Translations under genes and position numbers: made by a program
Notes under the pieces: generated by a model
Seen by the model: only the letters and a program-made list of their open reading frames with translations
What the model was told of the DNA's origin: nothing
Databases searched by the model: none
Shown: in pieces, positions 1 through 64,000 of the stretch
Numbering within the stretch: the stretch's first letter is position 1
How the letters are laid out: every line of letters begins with the position of its first letter
Assembly: GCF_000331305.1 (NCBI RefSeq)
Contig: NZ_KB217478.1
Coordinates: 3,446,627-3,510,626, forward strand
Origin: Calothrix sp. PCC 7103
GTDB taxonomy: Bacteria > Cyanobacteriota > Cyanobacteriia > Cyanobacteriales > Nostocaceae
DNA length: 64,000 nt
Direction of reading: 5' to 3'

Positions 1-102
1 TAAACGTCGCTTTTCCATTTTTCCTCCTTTGTATTTCTTTGAATAATGCCTTAGATAGTTACTTAATTTATCTAGCTGTGAGTTCAATTAGAATTAAAAT
101 TT

Positions 103-687
103 ATGATGGTGCTTATGGAATTAACTACAAATATTCACGCTTTGAAGGAATGGGCTGTTGCAATTCAAGCTTTAGAAGCTGGTGATACTGTGATGCTGCT
201 TCGCAAGGGTGGTATCCATGAAAAAGGTGGACACTTTCAAGTTGCCCAAGAACAAGTTCTACTGTACCCAACTTATGAACACCAACAACCTTTCTTACTT
301 AAACCAGAGTATGCTGACCGTGTTGTCCCTGTAACATCTGGTTGGCACCCAGAAACGGTAAGGATTGGTAGCTTTGCTCAAATTACTCATATTTTCCCAG
401 TTAGTGATGCCCATATTGTTAACCAATTATTGCCTTTTCATATCTGGAACGAACATTTTTTAATTGACCGTCTCAAGTGGAAACCACGTCAACCTTTATT
501 TGTGCTATTGTTACGCACGTATAAGTTAGCACAAATTGAAGAATTTCCTTACCGAGATTCATATGGTGGTTGTAAATCTTGGATTGATTTAGAACGGTCA
601 ATTAGTATCGAAAATGCGATACCTGTTTTACCTGAATCTACTTATCACCAAACTGTAAATCAAATTCTAAAAACCGGGTTTCCTTAA
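103..687 (+). CDS. DUF1802 family protein
   Basis: A 194-residue soluble protein that I recognise as the cyanobacterial DUF1802 family, whose function is unknown. The sequence opens with the family-like 'ALKEWAVAIQALEAGD' followed by 'LLRKGGIHEKGGHF', then a central 'HIWNEHFL' and 'RLKWKPRQPL' and a C-terminal 'YGGCKSWIDLE'. No signal peptide or membrane segment is visible. Several in-frame ATGs (103, 106 and 115) are possible starts; the one at 115 gives 'MELTTNIHALKEW', which fits the family pattern well. The gene stands alone, converging on the interrupted ATPase gene downstream. Its stop codon lies inside a terminator-like hairpin. Family assignment is from memory of the conserved motifs; no function is claimed. 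Confidence 0.85.
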   Translation: MMVLMELTTNIHALKEWAVAIQALEAGDTVMLLRKGGIHEKGGHFQVAQEQVLLYPTYEHQQPFLLKPEYADRVVPVTSGWHPETVRIGSFAQITHIFPVSDAHIVNQLLPFHIWNEHFLIDRLKWKPRQPLFVLLLRTYKLAQIEEFPYRDSYGGCKSWIDLERSISIENAIPVLPESTYHQTVNQILKTGFP

Positions 688-696
688 TAGAAACCC
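676..696 (+). terminator. Hairpin overlapping the DUF1802 stop
   Basis: GGGTTTC and GAAACCC form a 7-bp stem around a 7-base loop containing the stop codon, followed by a T-rich stretch (AGTTTCTTT). It could act as a rho-independent terminator for DUF1802. The same 'GAAACC-GGTTTC' palindrome recurs at 52629-52713, so it also belongs to a dispersed repeat family. Confidence 0.5.
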
Positions 697-711
697 AGTT
701 TCTTTACGTTA

Positions 712-1738
712 TTACAATTTCGGCGCCTCTTCTTCAATAAAAAACATACATCTCTCTCCCCCAACCTGGGTTTCCCGTTTTTTTTCGGTTCCTGCTTGTA
801 TGTTTCGCAGTGCTACATAGCGCTTCATTAACATTCGGAGTTGGTCTGGTTGTAATAATTTGGGAAATTTGTTAATTGCAAGTTCAAGGTCATCTATATA
901 AGGTGCATTACTAGAAAATGCATTGTATTTAGCTTCCATCCACTTTGATGAGCTAGTTAGTAGGGTGTAGACTTCCTCTATACGTCTTGCTGCATCAAGG
1001 TGTCTTACTAAATATAACAACCCATACTTATCAAATTTTTTAAATTCCACTTCTTCCCAGGTGGTATTTTGCTGATAGTAATCGATAAGTAAGTTATGGT
1101 ATAAGCTAGCATCACACGAGAATTCTCCACTACGTTTTTTATCTAGAAAATAATCACGTAGTGATTGGTGAAAGATGCTATAAGTTCCATTATATACATA
1201 TAAAAACTCATGCAATTCTTCTAAGTAATGAGATATATTATCAATGCTTGTAAAATTTTTGAGATGCTCTTGTGTTAAAGGTTGCTTTGCTACTACCAGT
1301 ATACTTAATATGTGCTGATAATGTTGCCGTTCATCTGCATTGATGTTGTTGAGGAAGCTATGGTAAATACCATCTATATTTTTTGGTGAAGCTTCTAGAT
1401 TATCTAAAGATTGCTTTGCTACAATATTATTTATTAATAACTTAGCGTATAAAAAATTACCCTTCGCCCAGTTGGCAATTTGACTGCTTAATATTCCACT
1501 TGTAATAGGTGCCCCCTGAACGCTTACAGTGAATATATTTTGAAAATGTGGTTGCTTTAGTCGTTTTTCTACATATTGCCAGATGTCTGTCAGATTTTCC
1601 TGCGATGTATTCTCTATATAATATGGCGCAATTGTTGAGAATTCTTGCAAAAGTGGGTCTCGTGGACGAGATGTCAAGATAAAGCGCACAAAAGATGGTA
1701 AATCTAAGTTCGATAATTGTGCAAATAGTCTAATTATA
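712..1738 (-). pseudogene. STAND/NACHT-like ATPase, C-terminal part (split by IS)
   Basis: C-terminal two thirds of a P-loop ATPase whose N-terminal part lies at 4333-4840. The reading frame runs from the insertion-sequence junction at 1738 to the stop at 712; the first internal ATG is at 1689. It begins with the sensor-like 'RFILTSRPRDP' typical of STAND/NACHT NTPases. A helical winged-helix-like region follows ('HQSLRDYFLDKK'), then a tail ending 'FFIEEEAPKL'. Joining the two halves after removing the element plus one copy of the 8-bp duplication restores an uninterrupted frame reading 'ENIIRLFAQLSNLDLPSFVRFILTSRP'-like sequence across the junction, so the gene was intact before insertion. 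The restored protein would be about 510 residues. No TPR, WD40 or other repeat sensor is seen, so its trigger and role are unknown. Confidence 0.8.
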
Positions 1739-1832
1739 GGTTCTTGTCAAGTTTTGGTGAAAGCTTTGGAAACGTTCTTGGCAGAGGGCAGTAGGCAGAG
1801 GGCAGAAGGAAGGAGTAAGGGTGAAGACATTT
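1739..1832. repeat. Left terminal inverted repeat of the ISL3 element (94 bp)
   Basis: Reads as the exact reverse complement of 4239-4332. The outer roughly 40 bp are ISL3-like (GGTTCTTGTCAAG...), and the inner part holds the repetitive GCAGAGGGCAG / GGAAGGAGTAAGG tract. Identity stops at 1833 (A on the left versus G on the right arm). Confidence 0.95.
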
Positions 1833-1846
1833 AATAACATTAAAAT

Positions 1847-1911
1847 TTGGAGCTTTATTTTTGTCTCGGTGACTAAATTTTATAGTCAATAAGATAAAAC
1901 TAAAGCTCCAA
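1847..1911 (-). terminator. Inverted repeat downstream of the S23-like gene
   Basis: TTGGAGCTTTA (1847-1857) pairs with TAAAGCTCCAA (1901-1911), with a smaller GACTA/TAGTC inverted repeat nested in the loop. It lies 50 bp past the end of the four-helix-bundle gene and may terminate its transcript or be part of the element's structure. Confidence 0.4.
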
Positions 1912-1962
1912 CAAGCTTTTAGAGGTTGGATTACATCACGCTAAAAATTCAGTTTTTTGAGA

Positions 1963-2328
1963 CTATTTCTTTACTCCAGCAGTTAGTTTGTTTAAGGTTG
2001 CAACCAATATACTTTGCATTTCTTCCACCTCGTTCATGATGGTCGTAAAACGATTTTTGTTGTCAAGTATATCTACCTCTTGAGCAATTATAAATTGGGT
2101 ATCTAATTCTCGTAGTGAGCCTAAAGCAATATATAAGAATTTTATATATTCTTGCCTTGATTGCCGACCATAACCTTCAGCAATATTAGACGCTACTGAT
2201 ACTGCTGAACGCCGTATTTGACTTGTCAAACCATATAATTCATGTTTTGGAAATGCTTGAGTAAACTTATAGCAATGGATAGCTAGTTGTACTGCCCTTT
2301 TCCATACAAATTGGTTTCGGTAACTCAT
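1963..2328 (-). CDS. Four-helix bundle protein (S23 / Avd-like), IS passenger
   Basis: A 121-residue protein of the four-helix-bundle family first seen as the 'S23' ORF of 23S rRNA intervening sequences and related to Avd of diversity-generating retroelements. Diagnostic stretches are 'ELYGLTSQIRRSAVSVASN', 'IAEGYGRQSRQEYIKFLYIA' and 'GSLRELDTQ'. The basic, all-helical fold is known to form a pentamer and bind nucleic acid in Avd; the job of the free-standing members is unknown. It lies wholly inside the ISL3-type element, 167 bp downstream of the transposase frame and on the same strand. No reverse transcriptase or variable repeat is nearby, so this is not a diversity-generating retroelement. 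The ATG at 2328 is the only good start. It is apparently intact, while the transposase is not. Confidence 0.88.
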   Translation of the reverse strand: MSYRNQFVWKRAVQLAIHCYKFTQAFPKHELYGLTSQIRRSAVSVASNIAEGYGRQSRQEYIKFLYIALGSLRELDTQFIIAQEVDILDNKNRFTTIMNEVEEMQSILVATLNKLTAGVKK

Positions 2329-2495
2329 AGTTAAGTTGGAAAGCAGAAGATTTGAAGATTTGAAGTAGAACTAATTATATGTTTTTTATACTTAGGTTTG
2401 TCTTCACTAAGTTAGATTAATTAATGATTGTTATTATTTGGTTATTAATATTTACAAAAATATATTTGTACCTAGCAAATCGAGTCAACTTAAAT

Positions 2496-4166
2496 TTAGA
2501 TTTGTAACAAAAATCGTCTAGTTAGCAAGTCTAGTTTTGCACGACCATACATTTGTCTTTTCAGCATTTTAAGTCGATTAATTTGTCCTTCGACAGGTCC
2601 ATTACTCCAAGGCGTTGTCAAAGCAGCTTTGACCGCGTTGTAATCTTCAAGCAAGCTTTTGGCAAAGCGATGGAAAGGTGATAAAATGCTGTTGTAAGCA
2701 ACAGTCAGCCAAGTATCTAATTCTTCTTGTTGTCGTTGACGGATAAGAGATATAAAATTTTCTGCTAACTCAATTCCTTCTCTTAAGCTTGGGCTTTGTG
2801 CTTTTAAAGACACGACTAATTCTTCTCGCTCAGACTCTGAAACACCAGAATCAGAGCTACCTAAAATTAGCCATGTTACGCTATAAGGAGTGAGAGGTTT
2901 TCTTGATGGTTTAACAATTTTTGGTAGGCGTACAGTTGACAATCTCTGCCGTTTTTTAAACCTTGGCATTCGCGTAAACGTGCGGTGTAACGAGTTAAAG
3001 TAGCATAGCTACCAACATATCCTTGTTGTTTAATTTCTTCAAATATTATTTTAGTTTCACGACAGCCTTCATTCCATCGTTTTATGATGTAATCTTGATA
3101 AGGCTTTACTAAACCTCGACCTTTATCACTACGCCCCCGGCGCTCTACAAAAGTCGGATTACGGAGATTACGGAAAACTGTTGTGCGACTAATACCAAGC
3201 CTTTGAGCAATAACTCCCGCATTCATTCCTTGACTATGTAGCTCCCAAGTTTTTTGATGATTTTCTTTTCTTTTGGCACGACGTTGTTCTGCTTTTGTTT
3301 TGTTTAACTGGTGGTGGTGCTTCGGTTGGAGAAGTGACAACAACGATGTTTTCTTCATCCCTAATTACAGAAGCTTGATTTTGTAATTGTTCGACTTCTT
3401 TCAAGTCTTTACTATATATCCCAAACACTTCATAAAGCGTTTGAGCTAAATTTTGTAGTAAGTGAAAGCGGTCTGCAACTTGAATTGCATCGGGTGCGCC
3501 TTCTTTAATTCCTTTTTCATAAGCTTTCGCTCTGTCTCGTGAAACAATCTGAATACCAGGATTTTCTTTTAACCATGAGCTTAAGGTTTCAGATGAACGG
3601 TCTTTTAATAATGTAACAGGTTGATTATTTTCTAAATTAACAACGATAGTACCGTAAGTTTTGCATTTACGAAAACAAAAATCATCTACCCCTATAATTT
3701 TTAGAGAATCAGGTGATGGTAAAGGTATTCTACGAACTAAATTTAATAGCGTATTACGACTTGTGTTTAAGCCTAATTTTTGTGATAATCTGAATCCTGC
3801 TGCACCACCTGATGCTAAACCTATCGCAGTTAATCGAGACGCTAATCTCATAGTTCGACGTGCCCACGGAGCCACAATATCTGTTAATCTTTCAGTAAAT
3901 ATTCGTCTTTTACATTCCGTATTGATGCAAAAAAATTTCCTCACACGCAGTTGAAGTAAAGTACCATAGTTCGCCCATGATAAATCAGCTATTTTACGCT
4001 CATAGTGGCTATGAATTTTATGTGTTGCCTCATTGCAGACTGGACATTTAACTGCTGTTTGTACTGAAGAAACAAGCACGATTACCTCCCTTCGCTCCTC
4101 GTCAATATTACAACTTTCAAGCAGGAGAAGATTTTTATCTGGTAATAAGCTTTTTAGTACTTCCAT
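2496..4166 (-). pseudogene. ISL3-family transposase, two frameshifts
   Basis: The transposase would be about 550 residues but is spread over three frames. The first (from 4166) has the N-terminal zinc motif 'CPVCNEATHKIHSHYERK', a second cysteine group 'CINTECKRR' and the DDE-type region 'IGVDDFCFRKCKTYGTIVVNL' and 'VSRDRAKAYEKG'. The second (about 3300 to 2970) carries a helix-turn-helix 'QRLGISRTTVFRNL'. The third (to 2496) has the family's C-terminal 'PWSNGPVEGQINRLKMLKRQ'. The first break is at CAAAAG, where one extra A explains the shift. The second is at TTTAAAAAAC, where a -1 shift rejoins the frames. Either the gene is decayed or one or both shifts are read through. ISL3 transposases are normally one frame. 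The first frame starts with ATG at 4166. Confidence 0.88.
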
Positions 4167-4238
4167 ATTATAATGAAATCTAATATACTAGTATAAATAT
4201 TTATTATTTTTATTTTAAAACTAAAAAATTATACAGTC

Positions 4239-4332
4239 AAATGTCTTCACCCTTACTCCTTCCTTCTGCCCTCTGCCTACTGCCCTCTGCCAAGAACGTT
4301 TCCAAAGCTTTCACCAAAACTTGACAAGAACC
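4239..4332. repeat. Right terminal inverted repeat of the ISL3 element (94 bp)
   Basis: Exact reverse complement of 1739-1832. It is followed directly by the second copy of the target duplication TAATTATA (4333-4340). Confidence 0.95.
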
Positions 4333-4840
4333 TAATTATATTTTCATCTCCTGTAATTGCAGCTTCATACAAGGAGTCTATAAGGATAACTATATTAGTC
4401 GGCTGTGGCTGTAATATTGTTAAAGGTGCGCGAATCAGTATTTCGAGTACGTTTTCTGGGTCGTTTGGTGCCAGATTATCAATGTAAAGTTTAGTAATTT
4501 GACTTTCTGTCATCGACGAGTCAATACTATTGACTTGTGATAGTAAGTCAACTGGTTTAACTGTACTTGCTAAAGCTTGACTGTAGTTTGGTAGATTTCC
4601 CAACTGTATAGCTAATGACCTTAAGATGTTGCTTGATTTTGTAGTTTCTACATCTCCAGCTTGACAAAAATGATACGCGGTTATGTAGCTGCGCTGAATC
4701 AATTGATTAGAAATACTGCTTATACCTACCCCTGATTCCCCAGTCAGGATTAAAAAACGCTCCCTTGTATTTGTTAACCAATTGTCTATAAGTTCAAAGA
4801 GCCAATTACGCCCAGTAAAATCTTCTATATAAGTTTTCAT
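4333..4840 (-). pseudogene. STAND/NACHT-like ATPase, N-terminal part (split by IS)
   Basis: N-terminal part of the interrupted ATPase, with ATG at 4840. The host sequence ends at 4333; the frame runs a further 18 codons or so into the insertion sequence and stops at 4277. It begins 'FTGRNWLFELIDNWL', a common opening of STAND proteins, then 'LILTGESGVGISSIS' at residues 31-45. This is a P-loop in which the invariant Lys of the GxxxxGK[ST] motif is replaced by Ile (residue 40). The presumed Walker B, 'NIVILIDSLYEAA', has Tyr where these proteins usually have a second Asp. ATP hydrolysis may therefore have been weak or lost before the insertion. Its continuation is at 712-1738. Confidence 0.8.
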
Positions 4841-4975
4841 TTTATTTGGATGTAAAATAATAAGCTGTCAATACCTCATAGGTATGATTGCTCGATATGA
4901 TATAAGGTTAAATTAACATAAGTTGGTTTATAAAGTTCCTCGCTGTTAGTCGAGTAAGTTGGTACAAGCAAAATA

Positions 4976-5003
4976 GCCTACTTTACGAAAACGCAAAGTA
5001 GGC
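4976..5003 (-). terminator. Hairpin after the FAS1 gene
   Basis: GCCTACTTT and AAAGTAGGC form a perfect 9-bp stem around a 10-base loop. On the minus strand it is followed by TATTTTG. It lies 53 bp past the FAS1 stop codon and is a reasonable rho-independent terminator, possibly working in both directions. Confidence 0.65.
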
Positions 5004-5055
5004 GAAGAATTTTTGTTGTTATTACAGTGTTGCGAGTTAATGTCACTCTACATCA

Positions 5056-5910
5056 TTAAGGTGTTTGACCTGGTGTAGGCGCCGGATTTGATTCTGGTGT
5101 TTGATCTGGTATGGGCGCCGGATTTGATTCTGGTGTTTGATCTGGTATGGGCGCCGGATTTGATTCTGGTGTTTGATCTGGTATGGGCACCTGGTTTGTT
5201 TCAGGTACTGTGTTTGGTGCTGGCACCTGCTCCGGTTGAGTTGTGGGGCTTGATTCTTGCTGGAGTTTTGCTGCAATGGTTTTGCGTAAGCTTGATGGTA
5301 GAAGTACACGGTTGACTGCGTGAATTACACCATTGCTCGCTTTGATGTCAGCTTGGGTAACACTCGCATCGTTTACAATCACCTTTTCACCAGTTTTGCG
5401 AACTGCTACTCCACCACCTAGAGTTTTCACTGAACCACTTCTTAGTTTGTTGGCAGGAACTCTACCAGCTACAACGTGATATGAAAGTACTTGCCGTAAC
5501 AAGTCTTTATTTTGAGGTTCGAGTAAAAACTGTAAGGCGCCTTGAGGCAAGGAAGAACTAAAAGCTTGGTCGGTAGGTGCGAAGATTGTAAAATTACCGT
5601 CAGAGAGGGTGTTAGACAAACCAGCAGCTTCAACAGCTTGGGCAAGAGTTGTAAATGTACCACTCGATTGAGCTACTTGCAGTAAATTTTCATTTGCCGC
5701 ATTTGTTGGTGTTTTGGCTGGTGTGGATTGATTTGTTGATGGTTCAGTGGTGTTGCTGGGAGTATCTGTAGTTGTACCAGGAGATTCTTGGGTGTTTGTT
5801 GGCGCCGAAGGGTTTGGACTTATTTGTGCTGTAACAGGTATTGCTAATGCGCTGATACCTACGATAGTAGCAGCAATCTTGGCGGGATTTATAAATTTGT
5901 TAAACATCAT
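5056..5910 (-). CDS. Secreted FAS1 (fasciclin) domain protein
   Basis: A 284-residue exported protein. A signal peptide is seen at residues 1-28 (hydrophobic 'IAATIVGISALAIPVTA' then AQ). A Ser/Thr/Pro-rich linker runs to about residue 75, followed by one fasciclin domain (about 76-205) with the hallmark 'FTIFAPTDQAF', 'LLRQVLSYHVVAGR' and 'NGVIHAVNRVLLP'. The tail from about residue 215 is Pro-rich and made of a 12-residue tandem repeat (PDQTPESNPAPI). FAS1 domains mediate adhesion and the protein probably sits in the periplasm or outer layers. The gene is monocistronic, with its own terminator at 4976-5003 and two 16-bp direct repeats upstream. The first two codons are both ATG; either could be the start. 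Confidence 0.9.
   Translation of the reverse strand: MMFNKFINPAKIAATIVGISALAIPVTAQISPNPSAPTNTQESPGTTTDTPSNTTEPSTNQSTPAKTPTNAANENLLQVAQSSGTFTTLAQAVEAAGLSNTLSDGNFTIFAPTDQAFSSSLPQGALQFLLEPQNKDLLRQVLSYHVVAGRVPANKLRSGSVKTLGGGVAVRKTGEKVIVNDASVTQADIKASNGVIHAVNRVLLPSSLRKTIAAKLQQESSPTTQPEQVPAPNTVPETNQVPIPDQTPESNPAPIPDQTPESNPAPIPDQTPESNPAPTPGQTP
5061..5200. repeat. 36-bp tandem repeat in the FAS1 tail
   Basis: Three near-identical 36-bp units (GGCGCC at 5078, 5114 and 5150) and a fourth diverged unit (GGCACC at 5186). Each encodes 12 residues, so copy-number change keeps the frame. Every intact unit contains one GGCGCC palindrome. Confidence 0.9.
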
Positions 5911-5921
5911 TACACTGGTTT

Positions 5922-5966
5922 GTAATTAAACACGCACAATATTCAACTTCGTAATTAAACACGCAC
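5922..5966. repeat. Direct repeats upstream of the FAS1 gene
   Basis: GTAATTAAACACGCAC occurs at 5922-5937 and again at 5951-5966, a 29-bp period, directly before the FAS1 start. It may be a regulator-binding pair or a short local duplication; no -10/-35 assignment is convincing. Confidence 0.6.
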
Positions 5967-6023
5967 GCTAATCAACTTAGTTAATTTTTGTAAATATTTC
6001 CTCTAGCAAAAGTAGTACTTTTT

Positions 6024-6716
6024 ATGTTCAATATTCAATTACTCCCCCGTATAAATGCTAAAGTTTTACGTCAAGATGGTAAACAATATTACGTTGATGC
6101 TGGTGGAAAAAGTTTTCCGAGTGTGACAACAATATTAAACGCTACTAAACCCCAAGAAGACCGTGATAGGTTAGCTAATTGGAAAACACGTATTGGTGTA
6201 GAAGAAGCGACTAAAATTACAACAAAAGCTAGTCGTCGTGGTACTCAAACACATAAACATATTGAACGTTATTTACTGAATAAAGACCCTGTTTGTCCTG
6301 AAGCAAGTCTTCCATACTGGGAAAGTATTAAACCTGTTTTAGATAAAATTGATACTGTTAGATTAATTGAAGGTTCGGTTTTTAACTACAATTTAAATTA
6401 CTCGGGACAAGTGGACTGTGTTGCCAGCTATGAGGGTATAAATTGTATTTGCGAGTGGAAAACTGCTGATAAACCAAAAGGTTCTGTAGAAAGACTATAT
6501 GAATATCCATTGCAGTTAGCAGCATATTTAGGAGCAGTAGCTGAATCTTACCGCGAGTATGATATTGAAGTGAAACACGCGCTTTTGGTTGTGGCTATTC
6601 CAAATAGTCCTGCGGAAGTGTTTTGGTTTGATGCTAAAGCGATGGGGGAGTATTCGTTGATGTGGGAAAAGCGAGTTAAGGAATATTGGGAAAAGAGGAA
6701 ATATTGGGGATACTAA
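6024..6716 (+). CDS. PD-(D/E)XK family exonuclease-like protein
   Basis: A 230-residue protein with the RecB/phage-exonuclease version of the PD-(D/E)XK nuclease fold. Visible motifs in order are 'FPSVTTIL' near residue 32 (the entry strand seen in MGME1/exonuclease-like proteins), 'GTQTHKHIERYL' (the conserved His), 'YSGQVDCVA' (metal-binding Asp), 'CEWKTA' (the E-x-K catalytic pair) and 'YPLQLAAYLGA' (the downstream QxxxY motif). All key residues appear to be present, so it is probably an active single-strand DNA exonuclease. Substrate and partner are not known. It lies divergent from FAS1 and about 60 bp before the flippase gene, with no sign that they share a function. Confidence 0.75.
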   Translation: MFNIQLLPRINAKVLRQDGKQYYVDAGGKSFPSVTTILNATKPQEDRDRLANWKTRIGVEEATKITTKASRRGTQTHKHIERYLLNKDPVCPEASLPYWESIKPVLDKIDTVRLIEGSVFNYNLNYSGQVDCVASYEGINCICEWKTADKPKGSVERLYEYPLQLAAYLGAVAESYREYDIEVKHALLVVAIPNSPAEVFWFDAKAMGEYSLMWEKRVKEYWEKRKYWGY

Positions 6717-6778
6717 TGGTCATTAATTTTGATAAATTGTGGCACAATGCATTAAAAATATCGAAAACCTTATTATAA

Positions 6779-8131
6779 ATGAATAAAAAAGAAAATCTAC
6801 AACAAACGGCGCCTGAAACTACACCTTCATTATTGGCAAATTTAGCTCGTGGCGCCAGTAGTGCTTTAGCAGTTCAAATATTGAGCGCAGCTTTAATTTT
6901 TGGGTTTCAAGTTTTCTTAGCAAGGACTCTTGGAGTTACAGAGTATGGAGTTTATGATTATGCAATAACACTAGCAACCTTCTTAGCTTTTCCTGCTAGT
7001 CTCGGTATTCCAATGACCGTGTTGCGGTTTATTCCTGAATATATTACTAAACAAGACTGGGCACATTTAAAAGGGATAGTTTGGTGTAGTTTACTGCAAA
7101 CACTAACTGTTAGTTTTGTAGTTTCCTGTTTAAGTACTGGTGTCTTGTTGTGGTTAGAAGCGCATTCGCTTATTAAAAATACTACTGCTTTAATTATTGG
7201 TGTTTGGGGATTACCTTTACTAGCTATTACAGGTTTACTGCAACAAATGGCAAGGGGTTTACATCAAATTATTTTAGCATTTACACCATATATGATTGTT
7301 TATCCAATCTTATTGATGGTTATAGCGATGTTTTGGATTGTATCGTTCCATTCTTTAACAGTATATAATTTACTGTTTTTTTCTATATTATCTTTATTTA
7401 TTATTACAATTGGGCAATTTATTCTATTACGTCAAAGTTTTCCTAGAGAAATTAATAACGTTAGACCAAGTTATGCATGGGGTCAGTGGTGGGAAGTTGC
7501 CCTAGCACAAATATTTCTTAACGGTTCCAACGTGATTTTAAGCCAAACTGATACGTTGATGATTGGTGGTATGTTAGGAGTGAAAGAAGTAGGTATTTAC
7601 GGCGCCACTTTTAAAACGTCACTTTGGGTTAATTTGTTATTAACGTCGATAAATGCAATTGCGGCGCCGATGTTTGCTTCATTATATGTGAAAGGTGATA
7701 TAGTTGGGCTGCAAAAATTAGTATCGACCAGCGTTAAGTGGATGTTTTTTCCAGCACTTGCAGTTAGTGTAGCAATGATTATTTTTGTCGAACCTGTATT
7801 AAAAATGTTTGGTGAGGAATTTGTGAGTGCTAAGTTTGTATTAATAACTTTGATTTTAGGGCAACTTGTTAATGTTGGTGCAGGTTCTGTAGGGTATTTA
7901 TTACAGATGACTGGATATCATAAGCAGTGTGCAGTGGTTATGGGTGTTAGCGCACTCGTTAATATTGTACTGAATTTGATTGGTATAGGCACTCTCGGAA
8001 TTTTAGGCGCCGCATTAGCAACAGCGTTTTCGATGATGCTATGGAATTTATGGTTACACCGCTTGGTAGTTAAGCATTTGGGTATTCATCCTTCGATTGT
8101 GGCAGCGATACAGGATGTTACAGTAATTTAA
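6779..8131 (+). CDS. Polysaccharide flippase (Wzx/MATE-like)
   Basis: A 450-residue polytopic membrane protein of the polysaccharide biosynthesis/flippase group of the MOP superfamily, which moves lipid-linked oligosaccharides across the inner membrane. It starts 'SLLANLARGASSALAVQILSAA' and 'GFQVFLARTLGVTEYGVYDYA', the typical first helix and loop of these proteins. About twelve hydrophobic segments follow, with a central 'SQTDTLMIGGMLGVKEVGIYGA' that is also characteristic. No glycosyltransferase or polymerase genes are adjacent, so the transported glycan is unknown. It starts with ATG at 6779. Confidence 0.82.
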   Translation: MNKKENLQQTAPETTPSLLANLARGASSALAVQILSAALIFGFQVFLARTLGVTEYGVYDYAITLATFLAFPASLGIPMTVLRFIPEYITKQDWAHLKGIVWCSLLQTLTVSFVVSCLSTGVLLWLEAHSLIKNTTALIIGVWGLPLLAITGLLQQMARGLHQIILAFTPYMIVYPILLMVIAMFWIVSFHSLTVYNLLFFSILSLFIITIGQFILLRQSFPREINNVRPSYAWGQWWEVALAQIFLNGSNVILSQTDTLMIGGMLGVKEVGIYGATFKTSLWVNLLLTSINAIAAPMFASLYVKGDIVGLQKLVSTSVKWMFFPALAVSVAMIIFVEPVLKMFGEEFVSAKFVLITLILGQLVNVGAGSVGYLLQMTGYHKQCAVVMGVSALVNIVLNLIGIGTLGILGAALATAFSMMLWNLWLHRLVVKHLGIHPSIVAAIQDVTVI

Positions 8132-8650
8132 TAAAATTTATATATGTTTAGAATACATTCATACTCGCTTTATTAAAATATTACTTTAAAGGTGATAATA
8201 TATTTGATTAGCGAATCAGGGCTACACTTGTATATGAAAGAGATTTTCCAATTTCAGGATTTTTTCAACTTGGCTAAGTTACCTATTACTTGTATAGATG
8301 ATACTTGGGGCACAATCTGCTGTTCCTACACTGACGTTACAAATAAATTTGTATACGCTATACTTAGACAATGTTGTGATTATTGATATCATAGTTTATA
8401 ACATCGCTTACTCACCTGTTGCATAGAAAATATTTTATAGTAAATATGCACTATGCTGCATAGTTGAGATTTGACAACTTTAAGCATTCTTTTGCTGTTG
8501 TATCCATAAAAATTAACGAGCATTTAAATACCTAGCTTTGGTTTAATAAGTTTATCACTTGGCTAGAAAGCTGTATTAAAATCCTTGTTAAATTAAATAT
8601 TATACCAAATAAACAATTGGAAATAGTATAGCCGTAAAGTTTGCTACCTC
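8132..8650. other. Gene-free AT-rich stretch before the truncated helicase
   Basis: About 520 bp of AT-rich DNA with no supportable gene. A GTG-initiated frame at 8192-8386 has no recognisable composition or motif. A short near-duplicate, GTTGCATAG and CTGCATAG, flanks an A/T stretch near 8418-8464. The missing 5' end of the helicase that follows is not present here in any frame I could find, so this stretch probably marks an old deletion or recombination join. Confidence 0.5.
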
Positions 8651-8659
8651 CAATTTTGT

Positions 8660-11600
8660 ACAGGTTCAGGCAAAACAGAATCTTTTCTCTTACCATTGTT
8701 TGCTTACCTTGCGAAAGAATCAAAACAATGGCAGGCGCCAGAAGTAAAACCTCCTCATGTGGATGATTGGTGGAGTAATAAAGACTGGCAAGATGAATGT
8801 AAGCCACTTGTAAAAACAAAACGTACTTTCAAGCGTTCTTACCGCGTACCTCAAAGAAGCCATGAGAAACGCGACGCTGCGGTAAGGGCGCTAATATTGT
8901 ACCCGATGAATGCTTTAGTTGAAGATCAGCTAACAAGATTACGTCGTGCTTTAGATTCTGATAAAGCGCGCGAATGGCTTCAAAAGAATAGAAATGGTAA
9001 CAGAATATATTTTGGTAGGTATAACGGTGTTACGCCTGTACCAGGACATGAGCGGAAACAAAACGGAAAACCAAATGGCGAAAAAATAGACGAACTGCTC
9101 AAAGAAATACAGCAGATGCAGAAATCAACCCAAGCTGCTGAAGAACATTTTGAAAAAACTGGCGAAAAAGATAAAGACAAAGATATTAGATTTTTTTTCC
9201 CACGTTTAGATGGGGCAGAAATGCGCTGTCGTTGGGATATGCAAGATGCTCCTCCTGATATTTTAATAACTAATTACTCGATGCTCAGTATTATGCTGAT
9301 GCGAGATGTAGATAAAAATATTTTTGAGGCAACACGAGCATGGTTACAAAAAGAAGGTAGCGTTTTTCATCTAATCCTTGATGAATTACACCTTTATCGT
9401 GGCACTGCCGGGACAGAAGTTGCTTACCTAATTCGTCTTTTGCTTGAGCGTTTAGGGCTTCATCCAGGTCATCCTAAATTAAGAATTCTTGCCTCTAGTG
9501 CATCTCTTGAACCCGACGACCCAGAAAGTTTAAAATTCTTATCTGATTTTTTTGGCACAGAATGGTTTCCTGAGCAAATTATCCCAGGTCATCCTGAGCC
9601 AATTTTACCAGTATCTGCTGAAAAGTTTCTAAATAGCCAACCATTTATCACTTTAGCAAATGCACCAGAAGATACGAACTCAGTTAATACATGTTTACAA
9701 ATATTGTCATCTGATGAGACCGTTGGCGCCAGAATGCTTAATGCTTGTAAGGATGATGACAAAATTCGTGCTGTGTCGCTTACAAAATTTGCTAAGGGCA
9801 TTTTCGGTAATAATTTAGATCAAGAGAATTTAAAATCAGCAGCAAAGGGATTACTTATTGCTCGTGGCTTATGTGAGGATAAGTCTTTAGAATCATTTCG
9901 ATTTAGATTACACTGGTTTTTTAGAAATATCGATGGGCTTTGGGCTTGTACTCAGCCAAATTATGATTGTCATGGTGATGAAAGTAGCGAAAGCAGACCA
10001 GTAGGTAGGTTATTTGTAGAGAATCCACCAATCGTTTATGATAAATACCGAGTCCTGGAAATGCTGTATTGCGAACAGTGCGGTACAGTATTTTATGGTG
10101 GAAATCGTTTAGAGATAGATGATGGTTATGGTAATCAACATTGGGAACTTCTACCCACAGAGCCAAATATAGAAGGAATTCCCGATAAACAAATTGGTAG
10201 TTTTTTAGAACGGAGAACATATCGTGAATACGCAATATTTTACCCTTCTATAAAAATTCACGAAGATGCGAAAGAATCATGGAAACAACCATTAAGGCAT
10301 AGTAAAAATACTGAGGATGCTTGGTGGGATAAAGCCTGGTTAGATACTAGTAGTGCCTGCGTTACTTTAGGAGAGCCAGAGGCACCAAGTAACCAATCGA
10401 TCCAAGGTTATATTTACAACTTGCGAAATACAACATCACCGGAAACCCAAGCATTTATGGCAGCACAACCTTCTATCTGCCCATGTTGTGGTGCTGATTA
10501 TAGTAGAAGAAAGTCCTGGAAATCGTCAATTAGAGGTTTCCGCACTGCTTTTTCTCGGTTGAGTCAGCTGCTGTCGAAGGAGATATTTTACCAGTTACCA
10601 GAAAAATCAGACTCCCGTAAATTAGTAGTTTTTTCTGACAGTCGTGAAAATGCAGCTTCTATATCAAATGGAATTGAGCGTATTCATTATAATGACCTTG
10701 TTCGTGAAGCGATATTTGATGAACTTAATCAATTAGGGATTGGTGAAGTTTACTTACTAGAAGATATTCAAAAACATAGTCAGGCTGTTCGCCCAGAAGC
10801 TGTAGAATTTGCAAAACGCAATCCTAATGCTATTAAGTTATTGCAAGAAAAAATTCAAGTTGCTAATTATCCGACAACAGGGCTCCCTCCAACATTTCAG
10901 CGGGAGCAGGAACAAGCACAAACAGTGCTTAGTCAAATTGAACAGAGAGCTAAAACAAGAGTAGTTCCACTTCGGGTATTATTTGAAGGTGAAAAAGACG
11001 TTCCAGGAGTACTTATTCAAAGGTTAGCAGGTTTAGGCATAAATCCTGCTGGTTATGACATTGCCGATCAAGATTATAAATATGATGAAAAATGGTATAA
11101 TTGGACAGATTTTTTTGATTTTGAATCTCAACCACCAAAATTGAAGGCGGCATCTTCTGGAGAAGCCATTGATCAGCGACAAAAATTAATTTCAAAAGCA
11201 AAAGCTGAAGTTTGTGATGCCTTCTTTAGTCGATTATTTTACAGTATTGAAGCATCAGGTTTAGGTTATGCTTGTCTCCATTTACCACAAAAAGAGGTTG
11301 ATAAATTGGCAGCACAATGCAAGCTTTCATCTGAAGTTTTTTTAGAAATCGCTAATGGGTGCTTGCGCGTTATTGGTGATTTATACCGCTATCCTAAGTA
11401 TCCTGTTGAGGACTGGGATAGTTGGCAGGATGCAAAAGCCAGATTGAAAAAGTATGTTAAGCAATGTGTAACACATAATAAGCTTTCAGAAAAACAATTG
11501 CAAGACGCATTATGGTCAGCTATTTGCCAACACGGTAAGCATGAACATTTAAAAATTAATCCCTTGCATTTATGGGTAAGAGTGGCAGTTCCAGAAGACC

Positions 11601-13996
11601 AAGTTTGGCAATGTACATCATGCGGGCGCCCTCATTTACATCGTGCTGGAGGTATCTGCACTAATTGCCTTGCAGAATTACCAACTTCACCAAACAAGCA
11701 ATGTATGGATTTACACGCCCGTAATTATTACGCTACTGAAGCTGTTAATAAGCGTCAACCTGTACGTTTGCATTGTGAAGAATTAACGGGTCAAACCGAT
11801 GACCAAGCAGAAAGGCAACGCCATTTCCGTAATATTGTTGTCAACATTGGCGAACAAAGAAGGCAATTTATTCCGGTAGTAGATACTATCGATATTCTCA
11901 GTGTTACTACTACAATGGAAGTCGGTATCGATATTGGTAGTTTAATGGCTGTAGTAATGGCAAACATGCCACCGATGCGCTTTAATTACCAACAAAGAGC
12001 AGGTCGTGCAGGGCGCCGAGGTCAAGCTTTTGCCATCGTGTTAACTATTTGTCGTGGTAACAGTCATGATGAATTTTATTACAAACATCCTGAAAAAATA
12101 ACAGGCGACCCACCACCAGTTCCCTTTTTGTCGATGTCGCAGCTAGAAATTGCACGGCGCCTATTAGCAAAAGAGTGTTTACGGCGTGCTTTTATACATG
12201 CTGATGTTAGATGGTGCGATAGCCCTAAACCGCCAGATACTCACGGGGAATTTGGCAAACTTTCTGACTGGCAGGAGAAAGAATCTCGTCGTGAATCAGT
12301 TCGCCAATGGTTGCTAAATTCGCCTGAAGTTCTAAATGTAGTAAATAATTTGCTTATTGGCGTAAAAGATATTGACCCTATAATCTTTGAAAATTACGCA
12401 CGCCATGACTTGTTCGATAAGATACAAGAGTGCGTAAATAATAAAGAATTAACAGGAAAGGGATTAGCAGAAAGATTAGCAGAGGGTGGCGTTTTACCAA
12501 TGTTCGGTATGCCGTCCAGAGTTAGAGATTTATATCACCATAATCCATCTGGTAAGGGCATTGCGACAATTGACCGCGATTTAGATATAGCTGTTTCAGA
12601 ATTTGCTCCTGGTGCAGAAAAAACTAAAGATAAACTAATTTATACATCTATTGGTTTTACAGCACCACTACTCCCTGACAAGAAAAATATTTATTTACCT
12701 GCTGACAGTGACCCTCTTTCTAAGCGTAAATGGATGTTAAGATGTCAGCGTTGCCAACATACAGAAACTTCTGATAACAAATTTGAATATGAGGTATGCC
12801 CCAACCCCAAATGTGAAGCAACAGAAGAACAAGGTTTTAAGGTTTTTAAATGGGCAGTACCGTTGGCTTTTCGTACTAGTCTCAACCGTGGTACCGATGC
12901 GAAAGAAGAACATGATGTATTAATATCAAGTGCGGGCAGCGTTGCTGAATCACAACCTCAAAATTTTGACTTTGTAATTAATACAAATACTCAAATTGCT
13001 TTTTCAGAAAACGGTAGAGTCTTTCGTGTTAATGATAATCGCGGAAATCTTTTTAAAGGAGCAGTCGGTAAATCTTACTTTGGACGTGATAAAAATGAAA
13101 AAATGTTAGATTCTCAATGGATTGATGAGCGGTATCAAAGTAATAAAGCTGATGGAGTAAAAGTCAAGTTTGAAAATACGGAAGAATCTGAAGAGCTTGC
13201 TATTGTTGCACCAAAAACTACTGGGGTGCTTCGCATCAAACCTGCTGCTGTATCTGCTGGGTTATGTCTTGATCCAATCGCACCTGGTTCTGCAATTAAA
13301 GCAGCTTTCTATTCAGCGGCTTTTATTATTCGTGCCGTAGCAGCGCAAGAGTTAGACATTGACCCAGATGAGTTAGATATTAGTGGGTTACGGCAGGTGG
13401 AACTTGAACAAACTAGAGAAAAAGTAGGAGAGATTGTAATTAGTGACCGTCTTCCCAATGGATCTGGTTTTACATTGTGGCTTGCACAAAATTGGCAAGA
13501 TATCCTTACAGAAAAAATTATCAATTCTCAAAATACTTTCATTGACACTATGATGTCAACAACGCATCGTCATAAATGTGATTCTTCATGTTATGAGTGC
13601 TTGCGACACTACCGTAATATAAATTATCATGGCTTGCTTGATTGGCGCCTGGGCTTATCTTTACTCAGAGCATTTGCTGATAATGATTTTCGTTGTGGCT
13701 TGCATGGCGATTTTTCTATTCCTGACTTAGAAAACTGGCAAAAAACAGCAACTACACTCCAAGATGCTTTTTGTACATCTTTTAGCAGTTGCTCACCTCA
13801 TAATGTTGGAAGTTTAGCTGGTTTTACAGTCGGTGATATTACAGTTATTATTGTCCATCCATTATGGAATCTCAATCAACCAGTTGGGTTATTAGCTGAT
13901 GCAGTTGCTACAGTTGCAGCGAATAGTCGAATTCGCTACCTTGATACTTTTAACCTTTTACGGCGCCCTAGCTGGTGTTATCAGTCGCTAGCTTAG
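8660..13996 (+). pseudogene. DUF1998 SF2 helicase, 5'-truncated (defence-type)
   Basis: A superfamily-2 helicase of about 1775 residues with a DUF1998 zinc-binding C-terminus, the architecture shared by MrfA, DISARM DrmA/DrmB and the giant Druantia helicase DruE. The Walker A (TGSGKTE, 8660-8680) is in frame but follows an in-frame stop at 8624 with no start codon between. The first possible start, TTG at 8696, lies after it. The usual 100-200 residues before Walker A are absent. Numbered from 8696: 'DELHLYRG' near 229; cysteine clusters 'CEQCGTVFYG', 'CPCCGADY' and 'CTSCGRPH...CTNC'; 'TTTMEVGIDIG' near 1070; 'QQRAGRAGRRGQ' near 1100; 'CDSSCYECLRHYRN' near 1630. Everything after the break is open. 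It is 80 bp before the methyltransferase gene. Probably a recent pseudogene of a phage-defence helicase. Confidence 0.82.
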
Positions 13997-14076
13997 TAAC
14001 TACTATTTTCTTGGCATAGGCGTAAAATCAAGAAGTTAGTTGTGATTAAATTAAAATTTGATTGGGAGTCGCAAGG

Positions 14077-15246
14077 GTGATAGACGGTAAACCTATATCT
14101 ATATCATTGTTTTCGGGAGCATTTGGGTTAGACCTCGGTCTAGAGGAAGCTGGTTTTCACACGGTAAGTGTTGTTGAGAAGGAACCAGATGCTGTAAAGA
14201 CTATAGCTTACAACCGCCCACATCTAAAGGAAAGCGCTGTTCCTAGAGATATAGAAGAAGTAAGTGCGCTTTCTTTGCTTGCAGAAGGTGGACTAAGTTT
14301 GGGTATTGGCAGAAGTTTAGTAAAAGGTGAGGTTGACTTAATAAACGGAGGTCCACCCTGTCAACCTTTTAGCACCGCAGGAAAACGTGGTTCGGTTATG
14401 GATCCTCGTGGTAGTTTATTTATGGATTTTATTCGCATTGTTAACGAAGTTCAGCCTCGCTTTTTTATTATGGAGAATGTGCGAGGATTACTTTCGGCAC
14501 CTGTTAAGCATGTACCTCACTCTCAACGAACTACTGGATACCAGACTTTTGAACCAGATGAAATGTCAGGTGCAGCACTATCCGTTGTTCTGTCTGAGAT
14601 GAGAAATATTGGGTATAAAGTAGTTTACAACCTTTTGGAAGCAGCAGACTATGGTGTACCACAAAACAGGTTACGTGTTGTATTTATCGGTTCTAGAGAC
14701 GGTGAAACCCTAACTTTTCCTTTGGCAACGCATTCTAAAACAGGTAAAACATTACCACAATGGCGTACTTTGAGAGATGCGCTTGCTGATTTAAAAGACC
14801 CTAACCCTGAATTTACTCCTTATTCTGAAAACCGTTTAAAGTATTTGCGACTTCTTAAAGCAGGTCAAAACTGGCGCCACCTACCAGATGATTTAATAAA
14901 AGAAGCAATGGGAGGCGCCTATAATTCAGGAGGAGGAAAAGTTGGCTTTTATAGACGTTTATCTTGGGATAAACCATCTCCTACCGTTACAACTTGTCCA
15001 CATCAAAAAGCTACAGATATGTGTCACCCTGAAGAACTACGTCCTCTTAGTGTAAGAGAGTATGCTAGAATACAGACTTTTCCTGATGATTGGGTTTTTT
15101 GTGGTTCAGTGGCTTCTAAGTATAAACAAATTGGTAATGCTGTTCCCGTATTGCTTTCAAAAGCGATAGGTGAGTATGTCTATAAATTAATTCAAGGAAA
15201 TAAACCGATAGGCAAACAAGTATATGAACAGCTTTCGTTATTTTAA
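14077..15246 (+). CDS. DNA C5-cytosine methyltransferase
   Basis: Type II-style C5-methyltransferase of about 390 residues. From the GTG start: motif I 'ISLFSGAFGLDLGLEEAGF' (AdoMet site, residues 7-25), motif IV 'GGPPCQPFSTAG' with the catalytic Cys near residue 95, motif VI 'MENVRGL' near 132, motif VIII 'QNRLRVVFIG', a short target-recognition region about 225-300, motif IX 'SPTVTTCPHQ' and motif X 'QIGNAVP'. All catalytic motifs are intact. I prefer GTG at 14077, with GGGAG eight bases upstream, over an earlier in-frame TTG at 14062. The next gene begins 33 bp downstream and is a probable restriction enzyme, so this should be the modification half of a restriction-modification pair. The recognition sequence cannot be read from the protein. 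Confidence 0.93.
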   Translation: MIDGKPISISLFSGAFGLDLGLEEAGFHTVSVVEKEPDAVKTIAYNRPHLKESAVPRDIEEVSALSLLAEGGLSLGIGRSLVKGEVDLINGGPPCQPFSTAGKRGSVMDPRGSLFMDFIRIVNEVQPRFFIMENVRGLLSAPVKHVPHSQRTTGYQTFEPDEMSGAALSVVLSEMRNIGYKVVYNLLEAADYGVPQNRLRVVFIGSRDGETLTFPLATHSKTGKTLPQWRTLRDALADLKDPNPEFTPYSENRLKYLRLLKAGQNWRHLPDDLIKEAMGGAYNSGGGKVGFYRRLSWDKPSPTVTTCPHQKATDMCHPEELRPLSVREYARIQTFPDDWVFCGSVASKYKQIGNAVPVLLSKAIGEYVYKLIQGNKPIGKQVYEQLSLF

Positions 15247-15279
15247 CTCATACAAGTAAATAATATCGCTTTCAACTCA

Positions 15280-16062
15280 ATGGATGAACAAACAGTAACT
15301 TTAGTAAAATCAGTTTTATTAGCGAGTTTACGCAGAACTTTACAGCGTCGTCAAATTGAGGAACCTTACAAACCAGAAGAGTTTAGGTTGAGTAGTCCAT
15401 TCTATGCACGCTTAGTTCCTGATGAAATTTGGCGAGCTGCAAAATTTGAACGTTCTTTTGTTACTTCAATCGGTCAAGGTGTATTTGAACAAGTTGCAGT
15501 GATTGTAGCAAAAGGTGCTGGATGCGAAGCGGAACAAGGATATCGCGAAACTAGTGAGGTGTGGACTGGGCAACTTGCTGAGATACAAAATATACTTACC
15601 AATTTGAGAGGAGGTATTAATCGACCAAATTGGTTGTTAGAAGTTGCTATGGTAAATAATGCTGTCGAAATTGGTCAAAAAGTAACACGCACGGTAATTT
15701 CTGATTTATATATCAAAAAGCAAGATGGTACAAGAAACTTTTATTCGTTAAAAACTGTTAAACCAAATCTTGACCAAACAGAAAAAGCTAAGTCAGATTT
15801 ACTAACTTTAAAGGCATTAAATACTAATAATGTAACATTTTTCGCTTTGCCCTATAACCCTTATATTAATCGCCAATCTTACAACTGGCAACAAGCGTTT
15901 AAAATTTTTGATATGCGTCAAGACCCATGTGTATTAATTGGAGAGGAATTTTGGAATGATATTGGTGGAAGTGGGACTTATTTAAAGCTATTAAAATTAT
16001 TTGAAAAAGCGGGAGAAGAATTTGCTCCCGAAATCCAAGCTTATCTTGATGGATTAATTTAA
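15280..16062 (+). CDS. Probable type II restriction endonuclease (TdeIII-like)
   Basis: A 260-residue protein directly downstream of the C5-methyltransferase. It resembles the TdeIII family of type II restriction enzymes. The PD-(D/E)XK core appears as 'ISDLYIKKQDGTRNFYSLKTVKPN' broken over residues about 140-162: Asp, a hairpin, then 'SLKTVKPN' with the catalytic Lys. The residue two before that Lys is Leu, not the usual Glu/Asp, so the acidic ligand may be supplied elsewhere. 'FYARLVPDEIWRAAKFERSF' near the N-terminus and 'GQGVFEQVAVIVAKGAG' fit the family as I remember it. Known TdeIII cuts GGNCC; whether this protein does is inference. Its stop overlaps that of the convergent DUF790 gene by 4 bp. 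Confidence 0.65.
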   Translation: MDEQTVTLVKSVLLASLRRTLQRRQIEEPYKPEEFRLSSPFYARLVPDEIWRAAKFERSFVTSIGQGVFEQVAVIVAKGAGCEAEQGYRETSEVWTGQLAEIQNILTNLRGGINRPNWLLEVAMVNNAVEIGQKVTRTVISDLYIKKQDGTRNFYSLKTVKPNLDQTEKAKSDLLTLKALNTNNVTFFALPYNPYINRQSYNWQQAFKIFDMRQDPCVLIGEEFWNDIGGSGTYLKLLKLFEKAGEEFAPEIQAYLDGLI

Positions 16063-17282
16063 TCTAACACTGCTAGTACAGCTTTTGGTTGTAACTTATC
16101 TTTGAACCAAACTATGCGTGCGGGTACGTCGTTTAATTTTACACCTGCTTTTTCTAAATTTAATCTTTCTGATATAGCTAGTATTAAGTTATTACATGCT
16201 GAACGTCGCACTTGTGAAAATTTCTTTTGTAGATATTCTGGGCGCCAGTACCCTACAATTTCTAATAAGTAATCTCTACCGTCAGGATGAACGAGACGAA
16301 AATCGGGAATCATGACACTACCGGGAATGGGAACTAAATCAACTTCACGTTCTAGTTTCCATTCGGTTTTTAATGAATCCCATTTATCAGCAAACGATGC
16401 TTCTAACATGCTATCGTATGGTTTGCCAGGTGGGTAATGTGTAACTAAACCACAATCTGCTGAATTCAACGCAAATCTTCCGATTTTCCAAGTATCGTTG
16501 TAAGTATCGCGGACTTGTAATGTTGCTGCTAGACTCCATTTTGTGACGTGAAGTATAGCGGGAATTAATTTGGCTATAGCAAGACCATACCGTGTACTCG
16601 GATTAAATAAACTAACTGGTCCATCAATAGTAATAGTAAACCCGTGGTCTGAGTCTCCTTCAATATAAGCCATTAATTGAAATAATTTTAAATACCTAAA
16701 TAATAACTTGTACTCTCCAGGGTTGTTACGATGCGCGTTGATAACTAGCTGACTCGCTTTGTAAAATATCCCCTGCACTTGTGACAAGTTGTATCTATGT
16801 ATCAAAGCTTCAGGGTTTGGTTCCTCAAAAGCTGTTAAAATTCTATTTTCTGATAAGTCGGCATATAATCCTGATTTTACCTGTTCGGGCAACACCTCGC
16901 GTTCAAGTTCTTTAGTTAATACATCAGCTACATATGTAAGTGTAGCCTGCGTTTGATTTCTACTAGGAACAGATAATGCAGCACGTGCGAATACACGTTC
17001 GCGTAGTAACAGTGGGTCAATGGGACTAACTATTTCAAAATTGCAAAAGCTGCTTTTAAGAATATAAGCTAATCCTCGCTTCACACGGTAATCAGTACTT
17101 TCCCCCTCTAATTCAGACAATTGTCGTTCTAAATCACCTTGAGTTTTACCTCGCATACTGAGAAAACAATTAATTAACTCAGTCGCTAACTCCAAACTTT
17201 TCGATTCAATTTTCAAACGTTTAGGTATAATTTGTTCACCATTTTGGCGATAAATCAATAAATCAGTGGTTAACATGGTCAA
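16059..17282 (-). CDS. DUF790 (Bax1-like) nuclease, XPB-helicase partner
   Basis: A 407-residue DUF790 protein. Archaeal members (Bax1) are structure-specific nucleases that bind the XPB helicase and cut near bubbles in DNA repair. It opens 'MLTTDLLIYRQNGEQIIPKRL', as family members do, and the C-terminal RecB-like nuclease part shows 'MLEASFADKWDSL', 'PIPGSVMIPDFRLVHPDGRDYLLEIVGYW' split as a metal-binding Asp (PDF) and E-x-x-x-W motif, then 'YLQKKFSQVRR'. The XPB-like helicase gene is on the same strand at 20507-22015, but three unrelated genes now lie between them. The ATG at 17282 or the one two codons later could start it. Both proteins look intact. Confidence 0.85.
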   Translation of the reverse strand: MTMLTTDLLIYRQNGEQIIPKRLKIESKSLELATELINCFLSMRGKTQGDLERQLSELEGESTDYRVKRGLAYILKSSFCNFEIVSPIDPLLLRERVFARAALSVPSRNQTQATLTYVADVLTKELEREVLPEQVKSGLYADLSENRILTAFEEPNPEALIHRYNLSQVQGIFYKASQLVINAHRNNPGEYKLLFRYLKLFQLMAYIEGDSDHGFTITIDGPVSLFNPSTRYGLAIAKLIPAILHVTKWSLAATLQVRDTYNDTWKIGRFALNSADCGLVTHYPPGKPYDSMLEASFADKWDSLKTEWKLEREVDLVPIPGSVMIPDFRLVHPDGRDYLLEIVGYWRPEYLQKKFSQVRRSACNNLILAISERLNLEKAGVKLNDVPARIVWFKDKLQPKAVLAVLD

Positions 17283-17412
17283 TACCGTAGGGGCGGGTTA
17301 ACCCATATCCTAAAACTGTATAACCATTTCGTAAACGTTTGATGATACCTTTATACCAAAGAATGTTTGGAAACTAACTCTATCTTATCATTATAGTTAG
17401 TTGTTGATTTTT

Positions 17413-17429
17413 TACGGCATATTGCCGTA
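17413..17429. promoter_or_regulatory. Palindromic operator of the toxin-antitoxin operon
   Basis: TACGGCATATTGCCGTA is a perfect 7-3-7 palindrome 33 bp upstream of the antitoxin start. It is followed immediately by an AT-rich TATAAT-like sequence (17429-17435), so a protein bound here would block the promoter. DUF1778/ribbon-helix-helix antitoxins of this type are known to repress their own operon by binding such palindromes. Confidence 0.7.
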
Positions 17430-17462
17430 TATAATAAAAATGTAGGCTTAAGCTTATTTTCT

Positions 17463-17750
17463 ATGAATGATACAAAAATAGCTAGACTAGAAGCGCGCGT
17501 TAATCCTGAGATAAAAGCTTTATGGCAAAAGGCTGCTGACTTACAGGGAGTCACGTTAACAGATTTTGTGATTGCAAGCGTTCAACAAGCAGCTTGCAAA
17601 GTTATAGAGCAGCATCAAACACTCAAGCTAAGTTTAGAAGATGCTGAAGCTTTTGTAGAAGCCCTAAAACAGCCAGCGATACCAAATGATGCTCTGATTG
17701 CAGCAGCTTTACGTTATAAACAGGTAATGCAAAATGGTATTAACGATTGA
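17463..17750 (+). CDS. DUF1778 ribbon-helix-helix antitoxin (TacA/AtaR-like)
   Basis: A 95-residue antitoxin. The N-terminal ribbon-helix-helix reads 'IARLEARVNPEIKALWQKAADLQGVTLTDFVIASV', as in TacA and AtaR. The C-terminal half ('LSLEDAEAFVEALKQPAIPNDALIAAALRY') is the toxin-binding tail that wraps the acetyltransferase. The ATG at 17463 is the start. The gene overlaps the toxin by 17 bp, the usual coupled arrangement. Autoregulation through the palindrome at 17413-17429 is inferred. Confidence 0.9.
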   Translation: MNDTKIARLEARVNPEIKALWQKAADLQGVTLTDFVIASVQQAACKVIEQHQTLKLSLEDAEAFVEALKQPAIPNDALIAAALRYKQVMQNGIND

Positions 17751-18252
17751 GTTGCTCGATAGTAAAAGGCATAATCGTTCAGTATTTTCCTGTGGAAACG
17801 ATAGTTTAGATAAATACATACATAAATCCGCATCTCAAGACCTCAAGAAAAAAGTTGCTACAGTGTTTGTTCTGATTGATTCACCAAGTACTGATATTAT
17901 TGCTTACTATACTTTGTCTTCTTATACGCTAGATATTAATAATTTAAACGAAGCTTTTGCTAAAGGCTTACCTCGCTATCCTTTGCTTCCTGCTATTTTA
18001 CTTGGTCGTCTTGCTGTTGATAGTAATCGGCAAGGTCAAGGTTTGGGAGGGATAATTTTAATAGATGCTATGAAACGCGCGCTTAAAACGACAGAGCAAG
18101 TTGCATCCGTTGCTGTAGTTGTAGAAGCTATAGATGAAAATGCAGTTGCTTTTTATCAAAAGTATGGTTTTCAACAATTTAAGGAATATCCCTTTAAGCT
18201 GTATCTGCCTGTTAAAGCAATAGAGGAACTTTGTCAACGTTTTGATATTTAA
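17734..18252 (+). CDS. GNAT acetyltransferase toxin (TacT/AtaT-like)
   Basis: A 172-residue Gcn5-related acetyltransferase toxin. Known relatives acetylate the amino acid on charged tRNA and stop translation. It shows the family entry 'HNRSVFSCGNDSLDKYIHK', the acetyl-CoA-binding 'LGRLAVDSNRQGQGLG' (about residues 90-105) and 'AVAFYQKYGFQQF', whose first Tyr (about residue 141) matches the proposed catalytic Tyr of TacT. It is complete, starts with ATG inside the antitoxin gene, and ends 67 bp before the convergent SLH gene. The pair forms a small module inserted between the two halves of the XPB/Bax1 pair. Confidence 0.92.
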   Translation: MVLTIELLDSKRHNRSVFSCGNDSLDKYIHKSASQDLKKKVATVFVLIDSPSTDIIAYYTLSSYTLDINNLNEAFAKGLPRYPLLPAILLGRLAVDSNRQGQGLGGIILIDAMKRALKTTEQVASVAVVVEAIDENAVAFYQKYGFQQFKEYPFKLYLPVKAIEELCQRFDI

Positions 18253-18274
18253 CTCTATTCAAGTAAGCAAAGGC

Positions 18275-18298
18275 GGGCAAGGATGCCCACCCCACAAG
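18275..18298. repeat. GGGCAAGGATGCCC dispersed palindrome
   Basis: GGGCAAGGATGCCC followed by ACCCCACAAG. Variants with the same 'N6-GGAT/GAGAT-N6 ... CCACAAG' layout occur at 45641-45664, 60810-60842 and 62430-62461. It sits between the convergent toxin and SLH genes and could act as a two-way terminator. Confidence 0.7.
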
Positions 18299-18319
18299 AG
18301 TTAATCTAGAATTAACTAG

Positions 18320-20332
18320 TTAATCATCTTTTTTATTTGGTGACCGTTTTTTATCATCGTCATCATCATCGTCGTCATCATCGTCGTCGCGCGATTCAAC
18401 TTCTGTTTTGTTTCCTCCACCAACATACTCAGAAGAAATGTCGCTAACTTCACCTTTGCTAACTAATGCTTTATAAATTAAAGCGCAAACTTCGGCGCGG
18501 GTTGCAACTTTATTAGCATTGAGAGTTCCGATATTTGGATAGTTAACGACGATACCGCGTTCGGTAAGGGCAGCAATGGAAGAGCGAACATCACTACGAA
18601 TGGTAGTAGCATCGCTGTAAGCTGCTAATATTGCTTCGGTTGAACCTGTAACTGTGTAATTCAAACCGCGTGCTATTGCTAGCATTGCTTCTAGACGCGA
18701 TAAACCTTGGGTTGGTTTAAATTGACTACCAGAACTAGTTAAAAATCCTGTTTGATAAGCTTCACGAATTGCATTAAATGCCCAGTAACGCGAGGAAACA
18801 TCGCTGAAGGAAGCAACTTTGCGAACTTTTGCTTTTTCAAACGCTTGGGCAATCATTGCTGCAAATTGGGCACGAGTTACTTGTTCTTCGGGGCGGAAAG
18901 AACCATCGGGGAAACCTTCGATAACTTCCATTGCTGCTAACTCGGCAATAAAATCTTTTGCCCAGTGATTTACAGATACATCCGAGAATTTAACTTGAAT
19001 ACCGTTTGCAACACCTACTTCACGATAGTCCATCATCTTTTGACCGACATCGAAAGTTGAGGCGCCATCATCGCTAACTTCATTAACTTCCACCAACTGA
19101 CTTGGCGCCGCTTTTAATGCCGAAGCGAGATTTGTACTAGAAGCACTAACAGACTGTCGAACTAGCGCATATTCACCTTGGGTAAAAGATGCAGGATAAA
19201 CGCTGCGACTGGCAACAGATGATAATCCATCAACTTGGAATTGACTGACATTTACTTGCTGCGAACTACTTAAGAAAGTAACGCGCTGTTCGTTTACTTG
19301 GGTGAAATAATCGTAAGTTGTGCTACCTGAGTCAATGGCGCCATCAAAATTGGTATCTAAACCGTAAACGGTGCGAACAACTTTATAGCCACTGGGATTA
19401 TTCGACAAAATCAGATTAACAGCAGTATTTGCCGACAAACATTCAAATTCGCTGTAGCCGATAAAGCGATTTTGAGTATCATACAACCGGACAACAATTC
19501 TATCGCCAGCTTTCAAACCCTTAGCAAATTTGGCTTTTTGTTGGATTTTGTACTTATAATCACCCAAAAAGCGTTCTTTAAGATAACCCTTACCGCGTTT
19601 ACCTTTTATAGAAACGCGTGCTATCACTTCTTCAAAACTACCTGACGGTTGCAGAATTGCCAGACTGAAACCGGGTTTTTTGCTTTTTACGTCAACAGTT
19701 GCAGCACTAACTTGCATACTACTGCGACTAACAGCATTTATATTTGCTTCATCCTCACGACTAACCGCAGTTGTTCTGGCAGTGAGTACTTGACTGCGAC
19801 GTTGAATAGTAGTAGTGCGACTGCTAATTTGTTCGTTAACAGTTCGTGTTTTGAGAATTGTTGCAGTCACTGACTGACTTGATGTTTCATCAATTTTGGC
19901 TATACTGCCAGATTCATCAGTACGATAAACCCAAGCTTGGGTACTGCCAGCAACGACAACTTGCCAACCAGGAAGCAGCGCTTGTGAACAAACTTCATCG
20001 GATTTTAAACCCAAACAGCCATTAGACCAAGTAGTCTTTTCGGCTCTTAGAACGCGCAAAGAAGAAACTTCTATATTTGTGCGCTGAGAAATATCTTTGA
20101 AAACAGATGTTTTAACAACTTCTGGCAAATCATCATCATCGTCATCGTCATCATCGCCATCGTCTGCGCTTGCTAGTACCTTTGATTCTTGCGGATTAGT
20201 AGATTCTTCAATGCTGGTAGGCAACCCTAATGCTGTATTTGCAGAAGCTATTGGTGAAACCATCGCCACATAAGCAACTGCAAAAATAACTTTGCTAAAA
20301 AAAGCCAAGAAACTTTGATTTTGGTTTTTCAT
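18320..20332 (-). CDS. SLH-domain surface protein with two poly-Asp tracts
   Basis: A 670-residue exported protein. A signal peptide lies at 1-31 ('VIFAVAYVAMVSPIASANT'). Nine consecutive Asp follow at about residues 59-67, then a large region of unknown fold with 'CLGLKSDEVC' and a long mixed Ser/Thr part. Three S-layer homology domains occupy about 465-640: 'FSDVSVNHWAKDFIAEL', 'FSDVSSRYWAFNAIREA' and 'YSDATTIRSDVRSSIAAL'. Twelve consecutive Asp occur near the C-terminus, ending KKDD. SLH domains in cyanobacteria bind the peptidoglycan-linked polymer and anchor proteins of the outer envelope. The poly-Asp tracts could bind calcium; that is inference. It starts at ATG 20332. Confidence 0.88.
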   Translation of the reverse strand: MKNQNQSFLAFFSKVIFAVAYVAMVSPIASANTALGLPTSIEESTNPQESKVLASADDGDDDDDDDDDLPEVVKTSVFKDISQRTNIEVSSLRVLRAEKTTWSNGCLGLKSDEVCSQALLPGWQVVVAGSTQAWVYRTDESGSIAKIDETSSQSVTATILKTRTVNEQISSRTTTIQRRSQVLTARTTAVSREDEANINAVSRSSMQVSAATVDVKSKKPGFSLAILQPSGSFEEVIARVSIKGKRGKGYLKERFLGDYKYKIQQKAKFAKGLKAGDRIVVRLYDTQNRFIGYSEFECLSANTAVNLILSNNPSGYKVVRTVYGLDTNFDGAIDSGSTTYDYFTQVNEQRVTFLSSSQQVNVSQFQVDGLSSVASRSVYPASFTQGEYALVRQSVSASSTNLASALKAAPSQLVEVNEVSDDGASTFDVGQKMMDYREVGVANGIQVKFSDVSVNHWAKDFIAELAAMEVIEGFPDGSFRPEEQVTRAQFAAMIAQAFEKAKVRKVASFSDVSSRYWAFNAIREAYQTGFLTSSGSQFKPTQGLSRLEAMLAIARGLNYTVTGSTEAILAAYSDATTIRSDVRSSIAALTERGIVVNYPNIGTLNANKVATRAEVCALIYKALVSKGEVSDISSEYVGGGNKTEVESRDDDDDDDDDDDDKKRSPNKKDD

Positions 20333-20506
20333 CCCACACCATACCGGCTAAATAAACGTCAAAGAAGCGATAATCACTTCTTGTCCTAGTTATCCCGCAT
20401 GGCGCCTTAAACCAAACATCAAACACAAACTCTTAAGCAATTTTCATAAATTACGTAATTATACATAATAAAATTTTGGTGGGCACTGCCTACATACATA
20501 AGAATT

Positions 20507-22015
20507 TTAAAAATTAGGTGTATCTCCTGAATCATTCCATAAACCTAACTGTTCAGCAGCGCGCGGAGTTTTCTGTTGCCCAGTACCATACACAACCTTT
20601 AAATTCCCCCTCTCCTCTTCCTTCCTTTGCGTCCTTTGCGTTCTTTGCGGTTCATTCCTTCTTCTTGCGGAAGTTCCCTCCTCACTAGTATCTTCCGTCA
20701 CCACCTCATATAAAATCGCTTGCTTATTCACCTCCTGACCTTTCCTCAAAACCCGCCCCAACCTTTGCGTATATTCCCGTACAGACCCAGTACCAGACAA
20801 AATAATTGCTATTCGTGCAGCAGGCACATCCACCCCTTCGTTTAGCACATGAGAAGCAACCAAACTCTTAAACTCACCCTCTTTAAACTTGGTCAAAATC
20901 TCATGTCGTTCCTTCACAGGAGTTTGATGAGTAATAGCAGGAATTAAAAACTCATTAGAAATTTTATACACAGTATTATTATCCGCAGTAAAAATTAATA
21001 TCCTATCTGGATAATGCTCCGCTAATAAATCGGTGAGAATTCTAATTTTACCATCAGTACCCAAAGCAATCTCTTTCGCTTCACGATGGGCTAACATAGC
21101 TTTGCGTCCAGCTTGCGACCGAGCGGAAGCCATGACAAAATGTTGCCATCCTTGAATGCTGCCCAAAGATATTTTTGATTCTCTTAAAAAATCATTGCGA
21201 ATTTGCACTAATTTATTATATCTTTCGCGCTCATGCTGCGATAATTTCACCTTAATTTGTACGATTTCGTGTTCAGCTAAAGCTTTCCCCGCTAAATCTT
21301 CCGCGCGCTTGCGATAAACCTCTTTACCAATCAAAATATTTAAATCAGCGTGTTTACCATCGGTACGTTCGGGAGTTGCCGATAAACCCAATCGATAAGG
21401 AGCAATAGCATACTCCGCAATTACCCTATTAAAATCAGTCGGTAAATGATGGCACTCGTCAAAAATAATCAGTGCGTACATACTTCCTAACGTTTCCGCA
21501 TGAATTGCCGCACTATCGTATGTCGCGACTAATATAGGACTTTTATCGCGTGAACCTCCTCCCAATAAACCTACATCCGCATCAGGAAACGCTGCTTTAA
21601 GATGCGCGTACCACTGATGCATTAAATCTAACGTTGGCACCACTATTAATGTAGTTCGTGGTGTCGCTTGCATTGCCATTTGCGCTAAATACGTCTTTCC
21701 TGCTGCTGTAGGAAGCACTACAACACCTTGCCTACCTGCCAACTTCCACGCTGCTAACGCTTCACTTTGATGCTGGTAAGGTTCCATTTCGAGACTAGGC
21801 GCCATGTCTATAGCATAAAATGCTTTAGCATCGTCGATGAAATTTGTGTTTTCAGCTTGTAGCGACTCCACCAAAGCACGGTATTGAATCGCGGGAATAC
21901 GGAATTTTTCTACCCGGTCATCCCATGTGGCAAAATCCATCCAACTTCTACCTTTAGGTGGTGGATGCAAAATTAATGTGCCACGATCAAAAGTTAAAGT
22001 AGGGGTGCGAGCCAT
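20507..22015 (-). CDS. XPB-like SF2 DNA helicase
   Basis: A 502-residue helicase of the XPB/Rad25 group. An N-terminal part ('FDRGTLILHPPP') precedes Walker A 'VVLPTAAGKTYLAQMA' (about residues 95-110), motif II 'IIFDECHH' (about 185), motif III 'RLGLSATPERTDG', a long insertion with many Arg/Glu, and motifs V and VI 'VLNEGVDVPAA' and 'YTQRLGRVLRKG'. It unwinds DNA and in other prokaryotes works with the DUF790/Bax1 nuclease, here at 16059-17282. The C-terminal tail carries a foreign-looking peptide 'RRRNEPQRTQRTQRKEEERG', encoded by a dispersed DNA repeat (20607-20665). The frame is maintained and the helicase core is complete. Confidence 0.9.
   Translation of the reverse strand: MARTPTLTFDRGTLILHPPPKGRSWMDFATWDDRVEKFRIPAIQYRALVESLQAENTNFIDDAKAFYAIDMAPSLEMEPYQHQSEALAAWKLAGRQGVVVLPTAAGKTYLAQMAMQATPRTTLIVVPTLDLMHQWYAHLKAAFPDADVGLLGGGSRDKSPILVATYDSAAIHAETLGSMYALIIFDECHHLPTDFNRVIAEYAIAPYRLGLSATPERTDGKHADLNILIGKEVYRKRAEDLAGKALAEHEIVQIKVKLSQHERERYNKLVQIRNDFLRESKISLGSIQGWQHFVMASARSQAGRKAMLAHREAKEIALGTDGKIRILTDLLAEHYPDRILIFTADNNTVYKISNEFLIPAITHQTPVKERHEILTKFKEGEFKSLVASHVLNEGVDVPAARIAIILSGTGSVREYTQRLGRVLRKGQEVNKQAILYEVVTEDTSEEGTSARRRNEPQRTQRTQRKEEERGNLKVVYGTGQQKTPRAAEQLGLWNDSGDTPNF
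20607..20665. repeat. Dispersed TTTGCG repeat inside the XPB helicase gene
   Basis: CTTTGCGTCC / TTTGCGTTCTTTGCGGTTC is the same repeat as found in non-coding DNA at 56604-56729 and 59428-59462 (there as AACGAACCGCAAAG). Here it is translated as an Arg/Gln/Glu-rich peptide in the C-terminal tail. Confidence 0.8.
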
Positions 22016-22253
22016 TTTTTCGCGTTTCCCGTCGTTGTATCACCTAATTTACTAATAACGCAAAAAGTGCATGTTTAAACCGTGCGAAGCTAGCAAAAGT
22101 CAAATTGGCACATTCCTGCATTTGACATCACAGATTGGCACAATATTTTGCTATGCAATTTTATACTTAATTTTTTACCCGCCCTTAGAGGAGTTAGGAG
22201 TCGGCGCCAATCTAAAATGGTATCAGGTATAAATTCCCTTACTCCTCTTTTTA

Positions 22254-24440
22254 ATGAAGCTAGCACTAACTCGACAAATTAATTTCGGTTTAGGGTTAAC
22301 GCTGTTACTGGTAATTTTTAATGCAGTGCTTTCCTATCGTAATACTTTGAAAGTAGTCGATAATGAACGGTCGGTCGCTATGACTTATGAGGTAATTAGT
22401 ACACTTGAGAAAACTTTGTCTACGCTTAAAGATGCCAAAACTGGGCAACAGGGTTATTTACTTGTAGGTGATGACCGTTATTTAGAACCTTATAAGACTA
22501 CTATTAATACAGTTAATCAACAAATCACTCGTTTGCAGCAGCTAACGAGCGATAACCCTCAACAGCAGCAACGGATTGTTGATTTAAAAAAGTCTGTAGA
22601 TACAAAGTTAACTGACCTTGAAAGTACTATCGATATTCAGCGAACTCAAGGGCAACAGGCTGCTTTGCAACTAGTGCGAAGCAATCGAGGTAAGCTGATA
22701 ATGGATAAAATCCGGCGCCAAATAGCTGATATGCAACTCAAAGAAAATAAACTGTTGCAGCTACGTAATGCTGAGTCTAAAGCTAGTAGTGATAGTACAT
22801 TATTATCTTCAGTTATAGCAAATTGCGTAAATATACTAGGAGTAGGAATTATTTATTACTTATTTCGTCGTGATACAATTCTTCGCCATCAAGAGCAAAC
22901 TAAGCAAAATCAGCTTTTCTCTGACTTGCAGGCAGAACGCAATCGTTTGGAAACAATGATGCAACAATTACCTGTAGGCGCCGCGATAGCAGATAATGAG
23001 GGAAAACTAATTCTTAGTAACAAGCAAGCAGAAAAGATTTTAGGACATCCACTTGTTGCAACAGAAAATATTGATGATTATAGTGAGTACCAAGCAAAAC
23101 ATCCAGATGGACGACCCTACGAAGCTCATGAATATCCCATAGTTCGTGCTTTGACCACAGGAGAATGTGTTGTAGATGAAGAATTTAGATATCCTCAACC
23201 CGATGGTAGCGAGAAAGTTGTATATATTAGCTCTACACCCGTTCGCGAGTCTAACAAAATCATTGCGGCGGTTGCAACGTTTTATGATGTTACTCAGTTA
23301 AAAACAACCGAAGCAGAATTACGCAGCAGTGATGATAAATTTCGCCAGCTAGCAGAAAGCATTCATGAAGTTTTTTGGATTTTTGACCCACGTAACGGGC
23401 AATTAATTTATGTTAGTCCTGCATATGAGAGAATTTGGGGACGCACAATTGACAGTCTTCAAGATAATCCTATGGGGTGGAGTGAGGCTATTCATCCAGA
23501 TGATAAACAGCGTCATGCAGAACTACACCGAGAAAATATACATCGTGGAACTTTAAACGTAGAATATCGGATAATTCGTCCAGATGGTGAGGTGCGCTGG
23601 ATTCAAGACCGAGGTTTTCCAATTCGTAATCAAGAAGGAGAAATTTATCGAGTTGCTGGTCTAGCAGAAGATGTCACCGAACGCAAGTACAAAGAGGCGG
23701 AAATTCAGCTACTTAACGAGACATTAGAGCAACGAGTCCAAGAACGTACTGTACAGCTACAAGAAGTAAATGCCGAAATGGAGGCTTTTGCTTATTCAAT
23801 ATCTCACGATTTACGGGCACCGTTACGAACAATGCAGGGTTTTGCTCAAGCTTTACAAGAAGATTACGGTGACCAACTCGATGAAATTGCACAGGAATAT
23901 ATTCAATATATAACCGAAGGCGCCGTTCAAATGGATGCTCTCATCGCCGATTTATTATCATACAGTCGTTTAACGCGCGTTCAAATAGAACTACAACAAG
24001 TAGATTTAAATAGCATCGTCCAAGAAGCATTGAAACAACTTGGCGCCTCTATCAAAGAAAAACACGCCTTAATTACAATAGACACGTTACCATTAGTAAT
24101 GGCGCATCGTCCGACATTGATGCAAGTGATTACAAATTTAATTAGTAATGCGATTAAATTTGTAGAACCACCAACACAGCCAAAAGTACATATATACGCG
24201 CATGAGCAGCAAAATTCGGTATATTTATGGGTTGAAGACAACGGTATAGGTATTGCACCCGAACACCAAGAACGAATTTTCCGTGTTTTTGAACGCTTAC
24301 ACGGTGCAGAATCTTATCCAGGTACAGGTATCGGTTTAGCTATTGTTCGCAAAGCTATAGAGCGTATGAATGGCAAAGTTGGGGTAAAATCACAAGTTAA
24401 TAGTGGCAGTCGGTTTTGGATTGAATTGATAAAAGAGTAG
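22254..24440 (+). CDS. CHASE3-PAS-PAS sensor histidine kinase
   Basis: A 728-residue membrane sensor kinase. Transmembrane segment 1 lies at about residues 12-30. A CHASE3-type periplasmic domain covers about 35-175, with 'LSTLKDAKTGQQGYLLVGDD' as its signature. A second membrane helix is at about 183-205, then two PAS domains (about 228-350 and 358-480), a coiled coil, and a HisKA domain 'AYSISHDLRAPLRTMQGF' with the phospho-accepting His at 518. The HATPase domain is at about 615-728 (N box 'NLISNAIKF', G1 'VEDNGIGIAPEHQERIF', G2 'GTGIGLAIV'). Cyanobacterial relatives pair with small receivers such as the one at 26103. It is followed by two receiver-containing genes on the same strand. Confidence 0.92.
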   Translation: MKLALTRQINFGLGLTLLLVIFNAVLSYRNTLKVVDNERSVAMTYEVISTLEKTLSTLKDAKTGQQGYLLVGDDRYLEPYKTTINTVNQQITRLQQLTSDNPQQQQRIVDLKKSVDTKLTDLESTIDIQRTQGQQAALQLVRSNRGKLIMDKIRRQIADMQLKENKLLQLRNAESKASSDSTLLSSVIANCVNILGVGIIYYLFRRDTILRHQEQTKQNQLFSDLQAERNRLETMMQQLPVGAAIADNEGKLILSNKQAEKILGHPLVATENIDDYSEYQAKHPDGRPYEAHEYPIVRALTTGECVVDEEFRYPQPDGSEKVVYISSTPVRESNKIIAAVATFYDVTQLKTTEAELRSSDDKFRQLAESIHEVFWIFDPRNGQLIYVSPAYERIWGRTIDSLQDNPMGWSEAIHPDDKQRHAELHRENIHRGTLNVEYRIIRPDGEVRWIQDRGFPIRNQEGEIYRVAGLAEDVTERKYKEAEIQLLNETLEQRVQERTVQLQEVNAEMEAFAYSISHDLRAPLRTMQGFAQALQEDYGDQLDEIAQEYIQYITEGAVQMDALIADLLSYSRLTRVQIELQQVDLNSIVQEALKQLGASIKEKHALITIDTLPLVMAHRPTLMQVITNLISNAIKFVEPPTQPKVHIYAHEQQNSVYLWVEDNGIGIAPEHQERIFRVFERLHGAESYPGTGIGLAIVRKAIERMNGKVGVKSQVNSGSRFWIELIKE

Positions 24441-24544
24441 GATGGGTGACGCTACGACACGTAACGTAATAGCATTATGGTCTAATAGCGTCACGCACTT
24501 GGAGAGCGTCTTACGGGTTCAGAGTTAGGAGTCAAAGGATAAAA

Positions 24545-26110
24545 ATGCTCCATGTCTTAGTTATTGATGATAATAAAGCAGACCGTGCATTGGTAATTCG
24601 AGAACTAAAGCGCGAATTTGCTCAAATTGAGATTCAAGAAATTATTGATGACAAGGAATTAGCTGCGGCCATAGCTGCAAAACAATTCAATGCTGTTATT
24701 ACTGATTATGACCTACGTTGGACTACTGGACTTGATATTTTAAGAACTGTTAAACAGTTATACCCTTACTGCCCTGTAATTATGTTTACTGGTACAGGTA
24801 GCGAAGAAATTGCGGTTGAAGCAATGAAGTCTGGATTGGACGATTATGTTATCAAATCACAATCTAAGTATATTAAATTACCAATATCATTACGCATTGC
24901 GATTGAACGCTTAGAAAATGGACGCTCTTCTGAGTTATTGGAAATTCAGTTGCGTAGATTATTGAATCAGTTGCAGATAGGAACATTTAGGGCAAACAGT
25001 AATGGAAATTACATTGAAAGCAATACAGTTTTTCTCAAATTGCTATGCATAGATAATTTAGCACAATTACAACCCAGAGATATACTGAATATTCGCGAAT
25101 ACTACTCAATCTTGGAAAAGCTACCAGAACCACAGCAAGATTTAGAAATAGAATTGCAACGTCCTGATAGTACATATATTTGGGTAGCTTTAAGTATAAC
25201 TTTGAATGAGATTGATGGAAAAAAGGTACTTGATGGCTTGATTGAAGATATTACTGCACGTAAACAAGTTGAACTCGAAAGACAGCAGCTAAATTCAATT
25301 TTAGAACAGCGAGTAATTGAACGTACTGCTGAACTTGAAGCTACAAATCGTGCGTTAGATGAAACAAATCAAAAGTTAATCATTGCAAACCAAGATTTAG
25401 AAACATTTACTTACTCGGTTTCTCATGACTTGCGCTCACCACTGCGTGCAATTCAAGGATTTGGTACAATACTGCAAAATCAACAACTTGAGCCAGAGCG
25501 TCAAAAAGAATATCTACAGCGTATCATTATTAGCTCACAGTCTGCTTCCAAACTTATTGATGATTTGTTGATGTACAGCCGTATTAGTCGTAGCGAGTTG
25601 CCATTAAGACTTATTGATTTGTCTTGTGTAGTCGCAGAAGTATTAATGCAGTTAGAGTCAACAATACAGCAGAGGCAAGCAACAGTACAAGTCGAAGAAC
25701 CTTTACCTGAAGTGATTGGCAATTATACTATTTTAATTCAAATTATTTCTAACTTAGTAAATAATGCGATAAAATTTGTTTCTCCCGAAGTTAAACCTGT
25801 GGTGCGAATATATACCGAGTACATTTATAATAAAATACGTCTCTGGATAGAAGATAATGGGATTGGAATTGCTCAGAACTATCAGGAGCGTATATTTACT
25901 GTATTTACACGCTTACATAGCAATGACGAATATCCTGGTACTGGTATTGGCCTAGCTATCGTCCGTAAAGGCGCCGAGCGTCTGGGCACCCATGTTGGTG
26001 TAGAATCACAGCCAGGACAAGGTAGTCGATTTTGGATCGAATTTAACTCCTGTAGAGACCCGATTAATGCCGTCTCTACAGTTACTAACTCCTATTTAAA
26101 AAATGAGTAG
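24545..26110 (+). CDS. Receiver-PAS-histidine kinase hybrid
   Basis: A 521-residue cytoplasmic hybrid kinase. The N-terminal receiver (1-120) has acidic residues 'VIDDN' and phospho-acceptor Asp54 in 'ITDYDLRW'; Lys of 'YVIKSQ' is in place. A PAS domain is at about 135-240, a coiled coil follows, then HisKA 'TYSVSHDLRSPLRAIQGF' with His294 and the HATPase domain to about 500 ('NLVNNAIKF', 'IEDNGIGIAQNYQERIF', 'GTGIGLAIV'). It overlaps the next receiver gene by 8 bp, so the two are co-translated. Relatives with an inverted receiver-first order often act as intermediates in phosphorelays. A good ribosome site (AGGAG) is 17-21 bases before the ATG. Confidence 0.92.
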   Translation: MLHVLVIDDNKADRALVIRELKREFAQIEIQEIIDDKELAAAIAAKQFNAVITDYDLRWTTGLDILRTVKQLYPYCPVIMFTGTGSEEIAVEAMKSGLDDYVIKSQSKYIKLPISLRIAIERLENGRSSELLEIQLRRLLNQLQIGTFRANSNGNYIESNTVFLKLLCIDNLAQLQPRDILNIREYYSILEKLPEPQQDLEIELQRPDSTYIWVALSITLNEIDGKKVLDGLIEDITARKQVELERQQLNSILEQRVIERTAELEATNRALDETNQKLIIANQDLETFTYSVSHDLRSPLRAIQGFGTILQNQQLEPERQKEYLQRIIISSQSASKLIDDLLMYSRISRSELPLRLIDLSCVVAEVLMQLESTIQQRQATVQVEEPLPEVIGNYTILIQIISNLVNNAIKFVSPEVKPVVRIYTEYIYNKIRLWIEDNGIGIAQNYQERIFTVFTRLHSNDEYPGTGIGLAIVRKGAERLGTHVGVESQPGQGSRFWIEFNSCRDPINAVSTVTNSYLKNE

Positions 26111-26549
26111 TCAAGACACTATACTATTGATAGAAGACAATTCTAAAGATGTTTTCTTAATGCAACGTGCGGTTCGTAAGGCAGGAATTACCAACCCGCT
26201 AAAAGTTGTTAACGATGGTGATGCCGCAGTACTGTACTTATCAGGACAGGCGCCTTACAATGACCGTAATAGTTACCCCCTACCTGTGCTGATTTTACTC
26301 GATTTGAAATTACCACGTCGGTCAGGGGCTGAAGTATTAATGTGGTTACGACAACAACCTGGTCTCAAACGCTTACCTGTTGTTGTTCTGACAGCTTCTC
26401 AAGAATATATAGATATTAACAATGTTTACGATTTAGGTGTAAATGCTTATATTGTCAAACCTGTTGCTTTTAATGATTTAGTGGAAATTGTTAAAACTCT
26501 CAATTTACATTGGATAATTTTTAACGAAAAGCCACAAATCACTATATGA
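26103..26549 (+). CDS. Single-domain response regulator (Rcp1-like)
   Basis: A 148-residue stand-alone receiver of the Rcp1 type that accompanies phytochrome-like kinases. Acidic pocket 'LLIEDNSKDVFL' (Glu11, Asp12), phospho-acceptor Asp67 in 'ILLDLKLPRRSG', Thr in 'VVVLTASQE', and Lys in 'AYIVKPVAF'. It has no output domain and presumably passes phosphate or binds another protein. Its ATG overlaps the end of the preceding hybrid kinase gene, so stoichiometric expression is likely. Confidence 0.93.
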   Translation: MSSQDTILLIEDNSKDVFLMQRAVRKAGITNPLKVVNDGDAAVLYLSGQAPYNDRNSYPLPVLILLDLKLPRRSGAEVLMWLRQQPGLKRLPVVVLTASQEYIDINNVYDLGVNAYIVKPVAFNDLVEIVKTLNLHWIIFNEKPQITI

Positions 26550-26726
26550 CTAACAAAATTCCTTTAAATATTCTTAATCTCTCTATAATTTTTAATAAAC
26601 TTATTCAAGTTTATATTATGCTAACTATGTGATAGTCTCTATATATTAAATATTGCTTAAATTTATTTGTTGCGTTTAATTTAAAAAGTTGAGTGTTTGT
26701 TTTCGCACATTGATGGTGAGTTGAAA

Positions 26727-28646
26727 GTGCGTATTTTACTTATTGACGATAACTACGATGACCGCTTACTCATAGCTCATGCACTCGAACAGGAATTTCC
26801 AGAAGTACAACTTCAAGAAGTTTTTAGAGCGCAAGACTTAAAAGAAGCTTTACTCTTAAGGCAGTTTGATTTAGCGATTACTGACTACGAACTGCGCTGG
26901 ACTGATGGTTTGACGGTGGTACAAACGATTAAAAATTTATACCCTGACTGCCCAGTAATTATGTTTACCGCAAGTGGTACGCAGGAAATTGCTGTGGAAG
27001 CGATGAAATTAGGGTTGGATGATTATATTCTAAAATCGCCTCATCATTACGTTCGTTTACCTGCTGCCGTCAGATTAGCTTTGGAGAAAGTTGAAACGCA
27101 GCGCAAGGTGGCAGGGTTAGAATCAAGATTACAAACGCTGCTCGATAATTTGAATGTGGGAATTTACCGTTTGAGTGAAGATAAAGTATTACTCGAAGCG
27201 AATAAAGCATTTTTACGACTTGCTGGGTTAAGTGATATTACACAAAGCAGTGAAATATTGAATAAATTATATGAGGGTACGCGCGATAGAGAAATCATCT
27301 TGCGCTACGAGAATGATACACCAATTTGGGTACGGCTAAGTCAAACTATTACAACCAAAGAAGGCACTATTATTATAGATGGTTTAATAGAAGATATTAG
27401 TTTATCTAAGCAGCGTGAAGCAGAACGTTCAAAAACAATGGCTGAACTGGCAGCTGCGAAAGAGGAATTAAAAAGGCAAAACGAAGAAGCATGTGAAGCT
27501 AACCGTATTAAAGACCAGTTTATCGCTATCGTTTCTCACGAACTTCGTACTCCTCTAACAGCAATCTTAGGATGGGCTAAAATACTCAGAAGTAGAAAAG
27601 TAAATGAAACCAAGTTAGCGCAAGCTTTAGAGACTATTGAGCGAAATGCCAATCTCCAAAATACGCTTATAGAAGATATCTTAGATATTTCGCGCATCAT
27701 TCAAAATCGATTACGTTTGCATAAGCAACCAATTAATATAGTACCGATTGTTCAAAGCGTCTTATTAGATGTGAAACTTCAAGCTCAAGCTAAATCCATT
27801 ACTCTTGAGTCAAAAATCGGCGCCGAGGTCGGTACAATAATGGGAGATGCCGCACGCTTACAACAGGTCATCTCGAATTTGGTCAACAATGCGATTAAGT
27901 ATACTCCACAGGGTGGATGGGTATTTGTGGAACTGGAACAAATTAATTCCTCTATCCAATTTACAGTTAAAGATACAGGAATTGGAATAGGCACCGATTT
28001 TTTGCCACATGTATTTGAACCCTTCCGTCAAGCAGATAACACTAAAGAACGCACGCACAATGGTTTAGGTTTGGGTTTGGCAATAGTGCGTAATTTAGTT
28101 GAAATACATGATGGCGCTGTAAGCGTGAAGAGTGATGGTATTGGGAAAGGTGCTACATTTATAGTGGAGTTACCTGTATATAGTATTCCTAGTCAGGAAA
28201 TAAACATATCGTTAAAAAACTCCCAGCAAGATGAAGTTGAAGAAGTTACATCACTTTCTGGGATACATATATTAATAGTCGATGACGACAAAGACACACG
28301 CGAGTTACTAGCTGAAATTATCGAGGGTTATGAAGCTAAGGTGACAACAACAGCATCTGCTTCTGAAGCATTATCCATAGTATCTCAAATACAACCAGAT
28401 ATATTACTATCCGATATCGCCATGCCACAAGAGGATGGTTACTCACTCATTCGTAAAATTAGAAGTCAACCAACACATATACAGTGTATCCCAGCTATTG
28501 CTTTAACAGCTTTTGCACGTGACGAAGATAAAAGACAAGCATTAGAAGCAGGTTTCCAGCAATACCTCGTTAAACCCATTAAACCCAGAGAGTTAGTTAC
28601 CGCTATTTGTAGGTTGAGTATAGCACAGCGTAAGCCAACATCATAA
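26727..28646 (+). CDS. Receiver-PAS-kinase-receiver hybrid
   Basis: A hybrid histidine kinase of about 640-650 residues. The reading frame is open from a TTG at 26697, but GTG at 26727, with GGTGAG seven bases upstream, gives 'VRILLIDDNYDD', the natural start of a receiver. Domains (numbered from 26697): receiver 1-130 with Asp63 in 'ITDYELRW'; PAS about 145-245; coiled coil; HisKA 'IVSHELRTPLTAILGW' with His281; HATPase about 385-500 ('NLVNNAIKY', 'GLGLGLAIV'); and a C-terminal receiver about 525-645 with 'LLSDIAMPQEDGYS'. The first receiver is a paralogue of that at 24545. It likely completes the signalling group with the three genes before it, although 150 bp of AT-rich DNA separates it from them. 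Confidence 0.9.
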   Translation: MRILLIDDNYDDRLLIAHALEQEFPEVQLQEVFRAQDLKEALLLRQFDLAITDYELRWTDGLTVVQTIKNLYPDCPVIMFTASGTQEIAVEAMKLGLDDYILKSPHHYVRLPAAVRLALEKVETQRKVAGLESRLQTLLDNLNVGIYRLSEDKVLLEANKAFLRLAGLSDITQSSEILNKLYEGTRDREIILRYENDTPIWVRLSQTITTKEGTIIIDGLIEDISLSKQREAERSKTMAELAAAKEELKRQNEEACEANRIKDQFIAIVSHELRTPLTAILGWAKILRSRKVNETKLAQALETIERNANLQNTLIEDILDISRIIQNRLRLHKQPINIVPIVQSVLLDVKLQAQAKSITLESKIGAEVGTIMGDAARLQQVISNLVNNAIKYTPQGGWVFVELEQINSSIQFTVKDTGIGIGTDFLPHVFEPFRQADNTKERTHNGLGLGLAIVRNLVEIHDGAVSVKSDGIGKGATFIVELPVYSIPSQEINISLKNSQQDEVEEVTSLSGIHILIVDDDKDTRELLAEIIEGYEAKVTTTASASEALSIVSQIQPDILLSDIAMPQEDGYSLIRKIRSQPTHIQCIPAIALTAFARDEDKRQALEAGFQQYLVKPIKPRELVTAICRLSIAQRKPTS

Positions 28647-28725
28647 TTTTGTCGCACAAAGTCCCAGATGTGCAATGGTATAATTTTTACCACAGAGACA
28701 CAAAGTAAACAAAGAGGTGCAAGGT

Positions 28726-29436
28726 ATGAGTAAACGATTGCTACTGTTAAGTAATTCTACCAACTATGGCGAGGATTATTTATTCTACCCACGCCAGGAA
28801 ATAAAAGCTTTTTTAGGCAACTCTGTTAAAAAAGTATTATTTATACCGTTTGCAAATGTGATGAGTTATGACGGTATTACCGAAAAAGTTGGTGAAGTCT
28901 TCCAAGAATTAGGTTATAGTATTCATTCTGTGCATTCCACAGATAACCCACACGAATTGGTTGAGAAGGCAGAAGCTATTGTAATTGCTGGTGGTAACAC
29001 GTTTCATTTAGTTCATCGTTTATATGAAACAGGAATAATTGACATTATTAGAGAGAAGGTTAATCAAGGTATACCTTATATAGGATGGAGCGCAGGTTCA
29101 AATGTTGCTTGCCCAACTATCAAAACAACCAATGATATGCCTATTATTGAACCAATTAGTTTTGAAGGGTTAAATTTAATACCTTTTCAGATAAATCCTC
29201 ATTACACAGACGGAGTTATCCCCGAACATAACGGAGAAACGAGAGAAAAAAGGATTGAAGAATTTTTAGCTATGAACCCTAATATCAGCGTCGTTGGTTT
29301 ACCAGAGGGGACAATATTAAAGATTGAGAATTCCTCAATTACCTTGATAGGTCATAAAAATATAGTCGTCTTTAAATCCGGTGAACAAAGGAAAGAATAC
29401 GGCAAAGATACAAATTTAAATTTTCTTCTCGAATGA
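28726..29436 (+). CDS. pepE: Peptidase E (S51 aspartyl dipeptidase)
   Basis: A 236-residue alpha-aspartyl dipeptidase of family S51, a cytoplasmic serine peptidase that cleaves Asp-X dipeptides. 'IVIAGGNTFHLVHRL' and the nucleophile elbow 'GWSAGSNVACPTI' are intact, followed by 'INPHYTDGVIPEHNGETR' carrying the catalytic His. The length equals that of the Salmonella enzyme. ATG at 28726 has AGAGG eight bases upstream and gives 'MSKRLLLLSNSTNYGEDYL'. An upstream GTG at 28717 is in frame but lacks a better site. The 5' leader is a copy of the ACCACAGAGACACAAAG repeat, also found at about 55010-55040. Confidence 0.92.
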   Translation: MSKRLLLLSNSTNYGEDYLFYPRQEIKAFLGNSVKKVLFIPFANVMSYDGITEKVGEVFQELGYSIHSVHSTDNPHELVEKAEAIVIAGGNTFHLVHRLYETGIIDIIREKVNQGIPYIGWSAGSNVACPTIKTTNDMPIIEPISFEGLNLIPFQINPHYTDGVIPEHNGETREKRIEEFLAMNPNISVVGLPEGTILKIENSSITLIGHKNIVVFKSGEQRKEYGKDTNLNFLLE

Positions 29437-29572
29437 ATAATAGTGATTATTTAGCTTTGAGTTAGGGAAACTTCAATCCATAATTCTGTTTTATCAGGCA
29501 CTGAGGTATACTTAAAAAAGTTGTAGAATGTTGTTATAAAAGATACGAAAACTGATTACACTACGAGAATAA

Positions 29573-30196
29573 ATGAAAGTTCATCGACTTCTGTTGATAG
29601 TTATCCTTTTTTGTTTAACTTTGATATGTGTTATCGCTTTTACTAACTTTCAAACACCGAGTAATAAACGCTCTACATTGTGCCACAGTACTAAACTTCT
29701 GACTCAAATTGAAGTTAAAAACTACGATATCAGTGGGATTAAGTTACGTGATGGCACATTTATTAGAAAAGTTTTTCTCGATAACAATAGAAAACTAAAA
29801 GTAATTATTTTTCCCAGAGCTATTTCTCCCCAAACTTGGCTAAAAATACCCCAATCATCGATTCAATATATCGGCAAAGGTGGTGATGATAATTGGCAAG
29901 AATGGCTACGTCCCGACCATTTTTATTTACTCCAAGTTCCTCCACAAGCAACAGGTTTAGCTTTTGGAAGACTATGCTATCGCAATGGAGATGTTGAGGT
30001 TGAAGCTATTAAAAAATTGAAAAAAAAATCTCCTGGAAAGATAAACATCAATGATAAAATTAATCTTTCAACTGAAGAGCCTCTACCAACTATTAATGCA
30101 TATAGCGTTATCGTTAATACTGGAAGTAATAGTCGAGATGTCCTAGGTCGTGAAACAGAAGCATATTTTACAACAGAAAATCTCAAGCTTGATTAA
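29573..30196 (+). CDS. Hypothetical membrane-anchored or secreted protein
   Basis: A 207-residue protein I do not recognise. It has an N-terminal hydrophobic helix (residues 6-25, 'LLLIVILFCLTLICVIAF'), which could be an uncleaved anchor or a signal peptide. A mixed region follows with one Cys near residue 37 and one in 'GRLCYRNGDVEVEAIKK'. A Lys-rich segment ('KKLKKKSPGK') leads into a Thr/Asn-rich C-terminus. Composition matches its neighbours. It has an ATG start and a possible promoter upstream. The downstream gene (30183-30395) is on the other strand and overlaps its stop by 14 bp. Confidence 0.55.
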   Translation: MKVHRLLLIVILFCLTLICVIAFTNFQTPSNKRSTLCHSTKLLTQIEVKNYDISGIKLRDGTFIRKVFLDNNRKLKVIIFPRAISPQTWLKIPQSSIQYIGKGGDDNWQEWLRPDHFYLLQVPPQATGLAFGRLCYRNGDVEVEAIKKLKKKSPGKININDKINLSTEEPLPTINAYSVIVNTGSNSRDVLGRETEAYFTTENLKLD

Positions 30197-30395
30197 AGAT
30201 GAGTTTATTTAGGCAAAGTGTTAAGCATTTAAAGACTTTGATGAGGAAAGTGACATCATGCCAACCTAGCTTTGACCAAAATTTATATGCTGCTTCGTTT
30301 TCGGTATAAATAAATGGCATTTTGTCAATACCTTGCTGTTGTAGCTCTTTGCAAGAGTCAATTTTAACTATGACAGCTCGTCTTTTGACATTCAA
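30183..30395 (-). pseudogene. GNAT acetyltransferase fragment
   Basis: A 70-residue frame containing 'MPFIYTENEAAYKFWSKLGW', the C-terminal motif of GNAT acetyltransferases (residue pattern A-x-x-F/Y-W-x-x-x-G). The acetyl-CoA-binding motif A (R/Q-x-x-G-x-G/A) and the N-terminal two thirds are missing. There is no room for them upstream, as a divergent gene starts 32 bp away. Probably the remnant of a decayed acetyltransferase gene, not a working protein. Confidence 0.5.
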
Positions 30396-30427
30396 CTCGG
30401 CATATGAGATTTTTTAAATAAAATGTT

Positions 30428-31039
30428 ATGTTGTTTCTGCCAAAATTAACTAGAAATCTGGGCTGGATAATTATTCTCGCTTCCATAATTTCTCCTGCTG
30501 CTGCCCACAACATTCAGGTAAAAGGTGACATAGCAGGTCTTTGGCATGTTGAACCAAACCATAGCCCGAAAGCCGAGGAAACAGCAAGAGTTTGGGTAGC
30601 ACTAACTCGCAAAGGAGGAAAAATATTACCTCTGAATGAAGCAAACTGTCAGATGGCAGTTTTCTCAAAACCTCGTAAACCCAGTAATAAACCCATCCTT
30701 CAACCTGCTGTTCAAGCCATTAACGCAGAAAAATATCAAGGTATTCCCGGCGCCAATATTATTTTTCCTTCAGTAGGTCTTTATCAGTTAGAGTTAAGTT
30801 GTACTCCCAAGACTGAAGGTGATTTTCGCGCGTTCACCATGAATTATGATGTTACAGTCGCAACCGGAGACAAAGCTGTAACACCCTCACCTCAAGTATC
30901 TCCACAACAAGCACAGAAAGTAAGTGGCGCCAGTACTTCAACAGAGATAGAGAGAACTAATGTTCTATCAGTCACGTTACCAGTTGTTATAGGATTAGGT
31001 ATTGTGGGAACTGCTGTGTGGTTTATTAAAAAACGCTAA
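30428..31039 (+). CDS. Hypothetical exported protein with C-terminal membrane anchor
   Basis: A 203-residue protein with a signal peptide (about 1-26, ending 'SPAAAHN'). A predicted beta-rich extracytoplasmic domain (27-145) contains 'GLWHVEPNHSPKAEETARVW' and two Cys, 'ANCQMAV' and 'LELSCTPK', that could form a disulfide. A Ser/Thr/Pro/Gln linker and one C-terminal transmembrane helix ('LPVVIGLGIVGTAVWFI') end in the basic tail KKR. The layout suggests an envelope domain held at the plasma membrane, with an immunoglobulin-like or FixH/YtkA-like fold possible. I do not recognise the family. It has no obvious operon partner. Confidence 0.6.
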   Translation: MLFLPKLTRNLGWIIILASIISPAAAHNIQVKGDIAGLWHVEPNHSPKAEETARVWVALTRKGGKILPLNEANCQMAVFSKPRKPSNKPILQPAVQAINAEKYQGIPGANIIFPSVGLYQLELSCTPKTEGDFRAFTMNYDVTVATGDKAVTPSPQVSPQQAQKVSGASTSTEIERTNVLSVTLPVVIGLGIVGTAVWFIKKR

Positions 31040-31167
31040 TAATAGAAAAGTAACCTAGAGGGAGACGTGAGTGGCGCCGCATAAGTTTGATTGCTTGGGT
31101 GCTAGTATTGTACTTATAGAGGTGTTAATCATGATGTACACACCTCGGAAGTAGTAAACTTATATTT

Positions 31168-31800
31168 ATGAAGGAAAACATAGTTCGCCAAGAATACGAT
31201 AATATAGCGAATATTTATGACCAGCGTTGGAGTAGCTACATTAATAAAACGCTAACTTATCTGAAAAATTGGGCAAATATTTCACCGCAAGATACAGTAT
31301 TAGATGTTGGCTGTGGCACAGGTGAGTTTGAAAGTTTAATATTACGCGATAATCCTAAGCAGCACATTACTGGTGTAGATATTTCTGAGCAGATGTTACT
31401 CGTTGCTAAACAGAAATTTCAGGCTCATTCTAATGTATATCCCAACGTTTATTTTCAAATAGCAGGCGCCTCTAGTTTACCATTTGCAAATCACAGCTTT
31501 GATATCATAGTCTCAACAAGTGCATTTCATTTTTTTGATGACCCAGTTGCCGCATTAGCTGAGATGAAGCGCGTATTGAAACCCGATGGAAAAGTATTTA
31601 TTTTAGATTGGTGTAAAGACTACTTCTTTTGCCGTTTAATTGACTTATATCTAAAAATATTTAATTCTGCTCATAAACGCTGCTACACTCAAGCAGAATT
31701 TCACAAGTTACTAACATCTGCAAATTTTGGTATTCAGCGTGCAGCAAAATTTAATTTTGATGTAATTTGGGGCATGATGGTTGTGGAAATGAAATTGTAA
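31168..31800 (+). CDS. Class I SAM-dependent methyltransferase
   Basis: A 210-residue methyltransferase of the Methyltransf_11 type. The AdoMet loop 'VLDVGCGTGEFESL' is at about residues 44-57, the acidic residue ending strand 2 in 'ITGVDISEQML', and motif 3 'DIIVSTSAFHFFDDP' then 'EMKRVLKPDGKVFILDW'. The substrate is not predictable; relatives include ubiquinone/menaquinone-type and small-molecule methyltransferases. ATG at 31168. It stands between the membrane protein above and a giant kinase gene, with 128-150 bp gaps on both sides, so it probably has its own promoter. Confidence 0.85.
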   Translation: MKENIVRQEYDNIANIYDQRWSSYINKTLTYLKNWANISPQDTVLDVGCGTGEFESLILRDNPKQHITGVDISEQMLLVAKQKFQAHSNVYPNVYFQIAGASSLPFANHSFDIIVSTSAFHFFDDPVAALAEMKRVLKPDGKVFILDWCKDYFFCRLIDLYLKIFNSAHKRCYTQAEFHKLLTSANFGIQRAAKFNFDVIWGMMVVEMKL

Positions 31801-31953
31801 GTTAGTAGAGCTATCGTTATATCTAATTTCAACGAAACCACCTACTATAAATATATATAAATATATAGTAAACTTGTTTTTGATAAGTTAGAATTAAAAT
31901 AGTTAATGTAAGGTTAAGTAACGCGACGCGCGCAATGCACCCCAATATACTAT

Positions 31954-34900
31954 ATGAATGATGGGCATCAATTCAACTTTTTCTCAGGACAAGGCGAGAT
32001 GAGGGCACGTATGCGTGCTTTCAACTGGGATAGTACACCTGTTAGTGCGGTTGAAACGTGGTCGCAAAGTCTTAAAAGCACTGTTAAAACGCTTTTGGCT
32101 TCACGCTACCCAATGGTTTTGATATGGGGACCTCATTTAATTCAGTTTTATAATGATGCTTATTCAAAGCTTATCGGTGATAAGCACCCTGCTGCTCTGG
32201 GTACTGATATAAGAATTACGTTGGCTGAAGCGTGGGATACCCTCGGTCCCATGATTGATGAAGTAATGACAACGGGGGTGGCAAACTGGGTTGAATCACA
32301 AATGTTGGTTTTGGAGCGCTCAGGCTACCGTGAAGAATCTTATTTTAGTCTTTCTCATGCTCCAGAGTCGGATGACTTCGGGCAAGTAGTTGGAATGTTC
32401 TGCGTTTGTAGTGAGGTGACTCAACAGGTATTAGGCGCCCGCAGGTTAAGATTGCTTCGTGACCTTGCATCTAAAGCTGGTGAGACACAAAGTGTAGAAA
32501 CAACGTGTCGCTTTGTTGCTCAAGCAATAGCAGAACACCCACTTGATGTGCCGTTTGCGCTAATTTACCTTTGCTCTGTTGATGGAAAAACTCTCACGCT
32601 CCAAAGTATGGTAAGGGTCGCTTCTTCCGAGCATATTATCCCGGTTACTTTTGATATTTCGGCGCCTCAAAAAGATGATATATGGTCGCTTGGACAAGCT
32701 TATAAGGGTGAAACTGTTCTCATTGAAAATGTAGACCAGCATCTATTGTTACCAGGGGGACCTTGGAACGAACCAACCCGTGCGGCGCTTGTAATGCCTA
32801 TCGCTTCTTCTGGTACTGCGGCGCCTCTTGGGGTTATGGTTGCTGGAATTAGCCCTAACCGCGCGCTTGATGAAGGGTATACTTCCTTCTACGAACTACT
32901 TGCAGGTCAAGTATCTGTCGCTTTGCGAAATGCTCAAGCTTATGAAGAAGAACGCAAACGCGCGCAGAAGCTCGCCGAACTTGACCGGGAAAAGACTATT
33001 TTCTTCTCGAACGTTAGCCATGAGTTTAGAACTCCATTAACGTTAATGTTGGGGCCACTGTCGGATGCTCTCCAAGACCCAGAAGCTACACCAACTCAAA
33101 CAGAGCGAATAAAGATTGCTCATCGTAATAGTTTAAGGTTGCTTAAACTGGTTAACACGCTTCTAGATTTTTCGCGCATCGAAGCTAACCGAATGCAAGC
33201 TGTTTATGAGTTTACAGATTTGGCGGCACTAACTACAGACCTTGCAAGCTTGTTCCGGTCTGCAATTGAGAAAGCAGGATTACAGCTTATAGTTGATTGT
33301 CCACCTTTAAATAAACATGTGTATGTAGACCAAGATAAATGGGAGAAAATTGTTCTTAACTTACTCTCAAATGCTTTTAAGTTTACTCAAATTGGGCATA
33401 TTGCTGTTAAACAATACATAGTTGGGGAAAACGTTGAGTTACAGATTCAAGATACAGGTTGTGGTATTCCTGAGTCTGAAATTGAAAATGTGTTTAAGCG
33501 CTTTTACCGCATTGAAGAAACGCAAGGTCGAACACATGAAGGAACAGGAATTGGGCTGGCGCTCGTACAAGAACTAGTACAAATTCATGGTGGCGCCATA
33601 CAAGTACAAAGCGTTTATGGTCAAGGAAGTACTTTTACTGTCTCAATTCCATGCGGTAAGCAACACCTTAAAAAGAACGAGCTTGTTCGTGAGAGTGTAC
33701 TTAACCAAACAAACATTCGGTCAGACGCATTTGTTGAAGAAGCACTTGGGTGGTTGGCAGATAATGTAGAAAATGTCGAAGAAGCAGAATTTAATGAAAT
33801 AAAGCTACCACGAGCAAAAGTGCTTCTGGCGGACGATAATGCAGATATGCGTGAGTATTTGCGAAAACTTCTATGTACACAATATGAAGTCATTGCAGTG
33901 GCAGATGGGGAAGCAGCTTTAGCATGTGTTCGTACACATTTGCCAGATATTGTACTAAGTGATGTGATGATGCCGAAACTCGATGGTTTTGGTCTTCTTG
34001 CTCAGTTGCGCGCGGATGAACGTACTAGCTGCACACCAATTGTACTGCTTTCGGCTCGTGCGGGTGAAGAGTCTCGTGTCGAGGGACTTTTATCGGGAGC
34101 GGACGATTATTTAATAAAACCTTTTAGTGCGCGTGAGCTTTTGGCGCGTGTGAAAGCAACTTTGGAAACATCACGGTTACGGCAGGAAGCTGCGAATTCA
34201 AGAATTGAAGTTGAAGCAGTGAAACTTCGAGCAACAATTCTTGAAAGAGTAAGCGATGCTTTTTATGGTCTTGACCGGGAGTGGCGTTTTAGTTATATAA
34301 ACAGTCGATGTGAGGAATATTTAGGTAAAAATCGCTCCGAGCTACTTGGCAAAGTTATTTGGGAAGAGTTTGAGATGGTTAAGGGAAGTGCTTTTGAGGA
34401 GCAGTATTACAAAGCTATGCGTGAGCAAGTAGCTGTATACTTTGAAGTGTTATCTCCTTTTTCTAATCGTTGGGTGGAAGTGTTTGCCTACCCTTCTGTC
34501 GATGGACTTTCTGTTAATTTCCGTGATATTACTGAGCGTAAAGAGCTAGAGGCACGCCGTGAAGCACTGTTAGAAAGTGAGCAGGTTGCCCGCGCACAAG
34601 CCGAGCAAATTGGGCGCCTAAAAGATGAATTTTTAGCAACCGTTTCTCATGAACTAAGGACACCGCTCAATTCCATCCTTGGTTGGGCACATATTTTACG
34701 TAAACAAAAGACTGTTCCTGCGGAATTCAAAAAAGGGCTTGAGGTAATTGAAAGAAATTCACGAGCGCAAGCGCAAATTATCGAAGACCTGCTTGATATG
34801 AGTAGCATAATTTCGGGAAAAGTTCGACTTGACTTTAAGGAAATTAATCTTAACTCAGTAATTCAGGCTGCTATCGAATCCTTCCTTCCGACTTTGCAAG

Positions 34901-35361
34901 CAAAGAATATACAACTTCAAACAGTTTTAGATGCTTTGAGTGGTTATATAATAGGAGACTCAAATCGATTGCAACAAGTAGTATGGAATCTCATATCCAA
35001 TGCGATTAAATTTACCCCTGAAGGCGGAAAGATACAAGTGTCACTTTCTAAGATAGACTCGCGCCTATCCCTTACAGTCTGTGATACAGGAATTGGCATA
35101 AAGCCTGATTTTTTGCCTTACGTTTTCGACCGTTTCCGGCAGGAAGATTCTTCTATTAGACGCAATGCAGGCGGTTTGGGGTTGGGACTTTCAATTGTCA
35201 AACAAATTATTGACCTTCATGGAGGAACTGTAAAAGCAACAAGTCCCGGAGTGGGAAAAGGAGCTACTTTTACTATAGTGCTTCCACTTGCTCAAATAGA
35301 ACCTGATAAAAATCCTCCTACTGAACAGAATCCTGATTTGCAGCACTTTTACTCGTTTTGA
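31954..35361 (+). CDS. Giant hybrid histidine kinase (two kinase cores and a receiver)
   Basis: A soluble hybrid kinase of 1135 residues. A PAS-like sensor covers about 20-160 ('RYPMVLIWGPHLIQFYNDAY') and a GAF domain about 165-325. Kinase core 1 has 'NVSHEFRTPLTLMLGPL' (His356), N box 'NLLSNAFKF' and 'GTGIGLALV'. A receiver is at about 625-745 ('LLADDNADMREYL', 'VLSDVMMPKLDGFG', 'DYLIKPF'). A PAS domain (about 755-870) and kinase core 2 follow ('TVSHELRTPLNSILGW', 'NLISNAIKF', 'GLGLGLSIV'). All catalytic boxes are present. The protein is a close paralogue, in architecture and wording, of the one at 45966-48290. Stand-alone: no response regulator gene follows, so output is probably through a separate partner. 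ATG at 31954. Confidence 0.92.
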   Translation: MNDGHQFNFFSGQGEMRARMRAFNWDSTPVSAVETWSQSLKSTVKTLLASRYPMVLIWGPHLIQFYNDAYSKLIGDKHPAALGTDIRITLAEAWDTLGPMIDEVMTTGVANWVESQMLVLERSGYREESYFSLSHAPESDDFGQVVGMFCVCSEVTQQVLGARRLRLLRDLASKAGETQSVETTCRFVAQAIAEHPLDVPFALIYLCSVDGKTLTLQSMVRVASSEHIIPVTFDISAPQKDDIWSLGQAYKGETVLIENVDQHLLLPGGPWNEPTRAALVMPIASSGTAAPLGVMVAGISPNRALDEGYTSFYELLAGQVSVALRNAQAYEEERKRAQKLAELDREKTIFFSNVSHEFRTPLTLMLGPLSDALQDPEATPTQTERIKIAHRNSLRLLKLVNTLLDFSRIEANRMQAVYEFTDLAALTTDLASLFRSAIEKAGLQLIVDCPPLNKHVYVDQDKWEKIVLNLLSNAFKFTQIGHIAVKQYIVGENVELQIQDTGCGIPESEIENVFKRFYRIEETQGRTHEGTGIGLALVQELVQIHGGAIQVQSVYGQGSTFTVSIPCGKQHLKKNELVRESVLNQTNIRSDAFVEEALGWLADNVENVEEAEFNEIKLPRAKVLLADDNADMREYLRKLLCTQYEVIAVADGEAALACVRTHLPDIVLSDVMMPKLDGFGLLAQLRADERTSCTPIVLLSARAGEESRVEGLLSGADDYLIKPFSARELLARVKATLETSRLRQEAANSRIEVEAVKLRATILERVSDAFYGLDREWRFSYINSRCEEYLGKNRSELLGKVIWEEFEMVKGSAFEEQYYKAMREQVAVYFEVLSPFSNRWVEVFAYPSVDGLSVNFRDITERKELEARREALLESEQVARAQAEQIGRLKDEFLATVSHELRTPLNSILGWAHILRKQKTVPAEFKKGLEVIERNSRAQAQIIEDLLDMSSIISGKVRLDFKEINLNSVIQAAIESFLPTLQAKNIQLQTVLDALSGYIIGDSNRLQQVVWNLISNAIKFTPEGGKIQVSLSKIDSRLSLTVCDTGIGIKPDFLPYVFDRFRQEDSSIRRNAGGLGLGLSIVKQIIDLHGGTVKATSPGVGKGATFTIVLPLAQIEPDKNPPTEQNPDLQHFYSF

Positions 35362-35448
35362 AGAAGCTTCTTTTAAAATATTAAATGCGCGGATAATTTA
35401 GAGTCTCGGAACGATTTTTAGTCAACTTGGTAATTTTATCAAAATCCT

Positions 35449-35495
35449 CGTAGAGACGTTGCATTTGTAGGACAGGCGAGACGCCTATCTCTACG
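35449..35495. repeat. Inverted repeat CGTAGAGACG...CTCTACG
   Basis: CGTAGAGA at the left and TCTCTACG at the right enclose AGGCGAGACGCCT. The sequence belongs to the cyanobacterial GAGACG/CGTCTC repeat family, with relatives at 46350-46438, 49439-49459 and 54958-54990. It lies between convergent genes and may terminate both. Confidence 0.65.
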
Positions 35496-35497
35496 TA

Positions 35498-36211
35498 TTA
35501 TGCTGCTTCTACTTCTTCGTATATTACGAATAGCTTTTTCTGAGCGCCGCAAATTGGACATTTCCAGTCGTCGGGTATTGACTCAAACGGTGTACCAGGT
35601 ACAATACCTGAGTCTGGGTCGCCTGTTATAGGGTCATATATCATGGAACATTGGCGACAAATCCATTTTTGCGTTGCAGGGTTTCCTGTTTTGGTTTTAG
35701 CAGCTGGTGCCACTCCATCTAATGCTTTCAACGCTTCACTATACTGTTGAGCATGGTGATTTTCGATATGTGTTAACAAGCCAAAGTTATGTGCTGCTTT
35801 GCGGAATGTTTGAGCATGTTCTACAGATTCTGCTTGCTGTTTTTCAAACTCAATTACTGCACTCCCATCTCGGTCTGTACGCGCTTGCTCTGCAAAACCT
35901 GGATACATTACACTGTACTCGTATGTTTCACCCTCAATTGCTAACTCTAAACAACGCGCAGCAATTGCTTTTTTCTGTTCAGGTGTTAATGATGCTGCAT
36001 CTGCTACAACTAACTCTGGATGCATCAATCTAAAATGGGCAAATGCATGTTCTGTTTCTTGTTGCGCTGTTTCACGAAATAACTTCGATAGTTCATGCAT
36101 ACCTAAATGACGAGTCACTTCCGCGAAGAATAGGTATTTACGGTTAGCCATTGACTCTCCACCAAAAGCTTCAGCCAAATTGTTCGTGGTATTCGAGTTT
36201 GTCAAGTCCAT
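35498..36211 (-). CDS. rbr: Rubrerythrin
   Basis: A 237-residue rubrerythrin, a non-haem diiron peroxidase that removes hydrogen peroxide with electrons from a rubredoxin domain. The four-helix ferritin-like domain (about 1-170) has E-rich helices with '[15 protein letters not shown]' and '[13 protein letters not shown]', which together with '[14 protein letters not shown]' supply diiron ligands. The C-terminal rubredoxin (about 182-237) has two CxxC knuckles, '[12 protein letters not shown]' and '[12 protein letters not shown]'. It is complete and of usual length. Transcribed from about 36211 with its own upstream region, it ends close to the repeat at 35449-35495. Confidence 0.95.
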
Positions 36212-36482
36212 TATGTTCTCTCTCTTTACAAACGCAAAACTGCCTATTTCCCAGCAGTTGATATTAAAGCATAATCGTAATGACTATGATTTAAAAGTAT
36301 TATTTTAGTTATAGCTGAAAAAGGCGCGGTTTACAAAAAATCTGAAGCAGCGACAACGTAGTAGTCCGTGTCATTAATTTTGGTGTCTCTTCATGTTGAG
36401 TCCAATTTTTGCGTAGCGTCACACACCCTACCATCCCGTAATGGCAGGCACCAACACACCAACCATCCGTTACATCCATTCA

Positions 36483-36689
36483 TCATCCGTTGTGAATCTT
36501 TGACAGTTTTAATCTTAAATGTTCTAATTCCGAATCAAGCTGAATATACTTGGTGATATCAATAAAAGTAAGATTGGCGCCAATCAGCGTGCCATTTGTA
36601 TTTAATATTGGTTCGATGTGAATATCTAGATGAGTTGTGGCAATGTCTGTTAGATTCTCTAAGGTTTTAAGTTTTTCTTTAGCCCCCGA
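36483..36689 (-). pseudogene. Orphan PAS-domain tail (likely lost end of the CheR-PAS gene)
   Basis: An open minus-strand frame with no start codon encodes 'THLDIHIEPILNTNGTLIG' and 'ANLTFIDITKYIQLDSELEH', followed by a coiled-coil start and stop at 36483. This is the second half of a PAS domain plus the linking helix seen after CheR-PAS domains. The intact CheR-PAS gene at 41314-42471 stops at 'NIEW' plus ten residues, the point where this fragment would begin. The two pieces are separated by the recombinase locus. It contains a GGCGCC, like resident DNA. That both came from one gene is inference; a different paralogue is possible. Confidence 0.6.
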
Positions 36690-37000
36690 TTAAAAATATA
36701 AAAACCTAAGATATAAATGATATTAAATATCTCCGTAACATAGCAATCTTTTATACGAGCGTCAAAATACGGTTGGAACTTCGTTCAAACTAATGCATTC
36801 CGATGAAGGTGTAAAAAAACAATTAGCAAGTGAGAAGACGCTCCGGTTAGGCACCGCTGTGTTAAACAATTTTTGCAAGCGCTTAGAACAATCAAGTGAA
36901 GGCGGAAGAAAGTATAAATAGTAAACTTGTTCAAAATCACTCATAAAACCTCAACGCTTCAGTTCCCGACTGCTTTGAGTCCTCCAAATCGCTCCGGGTA
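36690..37000. other. Spacer next to the recombinase locus
   Basis: AT-rich spacer without a convincing gene. One plus-strand frame ending near 36921 ('KTLRLGTAVLNNFCKRLEQ') has protein-like composition but no start and no family I know; it may be another remnant. The left edge of the mobile locus probably lies here or in the hairpin that follows. Confidence 0.35.
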
Positions 37001-37054
37001 CCTATTTTTGACTGACTAACCTCCCTATCGGTCGGCTAGTAAGTCAAAAACAGG
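37001..37054. repeat. Long imperfect hairpin after the zinc-ribbon recombinase gene
   Basis: A 21-base arm at 37001-37021 pairs with 37034-37054 (18 of 21 positions) around a 12-base loop; the shared core reads TTTTTGACTnACTnrCC. It lies 12 bp past the stop of the recombinase-like gene. It may be a terminator or a recombination site, since two inverted arms around a short spacer are the layout tyrosine recombinases use. Confidence 0.6.
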
Positions 37055-37065
37055 TGTGTACAATC

Positions 37066-39081
37066 TTAAATTTCAGTTGAGTTGGAGCTATCGTTATCTA
37101 ACTGATTTAAACAATCTAAATTTAATGTTTTCATAGATGGAAATTCAATTTCTAATGTGGTATTTGGTTCGCTTAATTGGGAGTTGTTCGGTTGTTGAGG
37201 GTAAACAATCTCACGTGGAATCCAAGTATAACCAAAGGCTTGATAATCTTCCCATCCTAGAAAACGTAAAATTCCACCACCAGCAATATCTGCCATCATC
37301 ACACCTACAGTTTTTCGTAGGGTGTTAGGATTACAAATAGTACCATTAACTTTGAATGAAGCAGAACGGACTATTTGAGATGGAAAAGTTTTCCCAACAG
37401 GTTTATTATGGTGAGCACTGGAAGTAGAAACGAGTAGGTATTGATTATTTTGATGTGTATTTTTGAGTTGACGTATTAACTCTATACTTTCAAGATGGGG
37501 TCTAAGCCAAGGTAAGGCATTTTTGGGAATATTAAGTTTTAAACTTGGACGACCAGGTGAGTGTTTACCACAAGATGGTTCTTTTTTGGGTACAATAAAA
37601 TAATCAATTGCAGATAACTTTAGAGGTAAAATACCAAGAGTCATTGGAATTACGCAGGGAATTTGAACGTGGCGTAACTCCCAAACAGAAAGAGCATGAA
37701 AAATAATCAGATATAAAACAATTGCTTCAATTGGGTCAGCGTCAGGTGAGATAATGTAAGAACATAGTTGTCTAATTATTTCTAGGGGATAATGACGAAT
37801 GGTTGGGTTGTCTGCGCGAATCGAGCGTTGAACAGGATTAATAATTACCATTTTATTCATTAAAGCCCAGTCAAAGAATACTTTTAATTTCCCTCGATGT
37901 TGACGTACCGTGTTTTGAGCTAAACGTTTTACTTGTACGTATGAACCAACAGCGCCACAACAATTACAAACTTTCGGTGCCAAGCGATGATTTGGGTCAA
38001 ATGGTATAATCATTTGGCACAAAGAGCATTGCCATTGAAAGTTTAACGTCAACAAGTAATTATTAATTAGCGATGGTTGTACTTCATGAGGTAGGTTAAT
38101 AGAATGTTGAGCGCTCCATAGCCAAAAAACGCTTAGTGTTTCCAAGTGGTCTCTAACGTTAGAAAATACAGTTTTTCTTGACCCTAGCCAAGTCGCATAG
38201 TCATTCATTAGTTGTTGTAAATGTTCAGGAGCATTGCGAATTGGCATTAAAGCACGGCGTCTCGAAAGATATAGTTCTCGACTTTCTATTTGACCCAAAG
38301 ATGCTAATAAATGTCCAAGTTCAAATAAACAAGAGCGAATCAGCATTGGATTAGTTCGACCCGTAGCTCCAAGCTTAGGTAAGGCATTATCTATTGCAGA
38401 CCAAGTTAAAGGTTGAGTCAGTTGATTTGCTTGCAAAAAACGACCAAAGATGCGAAATCTTCGATTTTTATTATTGTCAACGCAATCCCAATTGATATTT
38501 TTAGCAATCAAGTCGAAAAGAGTTTTATTGTATGGATATGGTGTACTAAAATTTGTGAGATAGGCAAGTAATGAATCTCGTGCTAGACGATTTTGATTAC
38601 ACAGCTGGCACAATTGATGAGACTTGTTATACAAAACTTTAAACTGACCACATTGTGAACAACGTTGATAACCATACCGTCTTTCTCTCCAACAAGCACG
38701 ACATATCTGTTCACCAAGTAAAGCTGAGGATTTCATACAACCACAAACAGAACATTCAATTTTATTCTGTTTAGCTTTTCGACTAGCATGACGTGCAATT
38801 TGTTGACAAGTCTGACATAACCAATCTGTTTGATTATAAATTGGTTTAGTTTGAGAGCAACGACTACAGGTTGCTATAGGTCGTTCTTTTATTTTTGTAC
38901 ATCGTGGGCATAGCCCTAATAATGAAACTTGGCGCTTCATTTCACCGCAACGAGAACAAAGATTTGTTGGCTGATTGCAATAGCATTGGCGACAAATGTC
39001 ACGGTCTTTAAAATAAGTAAACTTCATGCGACCGCAAAATTCGCAGGTAATTAAGCGTTTGTAATTATCTATATTTTTCAT
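37066..39081 (-). CDS. Zinc-ribbon tyrosine-recombinase-like protein
   Basis: A 671-residue protein with a striking N-terminus: at least seven CxxC knuckles in the first 160 residues ('CEFCGRMK', 'CSRCGEMK', 'CPRCTKIK', 'CSRCSQTK', 'CQTCQQI', 'CSVCGCMK', 'CSQCGQFK'), a tandem zinc-ribbon array. A further CxxC pair ('CSLCQMI...CNCCGAV') sits near residue 350-375. The second half resembles a tyrosine recombinase: 'ALSVWELRHVQI' (Arg of box I), 'IVPKKEPSCGK' (possible Lys), 'NTLRKTVGVMM' (box II Arg, with His replaced) and 'LGWEDYQAFGYTWI' (candidate Tyr). Catalysis is uncertain because the box II His is not seen. It resembles the large recombinase of multi-recombinase elements such as Tn554 in position and size. 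Last gene of a tight five-gene operon. Confidence 0.65.
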   Translation of the reverse strand: MKNIDNYKRLITCEFCGRMKFTYFKDRDICRQCYCNQPTNLCSRCGEMKRQVSLLGLCPRCTKIKERPIATCSRCSQTKPIYNQTDWLCQTCQQIARHASRKAKQNKIECSVCGCMKSSALLGEQICRACWRERRYGYQRCSQCGQFKVLYNKSHQLCQLCNQNRLARDSLLAYLTNFSTPYPYNKTLFDLIAKNINWDCVDNNKNRRFRIFGRFLQANQLTQPLTWSAIDNALPKLGATGRTNPMLIRSCLFELGHLLASLGQIESRELYLSRRRALMPIRNAPEHLQQLMNDYATWLGSRKTVFSNVRDHLETLSVFWLWSAQHSINLPHEVQPSLINNYLLTLNFQWQCSLCQMIIPFDPNHRLAPKVCNCCGAVGSYVQVKRLAQNTVRQHRGKLKVFFDWALMNKMVIINPVQRSIRADNPTIRHYPLEIIRQLCSYIISPDADPIEAIVLYLIIFHALSVWELRHVQIPCVIPMTLGILPLKLSAIDYFIVPKKEPSCGKHSPGRPSLKLNIPKNALPWLRPHLESIELIRQLKNTHQNNQYLLVSTSSAHHNKPVGKTFPSQIVRSASFKVNGTICNPNTLRKTVGVMMADIAGGGILRFLGWEDYQAFGYTWIPREIVYPQQPNNSQLSEPNTTLEIEFPSMKTLNLDCLNQLDNDSSNSTEI

Positions 39082-39090
39082 TGACCCGGC

Positions 39091-39315
39091 TCAAACTGAT
39101 AATTCTTCTGGTTTTAAAATCATTGAAACGTCTATTAATTGATGTGATTGTTCAACTGCATCAATTAAAGCAAGTGCATCAAAATCTTTCAAAATAGTTG
39201 CTTCATAACCGTTAGTCCAAGTAATAATAACGGTTGGTGGGCTAGGTTCAAACTCAATTAAACGAATTTGTTCAAGGTTGAGAATGTAACGAGGTAATTT
39301 AATAAATATAGCCAT
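39091..39315 (-). CDS. Small hypothetical protein in the recombinase operon
   Basis: A 74-residue protein starting 'MAIFIKLPRYILNLEQIRLIEF' and containing 'TVIITWTNGYEATILKDFDA'. I do not recognise it; beta-strand-rich composition with a helix at the C-terminus fits a small adaptor. It lies 9 bp upstream of the zinc-ribbon recombinase gene and 36 bp downstream of the GIY-YIG gene, so it is translated as part of the same operon. A Shine-Dalgarno-like GGGAGGA is present before the ATG. Confidence 0.6.
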   Translation of the reverse strand: MAIFIKLPRYILNLEQIRLIEFEPSPPTVIITWTNGYEATILKDFDALALIDAVEQSHQLIDVSMILKPEELSV

Positions 39316-39351
39316 AAGTCCTCCCAGTCAATCAAACCGTTCATTGAACGA

Positions 39352-39630
39352 TTATTTATTGTGATTTTGATCTTCACAAAAAACAGCAAGTTTTTCTGAT
39401 GGCGATAAACGCTTCATTTGATATTCTGCGACTCGTGCCTCTGTTCTGGTATTAAAAGTCCAAAACCTCAGCAGTTTTAATGGTCGATTAATACGTGTGT
39501 AACGCCCTCCACGTCCTGCATTGTGTGCAGCAATACGTTGTGAGACATTCTTTGTCGAACCAACATAAAGTACACCACTAGCACATTGAGCTAAATAGAC
39601 ATAGTATTTTTCATGTGTTTGTGCGTCCAT
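39352..39630 (-). CDS. GIY-YIG nuclease-superfamily protein
   Basis: A 92-residue single-domain GIY-YIG protein. 'YYVYLAQCASGVLYVGST' carries the two signature strands (here YVY and YVG) and 'RIAAHNAGRGGRYTRINRP' the conserved Arg region. The metal-binding Glu appears in 'RTEARVAEYQMKRLS'. The UPF0213/YhbQ group has this size and is of uncertain function; other members nick DNA. Context in a recombinase operon suggests a role in DNA processing of the element, but that is inference. It starts at ATG 39630. Confidence 0.85.
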   Translation of the reverse strand: MDAQTHEKYYVYLAQCASGVLYVGSTKNVSQRIAAHNAGRGGRYTRINRPLKLLRFWTFNTRTEARVAEYQMKRLSPSEKLAVFCEDQNHNK

Positions 39631-39667
39631 AACTATTACTCATCCGATAGCTTTTGAAGAAAGTTAT

Positions 39668-40027
39668 TCAACCACGATTTGTAAATTCATGCGGGTCGGG
39701 AAAGATACTTTCATCCGATGAAACTTGTTTTTTACCACCGTATAAACGCTCTGGAACACTAGCCTTTGTTTTAGTTTTTTTGATAGTTACTTCAACCGGG
39801 TCAGGCTGCACTTCACAAAAGTCACTTAGTTTACAATCTAAAGCATTACAAAGAGCTTGAATTGTTTGAAGTCTTAGAGCATTTGGTTTGCCATTAATTA
39901 GTGCGGAAACTGCCTGAAGTGATAATTGTACTCCTGCTTTAGAAGCTAGTAATGCTTGTAGTTCAGAAGCTCGGTAGATATCCCGTTCTACTGCTAGCCA
40001 CTTTTTTAGCTTCCACACAACTGGCAT
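39668..40027 (-). CDS. XRE-family transcriptional regulator
   Basis: A 119-residue protein with a Cro/C1-type helix-turn-helix at about residues 17-70 ('ASELQALLASKAGVQLSLQ' then 'AVSALINGKPNALRLQTIQA'), the HTH_26-like arrangement. A basic tail ('EVTIKKTKTKASVPERLYGG') follows. It lies 18 bp downstream of the broken integrase frame and 37 bp upstream of the GIY-YIG gene. It is a candidate repressor of the locus, with the palindromes at 41203-41255 as possible operators. In Tn554-type elements a small third protein sits between or beside the recombinases, so it could also be an accessory factor. Confidence 0.82.
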   Translation of the reverse strand: MPVVWKLKKWLAVERDIYRASELQALLASKAGVQLSLQAVSALINGKPNALRLQTIQALCNALDCKLSDFCEVQPDPVEVTIKKTKTKASVPERLYGGKKQVSSDESIFPDPHEFTNRG

Positions 40028-40045
40028 AAAATTTCTCCTTTACAC

Positions 40046-41186
40046 TTAACTAGTCTCACTCGTAAGCGAACCTACAATTTCTTCAATCGCTTTCTCATAG
40101 TATGACTGACTATGCCTAACATAGCGGTGTAATGTACCTGGATTCAAGTGACCCATTAAATCCATTAATACCCATACTTTATCCGGTTGCTTTTCCATAA
40201 AGTTCGTTGCGAATGACCTACGCAAACTGTGCCAGCTTAAATGTTGTGGTAGGTCTAAACCTACTTTCACTGCTGCAATTGCAATTACATGCAAGTTACG
40301 CCACATCGTCTGATATGAAATTCTCTCACCACTCTCACTTAAAAACAGTGCTGGATTCTCCTTTGAACAAGGAAAGTTTGGTCGAATCCGCTCCTCATAA
40401 ACACGCATCGTCGCCTGAGCAAAAGGCGTAAAAATTGTTTTACGTACTCGTTTTCCAGAACCAGACGCTGCTTTACCAAAGCGCGTTTGAATACTGTTTT
40501 GTTGATAAAATAAAATCCCGATGTGGTTTTAATGCATCTAAGTGTAAAATCTCCGAAGCTCTTAAACCGCTTTCTGCTGCCAATACAATCATTGTATAGT
40601 CTCTTGAAACTGGTAGCTTTTTCTGATTACCACTAATATATGTTGTGCGTATAAACTCATAGAACTCAATCAGACTTTCGCCGGTCAGCACAAAACCTTC
40701 TTCATCTGAATCAAGTGTATGTATAGGATAGTCATATTCCAAGACTGGTTGCTCAATACGACCATACTTTGCTACCAATAACTGACTATTTTCTCCTGGT
40801 ATATACGGACACTCAAGCACGTACTCAAATAATCGTCTGAGTTTACCTAGGTATCCTTGTACTGTACGCACTTTTAAATCAGCGCTTACCAGCCCTTTAC
40901 CAAACTCCACAATTCTCTGCCGTCCTGTAATTGGACTCATTGCTTCCCAAATCAATAATTGCCTTTCACCTAATGGATATAAGTCGTCTTTTATTATTAA
41001 ATTCTCAAACCAGCCCTTTAAGAACCTGCGTTCTGATTCAATAGTTAGCTCGCTATGGTTACGCGTAACATGAGTATCTAAATACCCCTGTAAGATCGCT
41101 TCGTGGTCTGCTAGTTTCTCTGCAAAAGTTATAGGAGCAGAAACTATCGACATCTCATGAACTATGGCAAGGTGTGGACGACTCAT
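40046..41186 (-). pseudogene. Tyrosine recombinase, frameshifted
   Basis: A phage-type integrase of about 380 residues in two frames. The first (41186 to about 40515) has a SAM-like core-binding domain ('TVQGYLGKLRRLFEYVLE') and the box I Arg in 'AAESGLRASEILHLDAL'. The second (about 40510 to 40046) continues 'IQTRFGKAASGSGKRVRKT' and has box II 'HLSWHSLRRSFATNFM' and 'LMGHLNPGTLHRYVRHSQSYY' with the nucleophilic Tyr. One extra base in the A run at 40511-40514 (T run on the coding strand) breaks the frame; removing it gives 'PHRDLFYQQNSIQTRFG'. All catalytic residues are otherwise present. First gene of the mobile locus. A sequencing error in the homopolymer cannot be excluded. Confidence 0.85.
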
Positions 41187-41202
41187 ATTTAGTCTCCCCC
41201 TT

Positions 41203-41255
41203 CAAGCTTAACTTGTTTTACCTAATCATAACCTATTTTATTCAAGTTAAACTTG
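41203..41255. promoter_or_regulatory. Paired palindromes before the integrase gene
   Basis: CAAGCTTAACTTG (41203-41215, near-perfect) and CAAGTTAAACTTG (41243-41255, perfect 6-1-6 palindrome) are exactly 40 bp apart, centre to centre. Each is preceded by TT and followed by a TTTAC-like sequence. They lie directly upstream of the recombinase operon and could be operators for its XRE protein or binding sites for the recombinase. Confidence 0.6.
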
Positions 41256-41313
41256 ATTTACAAAGCTTAACCCTTTATTTGACTAGGTTACGCGCTTAGT
41301 AATATTGTTCTGA

Positions 41314-42471
41314 TTAGATACTAAATACCTTAGATTGTGCCAGTACCCATTCTATATTTTGTAAGTTAAGCGCGCGTCGCTCACGATTTAGTTGTCTCAC
41401 TAAAGCCAATGATTTGATAATTCGTCCGAGTTCTAAATTTTGAACAAAGGCACCTAAATCACTGTTTTTTATACTAAATAGTTTACAAGCCTGGTCGTTA
41501 GCTACAATTAGATAACCTTTGGCATCAATTGCCAACTGGGGAAATGGACTCTTTTCAAAGGCTGTTTGCCATACGAGGGTTTGAGTGGTTAAAGGTTCAA
41601 GTACTGTTTTTGGAAGAATTTGAGGTCGAATTAATAAGTGGTCTGCCAAAGTCAGACTCTGACCTTTAGTATAAATACGATGCTTTAGACTAACAGGGGT
41701 AAAAATTTCTTTGTTCATTAAGCTTTCTGCGTGACCTAGAAAGAGAAAGCCTTTATTGGTTAAAGCAAAATGAAAGCGAACTAGTATAGATGCTTGGGTT
41801 TTGACGTGGAGATAAATTAAGACGTTGCGACATACGAGCAGGTCTATTTTAGACATGGGGGCATTAATAGTCAGGTTATGGCGCCCAAAAACAATTGTAG
41901 AGCGTAGTTTGGGGTCTACAACATAACCTTGTTGATTTTTCTGAAAGTATTTAGACAGTAGCTCGATTGGAACTCCTACTACCTCGTCTTCACTATAAGT
42001 AGCTTGCCGAGCAAGTGTTAGCGCTGAATCATCTACATCCGTGGCGAAAATTTGCACTCGTTGTAAATATTGCTCGATGCCTAGAGTTTCTACTAGTAAT
42101 ATCAGTAGTGTATAAGCTTCTTGTCCATAAGCACAACCAGCACTCCAAACTCGGATTTTTTCTTGTGGTTGTTTATTTGCGATAATTTGAGGAATTATTG
42201 TATTAGCTAAATAATTCCAACAATCACGGTCGCGGAAAAAGCCAGAGAAGTTAATAAATATGGTGTCGAGAAGGGTAGTATACTCGTTGGGATGTCTTTG
42301 TAAATATTGCAAGTAGTTAGTATAGCTATCAATTTCTAAATCCCGCATCCGACGTTGGAAGCGTCGCATCAAAGAATCACGTTTATAAAAAGTCAGATCG
42401 CAACCACAGTTTTTTTTGAGGTAGTCTAACAAACTTTCAAAATCTGGATTATATTTTTCTGAAATATCCAT
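41314..42471 (-). CDS. CheR-type methyltransferase with C-terminal PAS (truncated)
   Basis: A 385-residue protein. CheR N-terminal helical domain (1-70, 'RDSLMRRFQRRMRDLEI'), then the CheR AdoMet domain ('RVWSAGCAYGQEAYTL' at about 107-122, 'IFATDVDDSALTLAR', 'DLLVCRNVLIYL' and 'FLFLGHAES'), so it should methylate glutamate residues of a chemoreceptor-like partner. A PAS domain begins at about 285 ('AFEKSPFPQLAIDAKGYLI') but ends after 'NLQNIEWVLAQSKVFSI', about 40 residues before a PAS domain should. A matching PAS tail is found at 36483-36689 on the far side of the recombinase locus. It lies 34 bp downstream of a giant hybrid kinase gene on the same strand. Confidence 0.88.
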   Translation of the reverse strand: MDISEKYNPDFESLLDYLKKNCGCDLTFYKRDSLMRRFQRRMRDLEIDSYTNYLQYLQRHPNEYTTLLDTIFINFSGFFRDRDCWNYLANTIIPQIIANKQPQEKIRVWSAGCAYGQEAYTLLILLVETLGIEQYLQRVQIFATDVDDSALTLARQATYSEDEVVGVPIELLSKYFQKNQQGYVVDPKLRSTIVFGRHNLTINAPMSKIDLLVCRNVLIYLHVKTQASILVRFHFALTNKGFLFLGHAESLMNKEIFTPVSLKHRIYTKGQSLTLADHLLIRPQILPKTVLEPLTTQTLVWQTAFEKSPFPQLAIDAKGYLIVANDQACKLFSIKNSDLGAFVQNLELGRIIKSLALVRQLNRERRALNLQNIEWVLAQSKVFSI

Positions 42472-42505
42472 TTAAATAAAGCTTAATGATTTTTTATTAT
42501 CCTCT

Positions 42506-45500
42506 TTAAACATTAGCGCGAATCAATGGCAACTTGATAGTGAAAGTTGCACCTTGTCCAGTTCCAGAACTTTCGGCAGTTAGGGTGCCACCGTGGAGTT
42601 GTACTAATTGACGCGCGATTGCCAATCCTAGTCCTAATCCGGTTTTTGAGTTTTTTGATTGACGAAAAGTTTCAAAAACATAAGGTAGAAATTCAGGTTC
42701 AATTCCAATACCTGTGTCACGAACTTCGATGTGAGCTTGATTCTGTAATACATTAAAATGTACCTCAATTCTTCCTCCTTCAGGAGTAAATTTGATGGCA
42801 TTGGTAAGTAAATTTAAGACTATTTGCTGTAAACGTTCAGCATCGCCTTCAACTGTTATTGATTTTGGGTTCAGTATACATTCTAGGCAAATGTCTTTGC
42901 TTTGTTGAGCTTGATGTACTGTTGCCAGTGCTGACTCAATTACACAATGTAGCTCAACTGGCGCCTTATTTAAACTAATTTTGCCTGAAGTAATACGCGA
43001 TATATCTAATAAATCTTGAATAAGTTTGGCTTGTAGGGTCGCATTACGCTCGATTGTTTCCAAGGCTTTTACTAGCATAGATTGATTAGAGGGGTTGCTA
43101 CGAAGTAACCGCGTCCAACCGAGAATGGAAACTAAAGGCGCCTGAAGTTCATGAGAAACTTCTGCTAGTAATTTATCCTTCATGCGGTTGCTTGTTTTTT
43201 CACGATGGAGTACCTCCGCACGTAGCTGTGCCAGTTGGAGATGAGCTAAAACGCGCGTTACAAGGGAAGTTGCAGAGAAAGGTTTAATTAAATAATCATC
43301 AGCACCAGCTTGAAGTCCTTTAATCACAGAATCTTCGTCTGCACGCGCGGAGAGTAAGATAATAGGCACTTCTTTTGTACGTGGGTCAGTACGCAATGCT
43401 TTTAATAACCCAAAGCCATCTAAATGAGGCATCATTACATCACTAAGTACCAAATCAGGTACTCGTTCTTCAATTATTGCCATTGCCGCTGCTCCATTAG
43501 CGACGGCTTCTACTTGGACATGTTCACTTAATATTCGCTTGAGATAATCACGTATGTCAGCATTGTCATCTACCAAAAGGATGAATGAATGAGTGCTGAG
43601 GGCTGAGGGCTGAGGGCTGAGTGGGTGATTTTTTCTCTCTTCTTTCTCAGCACTCAGCACTTTCAACTCAGCACTATTATTCAACTCAGCACTCTCTTTG
43701 ATATGGTCGGCAGGTAGGTGAGCAGTGCCCAAAGGAATTTTTGCTGTGAAGCAGCTACCCTGTCCAACTACGCTGCTTACCTCTACCGTGCCACCATGCA
43801 TTTTGATCAACTCTTGCACCAAAGCTAGTCCAATCCCAGACCCTTCATGAGTTCGCGCTTGTGTCGTCCGCACATAGTAAAATCGCTCAAATATATGGGG
43901 CAGTTCTAAGGCTGCAATTCCGGCGCCTGTATCTTGTACCTGTAGTGTTACATAATGGTCATTATATTGATATAGTCTAACCACAATTTCGCCTTCTAAG
44001 GTAAACTTAAAGGCATTGGAGAGCAAGTTAATTACAATTTTCTCCCACATTTCACGGTCTACATAAACTGGTGGCAATGGTGGGCAATCGACTATTAGCT
44101 TTAGTCCTGCCTGTTCGATGGAAGAGTGAAACACACTTGCTAGTTCAGTCGTAAACGTTGCTAAATCAGTTGGCTCATAAACTGCTTCCATGCGACCTTC
44201 TTCGATGCGGGAGAAGTCGAGTAGGGTATTAACCAGTTTCAGGAGCCTAACGGCATTGCGATGTGCTATTTCGAGTCGTTCGCGTTGAGGGCGAGTAAGA
44301 GGATTAGTACAATCGCTCAAGGCATCTTGCAGAGGCGCCAGTAACAGCGCCAACGGGGTGCGGAATTCGTGGCTGATGTTGCTGAAAAATTCAGTTTTGG
44401 CATGGTCTAACTGGGCTAGTGCCTCGGCACGTTGGCGTTCTTCTTCGCGGGCAGTTTGTTCTTGAACCAGTTGAATCCGATCTGCTTCTGCCTGCTTGCG
44501 ATCCGTTACGTCCTGCGCGACGCCAACATAATGAACAGGAACACCTTGCGCGCCAAAAAACGTCTGACCGCGTACCGATACCCAACGCTCGATTTTGTCT
44601 TCAATGCCAATGGTGCGAAACTCGGCTTCAAAAATGCCGTCGCCGTTCGGGTCAATGCCAATAGCCACTTGCCGCTCAACATACTCGCGGTCTTGGGGGT
44701 GAATATCGGCGTTATAAATTTCATAATTTTCAACAAAGCTTTGAGAAGGCGCCCGCCCGGTAATACGCTCGAAGTTGTCAGAAAACTTTGGTGTCTGCGT
44801 TTTCAAATCGAATTCCCACGAATATATTTGCGCTACTTCAGTCGCCAGTCGCAAACGTTCAGATGATTCACGCAAAGCATTTTCTGCTTGTTTACGATCG
44901 CTAATATCGTAGGAAACGGCAAGCGCTGCATATACTTCGCCGTTTCCATCTCGAAGCGGCGTTCCTCGCGATATATACGAGCGACCGTGTGCGTTATGCT
45001 CAAAATCAAATAACTCTCCACTAAGAGCCTGACGGTAAAGCACCTCGTAATTCTGCGCTAATTCGGGTGGAAGCACCTCAAATATAGTATGCCCAATCAA
45101 ATCTCCAGGCTCGAAACCAGCTTGCGATAACGCTTCTCCTTCAGCAAGCAGGTATCGAAGATCGTGATCTACCACAAACGTTGCCCCACCCGGTAAATTC
45201 TCCATTAAAGCGCGCGATAGTTCGCAAGATTCGCGCAAGGCAGAGCCATTCTTAGCTGGTAATCTCTGGGTTTGTGGCTGATTTAAAAGTAGAGCGATAG
45301 TAGTAAACTCTGCCAAACTGATCATTAAGCGTACATCTTCGGACTCAAAGTGTCGAGTTTGGTCATGTGACTTTATCCAAATTGTACCAAAAACATTATT
45401 ATCTACGATGAGGGGTAACACCAACTCTTCTACAATCGGTGTTTTGGCTACCTGTAGATACGTAAAATAACGTTCGGGATAAGAAAAAAGCTGAGGCGAA

Positions 45501-45952
45501 CCGTGATCTAAACAGATACCACAGGGGCTAAAATTACGAGGTGTGATGGTGCCAACGTGCTGCTTAAATGTTCCTGCTACTACATTCCAACAAAAACTTT
45601 CTTGTGGGGTGTGCATCCCGGAGCGCCCTATACTTGGAACGGGCAAGGATGCCCATTCCACAAGATGGTTTTCCACAAGAGGGTTTTCCACAAAAGGGTT
45701 TTCCACAAGAGGGTTAATTAAATTTTTGGAAGTCTCTAATAAACTAATTCCTGCTGTTTGGGCTTGGCAGAGTTCGAGTGCGATATCAACTACGTTTTGA
45801 AGCATTGTTTCTGGCTGCACCATCTGCTTATATAGGGCGCGTAAAGCCTGATTTTCTGCCTTATAGTTTGCACTCCGACAGTTTCGACTTTCCAACTCGT
45901 CGGTAATTAGAATATCTGATAGCGTGACTGTTTCTGGTTGGCGTTGTTGCAT
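42506..45952 (-). CDS. GAF-PAS-PAS giant hybrid histidine kinase
   Basis: A soluble hybrid kinase of 1148 residues. GAF domain at about 45-225 ('CQAQTAGISLLE', 'NFSPCGICLDHG', 'SYPERYFTYLQVAK'), interrupted by a repeat-derived peptide at about 83-112. Two PAS domains follow at about 245-360 and 365-490. Kinase core 1 has 'NISHEFRTPLALLLAPL', 'NLLSNAFKF' and 'GSGIGLALV'. A linker near 760-795 is rich in Ser/Leu and made of a GCTGAGG repeat. Then a receiver ('LLVDDNADIRDYL', 'VLSDVMMPHLDGFG', 'DYLIKPF') and kinase core 2 ('EVSHELQAPLVSILGW', 'NLLTNAIKF', 'GLGLGLAIA'). Catalytic boxes are complete. It lies 13 bp downstream of the next kinase gene and upstream of CheR, so the three are probably one operon. 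Confidence 0.9.
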   Translation of the reverse strand: MQQRQPETVTLSDILITDELESRNCRSANYKAENQALRALYKQMVQPETMLQNVVDIALELCQAQTAGISLLETSKNLINPLVENPFVENPLVENHLVEWASLPVPSIGRSGMHTPQESFCWNVVAGTFKQHVGTITPRNFSPCGICLDHGSPQLFSYPERYFTYLQVAKTPIVEELVLPLIVDNNVFGTIWIKSHDQTRHFESEDVRLMISLAEFTTIALLLNQPQTQRLPAKNGSALRESCELSRALMENLPGGATFVVDHDLRYLLAEGEALSQAGFEPGDLIGHTIFEVLPPELAQNYEVLYRQALSGELFDFEHNAHGRSYISRGTPLRDGNGEVYAALAVSYDISDRKQAENALRESSERLRLATEVAQIYSWEFDLKTQTPKFSDNFERITGRAPSQSFVENYEIYNADIHPQDREYVERQVAIGIDPNGDGIFEAEFRTIGIEDKIERWVSVRGQTFFGAQGVPVHYVGVAQDVTDRKQAEADRIQLVQEQTAREEERQRAEALAQLDHAKTEFFSNISHEFRTPLALLLAPLQDALSDCTNPLTRPQRERLEIAHRNAVRLLKLVNTLLDFSRIEEGRMEAVYEPTDLATFTTELASVFHSSIEQAGLKLIVDCPPLPPVYVDREMWEKIVINLLSNAFKFTLEGEIVVRLYQYNDHYVTLQVQDTGAGIAALELPHIFERFYYVRTTQARTHEGSGIGLALVQELIKMHGGTVEVSSVVGQGSCFTAKIPLGTAHLPADHIKESAELNNSAELKVLSAEKEERKNHPLSPQPSALSTHSFILLVDDNADIRDYLKRILSEHVQVEAVANGAAAMAIIEERVPDLVLSDVMMPHLDGFGLLKALRTDPRTKEVPIILLSARADEDSVIKGLQAGADDYLIKPFSATSLVTRVLAHLQLAQLRAEVLHREKTSNRMKDKLLAEVSHELQAPLVSILGWTRLLRSNPSNQSMLVKALETIERNATLQAKLIQDLLDISRITSGKISLNKAPVELHCVIESALATVHQAQQSKDICLECILNPKSITVEGDAERLQQIVLNLLTNAIKFTPEGGRIEVHFNVLQNQAHIEVRDTGIGIEPEFLPYVFETFRQSKNSKTGLGLGLAIARQLVQLHGGTLTAESSGTGQGATFTIKLPLIRANV
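43591..43693. repeat. GCTGAGG / CTCAGCA repeat in the kinase linker
   Basis: Three copies of GGGCTGA in a row (43598-43620) are followed by several CTCAGCACT units in the opposite sense (43648-43693), so the block can fold on itself. It is read in frame as a Ser/Glu/Leu-rich linker between the first kinase core and the receiver. Confidence 0.75.
45656..45715. repeat. 15-bp tandem repeat (4 copies) inside the GAF domain
   Basis: Four head-to-tail copies of TTCCACAAGAGGGTT (with 1-2 changes each) encode four NP/NH-L/F-VE five-residue units. They directly follow a GGGCAAGGATGCCC palindrome (45641-45654), so a dispersed repeat seems to have landed in the gene and then expanded. Confidence 0.9.
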
Positions 45953-45965
45953 CGCGCTTGTTAGT

Positions 45966-48290
45966 TTACTTCAACTTGTCCAATGGCAGCTTGACTGTAA
46001 ACGTTGCCCCAAGTCCAAACCCATCACTCGCTGCTTCAATTGTACCTCTATGTAGTTCAATAAGTTGATGAGCAATGAAGAGTCCTAGTCCTAGTCCTCC
46101 TGGCGAGTGCCTACTAGGTACTTCTGCCTGAGTAAACCGCTTGAAGACATGAGGGAGAAAGTCGGTACCAATTCCAATTCCAGTGTCGCTAATTTCAATA
46201 GTAGCCCAAGAGCCAACAGTTGAAAGCCAAACTTTAATACTTCCTCCTAAAGGCGTAAATTTAATTGCATTATTTAGTAATTTTGAAAAACTTTGTTGTA
46301 GACGGTAACAATCACCTGAAACATAAATATCCTGTTGTTTTTGTTGTTGTAGAGACGCGTTCACGGAATATACCGCAGGCAAATTTACCTTTGGTACACT
46401 TTGCTTCGCAACACTGCGTGAACGTGAATGCGTCTCTAAATTGTGTAACGTTTGTATAATTTCAATTCCCTTAGCCTTTGCATCGCTTGATATATTATTA
46501 ATCTCTTCCTTAATAATATTTGTAAGGTTAACGGGATGATTATCCAAGCAGACTTTACCTGAGAGAATACTTGAAATATCGAGCAGTTCGGAGATGAGTT
46601 TTGCCTGATTTTTAGCATTGCGTTCAATTATATCTAAAGCACGCAAAGCTGTAGCAGAATCAAGTTGGTTTAAACGTAATAAGCGAGTCCAGCCAAGGAT
46701 AGCAGTTAAGGGAGCATGAAGTTCGTGTGTAACCGTTGCTAAAAACTCATCCTTCATGCGATTAGAGGATAATTCACTACGTAGACGTGCCATTTCTAAA
46801 TGAGAATCTACGCACGCAATCAGTTCCTGGGCAGAAAAGGGCTTAATTAAATAATCATTAGCTCCTGCAAAGAAACCTCCAATCGCCGCTTCTTCCCCTG
46901 CACAAGCCGAAAGTAAAATAATGGGTATATCTTTTGTATCTGGATTAGCACGTAATGCACTTAGTAATTCAAAACCGTCTGAACAAGGCATCATTACATC
47001 AGTAAGTACCAAATCAGGCGCCTGCTTTTCAACAGCAGCTAGTGCCTCAGTACCATTTGCAACTAAGATTACCTGATATTGTGTACTCAGCAGACGCTTT
47101 AGGTAGTCACGCATATCTGAATTTAATACACTTAGTGTTTCAGAGATTACTTGCTCAAGCGGATTAAGTATTAAAGTTAGAGGAGTACGAAATTCGTGAC
47201 TGACGTTGTTAAAAAAAGCTGTCTTCGCGCGGTCTAACTCTGCTAATGCTCCTGCTCTTCGGTGTTCCTCCTCATAAACCCTAGCACTTGAAATCGCCAT
47301 CGTTATCTGCCCTGCAACCAGATCAAAAAAACCTTGATAATCATCATCAAATGGTCTTAAAGGGCTGATTCCAAGAATCAGAAACCCTAACATGTCTTGT
47401 CCAGGTCGCTTCAATGGCAGTATTCTTGCACTGTTTGGTGCAAGATTCCACGCACCACACTCAATAGCTCCAAATCGATTTATTAAATCCTCAATGACTC
47501 TGCTTTCACCTGTTGTTAAAACTTCCTGAAGTGACCAACAATCAAGCTCCTCTTCCACCATCAAATCAATTACACTCTTATTTAAGAGCGTTTCATCCAT
47601 TTTAAGAGTTGCACTTACAAGTTCGACTTTTTGGCTTGTGCGTAGTAGATAAATAAGAGCAAAGGGAATATCGTGAGGGTTTTTCTGTAGCACACTTGTG
47701 GAAAAAGAGCAAGCATCGTTTACAGTCAAAGCTTTTGCTGTCTCGGCGCCTAACTCACGTAACGTCCGCAGGCGCCTATTATCCAATACCCGCTTAGTGT
47801 CTTCAATGCAGGCGCAAAAAATACCCCCGACTCCACCATCATCATTCCCAATTGGGCTGTAAGAAAACGTGAAGTAGGTTTCCTCTGGATAGCCATTTCG
47901 CTCCAAAATTTCAAGCGATTCTTCATTCCATGACGGCTTGCCAAAGTTTAAAACATCCAGAGCTTGGGATCCTACCGAATGCCAAGTGTCCGCCCAGATA
48001 TCAGAAGCAGATTTACCCAAAGCATCTGGGTGTCGCTGACCCAAAATAGGAATATAAGCGTCGTTGTAAAAGTTCATGAATTCCTCTCCCCACCAAATAA
48101 ACATTGGGTAGCGAGAACCTAGAATAATACGGATAGATATTTTTAGACTTTGCGACCAGTTTTTGATTAGACCGAGCGAAGTTTGTGACCAATCATATGA
48201 CCGCATCAAGGCGCCCATCTCACTATCAAATGCAAACACTTCTTCAACGGTATTGCCTTTCTTACTGTCGGTTAAGCTATCCATAGGCAC
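45966..48290 (-). CDS. Hybrid histidine kinase with internal deletion
   Basis: A 774-residue kinase. PAS-like sensor about 20-165 ('RYPMFIWWGEEFMNFYNDAY') and GAF about 175-330, both paralogous to the protein at 31954. First kinase core reads 'NVSHEFRTPLTLILNPLEQV' and then jumps directly to 'LNSDMRDYLKRLLSTQYQVI', the first helix of a receiver. The catalytic ATPase domain and the receiver's first strand and acidic pair are missing. The receiver's Asp ('VLTDVMMPCSDGFE') and Lys ('DYLIKPF') remain. Kinase core 2 follows, 'TVTHELHAPLTAILGW' and 'KLLNNAIKF', 'GLGLGLFIA', with a 30-35 residue repeat-derived insertion before the N box. Autophosphorylation by core 2 may still work. Transcribed just upstream of the previous gene. 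Confidence 0.88.
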   Translation of the reverse strand: MPMDSLTDSKKGNTVEEVFAFDSEMGALMRSYDWSQTSLGLIKNWSQSLKISIRIILGSRYPMFIWWGEEFMNFYNDAYIPILGQRHPDALGKSASDIWADTWHSVGSQALDVLNFGKPSWNEESLEILERNGYPEETYFTFSYSPIGNDDGGVGGIFCACIEDTKRVLDNRRLRTLRELGAETAKALTVNDACSFSTSVLQKNPHDIPFALIYLLRTSQKVELVSATLKMDETLLNKSVIDLMVEEELDCWSLQEVLTTGESRVIEDLINRFGAIECGAWNLAPNSARILPLKRPGQDMLGFLILGISPLRPFDDDYQGFFDLVAGQITMAISSARVYEEEHRRAGALAELDRAKTAFFNNVSHEFRTPLTLILNPLEQVISETLSVLNSDMRDYLKRLLSTQYQVILVANGTEALAAVEKQAPDLVLTDVMMPCSDGFELLSALRANPDTKDIPIILLSACAGEEAAIGGFFAGANDYLIKPFSAQELIACVDSHLEMARLRSELSSNRMKDEFLATVTHELHAPLTAILGWTRLLRLNQLDSATALRALDIIERNAKNQAKLISELLDISSILSGKVCLDNHPVNLTNIIKEEINNISSDAKAKGIEIIQTLHNLETHSRSRSVAKQSVPKVNLPAVYSVNASLQQQKQQDIYVSGDCYRLQQSFSKLLNNAIKFTPLGGSIKVWLSTVGSWATIEISDTGIGIGTDFLPHVFKRFTQAEVPSRHSPGGLGLGLFIAHQLIELHRGTIEAASDGFGLGATFTVKLPLDKLK
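46350..46438. repeat. TAGAGACGC...GCGTCTCTA element inside a kinase ATPase domain
   Basis: The left end TAGAGACGCGTTCACG and the right end CGTGAACGTGAATGCGTCTCTA are inverted repeats (right arm with 6 extra bases). The 89-bp element is translated as 'ETHSRSRSVAKQSVPKV' plus following residues, absent from the paralogous kinases. The same GAGACG/CGTCTC arms occur at 49439-49459 and 35449-35495 in non-coding DNA. Confidence 0.8.
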
Positions 48291-48311
48291 TAATCTTTAG
48301 TTAAAACAAAT

Positions 48312-49340
48312 TTAGCTTCGTTTAGCAAGCTGCGCTACCATTGCTACTAACTCCGTTGGCTCTGCTAATTTATGTAAATGGGATTGAAAACCTGCTTTTA
48401 TTGCTTTTGCTCGATCTTCTGCTAAATAAGCAGTTAAAGCAGCAGTGGGAATTTGCCATCCTTTTTCTGCTTCTATTGCTTTAACTTTTTGAATTAAAAC
48501 ATAGCCATCTTCGTCAGGCATTCTGATATCACTTATTATAACATCGGGGCGCGATTGCTCCAACTCTCTTATAGCTTGAGCAACTGTTGAAACTGCTGTT
48601 ACGCATATTCCATGTTGCTCTAATACTACGGTAATAAACTCGCGCGCGTCGGTTTCGTCATCTACAAATAGTACCTGTAAGCCATCGAGCGAACGAGGAA
48701 TTTCTACATTTGCCTCTGCTAACTGGAAGTTTGCGTATTGTGGTTGCAAATTTTGCTGTTTGTAGGTAGTTATATTACGTATAGTAATTTGTAGGGAAAC
48801 CGATGACTTTTTAAAGTCGCGAACAGGTGTTCCCATCAGTGAAGCCTCAAAAGGTTGACCAGAGCGCGGACACATAACTGTTTTCCACTCTTCTATAAAA
48901 TCTATAGAGGGCAACCGATTTAGTTTAGTACGAAAAGCCGAGCGCTCTGCTTCAACTACAAAATTAGCTAATGGTTTGCTAACTAGAAATTCCTGTGGCA
49001 CGTTGAATAATTCGGCAGCAGCACGGTTTGCTTTCTGAATTATTCCTTGAGGAGTCGTTAGTAAATAAGCATCTGGTGCAAATTGATACAAGTCATAATA
49101 ATGCTGACGTTCTGTTGCCAAATACTCATTTTGCTGAAGTAATTCTTCTTGAATGATCTCCATTAGTTCTAAGCTAGCTTGTCTTTGCTCTTGGAATAAT
49201 TGGAGATCTGCTAGAGAGGTAGTGAGTACTTCTATTATCTGGTTTACTTGTTCCTGTGTTGGCGAACTAATATGTCCGTGCAGCGCCTCTATCTGCTGGC
49301 GGATAATTTTGATATTAGTTGTAAATTCTTCTTCGTTCAC
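48312..49340 (-). CDS. PAS-receiver protein
   Basis: A 342-residue protein. Coiled-coil N-terminus (about 1-85), PAS domain (about 85-200, 'FAPDAYLLTTPQGIIQKANRA') and a C-terminal receiver (about 220-342) with acidic pocket 'LFVDDETDAREF', Asp in 'VIISDIRMPDEDGYV', Thr in 'AALTAYLAED' and Lys in 'FQSHLHKLAEP', where the usual Pro after Lys is Leu. No kinase domain, so it is a receiver target or adaptor. It lies 21 bp upstream of the deleted hybrid kinase gene on the same strand and likely heads the 49340-41314 signalling operon. Start ATG/GTG near 49340. Confidence 0.88.
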   Translation of the reverse strand: MNEEEFTTNIKIIRQQIEALHGHISSPTQEQVNQIIEVLTTSLADLQLFQEQRQASLELMEIIQEELLQQNEYLATERQHYYDLYQFAPDAYLLTTPQGIIQKANRAAAELFNVPQEFLVSKPLANFVVEAERSAFRTKLNRLPSIDFIEEWKTVMCPRSGQPFEASLMGTPVRDFKKSSVSLQITIRNITTYKQQNLQPQYANFQLAEANVEIPRSLDGLQVLFVDDETDAREFITVVLEQHGICVTAVSTVAQAIRELEQSRPDVIISDIRMPDEDGYVLIQKVKAIEAEKGWQIPTAALTAYLAEDRAKAIKAGFQSHLHKLAEPTELVAMVAQLAKRS

Positions 49341-49694
49341 AATAAAATTGTTTGTTTATAAAGATGTGTAAGGATACAGGGGCAAATGTAAATGATTACT
49401 ATGAAATTTTATTGTAACAAGAATTACAGGCGCCTGACAGACGTGATGTGAACACGTCTCTACATTAATCATTCTTCGGTCTAAAGGGTTATTATTGGGT
49501 TTACGATAGATATATTTATAGATAAAAATATATAAAAAATTATGATATTACTCACGGCGGAAGTTAGAGGTAACGTAAATAGTTAATCGATAATCTAGTT
49601 ATTGTAAACTTAAATATCTTGATTCAATGCTTTAACTATCTATGATTGGTGTAAATAATTATACGCAATTTTAGTATTGAATTAAGGAGGTATT
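49341..49694. other. Divergent intergenic region between the signalling operon and psaJ
   Basis: AT-rich DNA containing a GGCGCC (49429) and the hairpin AGACGTG-N7-CACGTCT (49439-49459) of the GAGACG repeat family. The promoters of the signalling operon and psaJ should lie here. No further gene is visible. Confidence 0.5.
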
Positions 49695-49844
49695 ATGCAA
49701 AATACAGACCAACAAAAAAGCTACTTTTCTCGCTATTTATCTTTGGCGCCTGTTCTAGCTGTGGTTTCGGTATCATTGGCTTTTACTATTTGGGCGGTGT
49801 TTAATAACTTCTTTCCTGACCTTTTGTTCCATCCTATGCCATAA
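49695..49844 (+). CDS. psaJ: Photosystem I subunit IX (PsaJ)
   Basis: A 49-residue protein with the unmistakable PsaJ pattern: 'YFSRYLSLAPVLAVVSVSLA' at the N-terminal stromal edge of a single transmembrane helix, then 'NFFPDLLFHPMP' at the lumenal end. In photosystem I, PsaJ is a small membrane subunit next to PsaF that helps hold chlorophylls. The ATG at 49695 has a perfect ribosome site, AAGGAGG, seven bases upstream. In most cyanobacteria psaJ follows psaF; here no psaF is adjacent, so this may be a second, condition-specific copy. The N-terminus 'MQNTDQQKSYF' is longer and more polar than the common 'MKDFLKYLS' type. Confidence 0.93.
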   Translation: MQNTDQQKSYFSRYLSLAPVLAVVSVSLAFTIWAVFNNFFPDLLFHPMP

Positions 49845-49861
49845 GAAATTAATCCCCCCAA

Positions 49862-49880
49862 CCCCCCTTAATAAGGGGGG
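49862..49880. terminator. CCCCCCTT-AAGGGGGG hairpin after psaJ
   Basis: Eight G/C and A/T pairs around a 3-base loop, lying between convergent psaJ and minE. It is part of a dispersed repeat (CCCCAACCCCCCTTAATAAGGGGGG) with related copies at 56942-56972 and 57026-57053. It may end transcription in both directions. Confidence 0.65.
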
Positions 49881-49907
49881 CTAAGAATAAAGAATTTTAG
49901 CATTAAT

Positions 49908-50207
49908 TTAAACTTTCTCGCTGTTGGCTTCTTCTTCAGAAGTAGATTCTTTGACTCTACGAATAGGCAAATTAGCAATCAAAGCAGTAGTGCGTTGATT
50001 GCTTTCTAGCGAGAATTCTAAGCCTTCGGTTTCTACTTCCACGTAGCGGCAAACAATTTCAAGGATTTCTTGCCGCATTTTCTCTATCATTTGAGGACTT
50101 AAATCAGCACGGTCATGAGCAATTACCAGTTGCAGGCGACGTTTGACTTCACTGCGACTGGTATCGTTACTGCGGGAAAAAAGGCGTTCTATAAATTCGA
50201 GAATCAT
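49908..50207 (-). CDS. minE: Cell-division topological factor MinE
   Basis: A 99-residue MinE. The N-terminal '[33 protein letters not shown]' is the anti-MinCD/membrane-targeting and MinD-ATPase-stimulating region, and '[24 protein letters not shown]' is the topological-specificity domain. The C-terminal tail is acidic. MinE drives MinD off the membrane to produce pole-to-pole or wave patterns that position the division ring. It lies 30 bp downstream of minD in the order minC-minD-minE. Confidence 0.96.
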
Positions 50208-50237
50208 TGCATCTGTGAAAGTGCAAGGGTGGAAGTA

Positions 50238-51044
50238 TTAAATAATCTTTGTCCACAACAGCTTGCGGAGTCGGGCAAAGATGTTTTCGCTTTGCGAGTC
50301 AAGGTCAAGAAACTCGACAGTTTCCCCCTCCAATCTACGAACGATGTTTTCAAACGCCGTTGCAGCTAAGGAGGGAGTATCAGATAACACAAGAGGCTCA
50401 CCACGATTAGTTGAGACAATTACGCGCTCATCGTCAGGGATTACACCAATTAAAGGAATTGCTAGTAGTTCCTGAACATCCTGTACAGACATCATATCAT
50501 TTGCTCGTACCATTGCTGGACGAATACGATTGATAATCAAATGCGCGCGCTTAACGCCTTGTGCTTCTAATAACCCAACCACACGGTCAGCATCACGGAC
50601 GGCAGAAATTTCTGGAGTTGTGACGATTAAAGCTTCTTTCGCTGGTGCTATCGCATTTTTAAATCCGTTTTCAATACCAGCGGGACTATCAATAATTACA
50701 TACTGATACTTTTGTGCTAGCGCGTTCACTAACAACTTCATTTGGTCGGGTGTAACTGCTTCTTTGCTGCGGTTTTGTGCAGCAGGTAGAAGTACAAGAT
50801 TCGGTTGACGTTTGTCTTTGACCAAAGCTTGTTCCAATCGACACTCACGTGCCAATACCTCAACCGCAGTATAAACAATGCGATTTTCCAAGCCAAGGAG
50901 TAAATCGAGATTTCGTAGCCCAAAATCAGCATCGACGAGTGCTACTTGTCGTCCCATTTTGGCTATTGCCATCCCTAAATTAGCTGAAACCGTGGTTTTA
51001 CCCACTCCTCCTTTACCGGAGGTAATAACAATAATCCGAGTCAT
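50238..51044 (-). CDS. minD: Septum site-determining ATPase MinD
   Basis: A 268-residue MinD. The deviant Walker A 'SGKGGVGKTTVSANLG' is at residues 8-23, followed by 'ALVDADFGLRNLDLLLGL', 'YVIIDSPAGIENG' (Walker B) and 'LIINRIRP'. A C-terminal amphipathic membrane helix is present ('NIFARLRKLLWTKI'). MinD is a membrane-binding ATPase that recruits MinC and is released by MinE. Position between minC and minE confirms it. Full length and intact. Confidence 0.97.
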   Translation of the reverse strand: MTRIIVITSGKGGVGKTTVSANLGMAIAKMGRQVALVDADFGLRNLDLLLGLENRIVYTAVEVLARECRLEQALVKDKRQPNLVLLPAAQNRSKEAVTPDQMKLLVNALAQKYQYVIIDSPAGIENGFKNAIAPAKEALIVTTPEISAVRDADRVVGLLEAQGVKRAHLIINRIRPAMVRANDMMSVQDVQELLAIPLIGVIPDDERVIVSTNRGEPLVLSDTPSLAATAFENIVRRLEGETVEFLDLDSQSENIFARLRKLLWTKII

Positions 51045-51171
51045 GATAAAAGCGCGCTCGATTTAAGACTCAAACAATATACCGAAGTATGAATAAGAAG
51101 TATAAAACAAGAAGCACTAAGGATAATCATTAAGTATTAATTTTTTACCTGTTGATTATCCTTTTCTTTTT

Positions 51172-52584
51172 TTATGATTCTACTTTTAATGGCTGTTGAC
51201 TAATCTTACTCAATCTTGAAAAATCAGCAGCTTTGGCGATACGAATTCCTCCTGATGTAACATATGCCACTTCGGGATGAAATTGTGCTGGTGCTTTTTC
51301 CGGTGCCCGTGCCACAGCATCGGCGATGCGTAGCTGTGTTGGTTCCATTTGTAACGCCATAATTAAACACTCGCTGTTGCCATCAGCGCCAGCATGAGCC
51401 ACTCCACGGAGACGACCCCAAACTAAAATATCTCCCGAAGCAACTACAATACCACCAGGATTAACATCTCCCAAGATAATAACAGTACCAGGATGACGAA
51501 TTTCTACACCCGAACGGATTGTCATCTCCATATATAGCGGTTCTGCTGAAGGAGTTACAACATTTTTCTCTTGAGAAAAAGAAATTTTGGGCGCCAGTTG
51601 CAGTTGTTCCACTGAATAACCCGCAGTCACAGCAGCTACAGCAGTTTGCCTTCGACTCGTTGCTACAGATTTTAATTGAAGCTCTACCTCTTTTAAAGAT
51701 TCGGCAAGCTCTTGGAGTTGTCTTGCATCGAGTAATCTATCACCAGCAACTAAATGTACACTTGTATTAGCTACACGCAAACGGTCTCCACCATTTAAAC
51801 GCTGCTTAAGCTGTTGCCAAATTTCTGACCAACTATATTCACTAATACTAATTTGCGACTCTTTGGGTAAAATTATTACCAATCGTTCGGCTTCAGTTTT
51901 AAACTGTACCTGAACATTACGATTGGGAACAGGCTTTGGTAAAGAATCTAACGATGTAATATCTTCATCAAGATTTAAGTTAGAAATAATACTTTCTTCC
52001 GCAGTATTTTCAACAGGTAATTCCGATTTTTCTTCGGTACTATCTGCTTTCGCAACTTCTTCACTACCAGGAGGAGGTAATTGTTTTTGCTCCAATACTG
52101 TAATAGAAAGGTCTTCAGCAGGTAATTCGGGTTCTACTATTGTTGTATTTTGAGAGGGAGTATCTAATTGTTGTTGTTCTGTTTCTAATGGTACTGGAGT
52201 ATTGTAAACAACATCAGAATTTACGTCGGTCGTCATCCTTACCTCTCTATCATCAAGTAGTGAATCTACTTTATACTCAGCAACTGGGGTAGACAGGTAT
52301 GTTGGAATACTTGTTTCCACAACAATGCTATTTTCTTCTAAGTTTTGTTCGTAGTCAGAAGTTACAAGTGTTTCAGGATTTGCCAAACTAGAGATAAAGT
52401 GATTACCGTCATCAACAGTTGGACTAGAAATAAAATGCAGCACAGTATTTAGTTCTGCTTCTGGGAGAACCGGATTTATATCTTCATCAAATTCCTTTTG
52501 ATATACTTGTGCTGGTTCAAAATTATTAGAATTTGATTCTAAATTAGGAGTAGCAGAATCATCAGCCATATTAACACCAGCCAA
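51172..52584 (-). CDS. minC: Septum site-determining protein MinC (long N-terminus)
   Basis: A 470-residue MinC, about twice the size of the E. coli protein. Residues 1-220 are acidic, Pro/Glu/Ser-rich and disordered-looking. The MinC N-domain follows ('VQFKTEAERLVIILPKES' on). The C-terminal beta-helix ('MEMTIRSGVEIRHPGTVIIL', 'GDVNPGGIVVASGDILVWGR', 'LRGVAHAGADGN') binds MinD and FtsZ. MinC blocks FtsZ ring formation away from mid-cell. Long MinC forms are typical of filamentous cyanobacteria. It is the first gene of the min operon, 127 bp before minD. Confidence 0.93.
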   Translation of the reverse strand: MAGVNMADDSATPNLESNSNNFEPAQVYQKEFDEDINPVLPEAELNTVLHFISSPTVDDGNHFISSLANPETLVTSDYEQNLEENSIVVETSIPTYLSTPVAEYKVDSLLDDREVRMTTDVNSDVVYNTPVPLETEQQQLDTPSQNTTIVEPELPAEDLSITVLEQKQLPPPGSEEVAKADSTEEKSELPVENTAEESIISNLNLDEDITSLDSLPKPVPNRNVQVQFKTEAERLVIILPKESQISISEYSWSEIWQQLKQRLNGGDRLRVANTSVHLVAGDRLLDARQLQELAESLKEVELQLKSVATSRRQTAVAAVTAGYSVEQLQLAPKISFSQEKNVVTPSAEPLYMEMTIRSGVEIRHPGTVIILGDVNPGGIVVASGDILVWGRLRGVAHAGADGNSECLIMALQMEPTQLRIADAVARAPEKAPAQFHPEVAYVTSGGIRIAKAADFSRLSKISQQPLKVES

Positions 52585-52628
52585 AAAACACTTCTTGAAC
52601 GCACCAGAGGCATCCTGCTACTAGCATA

Positions 52629-52713
52629 GTAGAAACCTGGTTTCTTTTTGAGATATTGTAATAACAATGACGATTTGTCTGCAACAATGAATGCATAGAA
52701 ACCAGGTTTCTTT
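52629..52713. repeat. Two GAAACCTGGTTTC palindromes
   Basis: AGAAACCTGGTTTCTTT at about 52631 and TAGAAACCAGGTTTCTTT at about 52697 are nearly the same sequence and lie in the short gap before minC. A related copy ends the DUF1802 gene (676-696). They can fold into hairpins; no polarity is obvious. Confidence 0.6.
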
Positions 52714-54034
52714 AGATTTTGGTCAGTCTTTGATAAACTGTAGCCAAAGCTGAGTCATCACCAACATTACCAGGAAACAACACAACTGGTAGATTTGGGT
52801 ATCGCGGATGGTCGTTTGGAGTAGTCACCATTGAGCAACCTGCCAATATTTGACCTAGTAACCGTGCGGATGTTAAAGCTAAACCTGAGCTTAGTACATC
52901 ATTTGACGTAATTCCACCTTTACTAATTAAAAATCCTATATCGGAAGGTAGCCCCCTGACTATATCCATTAGTAAATTGGAAACTTTGGCGCCAAAGTCT
53001 AATCGAGTTTTAACGTCAGGGAAAGTCAGTTCAGTACGACTAGTATATATTACAGGAGTTTTGCCTTCTGAATGTACGGCAGCTATGCTCTGTAGAGTAT
53101 CAGATAAAAGTGCCGCAGTTTGGTTCCCATCATCATTAATTAAACAAGCTACATCTATTTCAATCCCAGTAATACTTTCAGCTTGTAATAATTTTTCTAA
53201 TTGCTGAGTTGTCTTTTTAACATGTGACCCCACAATAACAGCACCGGGTTTACCTCCACGCACATACTGTGCCATATTTTGGGCGCCGATTGGTTGGGGT
53301 GGTAAAGCAGCGAGTGCAGTTAATATACTGGCAGCACTGCGAAACAAAAAGCGTTTTCCCTGACTTGCTGCGGATAAAATATCTTGGGCAAACTTATCTA
53401 AGTCAGCTTGAGTTTCACCATCGACTACGCAGCATTGATTATTATAAAGATTCATTAAGCGCTCTTTAGTACCTGTACGAATGTCAGATAATAAGAACCT
53501 TTCTACAGAATCCGCTGGTATTTTACCCTTGGTTTTTTCTTCAGCGTACTTGGGTAAATAACTATAACTATAAGCAAATACCGAATCGCGCGCAAATTCG
53601 GTTTCATGGACTGGAGTGGGAACCCCATCAATAATCAAATAATGTATACTTTCACGGGTAATGCGACCACCTTCAAAAAACGCAGGTACTAAAAAGTGAG
53701 CATCAAAGGGTCCAAGTTCAGAAGCAATAACATCTGTTTCAATAGGGTAATGTCCGCGTAATGTAGAATCAGAACGACTGACGACTAAAAAATCATCAAT
53801 TTTTTCTGCCTCAATAGCGATTTTCAAGTTGTGACAAACTTCTTTTGTAACCTCACCAGCAGCATCGGGAGTTAAAGACCGAGTATTAGTTAACACAAAA
53901 AATATAGGTGAATCATCGCGCAAACCCAGACGTAAAGTGTCCACATCCCAGCGCATCAAAAGCAGGCAACTGTGGACAGTTTGCGAACCTGTTGGGTCAT
54001 CATCGAGAACGATTATTTTGGGTAAGGATGTCAT
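52712..54034 (-). CDS. Four-carbon acid sugar kinase family protein (DUF1537)
   Basis: A 440-residue protein of the four-carbon acid sugar kinase family (OtnK/DtnK-like, formerly DUF1537). The N-terminal substrate domain carries 'IIVLDDDPTGSQTVHSC' and 'VVSRSDSTLRGHYPIETD', and the C-terminal nucleotide domain 'FLISKGGITSNDVLSSGLAL' and 'LPVVLFPGNVGDDSALATV'. Known members phosphorylate D-threonate, D-erythronate or 3-oxo-tetronate. Which one is used here is not clear from sequence, and no isomerase or dehydrogenase partner is adjacent. It starts at ATG 54034, 7 bp from the stop of the next upstream gene, so the two are co-transcribed. Confidence 0.88.
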   Translation of the reverse strand: MTSLPKIIVLDDDPTGSQTVHSCLLLMRWDVDTLRLGLRDDSPIFFVLTNTRSLTPDAAGEVTKEVCHNLKIAIEAEKIDDFLVVSRSDSTLRGHYPIETDVIASELGPFDAHFLVPAFFEGGRITRESIHYLIIDGVPTPVHETEFARDSVFAYSYSYLPKYAEEKTKGKIPADSVERFLLSDIRTGTKERLMNLYNNQCCVVDGETQADLDKFAQDILSAASQGKRFLFRSAASILTALAALPPQPIGAQNMAQYVRGGKPGAVIVGSHVKKTTQQLEKLLQAESITGIEIDVACLINDDGNQTAALLSDTLQSIAAVHSEGKTPVIYTSRTELTFPDVKTRLDFGAKVSNLLMDIVRGLPSDIGFLISKGGITSNDVLSSGLALTSARLLGQILAGCSMVTTPNDHPRYPNLPVVLFPGNVGDDSALATVYQRLTKI

Positions 54035-54041
54035 TTTTTAC

Positions 54042-54707
54042 TCAACGCTGCGACTGTAGTTTTCTAATTTCTGCTTGCACGTCAATAGCAATCTGTAATG
54101 ATTGATTAAGAACTTGAGCATATTCGCTCGCTTCTGTACTAACTTGCAAAGCTTGCAGGTTAGATAAATTATTTATAGATAATTCTTGGTTATTCGCAAG
54201 CAGTTCTTTATTATCCCGCAAAATACGTTCAGTTTTTAATGCCCGTACCAAATCTTCGCGAATTAACTGTAGTCCTGATATAACTTTTTCTCGATCTTCG
54301 ATATGTGAAGTTTTATTTCCTGATGTTGCTAATTGGTCGTTGATATGAATTGATTGGATTACTGCATGGTATCTATCGACTTCATCTAAAAGTACTGTTA
54401 CAACTTTAGGACATGTTTTTAGGCGCCAGAACCAACGCACGATTAGTACGGATATTGGTACAATAACTAGTAAAATAAGTCCTAGCAATATAGATGTACC
54501 GATGGTGGGTAATATTAGAAAAGCATAAATAAATCCGACTATAAGGGGGGTTAATGCTAAAGCTACCATTAGCTCGTTGCCAATAAATCCTAAGCGCTTC
54601 TTTTTATCGCGCATTATTGAGGGTCGAAATACCTCGTCTGGGTCAAACCCTGTTAAACGTCTGAGTTCCCCCTTACTAATTTCTAAACCGAGTAAATCTG
54701 TTTCCAC
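54042..54707 (-). CDS. Hypothetical two-helix membrane protein
   Basis: A protein of about 220 residues with two adjacent transmembrane helices near residues 45-90 ('LMVALALTPLIVGFIYAFLI', 'LGLILLVIVPISVLIVRWFW'). A long cytoplasmic, charged and coiled-coil-like C-terminal half follows (about 100-220). I do not recognise the family. GTG at 54707 with AAGGA seven to eight bases upstream is the best start; the frame is open to an earlier GTG at 54731. It lies 7 bp upstream of the sugar-acid kinase gene, so it likely shares its transcript; the link between a membrane protein and this kinase is not understood. Confidence 0.6.
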   Translation of the reverse strand: METDLLGLEISKGELRRLTGFDPDEVFRPSIMRDKKKRLGFIGNELMVALALTPLIVGFIYAFLILPTIGTSILLGLILLVIVPISVLIVRWFWRLKTCPKVVTVLLDEVDRYHAVIQSIHINDQLATSGNKTSHIEDREKVISGLQLIREDLVRALKTERILRDNKELLANNQELSINNLSNLQALQVSTEASEYAQVLNQSLQIAIDVQAEIRKLQSQR

Positions 54708-54867
54708 GATAATTTTCCTTATGTAGCACACTTAATTCTAAATGGAAAAAAGGTTGCGTATAGAGGTCAACTCCATTCACAACCCAGGTAGAATGCTTGG
54801 ATGCATGAGGAAAATGCACCTTAATCAACTTACGTACTGTAGGAATGCGATATACGTTGGTTAGCAT
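54676..54867 (-). CDS. Possible small protein, uncertain
   Basis: A 63-residue frame opening 'MLTNVYRIPTVRKLIKVHF'. It overlaps the start of the membrane protein gene by about 30 bp, has plausible composition and an ATG, but matches no family I know. A short ORF by chance is equally possible. Confidence 0.25.
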   Translation of the reverse strand: MLTNVYRIPTVRKLIKVHFPHASKHSTWVVNGVDLYTQPFFHLELSVLHKENYRGNRFTRFRN

Positions 54868-55301
54868 GTCGCATCTATTAACAGACTACAAAGGCAAAAA
54901 CATTATTTCGTGAAGTAAGAGTAATTGGCAACGGATATAACGGATAAGGTCCGCCATCGTAGCACGGGCGTCTCGCCTGTGCAGTAATATAATTTTGAGA
55001 GAAGAGATTTTTACCACAGAAACGCAGAGTACACAGAGCTTATAGTAATATACTTTTACTATTTTAAAAATTCAGGTATTCTTAAGGATGTCAGAGGCTT
55101 GATAAAAGGCGCCTGCGTTAATCTAGTCAGAAAGCGACGCCTGAATCCTTACAGTTAATATTACACTGACTATAGTTGATTAAAGTGACTAATTAACTGG
55201 GGATTGCTCCTCTTAAAGAGTAGTTCATTATTTTCCTGATTTTGTTATTTGAATGTGGTGGTGAGGTTGGGTTACGCAAAGCCTCCACCCAACCTACGCT
55301 A
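54868..55301. other. Repeat-rich intergenic region
   Basis: About 430 bp with no gene. It contains CACGGGCGTCTCGCCTGTG-type sequence (54958-54976), the ACCACAGAAACGCAGAGTACACAGAG repeat (from about 55013; a relative precedes pepE), and a pair GGCGCCTGCGTTAAT / GCGACGCCTG near 55109-55143. It looks like a sink for small dispersed repeats. Confidence 0.6.
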
Positions 55302-56120
55302 CTACGACGCTAGTGTGCGTCGATATTGATATACTTTGGGCAGGCGCCACCAAGGATACTGTGGATATTCGTGATGTTCTTCGTGGTAGCCGAAGTGATA
55401 GCAGGTAATAAATGATAACCATGATGGGCGCCCAATAGTATGTGAACGATGCGGTTGTTTGTAACCGTTTGCTGGTTCACGATGTGGTTCATAAGTGCCG
55501 AAGTAAAATAACTGAAGTGAACTGAGAATCGGAGGAATAACCCAAAAATATCTCAAGTTTTCTTCTGGTATGTGAAGTGTACGAGTAATAACGTTGAAGA
55601 TGACCATTAATATAATTATCTGGCGCCAACTCCAGTAACGTTTCATGAAATACGAGTACCAAGCGAAAAAGTTTTTGCGCTTGCCATCATGAAAGTCTGG
55701 GTCTGACTCACTGGCAGGATGTTTATGGTGTTGATGATGTTTTTTGAGAAGTTTTTTATATGATAAGCATCCGTAAAGTATTAAGCATAATGAACCAATA
55801 AAATGATTAATTTTAACGTTGCTCGTTAAAACAGACCCATGCATGGCATCATGTGCTGTAATAAATAAACCTGTATAAATAAAAGTTTGCCACAAAATTG
55901 CAGCGACAAAAGTCAAAGGATTGAGTGTATGTATATCTATAGATAATAAATAAACTAAGCTCACTGCCCAAACAATTATTATAGATGCGGGAATTAACAA
56001 TGATTTATATGTCAATGTTCCTGTGTCTGGAAGAGGTTCAATTTGGGAATTTGAGTATTTTGTAGTTTCTAGCACGTGAACACCTAGTTTAGCTGACGAT
56101 GATTCATAAAGTTTAGCCAT
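55302..56120 (-). CDS. crtW: Beta-carotene ketolase CrtW
   Basis: A 272-residue integral-membrane diiron oxygenase that adds 4-keto groups to beta-carotene, giving echinenone and canthaxanthin. The three histidine boxes are 'HDAMH' (residues 90-94), 'HHQHHKH' (128-134) and 'HEEHH' (246-250), followed by the CrtW-specific 'YPQYPWWRLPKVY'. Four membrane segments are visible. The length and motifs match CrtW and not the fatty-acid desaturases it is related to. It is monocistronic. A GGCGCC sits within the C-terminal codons (55343). A carotenoid oxygenase is encoded 6 kb away, but the two are not in one operon. Confidence 0.92.
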   Translation of the reverse strand: MAKLYESSSAKLGVHVLETTKYSNSQIEPLPDTGTLTYKSLLIPASIIIVWAVSLVYLLSIDIHTLNPLTFVAAILWQTFIYTGLFITAHDAMHGSVLTSNVKINHFIGSLCLILYGCLSYKKLLKKHHQHHKHPASESDPDFHDGKRKNFFAWYSYFMKRYWSWRQIIILMVIFNVITRTLHIPEENLRYFWVIPPILSSLQLFYFGTYEPHREPANGYKQPHRSHTIGRPSWLSFITCYHFGYHEEHHEYPQYPWWRLPKVYQYRRTLAS

Positions 56121-56337
56121 GACACAATAAAATAATCACTGATTTAAAAATAAAAACAGTGATTAAAGTAACGTTGGATAATTGAATACAATGAAACTTA
56201 TAAAAATTGTTTATTAAAAAACTCGCATGGATTTTCGAGCTTTTATACACGCTGACGCATTTGCCACTTAATAAATATTAACATATATTCTACATTCTGT
56301 TAAGAATTGTAACTAATGACATATAACCGGAATAAAA

Positions 56338-56355
56338 GGTACGGTTTCCCGTACC
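56338..56355 (-). terminator. GGTACGG hairpin downstream of the dprA remnant
   Basis: GGTACGG-TTTC-CCGTACC is a perfect 7-bp stem with a 4-base loop. On the minus strand it is followed by TTTTATT, the layout of a rho-independent terminator. It would end the transcript of the decayed recQ-dprA region at 56940-56422. Confidence 0.7.
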
Positions 56356-56421
56356 TCAAATAATGTGCTGTTAGGAATAATAATTCTTACTTATAGTAGT
56401 GACAATTGCGTAGCTGTTTGA

Positions 56422-56590
56422 TTAACTACATAAGTGACAGGCGCCAAGGAGCTTTTGCTGACTGCCACCGGAAATAACTTGTATATTTTGATCAGAGCAG
56501 GTTTGTGCGATTTTTTGTGTATACTTCAATCCTTCTTCATCAATATCACGAGAACCAACTATTGCTAGTCCCCCCATTGATAGTAGTTCG
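56422..56590 (-). pseudogene. DprA/Smf-like fragment
   Basis: About 45 residues, 'LAIVGSRDIDEEGLKYTQKI' and 'AQTCSDQNIQVISGG', are the first strand and helix of the Rossmann-like DprA/SLOG domain (loader of RecA on incoming DNA). After ISGG the expected 'ARGID' continuation is lost and the frame ends in an unrelated peptide. The N-terminal part is missing because a MITE-like repeat (56604-56729) lies directly upstream. A dead remnant; it does not say whether the genome keeps another dprA. Confidence 0.7.
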
Positions 56591-56603
56591 ACATTGCCAT
56601 GAT

Positions 56604-56729
56604 ATAACGAACCGCAAAGGCGCAAAGGGAGCAAAGAAAGAAAAGATGAGAACAAATAAGGTACAGATTAAGTATTCCCTTCTTTTCCTCTCTTCCTTTG
56701 CGTTCTTTGCGTACTTTGCGGTTCGTTAT
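56604..56729. repeat. MITE-like element with ATAACGAACCGCAAAG ends
   Basis: A 126-bp element with perfect 16-bp terminal inverted repeats (ATAACGAACCGCAAAG ... CTTTGCGGTTCGTTAT) and repeated GCAAAG/CTTTGC units inside. No ORF. It separates a recQ tail from a dprA fragment. Partial copies are at 20607-20665 (inside a gene) and 59428-59462. Confidence 0.85.
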
Positions 56730-56766
56730 TCAATAATAAATTTTTACTTAGGATTTATAACTCTCA

Positions 56767-56940
56767 ACTTACTCTTGACCCAATATATTCAGTGCCAGTG
56801 CTATAGGAAAAACTGCTTTACAACCTGCACGACGTAAAAGTCCAGCGAGAGTCAACCATGTCATCGACTAAGAAAACAGAACCATTTATACCATGGTTAA
56901 AGTTGATATTAAGTGTTTGTGAATATTTTAAGTGTGTTTT
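56767..56940 (-). pseudogene. RecQ C-terminal (phosphoribosyltransferase-like) fragment
   Basis: A minus-strand frame encodes 'GSVFLVDDMVDSRWT', then after a small deletion and frame change 'LLRRAGCKAVFPIALALNIL' with a stop. 'LVDDMVDSRWT' plus 'LLRRAGCKAVFPIALAL' is the phosphoribosyltransferase-fold tail found at the C-terminus of cyanobacterial RecQ-like helicases. Only the last 50-55 residues remain and they are disrupted. It lies upstream of the dprA fragment, so the two probably once formed one operon. Confidence 0.6.
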
Positions 56941-56941
56941 A

Positions 56942-57053
56942 TTCCCCCAACCTCCCTGAATAAGGGGCTAAGAATCTATTAAATTTTCTACCTTATTAAT
57001 AGGTATAAAAACACTCTTATTTTGCCCTTATTAAGGGGAGTTAGGGGGATTTC
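56942..57053. repeat. Two copies of the CCCCCAACC...AAGGGG repeat
   Basis: ATTCCCCCAACCTCCCTGAATAAGGGG-type sequence at 56942-56968 and its inverted partner TTGCCCTTATTAAGGGG / AGTTAGGGGGATT at 57026-57053. Related to the psaJ-minE hairpin at 49862-49880. Together they can form a large stem-loop downstream of the M48-like gene. Confidence 0.65.
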
Positions 57054-57056
57054 CAT

Positions 57057-57971
57057 TCAATTACTTTCATCCCAATCTGTCATAAAATCCCATTCATTAT
57101 CTTCATTTACCAAAACTTCTACTTGTGGTGTAGCAACTGGCTCTTTTCCTTGAAGCAAACTTTCATAGGCGCCTGAGTCAACCCATTTTAATAGTTCAGA
57201 TGCTCTCATTACAGCCCAAGGAAAAGTATATTCCATAAAGCTAAAAGTTTTAGCAAATTTACTTAGATTATCTAGTTTGTCTAATTCAAAAGCACGAGCT
57301 TGCGTAACAAAATCATTAATTGTGTCTTCATTTAAATAGTCAGATGGTAAACCACCCATTTTCATTAAAGTTCTAATAGCAGCATCTTTGTCTTGACATG
57401 CTAATAAACCCGCGCGGTCTGCGGTAAATTCTGACATTATCATCCAATTGTATAATGCAATTTCTAAACCGTTTGCTGCTATGCCACCCATTCCAAGCGT
57501 TGTGGCGCCTATTATATTTTTAATTACAGGCATAACTTTAGCCATTTGCTGATATGCTAAATATTTTCCTTTAATCAAAGCTAATTCGTGTCCAAACAGA
57601 AACATTAACTCATCATGGTTAAGCCATTCCATTCCTTCTAAGTTAATGCCAACTACTGGCTTTTCTACTCCTATTGCATAAGCTTGAATATGTCCTGTTC
57701 CACGAAAGACGTAAAGTTCTGGAATTGGTGTAACATCTAAAATATTACAGGTTTCTATAAAAGCATTATATAGATTGGGAAAATTACGAGGTGTGACATT
57801 GAAGTCACCACCCGTTACCTGCATATGCAGTAACTTGTCAATACCAAATTCGTTAATTTTTTTCAATAATGTGGGTAATATAGGGGTGCGTTCTAATGAC
57901 ACAAGTGCTTTACGGTCAGATGGATGTTCGTAAACTTGTGTTTTTAAGCCTGGAAATTGTTTTCTTACCAT
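57057..57971 (-). CDS. M48-like peptidase lacking one zinc-binding His
   Basis: A 304-residue protein of the M48 (Ste24/HtpX-like) group without membrane helices. The zinc motif HExxH reads 'GHELALIKGKYL' (His128, Glu129, and Leu132 in place of the second His). The third ligand, Glu181 in 'MSEFTADRAGLLACQD', is kept, and 'LEGMEWLNHDELMFLFGHEL' otherwise fits the family. Without the second His the zinc site should be weak or absent, so the protein may be a pseudo-enzyme that still binds partners. It is otherwise full length and has no frameshift. Start ATG at 57971; it stands alone, between the repeat block and a divergent kinase gene. Confidence 0.8.
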   Translation of the reverse strand: MVRKQFPGLKTQVYEHPSDRKALVSLERTPILPTLLKKINEFGIDKLLHMQVTGGDFNVTPRNFPNLYNAFIETCNILDVTPIPELYVFRGTGHIQAYAIGVEKPVVGINLEGMEWLNHDELMFLFGHELALIKGKYLAYQQMAKVMPVIKNIIGATTLGMGGIAANGLEIALYNWMIMSEFTADRAGLLACQDKDAAIRTLMKMGGLPSDYLNEDTINDFVTQARAFELDKLDNLSKFAKTFSFMEYTFPWAVMRASELLKWVDSGAYESLLQGKEPVATPQVEVLVNEDNEWDFMTDWDESN

Positions 57972-58069
57972 AAGTTTAAAAGTAAATTTCCGGATTTTGG
58001 ATAAATTAAAGTGAAGTTAAAGAAATAAAAAATATTATAGGGTATGTAGACCTTAACAACCGGAGTGCA

Positions 58070-59419
58070 ATGCTAAAAGCGCAAGAAATATTGGTCGAGC
58101 GGTATCAACTTCTTCGTGTGCTGGGTGAAAGTGCAAGTCGTCAAACTTGGTTAGCACAAGATTTGGTGAATCATGAGCAAGTTGTTGTTAAACTGCTCAT
58201 AACTAGTGACCAGTTGCAGTGGGAGAACGTGCGACTGTTTGAACGCGAAGCAAAGGTACTACGACAATTAGACCATCCCCGCATTCCCCAATATTACGAT
58301 GACTTTGTGCTGGAGCGCGATATTGTCTCTTTTGCTTTGGTTCAGGAGTACATACCAGCTAAGTCTCTTAAGGAATTACTTGCTTCGGGTAAGACTTTTA
58401 GCGAGACCGAGGTCAGGAAAATTGCCGTTGCTGTCCTGAAAATCCTGATTTATCTTCACAAACTTAGTCCCCCTGTATTGCATCGCGATATAAAACCTAG
58501 CAATTTATTGTTTGATGAATCAAAAAGTAAAAACCAAATATACTTAGTTGACTTCGGCGCTGTTCAAGACCGTGCTGCCACAGAAGGCGCCACTTTTACC
58601 GTCGTTGGGACTTATGGATATGCTCCGCTAGAACAGTTTGGTGGACGCGCGACACCTGCATCTGACCTTTATGCACTGGGAGCAACTTTAATACATTTAG
58701 CAACAGGTATTTCACCAGCTGATTTACCACAGTTTGATTCAAAGATGCAATTTGCCCATCTTACCAAACTTAATCCAGGATTTGTAAGATGGTTACAGCA
58801 AATAACCGAACCTAACTTAGAGAACCGCTTTCAAAGTGCATCAGCAGCATTAGAAGCACTTCAAATAAATCAGTCGGCAATAACTAGTGCAAATCCAGAT
58901 GTTCCTTATAGTCCTGTATCGGTAAGGAAATCATTAGATAAGTTAACAATTTATGTTCCTAGTATAGATGAAAATGCTATTGGATTAATACTTGGAGGAA
59001 TTGGATTATCTATTTGGGTGCTGTTCTGGAAATATGCTACATCAAATATTTATTTCAGTTTGACAAGTCTTCCAATTTTATCTTGGGTTTTTATCTGGAT
59101 AATAATGGGTATTTTGTTAGCTGCTTGGTGGATATTACCTAATGGAATTGAAAGTTGTATATCTTTTGATAATCAAGCTTTTGAAATTAAATGGAAAGTA
59201 TTTGGTATCATTTTTAAAAAGCAGCGTGGTAATGTTTTAGATATTAACAAAGTATATAGTTCTCAAATTAGTAGTAAAAATCAAACTGATAAGCAAAGGT
59301 ATGAGGTTATTTTGTCTTTGGGGGTAGATGAGTATTATATTGGTAGGCTTAGACAAGGTTTGAGCCAAGAGGAAAGTCGTTATCTAGCTTCGGAAATTAG
59401 AGATTGGTTAGGTATTTAG
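58070..59419 (+). CDS. Serine/threonine kinase with membrane tail (copy 1)
   Basis: A 449-residue Hanks-type kinase. Kinase domain at 12-275: glycine loop 'LRVLGESASRQTWLA' (with fewer Gly than usual), Lys41 in 'VVVKLL', 'HRDIKPSN' with the catalytic Asp140, 'VDFGAVQD' (161-168) and 'TVVGTYGYAPLEQF'. Two hydrophobic segments are at about 305-365 ('IGLILGGIGLSIWVLFW', 'LPILSWVFIWIIMGILLAAW'), and a C-terminal domain of about 85 residues follows ('SFDNQAFEIKWKVFG' ... 'ESRYLASEIRDWLGI') of unknown fold. The tail would hold the kinase at a membrane. Closely followed by a paralogue with the same layout. Confidence 0.9.
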   Translation: MLKAQEILVERYQLLRVLGESASRQTWLAQDLVNHEQVVVKLLITSDQLQWENVRLFEREAKVLRQLDHPRIPQYYDDFVLERDIVSFALVQEYIPAKSLKELLASGKTFSETEVRKIAVAVLKILIYLHKLSPPVLHRDIKPSNLLFDESKSKNQIYLVDFGAVQDRAATEGATFTVVGTYGYAPLEQFGGRATPASDLYALGATLIHLATGISPADLPQFDSKMQFAHLTKLNPGFVRWLQQITEPNLENRFQSASAALEALQINQSAITSANPDVPYSPVSVRKSLDKLTIYVPSIDENAIGLILGGIGLSIWVLFWKYATSNIYFSLTSLPILSWVFIWIIMGILLAAWWILPNGIESCISFDNQAFEIKWKVFGIIFKKQRGNVLDINKVYSSQISSKNQTDKQRYEVILSLGVDEYYIGRLRQGLSQEESRYLASEIRDWLGI

Positions 59420-59427
59420 ATTTGTTT

Positions 59428-59462
59428 AACGAACCGCAAAGGACGCAAAGTTCGCAAAGGAA
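59428..59462. repeat. AACGAACCGCAAAG repeat between the kinase genes
   Basis: AACGAACCGCAAAGGACGC and following GCAAAGG is a partial copy of the 56604-56729 element, lying between the stop of the first kinase gene and the ribosome site (GGAAGAG) of the second. The repeat therefore supplies the leader of the second gene. Confidence 0.75.
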
Positions 59463-59471
59463 GAGAAAAGA

Positions 59472-60803
59472 ATGTTAGAAGTGGGTCAAGTAATTGGAAG
59501 TTGCTATAGATTACAGAAGCGATTAGGACAAGATACTAGTCGTCAGACTTGGCTGGCAATATTATTAGATTCCCAAGAACAAGTTGTACTCAAACTTTTA
59601 GCTCTTAGTCCACAAATGCAGTGGGACGAACATAAGTTATTTGAACGAGAAGCTGCTGTTTTAAAAAATCTCGAACATCCTCGTATTCCAAAATATAAAG
59701 ATTATTTTACCATTGAAAATTTACCAGGTTCTAGATTTGCTTGGTTTGTGTTAGTACAAAGTTATATTCCCGGTGCCTCTTTACAAGAGCTACTCCACCA
59801 AGGAAAGCATTTTTTAGAATCACAAGTAGAAAAAATTGCGATTGAAGTATTAACTATTTTAGTTTATTTACACGAACTAACACCATCAGTTTTGCATAGG
59901 GATATAAAGCCTAGTAATTTAATTTTAGGAGAAGATGACCGAGTATATCTTGTTGACTTCGGCGCCGTACAAGATAAAGCTGTTGCAGAAGGTGTAACTT
60001 TTACCGTAGTGGGGACTTATGGTTATGTACCGATGGAGCAATTTGCCGGACGCGCAGAACCTGCATCAGATTTGTATGCACTTGGCGCCACATTAATTCA
60101 TTTACTCACAGGAACGGCGCCTGCTAATTTGCCTTTGAAAAATTCTAGAATTGAATTTGCTAATCTTGTTAGCGTTAATTTAGGATTAATTAATTGGCTT
60201 GGAAAACTTACCGAACCTAATATTGCCAGTAGAATTAAAACTGCGTCATCTGCAATTGCTGCACTAGAAAATAAACAAAATCTTACTCCTCCTATTACCA
60301 CGAACAAACCAACTGGCAGTAAAATTAAAATAACAAAATCAGCTAGTCAACTTAAAATTGAACTTCCTAAACGTGGAGCGAAATCATTACGCTCATTCTA
60401 TTTAATTGGCTTGTGTATACCTTTTGTATGGCAAATTATTCAGTTTTTGAATTTTATGTTAAATGGTGCTACTTATGTATTTTGGTTTTATATATTAGTT
60501 ACACCATCATTTATAATAACATTACTACCAGTTGTTATATTACCAGTATTTGGCAACACACATTTATACTTTGACCGAGAAAACTTTGAATTACAGTGGA
60601 AATTATTCGGACTATGTTACTGGCGTAAGCGTGGTAAGACAGCATTAATTGAAAAGCTATATAAAGAACAAACAAAAGCAGCATTGGCACCGATGGGTAT
60701 AACTATTGAATTAATTAAAGGTCAAAAATTTACCACCACTCCTTTATCAACAGTCGAACGCCACTGGTTAATAGATGAAATAGCAGACTGGTTAAAATTC
60801 TAA
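59472..60803 (+). CDS. Serine/threonine kinase with membrane tail (copy 2)
   Basis: A 443-residue paralogue of the preceding kinase, about 50% similar by eye. 'LQKRLGQDTSRQTWLA' glycine loop, 'VVLKLL' with Lys at about residue 42, 'HRDIKPSN' with Asp144, 'VDFGAVQDKA', 'VVGTYGYVPMEQF' and 'DLYALGATLIHLLTG' are all present. A linker follows, then two hydrophobic helices ('LIGLCIPFVWQIIQFLNFML', 'YILVTPSFIITLLPVVILPV') and the same C-terminal domain ('YFDRENFELQWKLFGLCYWR' ... 'HWLIDEIADWLKF'). Conservation of the tail in both copies shows it is a real domain. The genes probably arose by tandem duplication. Confidence 0.9.
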   Translation: MLEVGQVIGSCYRLQKRLGQDTSRQTWLAILLDSQEQVVLKLLALSPQMQWDEHKLFEREAAVLKNLEHPRIPKYKDYFTIENLPGSRFAWFVLVQSYIPGASLQELLHQGKHFLESQVEKIAIEVLTILVYLHELTPSVLHRDIKPSNLILGEDDRVYLVDFGAVQDKAVAEGVTFTVVGTYGYVPMEQFAGRAEPASDLYALGATLIHLLTGTAPANLPLKNSRIEFANLVSVNLGLINWLGKLTEPNIASRIKTASSAIAALENKQNLTPPITTNKPTGSKIKITKSASQLKIELPKRGAKSLRSFYLIGLCIPFVWQIIQFLNFMLNGATYVFWFYILVTPSFIITLLPVVILPVFGNTHLYFDRENFELQWKLFGLCYWRKRGKTALIEKLYKEQTKAALAPMGITIELIKGQKFTTTPLSTVERHWLIDEIADWLKF

Positions 60804-60809
60804 CTCCCC

Positions 60810-60842
60810 ATCTTGTGGAACAGGCATCCCTGCCTGTTCTAC
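60810..60842. repeat. CTTGTGGAACAGGC / GCCTGTTCTAC inverted repeat
   Basis: Member of the GGGCAAGGATGCCC...CCACAAG family (here AACAGGCATCCCTGCCTGTT). It separates the convergent kinase and glutamate dehydrogenase genes and can fold into a hairpin. Confidence 0.7.
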
Positions 60843-60844
60843 AT

Positions 60845-62134
60845 TTAAGGATACAAACCCCTATCATTTAGCGCGCGTGCAACTCTACCAACACCCAAAG
60901 TATACGCAGCTAACCGTAAGGGAATCTGGCGCCTTTTTGCTTGTTGCGTAACTTGCTGATATGCCCGCACCATTAACTCTTCCATTTCGCGATTAACTCG
61001 TTCTTCATCCCAAAATAAATAAGATAAACCTTGTACCCATTCTAAATAGCTAACAACTACTCCCCCAGCATTAGCTAAAATATCCGGTAGTACTGTAATA
61101 CCGCGCGCTTCGGCATATTTATTAGCTGCTAGCGTCACAGGTCCATTTGCTGCTTCGGCAATAATCTTAGCTTGAACTTGGTTAACATTATCTTCTGTAA
61201 TTTGGTTTTCCAACGCTGCGGGTATTAATACATCGCATGGTAAAGTTAATAACTCAGCATTGCTCACAGATACCGCTTGCGGATAGCCTACCAAACTTTT
61301 TTTATTTTCCATTGCATAAGCTTTGACAGCAGGAATATCTAAACCTATTTCTGAATAAATACCCCCTGCACCTGTAGAAACTGCAACTACTTTGGCGCCT
61401 TCTAAATGTAACAACTCTGCTGCGGCCCCACCAACATTGCCAAAACCTTGAATTACGATTTTGGCACCAGCTAAAGATTTACCCAAATCTTTTAAAGCTT
61501 CACGAACAACAATCATTACACCGCGTCCAGTTGCCATTTCTCTACCAAGGGAACCACCAATAGAAAGCGGTTTACCTGTAACAATACCAGGTACAGCATG
61601 ACCAACGTTTACAGAGTAAGTATCCATCATCCACGCCATTTCCCGTGCGGAAGTTCCCATATCAGGAGCAGGTATATCTACACTGGGGCCAATATCTTTA
61701 ACTAACTCACTAACAAAACGTCGCGTAATACGTTCGAGTTCATTGACACTAAATTTTTTCGGGTCGATAGCAATACCACCCTTGGCGCCACCATAAGGTA
61801 TTCCCAGTAAAGCGCATTTCCAAGTCATTAACATCGCTAACGCCGAAACTTCGCGCAAAGTTACCGCCGGATGGTAACGAATACCACCTTTGTAAGGTCC
61901 CAAAATATCCGAATGCTGTACGCGATGTCCTGCAAAAACTCTAATATCACCATTATCTAATTTTATCGGAATCGATACAGTTATCACCTTACGCGGATTG
62001 CTGAGTATTTCTAAAATACCTTGTTCAAGCTTTAACTCTTTTGCTGCGGCATCGAGATAACTACAAGCTTGGTCAAACGGGCAAATGTGTGCCGGAGTGG
62101 GCGTTTCAACGGGCAACAGAGACGTTGATATCAT
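60845..62134 (-). CDS. gdhA: Glutamate dehydrogenase (Glu/Leu/Phe/Val family)
   Basis: A 429-residue hexameric glutamate dehydrogenase, which converts 2-oxoglutarate and ammonium to glutamate or the reverse. Substrate-binding Lys106 ('LMTWKCALLGIPYGGAKGGI') and catalytic Lys118, the conserved 'IPAPDMGTSAREMAWMMD', the Rossmann fold 'IVIQGFGNVGGAAAELLHLE', and 'ILANAGGVVVSYLEWVQ' near the C-terminus. The GFGNVG motif followed by no obvious acidic residue pattern leaves NAD versus NADP preference open. It is full length. Start is likely ATG at 62134. Monocistronic. Confidence 0.92.
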   Translation of the reverse strand: MISTSLLPVETPTPAHICPFDQACSYLDAAAKELKLEQGILEILSNPRKVITVSIPIKLDNGDIRVFAGHRVQHSDILGPYKGGIRYHPAVTLREVSALAMLMTWKCALLGIPYGGAKGGIAIDPKKFSVNELERITRRFVSELVKDIGPSVDIPAPDMGTSAREMAWMMDTYSVNVGHAVPGIVTGKPLSIGGSLGREMATGRGVMIVVREALKDLGKSLAGAKIVIQGFGNVGGAAAELLHLEGAKVVAVSTGAGGIYSEIGLDIPAVKAYAMENKKSLVGYPQAVSVSNAELLTLPCDVLIPAALENQITEDNVNQVQAKIIAEAANGPVTLAANKYAEARGITVLPDILANAGGVVVSYLEWVQGLSYLFWDEERVNREMEELMVRAYQQVTQQAKRRQIPLRLAAYTLGVGRVARALNDRGLYP

Positions 62135-62309
62135 ATATTCCCCTAACCCTTTTATTGTGGCGAATGTCTATATATACCTATCTATTATCGCGCTTTTTTT
62201 AACAAATATGGATTTTGTGTAAAATTCGTTACAGTTTTCAAATTTTGTATTTGATAAGCCGAGCCAGGAAACTATACAATCAAAAAACCAGAGATATAAT
62301 ATATGATCA

Positions 62310-62350
62310 AACACAGATGGAAATGATACAACATATCTGTGTTTTTTTAT
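62310..62350 (+). terminator. Plus-strand terminator with no gene upstream
   Basis: AACACAGAT (62310-62318) and ATCTGTGTT (62335-62343) form a 9-bp stem with a 16-base loop followed by TTTTTTAT, a good rho-independent terminator on the plus strand. Both flanking genes are on the minus strand. It either ends a small unannotated RNA made from about 62150-62300, or works on the minus strand (weaker, as there only TTTGATC follows). No ORF in the 327-bp gap (62135-62461) is convincing. Confidence 0.5.
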
Positions 62351-62429
62351 TATGTTTTCTTTATTATATATATAGTTATCTAATACAAGATTGCCAGTCA
62401 CCGAGTTGTGTGGCTAAAAAATAACGTAC

Positions 62430-62461
62430 ATGGGGCAGGCAGAGATGCCTGCTCCACAAGA
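62430..62461. repeat. GGGGCAGGCAGAGATGCCTGCTCCACAAG repeat
   Basis: The palindrome GCAGGCAGAGATGCCTGC with the CCACAAG tag, of the same family as 18275-18298, 45641-45664 and 60810-60842. It abuts the end of the carotenoid oxygenase gene. Confidence 0.75.
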
Positions 62462-63955
62462 TTAAATGAAGACTGAGTTTACAAAGTTGCCATGTAGACC
62501 ATATGGAACATGATGTTTGAGATGTAGTTTTGCAACGGCGCCTTTACTAAAGTCTTTCGCGTCTAAAATCACTACATCTGAACGATGGTTTTCAGAGTCA
62601 TATATTAACCCTAATACCCAACCATCATCTTCACTTTCACCATTTGGACGAGGAACAAATACTGGTTCACCAGCAAAACCGCGTGGCGCCGCACTCCAAA
62701 GTTGTTTTTCTCCTGTTTCTAGGTCAACTTTGACAAATGCTTGCAGTGGTGCGTTTCCTGTTTGTCCATGTGCGGCGCCCATATATACATATCTGTATGG
62801 GCGCCCTATTTTATCTGGATGCAAACTAGGAAATTCGCAGCTACGAGGTTCTATGGCTTCACGGTTTACAGTGTTGGTTTTTAAGTTGAGGTGGAAGCGC
62901 CATAGTTGTCCGGGTTTGAGCGCATCAAAGTCAACTTGACGAAAATCACTTTCGGGTTCTACTTCAGGTAATGATTCATAGCATATTGAGTCAACTATGA
63001 TTTCATCACCTTGTTCAAATGCGTTTGAATGGTGGAATACAAAACCAGATTGGATTTCTAGGGTTTGCATTTCTTTATTTTTGGGGTCGCGAGGAATAAT
63101 TATTGCTCGCGTTGGTTGATTTGGTTGAAATTTTATGCATTCACCTGCACCGCGCATTCCTAGAGCAAAGGGTATTGGATTGAATGCAACTGGGTTTTGG
63201 AAGAATATACAATAGTTTTCTGTAATGGCAAAATCGTGAATGAAGCAGAAACCTGCTACGCTATGTGCGTGTTTTCTGATGATTTTGCCTGTGGTGTCTA
63301 ATTCAAATACTGTAATTGTAGTGGAAAGTCCCGGTTTGATGGAGAAATTTACCATACATGGGGCGCCACCGTCCATTGCACAACTTGGGTCGAAGTGTGG
63401 ATGTGCAGCAAATGCTTCACCTTCTGATAGAACACCGTTGAAGTATTCTCTTCCTAATGTTTCTAAAGTTGCTGGGTCAAGAAGGTGTGGTTCTGCTGCT
63501 TCCCATAGTGCGAGTAATTTACCACCCCAATAGATTACATTTGTGTTGGCAATATTTTTAAGTTTGAAGTCAAATATATTTGCTAGCCATCCACCGGGTT
63601 TTTGTGTTCCAAAAACTCCCCGATAAAGAAGCTTGTCCACTTTTTGTTCTTTTACATATCCCTCGGTACGCACAAAACGGTTGCTATAATGCGCGCGTCC
63701 ATCTTTAAAAGTGATTCTACTTATCATTCCATCACCATCGAATGGGTGATGAATTCTTTGCCCGTTGACTTCAAATAAACCAGGGCCATTTTTAAATAAT
63801 GTTCCCTGTAGTGAGTGAGGAATTTCTCCTTCTATATTATCTATCCAGTAATCATTCTCTTCTTTGAGTGATTGATATCCTCCTTGCCAATCGTCACGGA
63901 GGTAGGATGGTTCTGGTACTGTTGTTGCGTGTTCGTAAAGTTGAAAACCTTGCAT
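62462..63955 (-). CDS. Carotenoid cleavage oxygenase (RPE65 family)
   Basis: A 497-residue non-haem iron dioxygenase of the carotenoid oxygenase family, which cuts carotenoid or apocarotenoid double bonds. Motifs: 'LQGTLFKNGPGLFEVNGQRI' (N-terminal seal), 'HPFDGDGMI', then the four iron-binding histidines in 'AAHPHFDP', 'CFIHDFAITENYCIFF', 'FHHSNAFEQGDE' and the last at 'YGLHGNFV' near the C-terminus. A conserved 'YRYVYMGAAHG' is also present. Domain order and size match cyanobacterial CCD enzymes active on beta-carotene or apocarotenals; the exact substrate is not predictable. Start ATG at 63955. It may use products of the carotene ketolase encoded at 55302-56120. Confidence 0.92.
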   Translation of the reverse strand: MQGFQLYEHATTVPEPSYLRDDWQGGYQSLKEENDYWIDNIEGEIPHSLQGTLFKNGPGLFEVNGQRIHHPFDGDGMISRITFKDGRAHYSNRFVRTEGYVKEQKVDKLLYRGVFGTQKPGGWLANIFDFKLKNIANTNVIYWGGKLLALWEAAEPHLLDPATLETLGREYFNGVLSEGEAFAAHPHFDPSCAMDGGAPCMVNFSIKPGLSTTITVFELDTTGKIIRKHAHSVAGFCFIHDFAITENYCIFFQNPVAFNPIPFALGMRGAGECIKFQPNQPTRAIIIPRDPKNKEMQTLEIQSGFVFHHSNAFEQGDEIIVDSICYESLPEVEPESDFRQVDFDALKPGQLWRFHLNLKTNTVNREAIEPRSCEFPSLHPDKIGRPYRYVYMGAAHGQTGNAPLQAFVKVDLETGEKQLWSAAPRGFAGEPVFVPRPNGESEDDGWVLGLIYDSENHRSDVVILDAKDFSKGAVAKLHLKHHVPYGLHGNFVNSVFI

Positions 63956-64000
63956 GTGAGTAATTTTAGTTTTTATAAAGTATTGTGAGTGCGCGGATAC

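Follow-up and report, generated by a model that had tools for sequence, protein, structure and literature searches.

Insertion sequences of the ISL3 family usually end in terminal inverted repeats of 15-39 bp, and the tandem heptamer repeats of cyanobacteria are known as STRR. We know of no function for the S23 (23S rRNA-intervening-sequence, IVP) proteins, nor of any catalytic residues in them. A structure from this family has been solved since 2006 (2gsc). Passages of PMC4990558 quote S23 as a homopentamer and recount proposals that the 23S rRNA intervening sequence is a remnant of transposition, or else a mobile element with an ORF for its mobility, while a figure legend of PMC10910872 counts the 23S rRNA IVP as a new association for CRISPR adaptation modules. 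Tandem heptamers were described from Xanthomonas in PMC4692102, where 70 and 75 inverted heptamer pairs are reported for two genomes, where heptamers were not generally found linked to mobile elements, and where the term S23 is absent from the main text. Dispersed inverted short repeats together with a gene bordered by the same repeats form the REPIN/RAYT arrangement, as the consulted sections of PMC3116915 present it. Within the searched passages of open-licence PMC texts, we found no paper that connects S23 with ISL3 or with heptamer arrays.

We analyzed a 64,000-nucleotide stretch of the genome of Calothrix sp. PCC 7103 (contig NZ_KB217478.1, positions 3,446,627 to 3,510,626; hereafter the window), in which an NTPase-like gene is interrupted by an ISL3 element that carries an S23 gene beside a broken transposase. 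Its features, in window coordinates, are:

712-1730, minus strand: 3' portion of the NTPase-like gene that the element splits (TANC1-like winged helix)
1731-1738, no strand: target duplication, left copy, TAATTATA
1739-1832, no strand: terminal inverted repeat, left, 94 bp
1739-1779, no strand: ISL3-type end (GGTTCTTGTCAAGTTTTGGTGAA...), the portion comparable to relatives without S23
1780-1814, no strand: left heptamer arm, 5 units, GGCAGAG GGCAGTA GGCAGAG GGCAGAA GGAAGGA
1847-1911, no strand: strong hairpin 3' of S23, possible terminator (from folding energy)
1963-2328, minus strand: S23 / 23S rRNA-intervening-sequence-protein gene, 121 aa, four-helix bundle (from profiles and predicted structure)
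2496-4166, minus strand: ISL3 transposase in three broken frames, 3234-4166, 2876-3358 and 2496-2969 (from profile match)
4239-4332, no strand: terminal inverted repeat, right, 94 bp
4257-4291, no strand: right heptamer arm, inverted
4333-4340, no strand: target duplication, right copy, TAATTATA
4341-4840, minus strand: 5' part of the interrupted NTPase-like gene (NPHP3_N ATPase)

The inverted arms at 1737-1832 and 4239-4334 (96 nt, 100% complementary), taken together with the 8-bp direct repeat TAATTATA, place the element at 1739-4332 with ends of 94 bp, such that the perfect 8-bp target duplications (1731-1738 and 4333-4340) and the perfect 94-bp inverted repeats of the original prediction were both borne out, as was its remark that these ends are several times longer than is usual for ISL3. 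The ends of the other copies in the genome match the borders of this mobile unit, and excision of 1739-4332 in silico with one TAATTATA retained yields an open 508-aa reading frame from the two NTPase-like pieces; the insertion is therefore real. The hairpin at 1847-1911 (-27.1 kcal/mol on the minus strand; z of -7.05 and -7.63 for the two strands) lies directly 3' of the S23 stop and may be a terminator or a structured RNA. Beyond the element, at 5056-5910 on the minus strand, a 284-aa reading frame carries C-terminal, near-identical, proline-rich repeats of 12 residues (PIPDQTPESNPA).

Assignment of the element to ISL3 held, as the NF033550 profile (cut-off 180) scores a window piece of the transposase at 231.1 and the intact copy L003 at 342.7, with an 8-bp target duplication alongside; the length of the inverted repeats is a usual rather than a defining trait, and membership stands despite the 94-bp ends. 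The transposase had been called broken, which is right for the window copy, with its three overlapping pieces of 310, 160 and 157 aa, and wrong for the family, in which L003 has an uninterrupted frame of 557 aa counted from ATG. Compared with L003, the window copy is one base short in a run of Ts (2951, a T) and two bases short near 3296, indels that may be an assembly error or recent decay. Programmed frameshifting, with slippery runs at both breaks, was considered and rejected because the frame is unbroken in L003 and the differences between copies are small indels, most of them in runs.

The gene carried inside the element is intact, as had been claimed. Its 121-aa frame is open and matches PF05635 (E 1.1e-36, 125.7 bits, cut-off 33.8) and TIGR02436 (134.5 bits, cut-off 24), and the AlphaFold2 monomer model is a confident four-helix bundle (pLDDT 94.5) that lies nearest to XCC0516 (2gsc, rmsd 1.1) and next to BT_0352 (2rld). 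The proposed likeness to Avd survives as a fold common to both proteins and fails as a family assignment: Avd (4dwl) ranks after 2gsc and 2rld (TM 0.80, 13% identity to the model), and membership was ruled out at 21.7 bits against a cut-off of 80 for the Avd profile. The six proteins scanned in window positions 1-7000 included no reverse transcriptase.

A similarity search of the genome revealed five full-length copies at ~100% identity, the window copy counted; contigs C1 and C10 hold two more that have diverged (80-83%), and there are further deleted or partial copies. The S23 frame is open in each of the five full copies and in the two diverged ones; an internally deleted copy has a truncated S23 with profile positions 31-105 kept, and the partial copy C7:6784317 spans query positions 1559-2594 only and hence has no S23 side. 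Four of the five full copies are flanked by 8-bp duplications (TAATTATA, AAAAAAAC, GGAAATTG, TTATTGTG), and the fifth, L002, adjoins a truncated copy, with no 8-bp duplication counted. Mobility is thus shown by the multiple copies and by the duplications at four of five, the recent movement originally deduced from the identity of the two ends is supported, and the suggested look for further copies in the same genome found the S23 passenger in every full one (5/5).

Several copies have unusual surroundings. At C7:6781076-6785348 (genome G000), a full and a truncated copy lie ~650 bp apart with an identical right flank, which suggests a local duplication. The diverged copy on contig C1 (102 kb) runs over the two ends of that contig, with a near-identical overlap of ~449 bp; C1 is therefore probably a circular plasmid opened within the IS. 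Extra inverted repeats, for example TGTAGAGGCTTGCAATTATAAATCACTCGGCTTGCAAACAAGG or CCAGGATTAT, stand outside the IS at L009 (C10), L007/L008 (C1), L075, L112 and L297; the C1 and C10 copies lack an 8-bp duplication at these outer repeats and look as if placed midway between the inverted ends of another element, or else as if a flank had been copied by fold-back.

Relatives were collected by transposase, blind to S23, giving 45 loci of which 21 contain S23 sequence. When a locus was taken as informative if cyanobacterial and with a transposase match of at least 47% (best segment) through its end (n=20; L092 and L113 are omitted, as each locus ends just past the transposase), S23 lay downstream of the transposase on the same strand in 19, three of these having a broken S23 (L082, L085, L094). 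L080 has no S23, yet has heptamers and a full-length transposase match, and counts against the model that we propose below; at L079, an additional (first) copy is S23-less. The remaining S23-less loci are 10 non-cyanobacterial ones, 3 distant or reduced cyanobacterial ones (L088, L089, L119) and 10 that are truncated or at a contig end; of the S23-less loci, L097 and L111 stop no more than 170 bp from the transposase. A DNA search of 145 same-family genomes added five elements (L155-L159) with S23 convergent to the transposase, in which the module is inverted or captured again; a shared operon is therefore not needed, which also counts against the model. In plasmid3 of Nostoc sp. HK-01 (AP018321.1), transposase NIES2109_62720 is followed by the S23-type gene NIES2109_62730.

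In other cyanobacteria, then, the passenger is a stable part of the element (19 of the 20 informative relatives), and its separate insertion into the window copy alone was rejected by the other copies and relatives that bear it. The original prediction had held that copies without the gene, with the gene alone elsewhere, would speak for a separate arrival; this is borne out by half, since S23-less relatives do exist (L080, the first L079 copy, L088, L089 and the non-cyanobacterial loci) and S23 does occur without the window IS elsewhere, and we therefore conclude that the gene was captured at an earlier stage and has since moved with the IS.

Each 94-bp end combines an ISL3-type end with the heptamer arm accompanying S23, with the outer ~41 bp being ISL3-like and the remainder heptamer arm and adjacent sequence. 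A period-7 tandem array lies within the inverted repeat of all 17 S23-bearing ISL3 elements examined (from 21 loci, with L079, L085, L094 and L117 omitted), mostly of GGCAGAA/GGCAGAG type and mostly just interior to the ISL3-type end, compared with 1 of the 10 S23-less elements examined (from 24), the exception being L080.

A second ISL3 lineage captured an S23 module independently. In the same genome, the ISL3 transposase of L164 (C12) differs from that of the window element (27% identity where the two match). S23 lies downstream of it, a heptamer array stands in the inverted repeat, and the target duplication is the 8-bp AAATATTC. Two sisters of L164 (L230 and L231, 80% identity) lack the segments with S23 and the array and are plain elements of ~1.45 kb. 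The L164 gene falls in another S23 clade than that of the window, behind several well-supported branches of a tree with few columns, many weak forks and a midpoint root, from which we rely upon the L164-window separation alone. The ISL3-linked label needs 6 changes on this tree because some S23 genes within the window clade have no transposase in the available stretch. In the short-transposase lineage of L164, S23 is absent from 29 of 30 loci, many of these 30 being fragments and the single bearer being the query's own locus, and a general bond between ISL3 and S23 was rejected on this count. S23 of L164 shows no inverted repeat within 400 bp because the transposase sits between the gene and the left arm, which is a further point against the model.

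Framing by inverted arrays looks general for S23 genes. We scored inverted repeats on 400-bp flanks for a non-random set of S23 loci, chosen chiefly as top matches to the window S23, and for 219 gene-matched controls free of N and all from the window's phylum, the 95th percentile of which is 13.0 (14 of the 219 reach it because scores are discrete). Among 49 cyanobacterial S23 loci (50 given, 1 dropped as short or containing N; L122 is itself ISL3-linked), 43 score at least 13.0, L123 and L125 at exactly that value, and 23 reach the 99th percentile of controls, with a median of 23 vs 10 in controls; the other 6 have no significant inverted repeat and count against the model. All 9 scored loci from other phyla reach 13, by controls that all come from the window's phylum (sources were Chloroflexia, Armatimonadetes, Phycisphaerales and Herpetosiphon genomes and Gemmatirosa and Azospirillum plasmids; 12 loci given, 3 dropped, 2 without a profile hit and 1 short). 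The three top-scoring controls are not S23, and control region L256 contains an S23 fragment. Across the S23 loci, own flank pairs exceed the 95th percentile of mismatched pairs in 47/58, the repeats are inverted in 52/58 vs direct in 12/58, period-7 or -8 runs occur in 49/58 vs 38/408 random control windows, and the inward-reading arm is G-rich over C in 49/52. With a threshold fixed beforehand, all 15 annotated plasmid S23 loci tested (from 26 records, 19 of which were retrieved; L296 is also in the main set, and L349/L350, L351/L352 and L356/L357 are close kin) score at least 15.5, and 13 have a period-7 run.

Arrays are abundant in the genomes examined, and 33 of the 408 random control windows have a period-7 run alone, both of which would suit a link that is a mere by-product, with arrays common in intergenic DNA and S23 genes residing in array-rich places. 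We regard this as highly improbable, as the threshold score is reached at 14/219 same-genome gene-matched controls vs 43/49 S23 loci, mismatched pairs and direct orientation show no effect, and the arms are missing together with S23 at empty sites (below).

In Pseudanabaena and Anabaena plasmids, S23 lies between cas6 and cas4. The gene is heptamer-framed at such plasmid sites in L353 and L359 (Anabaena sp. 90 being annotated as type I-D), and it may be an insert there rather than a CRISPR part. S23 genes amid CRISPR or conjugation genes may also have other functions, which counts against the model.

Between genomes of the same genus, the S23 module comes and goes as one unit. At L140, three genomes (G114, G278 and G126) lack exactly the 454-bp module with its arms at the orthologous position; in G364, G073 and G027 the missing stretch agrees with the module to within 2-7 bases, and G137 and G280 have ~30 unaligned bases instead. 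The module at L249 has GTAAG-type ends, is flanked by two copies of GATTTTAA and is absent from all eight other genomes searched, with 184 bp of other sequence at that place in G364; ATTTTAA occurs at the site once in G114, G278 and G073, and an 8-bp duplication at L249 is likely, although the duplicated sequence is AT-rich and G099, also without the module, has ATTTTAA twice. S23 of L127 is absent from the five other genomes searched (three of them inspected), which have ~120-260 bp of other sequence there. L136 is present in G080, G129 and G040, and its place holds inverted arrays without S23 in G103, G139, G116, G039 and G102 (five inspected). These absences may be losses or non-gains.

Twelve S23-containing copies in genome G247 (L150, L170-L181; 85-100% identical) stand beside inverted heptamer arrays, with an S23 match that ends at about residue 88 and with stop codons in some copies, and most of them sit inside the common outer left end of another element. 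Miniature elements of ~250 bp that bear inverted heptamer arms are also numerous in this small genome; the common left end reads AACTGACGTTACGCA..., and in two copies ...TGCGTAACATCAGT stands on the right.

Purifying selection acts more strongly on S23 than on the transposase, with omega of 0.008-0.089 (NG86, rough; finite for 11 of 12 pairs) vs 0.14-0.27 (NG86, rough; 8 of 9 pairs). A role in the host or in addiction could explain such selection just as well, and it is one of the points in favor of S23 as a passenger, either selfish or of use to the host (toxin-antitoxin-like, stress or defence), that has no part in movement, the arrays belonging to a MITE-type element with another transposase. 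DDE transposases can make 8-bp duplications, and one module (L249) has an apparent one; moreover, the G247 units lie inside the apparent ends of a different element and inverted arrays without S23 exist. We nevertheless think a pure passenger unlikely, as this would leave unexplained the arms of the same polarity at most of the S23 genes examined in several phyla.

The window holds a recently active ISL3 IS with a stably captured S23 module inside its ends, and such modules also occur widely apart from any transposase. The reading that we favor, tentatively and at a little short of even chances, is that S23 is a nucleic-acid-binding ring that acts on the arrays in a REPIN/RAYT-like way. The ISL3 DDE transposase would do the cutting and joining, and S23, a homopentameric ring in a solved relative, would bind heptamer arrays on DNA or on a hairpin transcript. 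In ISL3, binding to the arrays would put S23 beside both ends, where it might pair them or protect an intermediate, and modules with S23 only could be moved by a transposase acting in trans. ISL3 would in this way have co-opted a REPIN/RAYT-like partnership of a repeat-framed gene and its repeats. What the sequences establish is the arrangement of gene and arms and its gain or loss as a unit; the role of S23 on the arrays is our inference.

S23 might instead work at the RNA level, the inverted arrays folding its transcripts into hairpins as in 23S rRNA intervening sequences, and bind its own hairpin for autoregulation or for RNase III processing or protection, with the IS as carrier. Such a role would agree with S23 ORFs being known from hairpin-forming 23S rRNA intervening sequences (passages of PMC4990558), with median distances of 38.5 and 34.5 bp between the arms and the stretch matched to S23, and with Avd, of the same fold, being a component of a reverse-transcriptase ribonucleoprotein (PDB titles 8ub7, 8ubb, 8ube). 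The ISL3 arms, however, lie outside the transposase as well as S23 and adjoin the DNA ends, and arrays have been kept at IS ends in two lineages although an RNA role would not need them, such that we consider this account improbable.

Array binding by S23 also allows a wider picture, which is possible but rather doubtful. Here S23 modules would be a widespread mobile hairpin family of several phyla, with S23 as an array-binding spreader (RAYT-like), solo arrays (STRR) as non-autonomous members and 23S rRNA intervening sequences as modules caught in rRNA, and ISL3 would have absorbed the module at least twice, gaining longer ends and a helper protein. Our observations point to a previously unrecognised kind of mobile module. 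If the picture is true, the function of S23 and the origin of 23S rRNA intervening sequences and cyanobacterial heptamers become one testable problem, and S23 near CRISPR or conjugation genes should be read as part of those systems only with caution. The ISL3 element, an IS with and without the module, offers a natural assay.

Among known systems, the element is like the ISL3 family (NF033550, PF01610) in its transposase above cut-off, its 8-bp duplication and its GGTTCTT...TTTTGGTGA ends, and unlike it in the extra S23 gene and the heptamer-extended inverted repeats, the arrays being absent from most S23-less relatives examined. With 23S rRNA intervening sequences it shares an S23-family gene framed by inverted repeats (as passages of PMC4990558 describe them), but here the gene lies in an IS inside a protein gene and among heptamer arrays; window positions 1-7000 gave no Rfam match at E 0.1, and the window S23 site is not 23S rRNA. 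The Avd protein of diversity-generating retroelements (NF033474; 4dwl) has the same fold, whereas the window S23 falls far below its family cut-off. The Xanthomonas heptamers GGGAATC and GGGGATT, in the sections of PMC4692102 that treat them, are similarly tandem. REPIN/RAYT (in the sections consulted of PMC3116915) is alike in its arrangement, as S23 is framed by inverted repeats that are also found dispersed and unaccompanied, and the parallel is one of analogy only, since S23 is a four-helix bundle and not a tyrosine (Y1) transposase, and the units of its module are tandem 7- or 8-mers rather than palindromic REPs.
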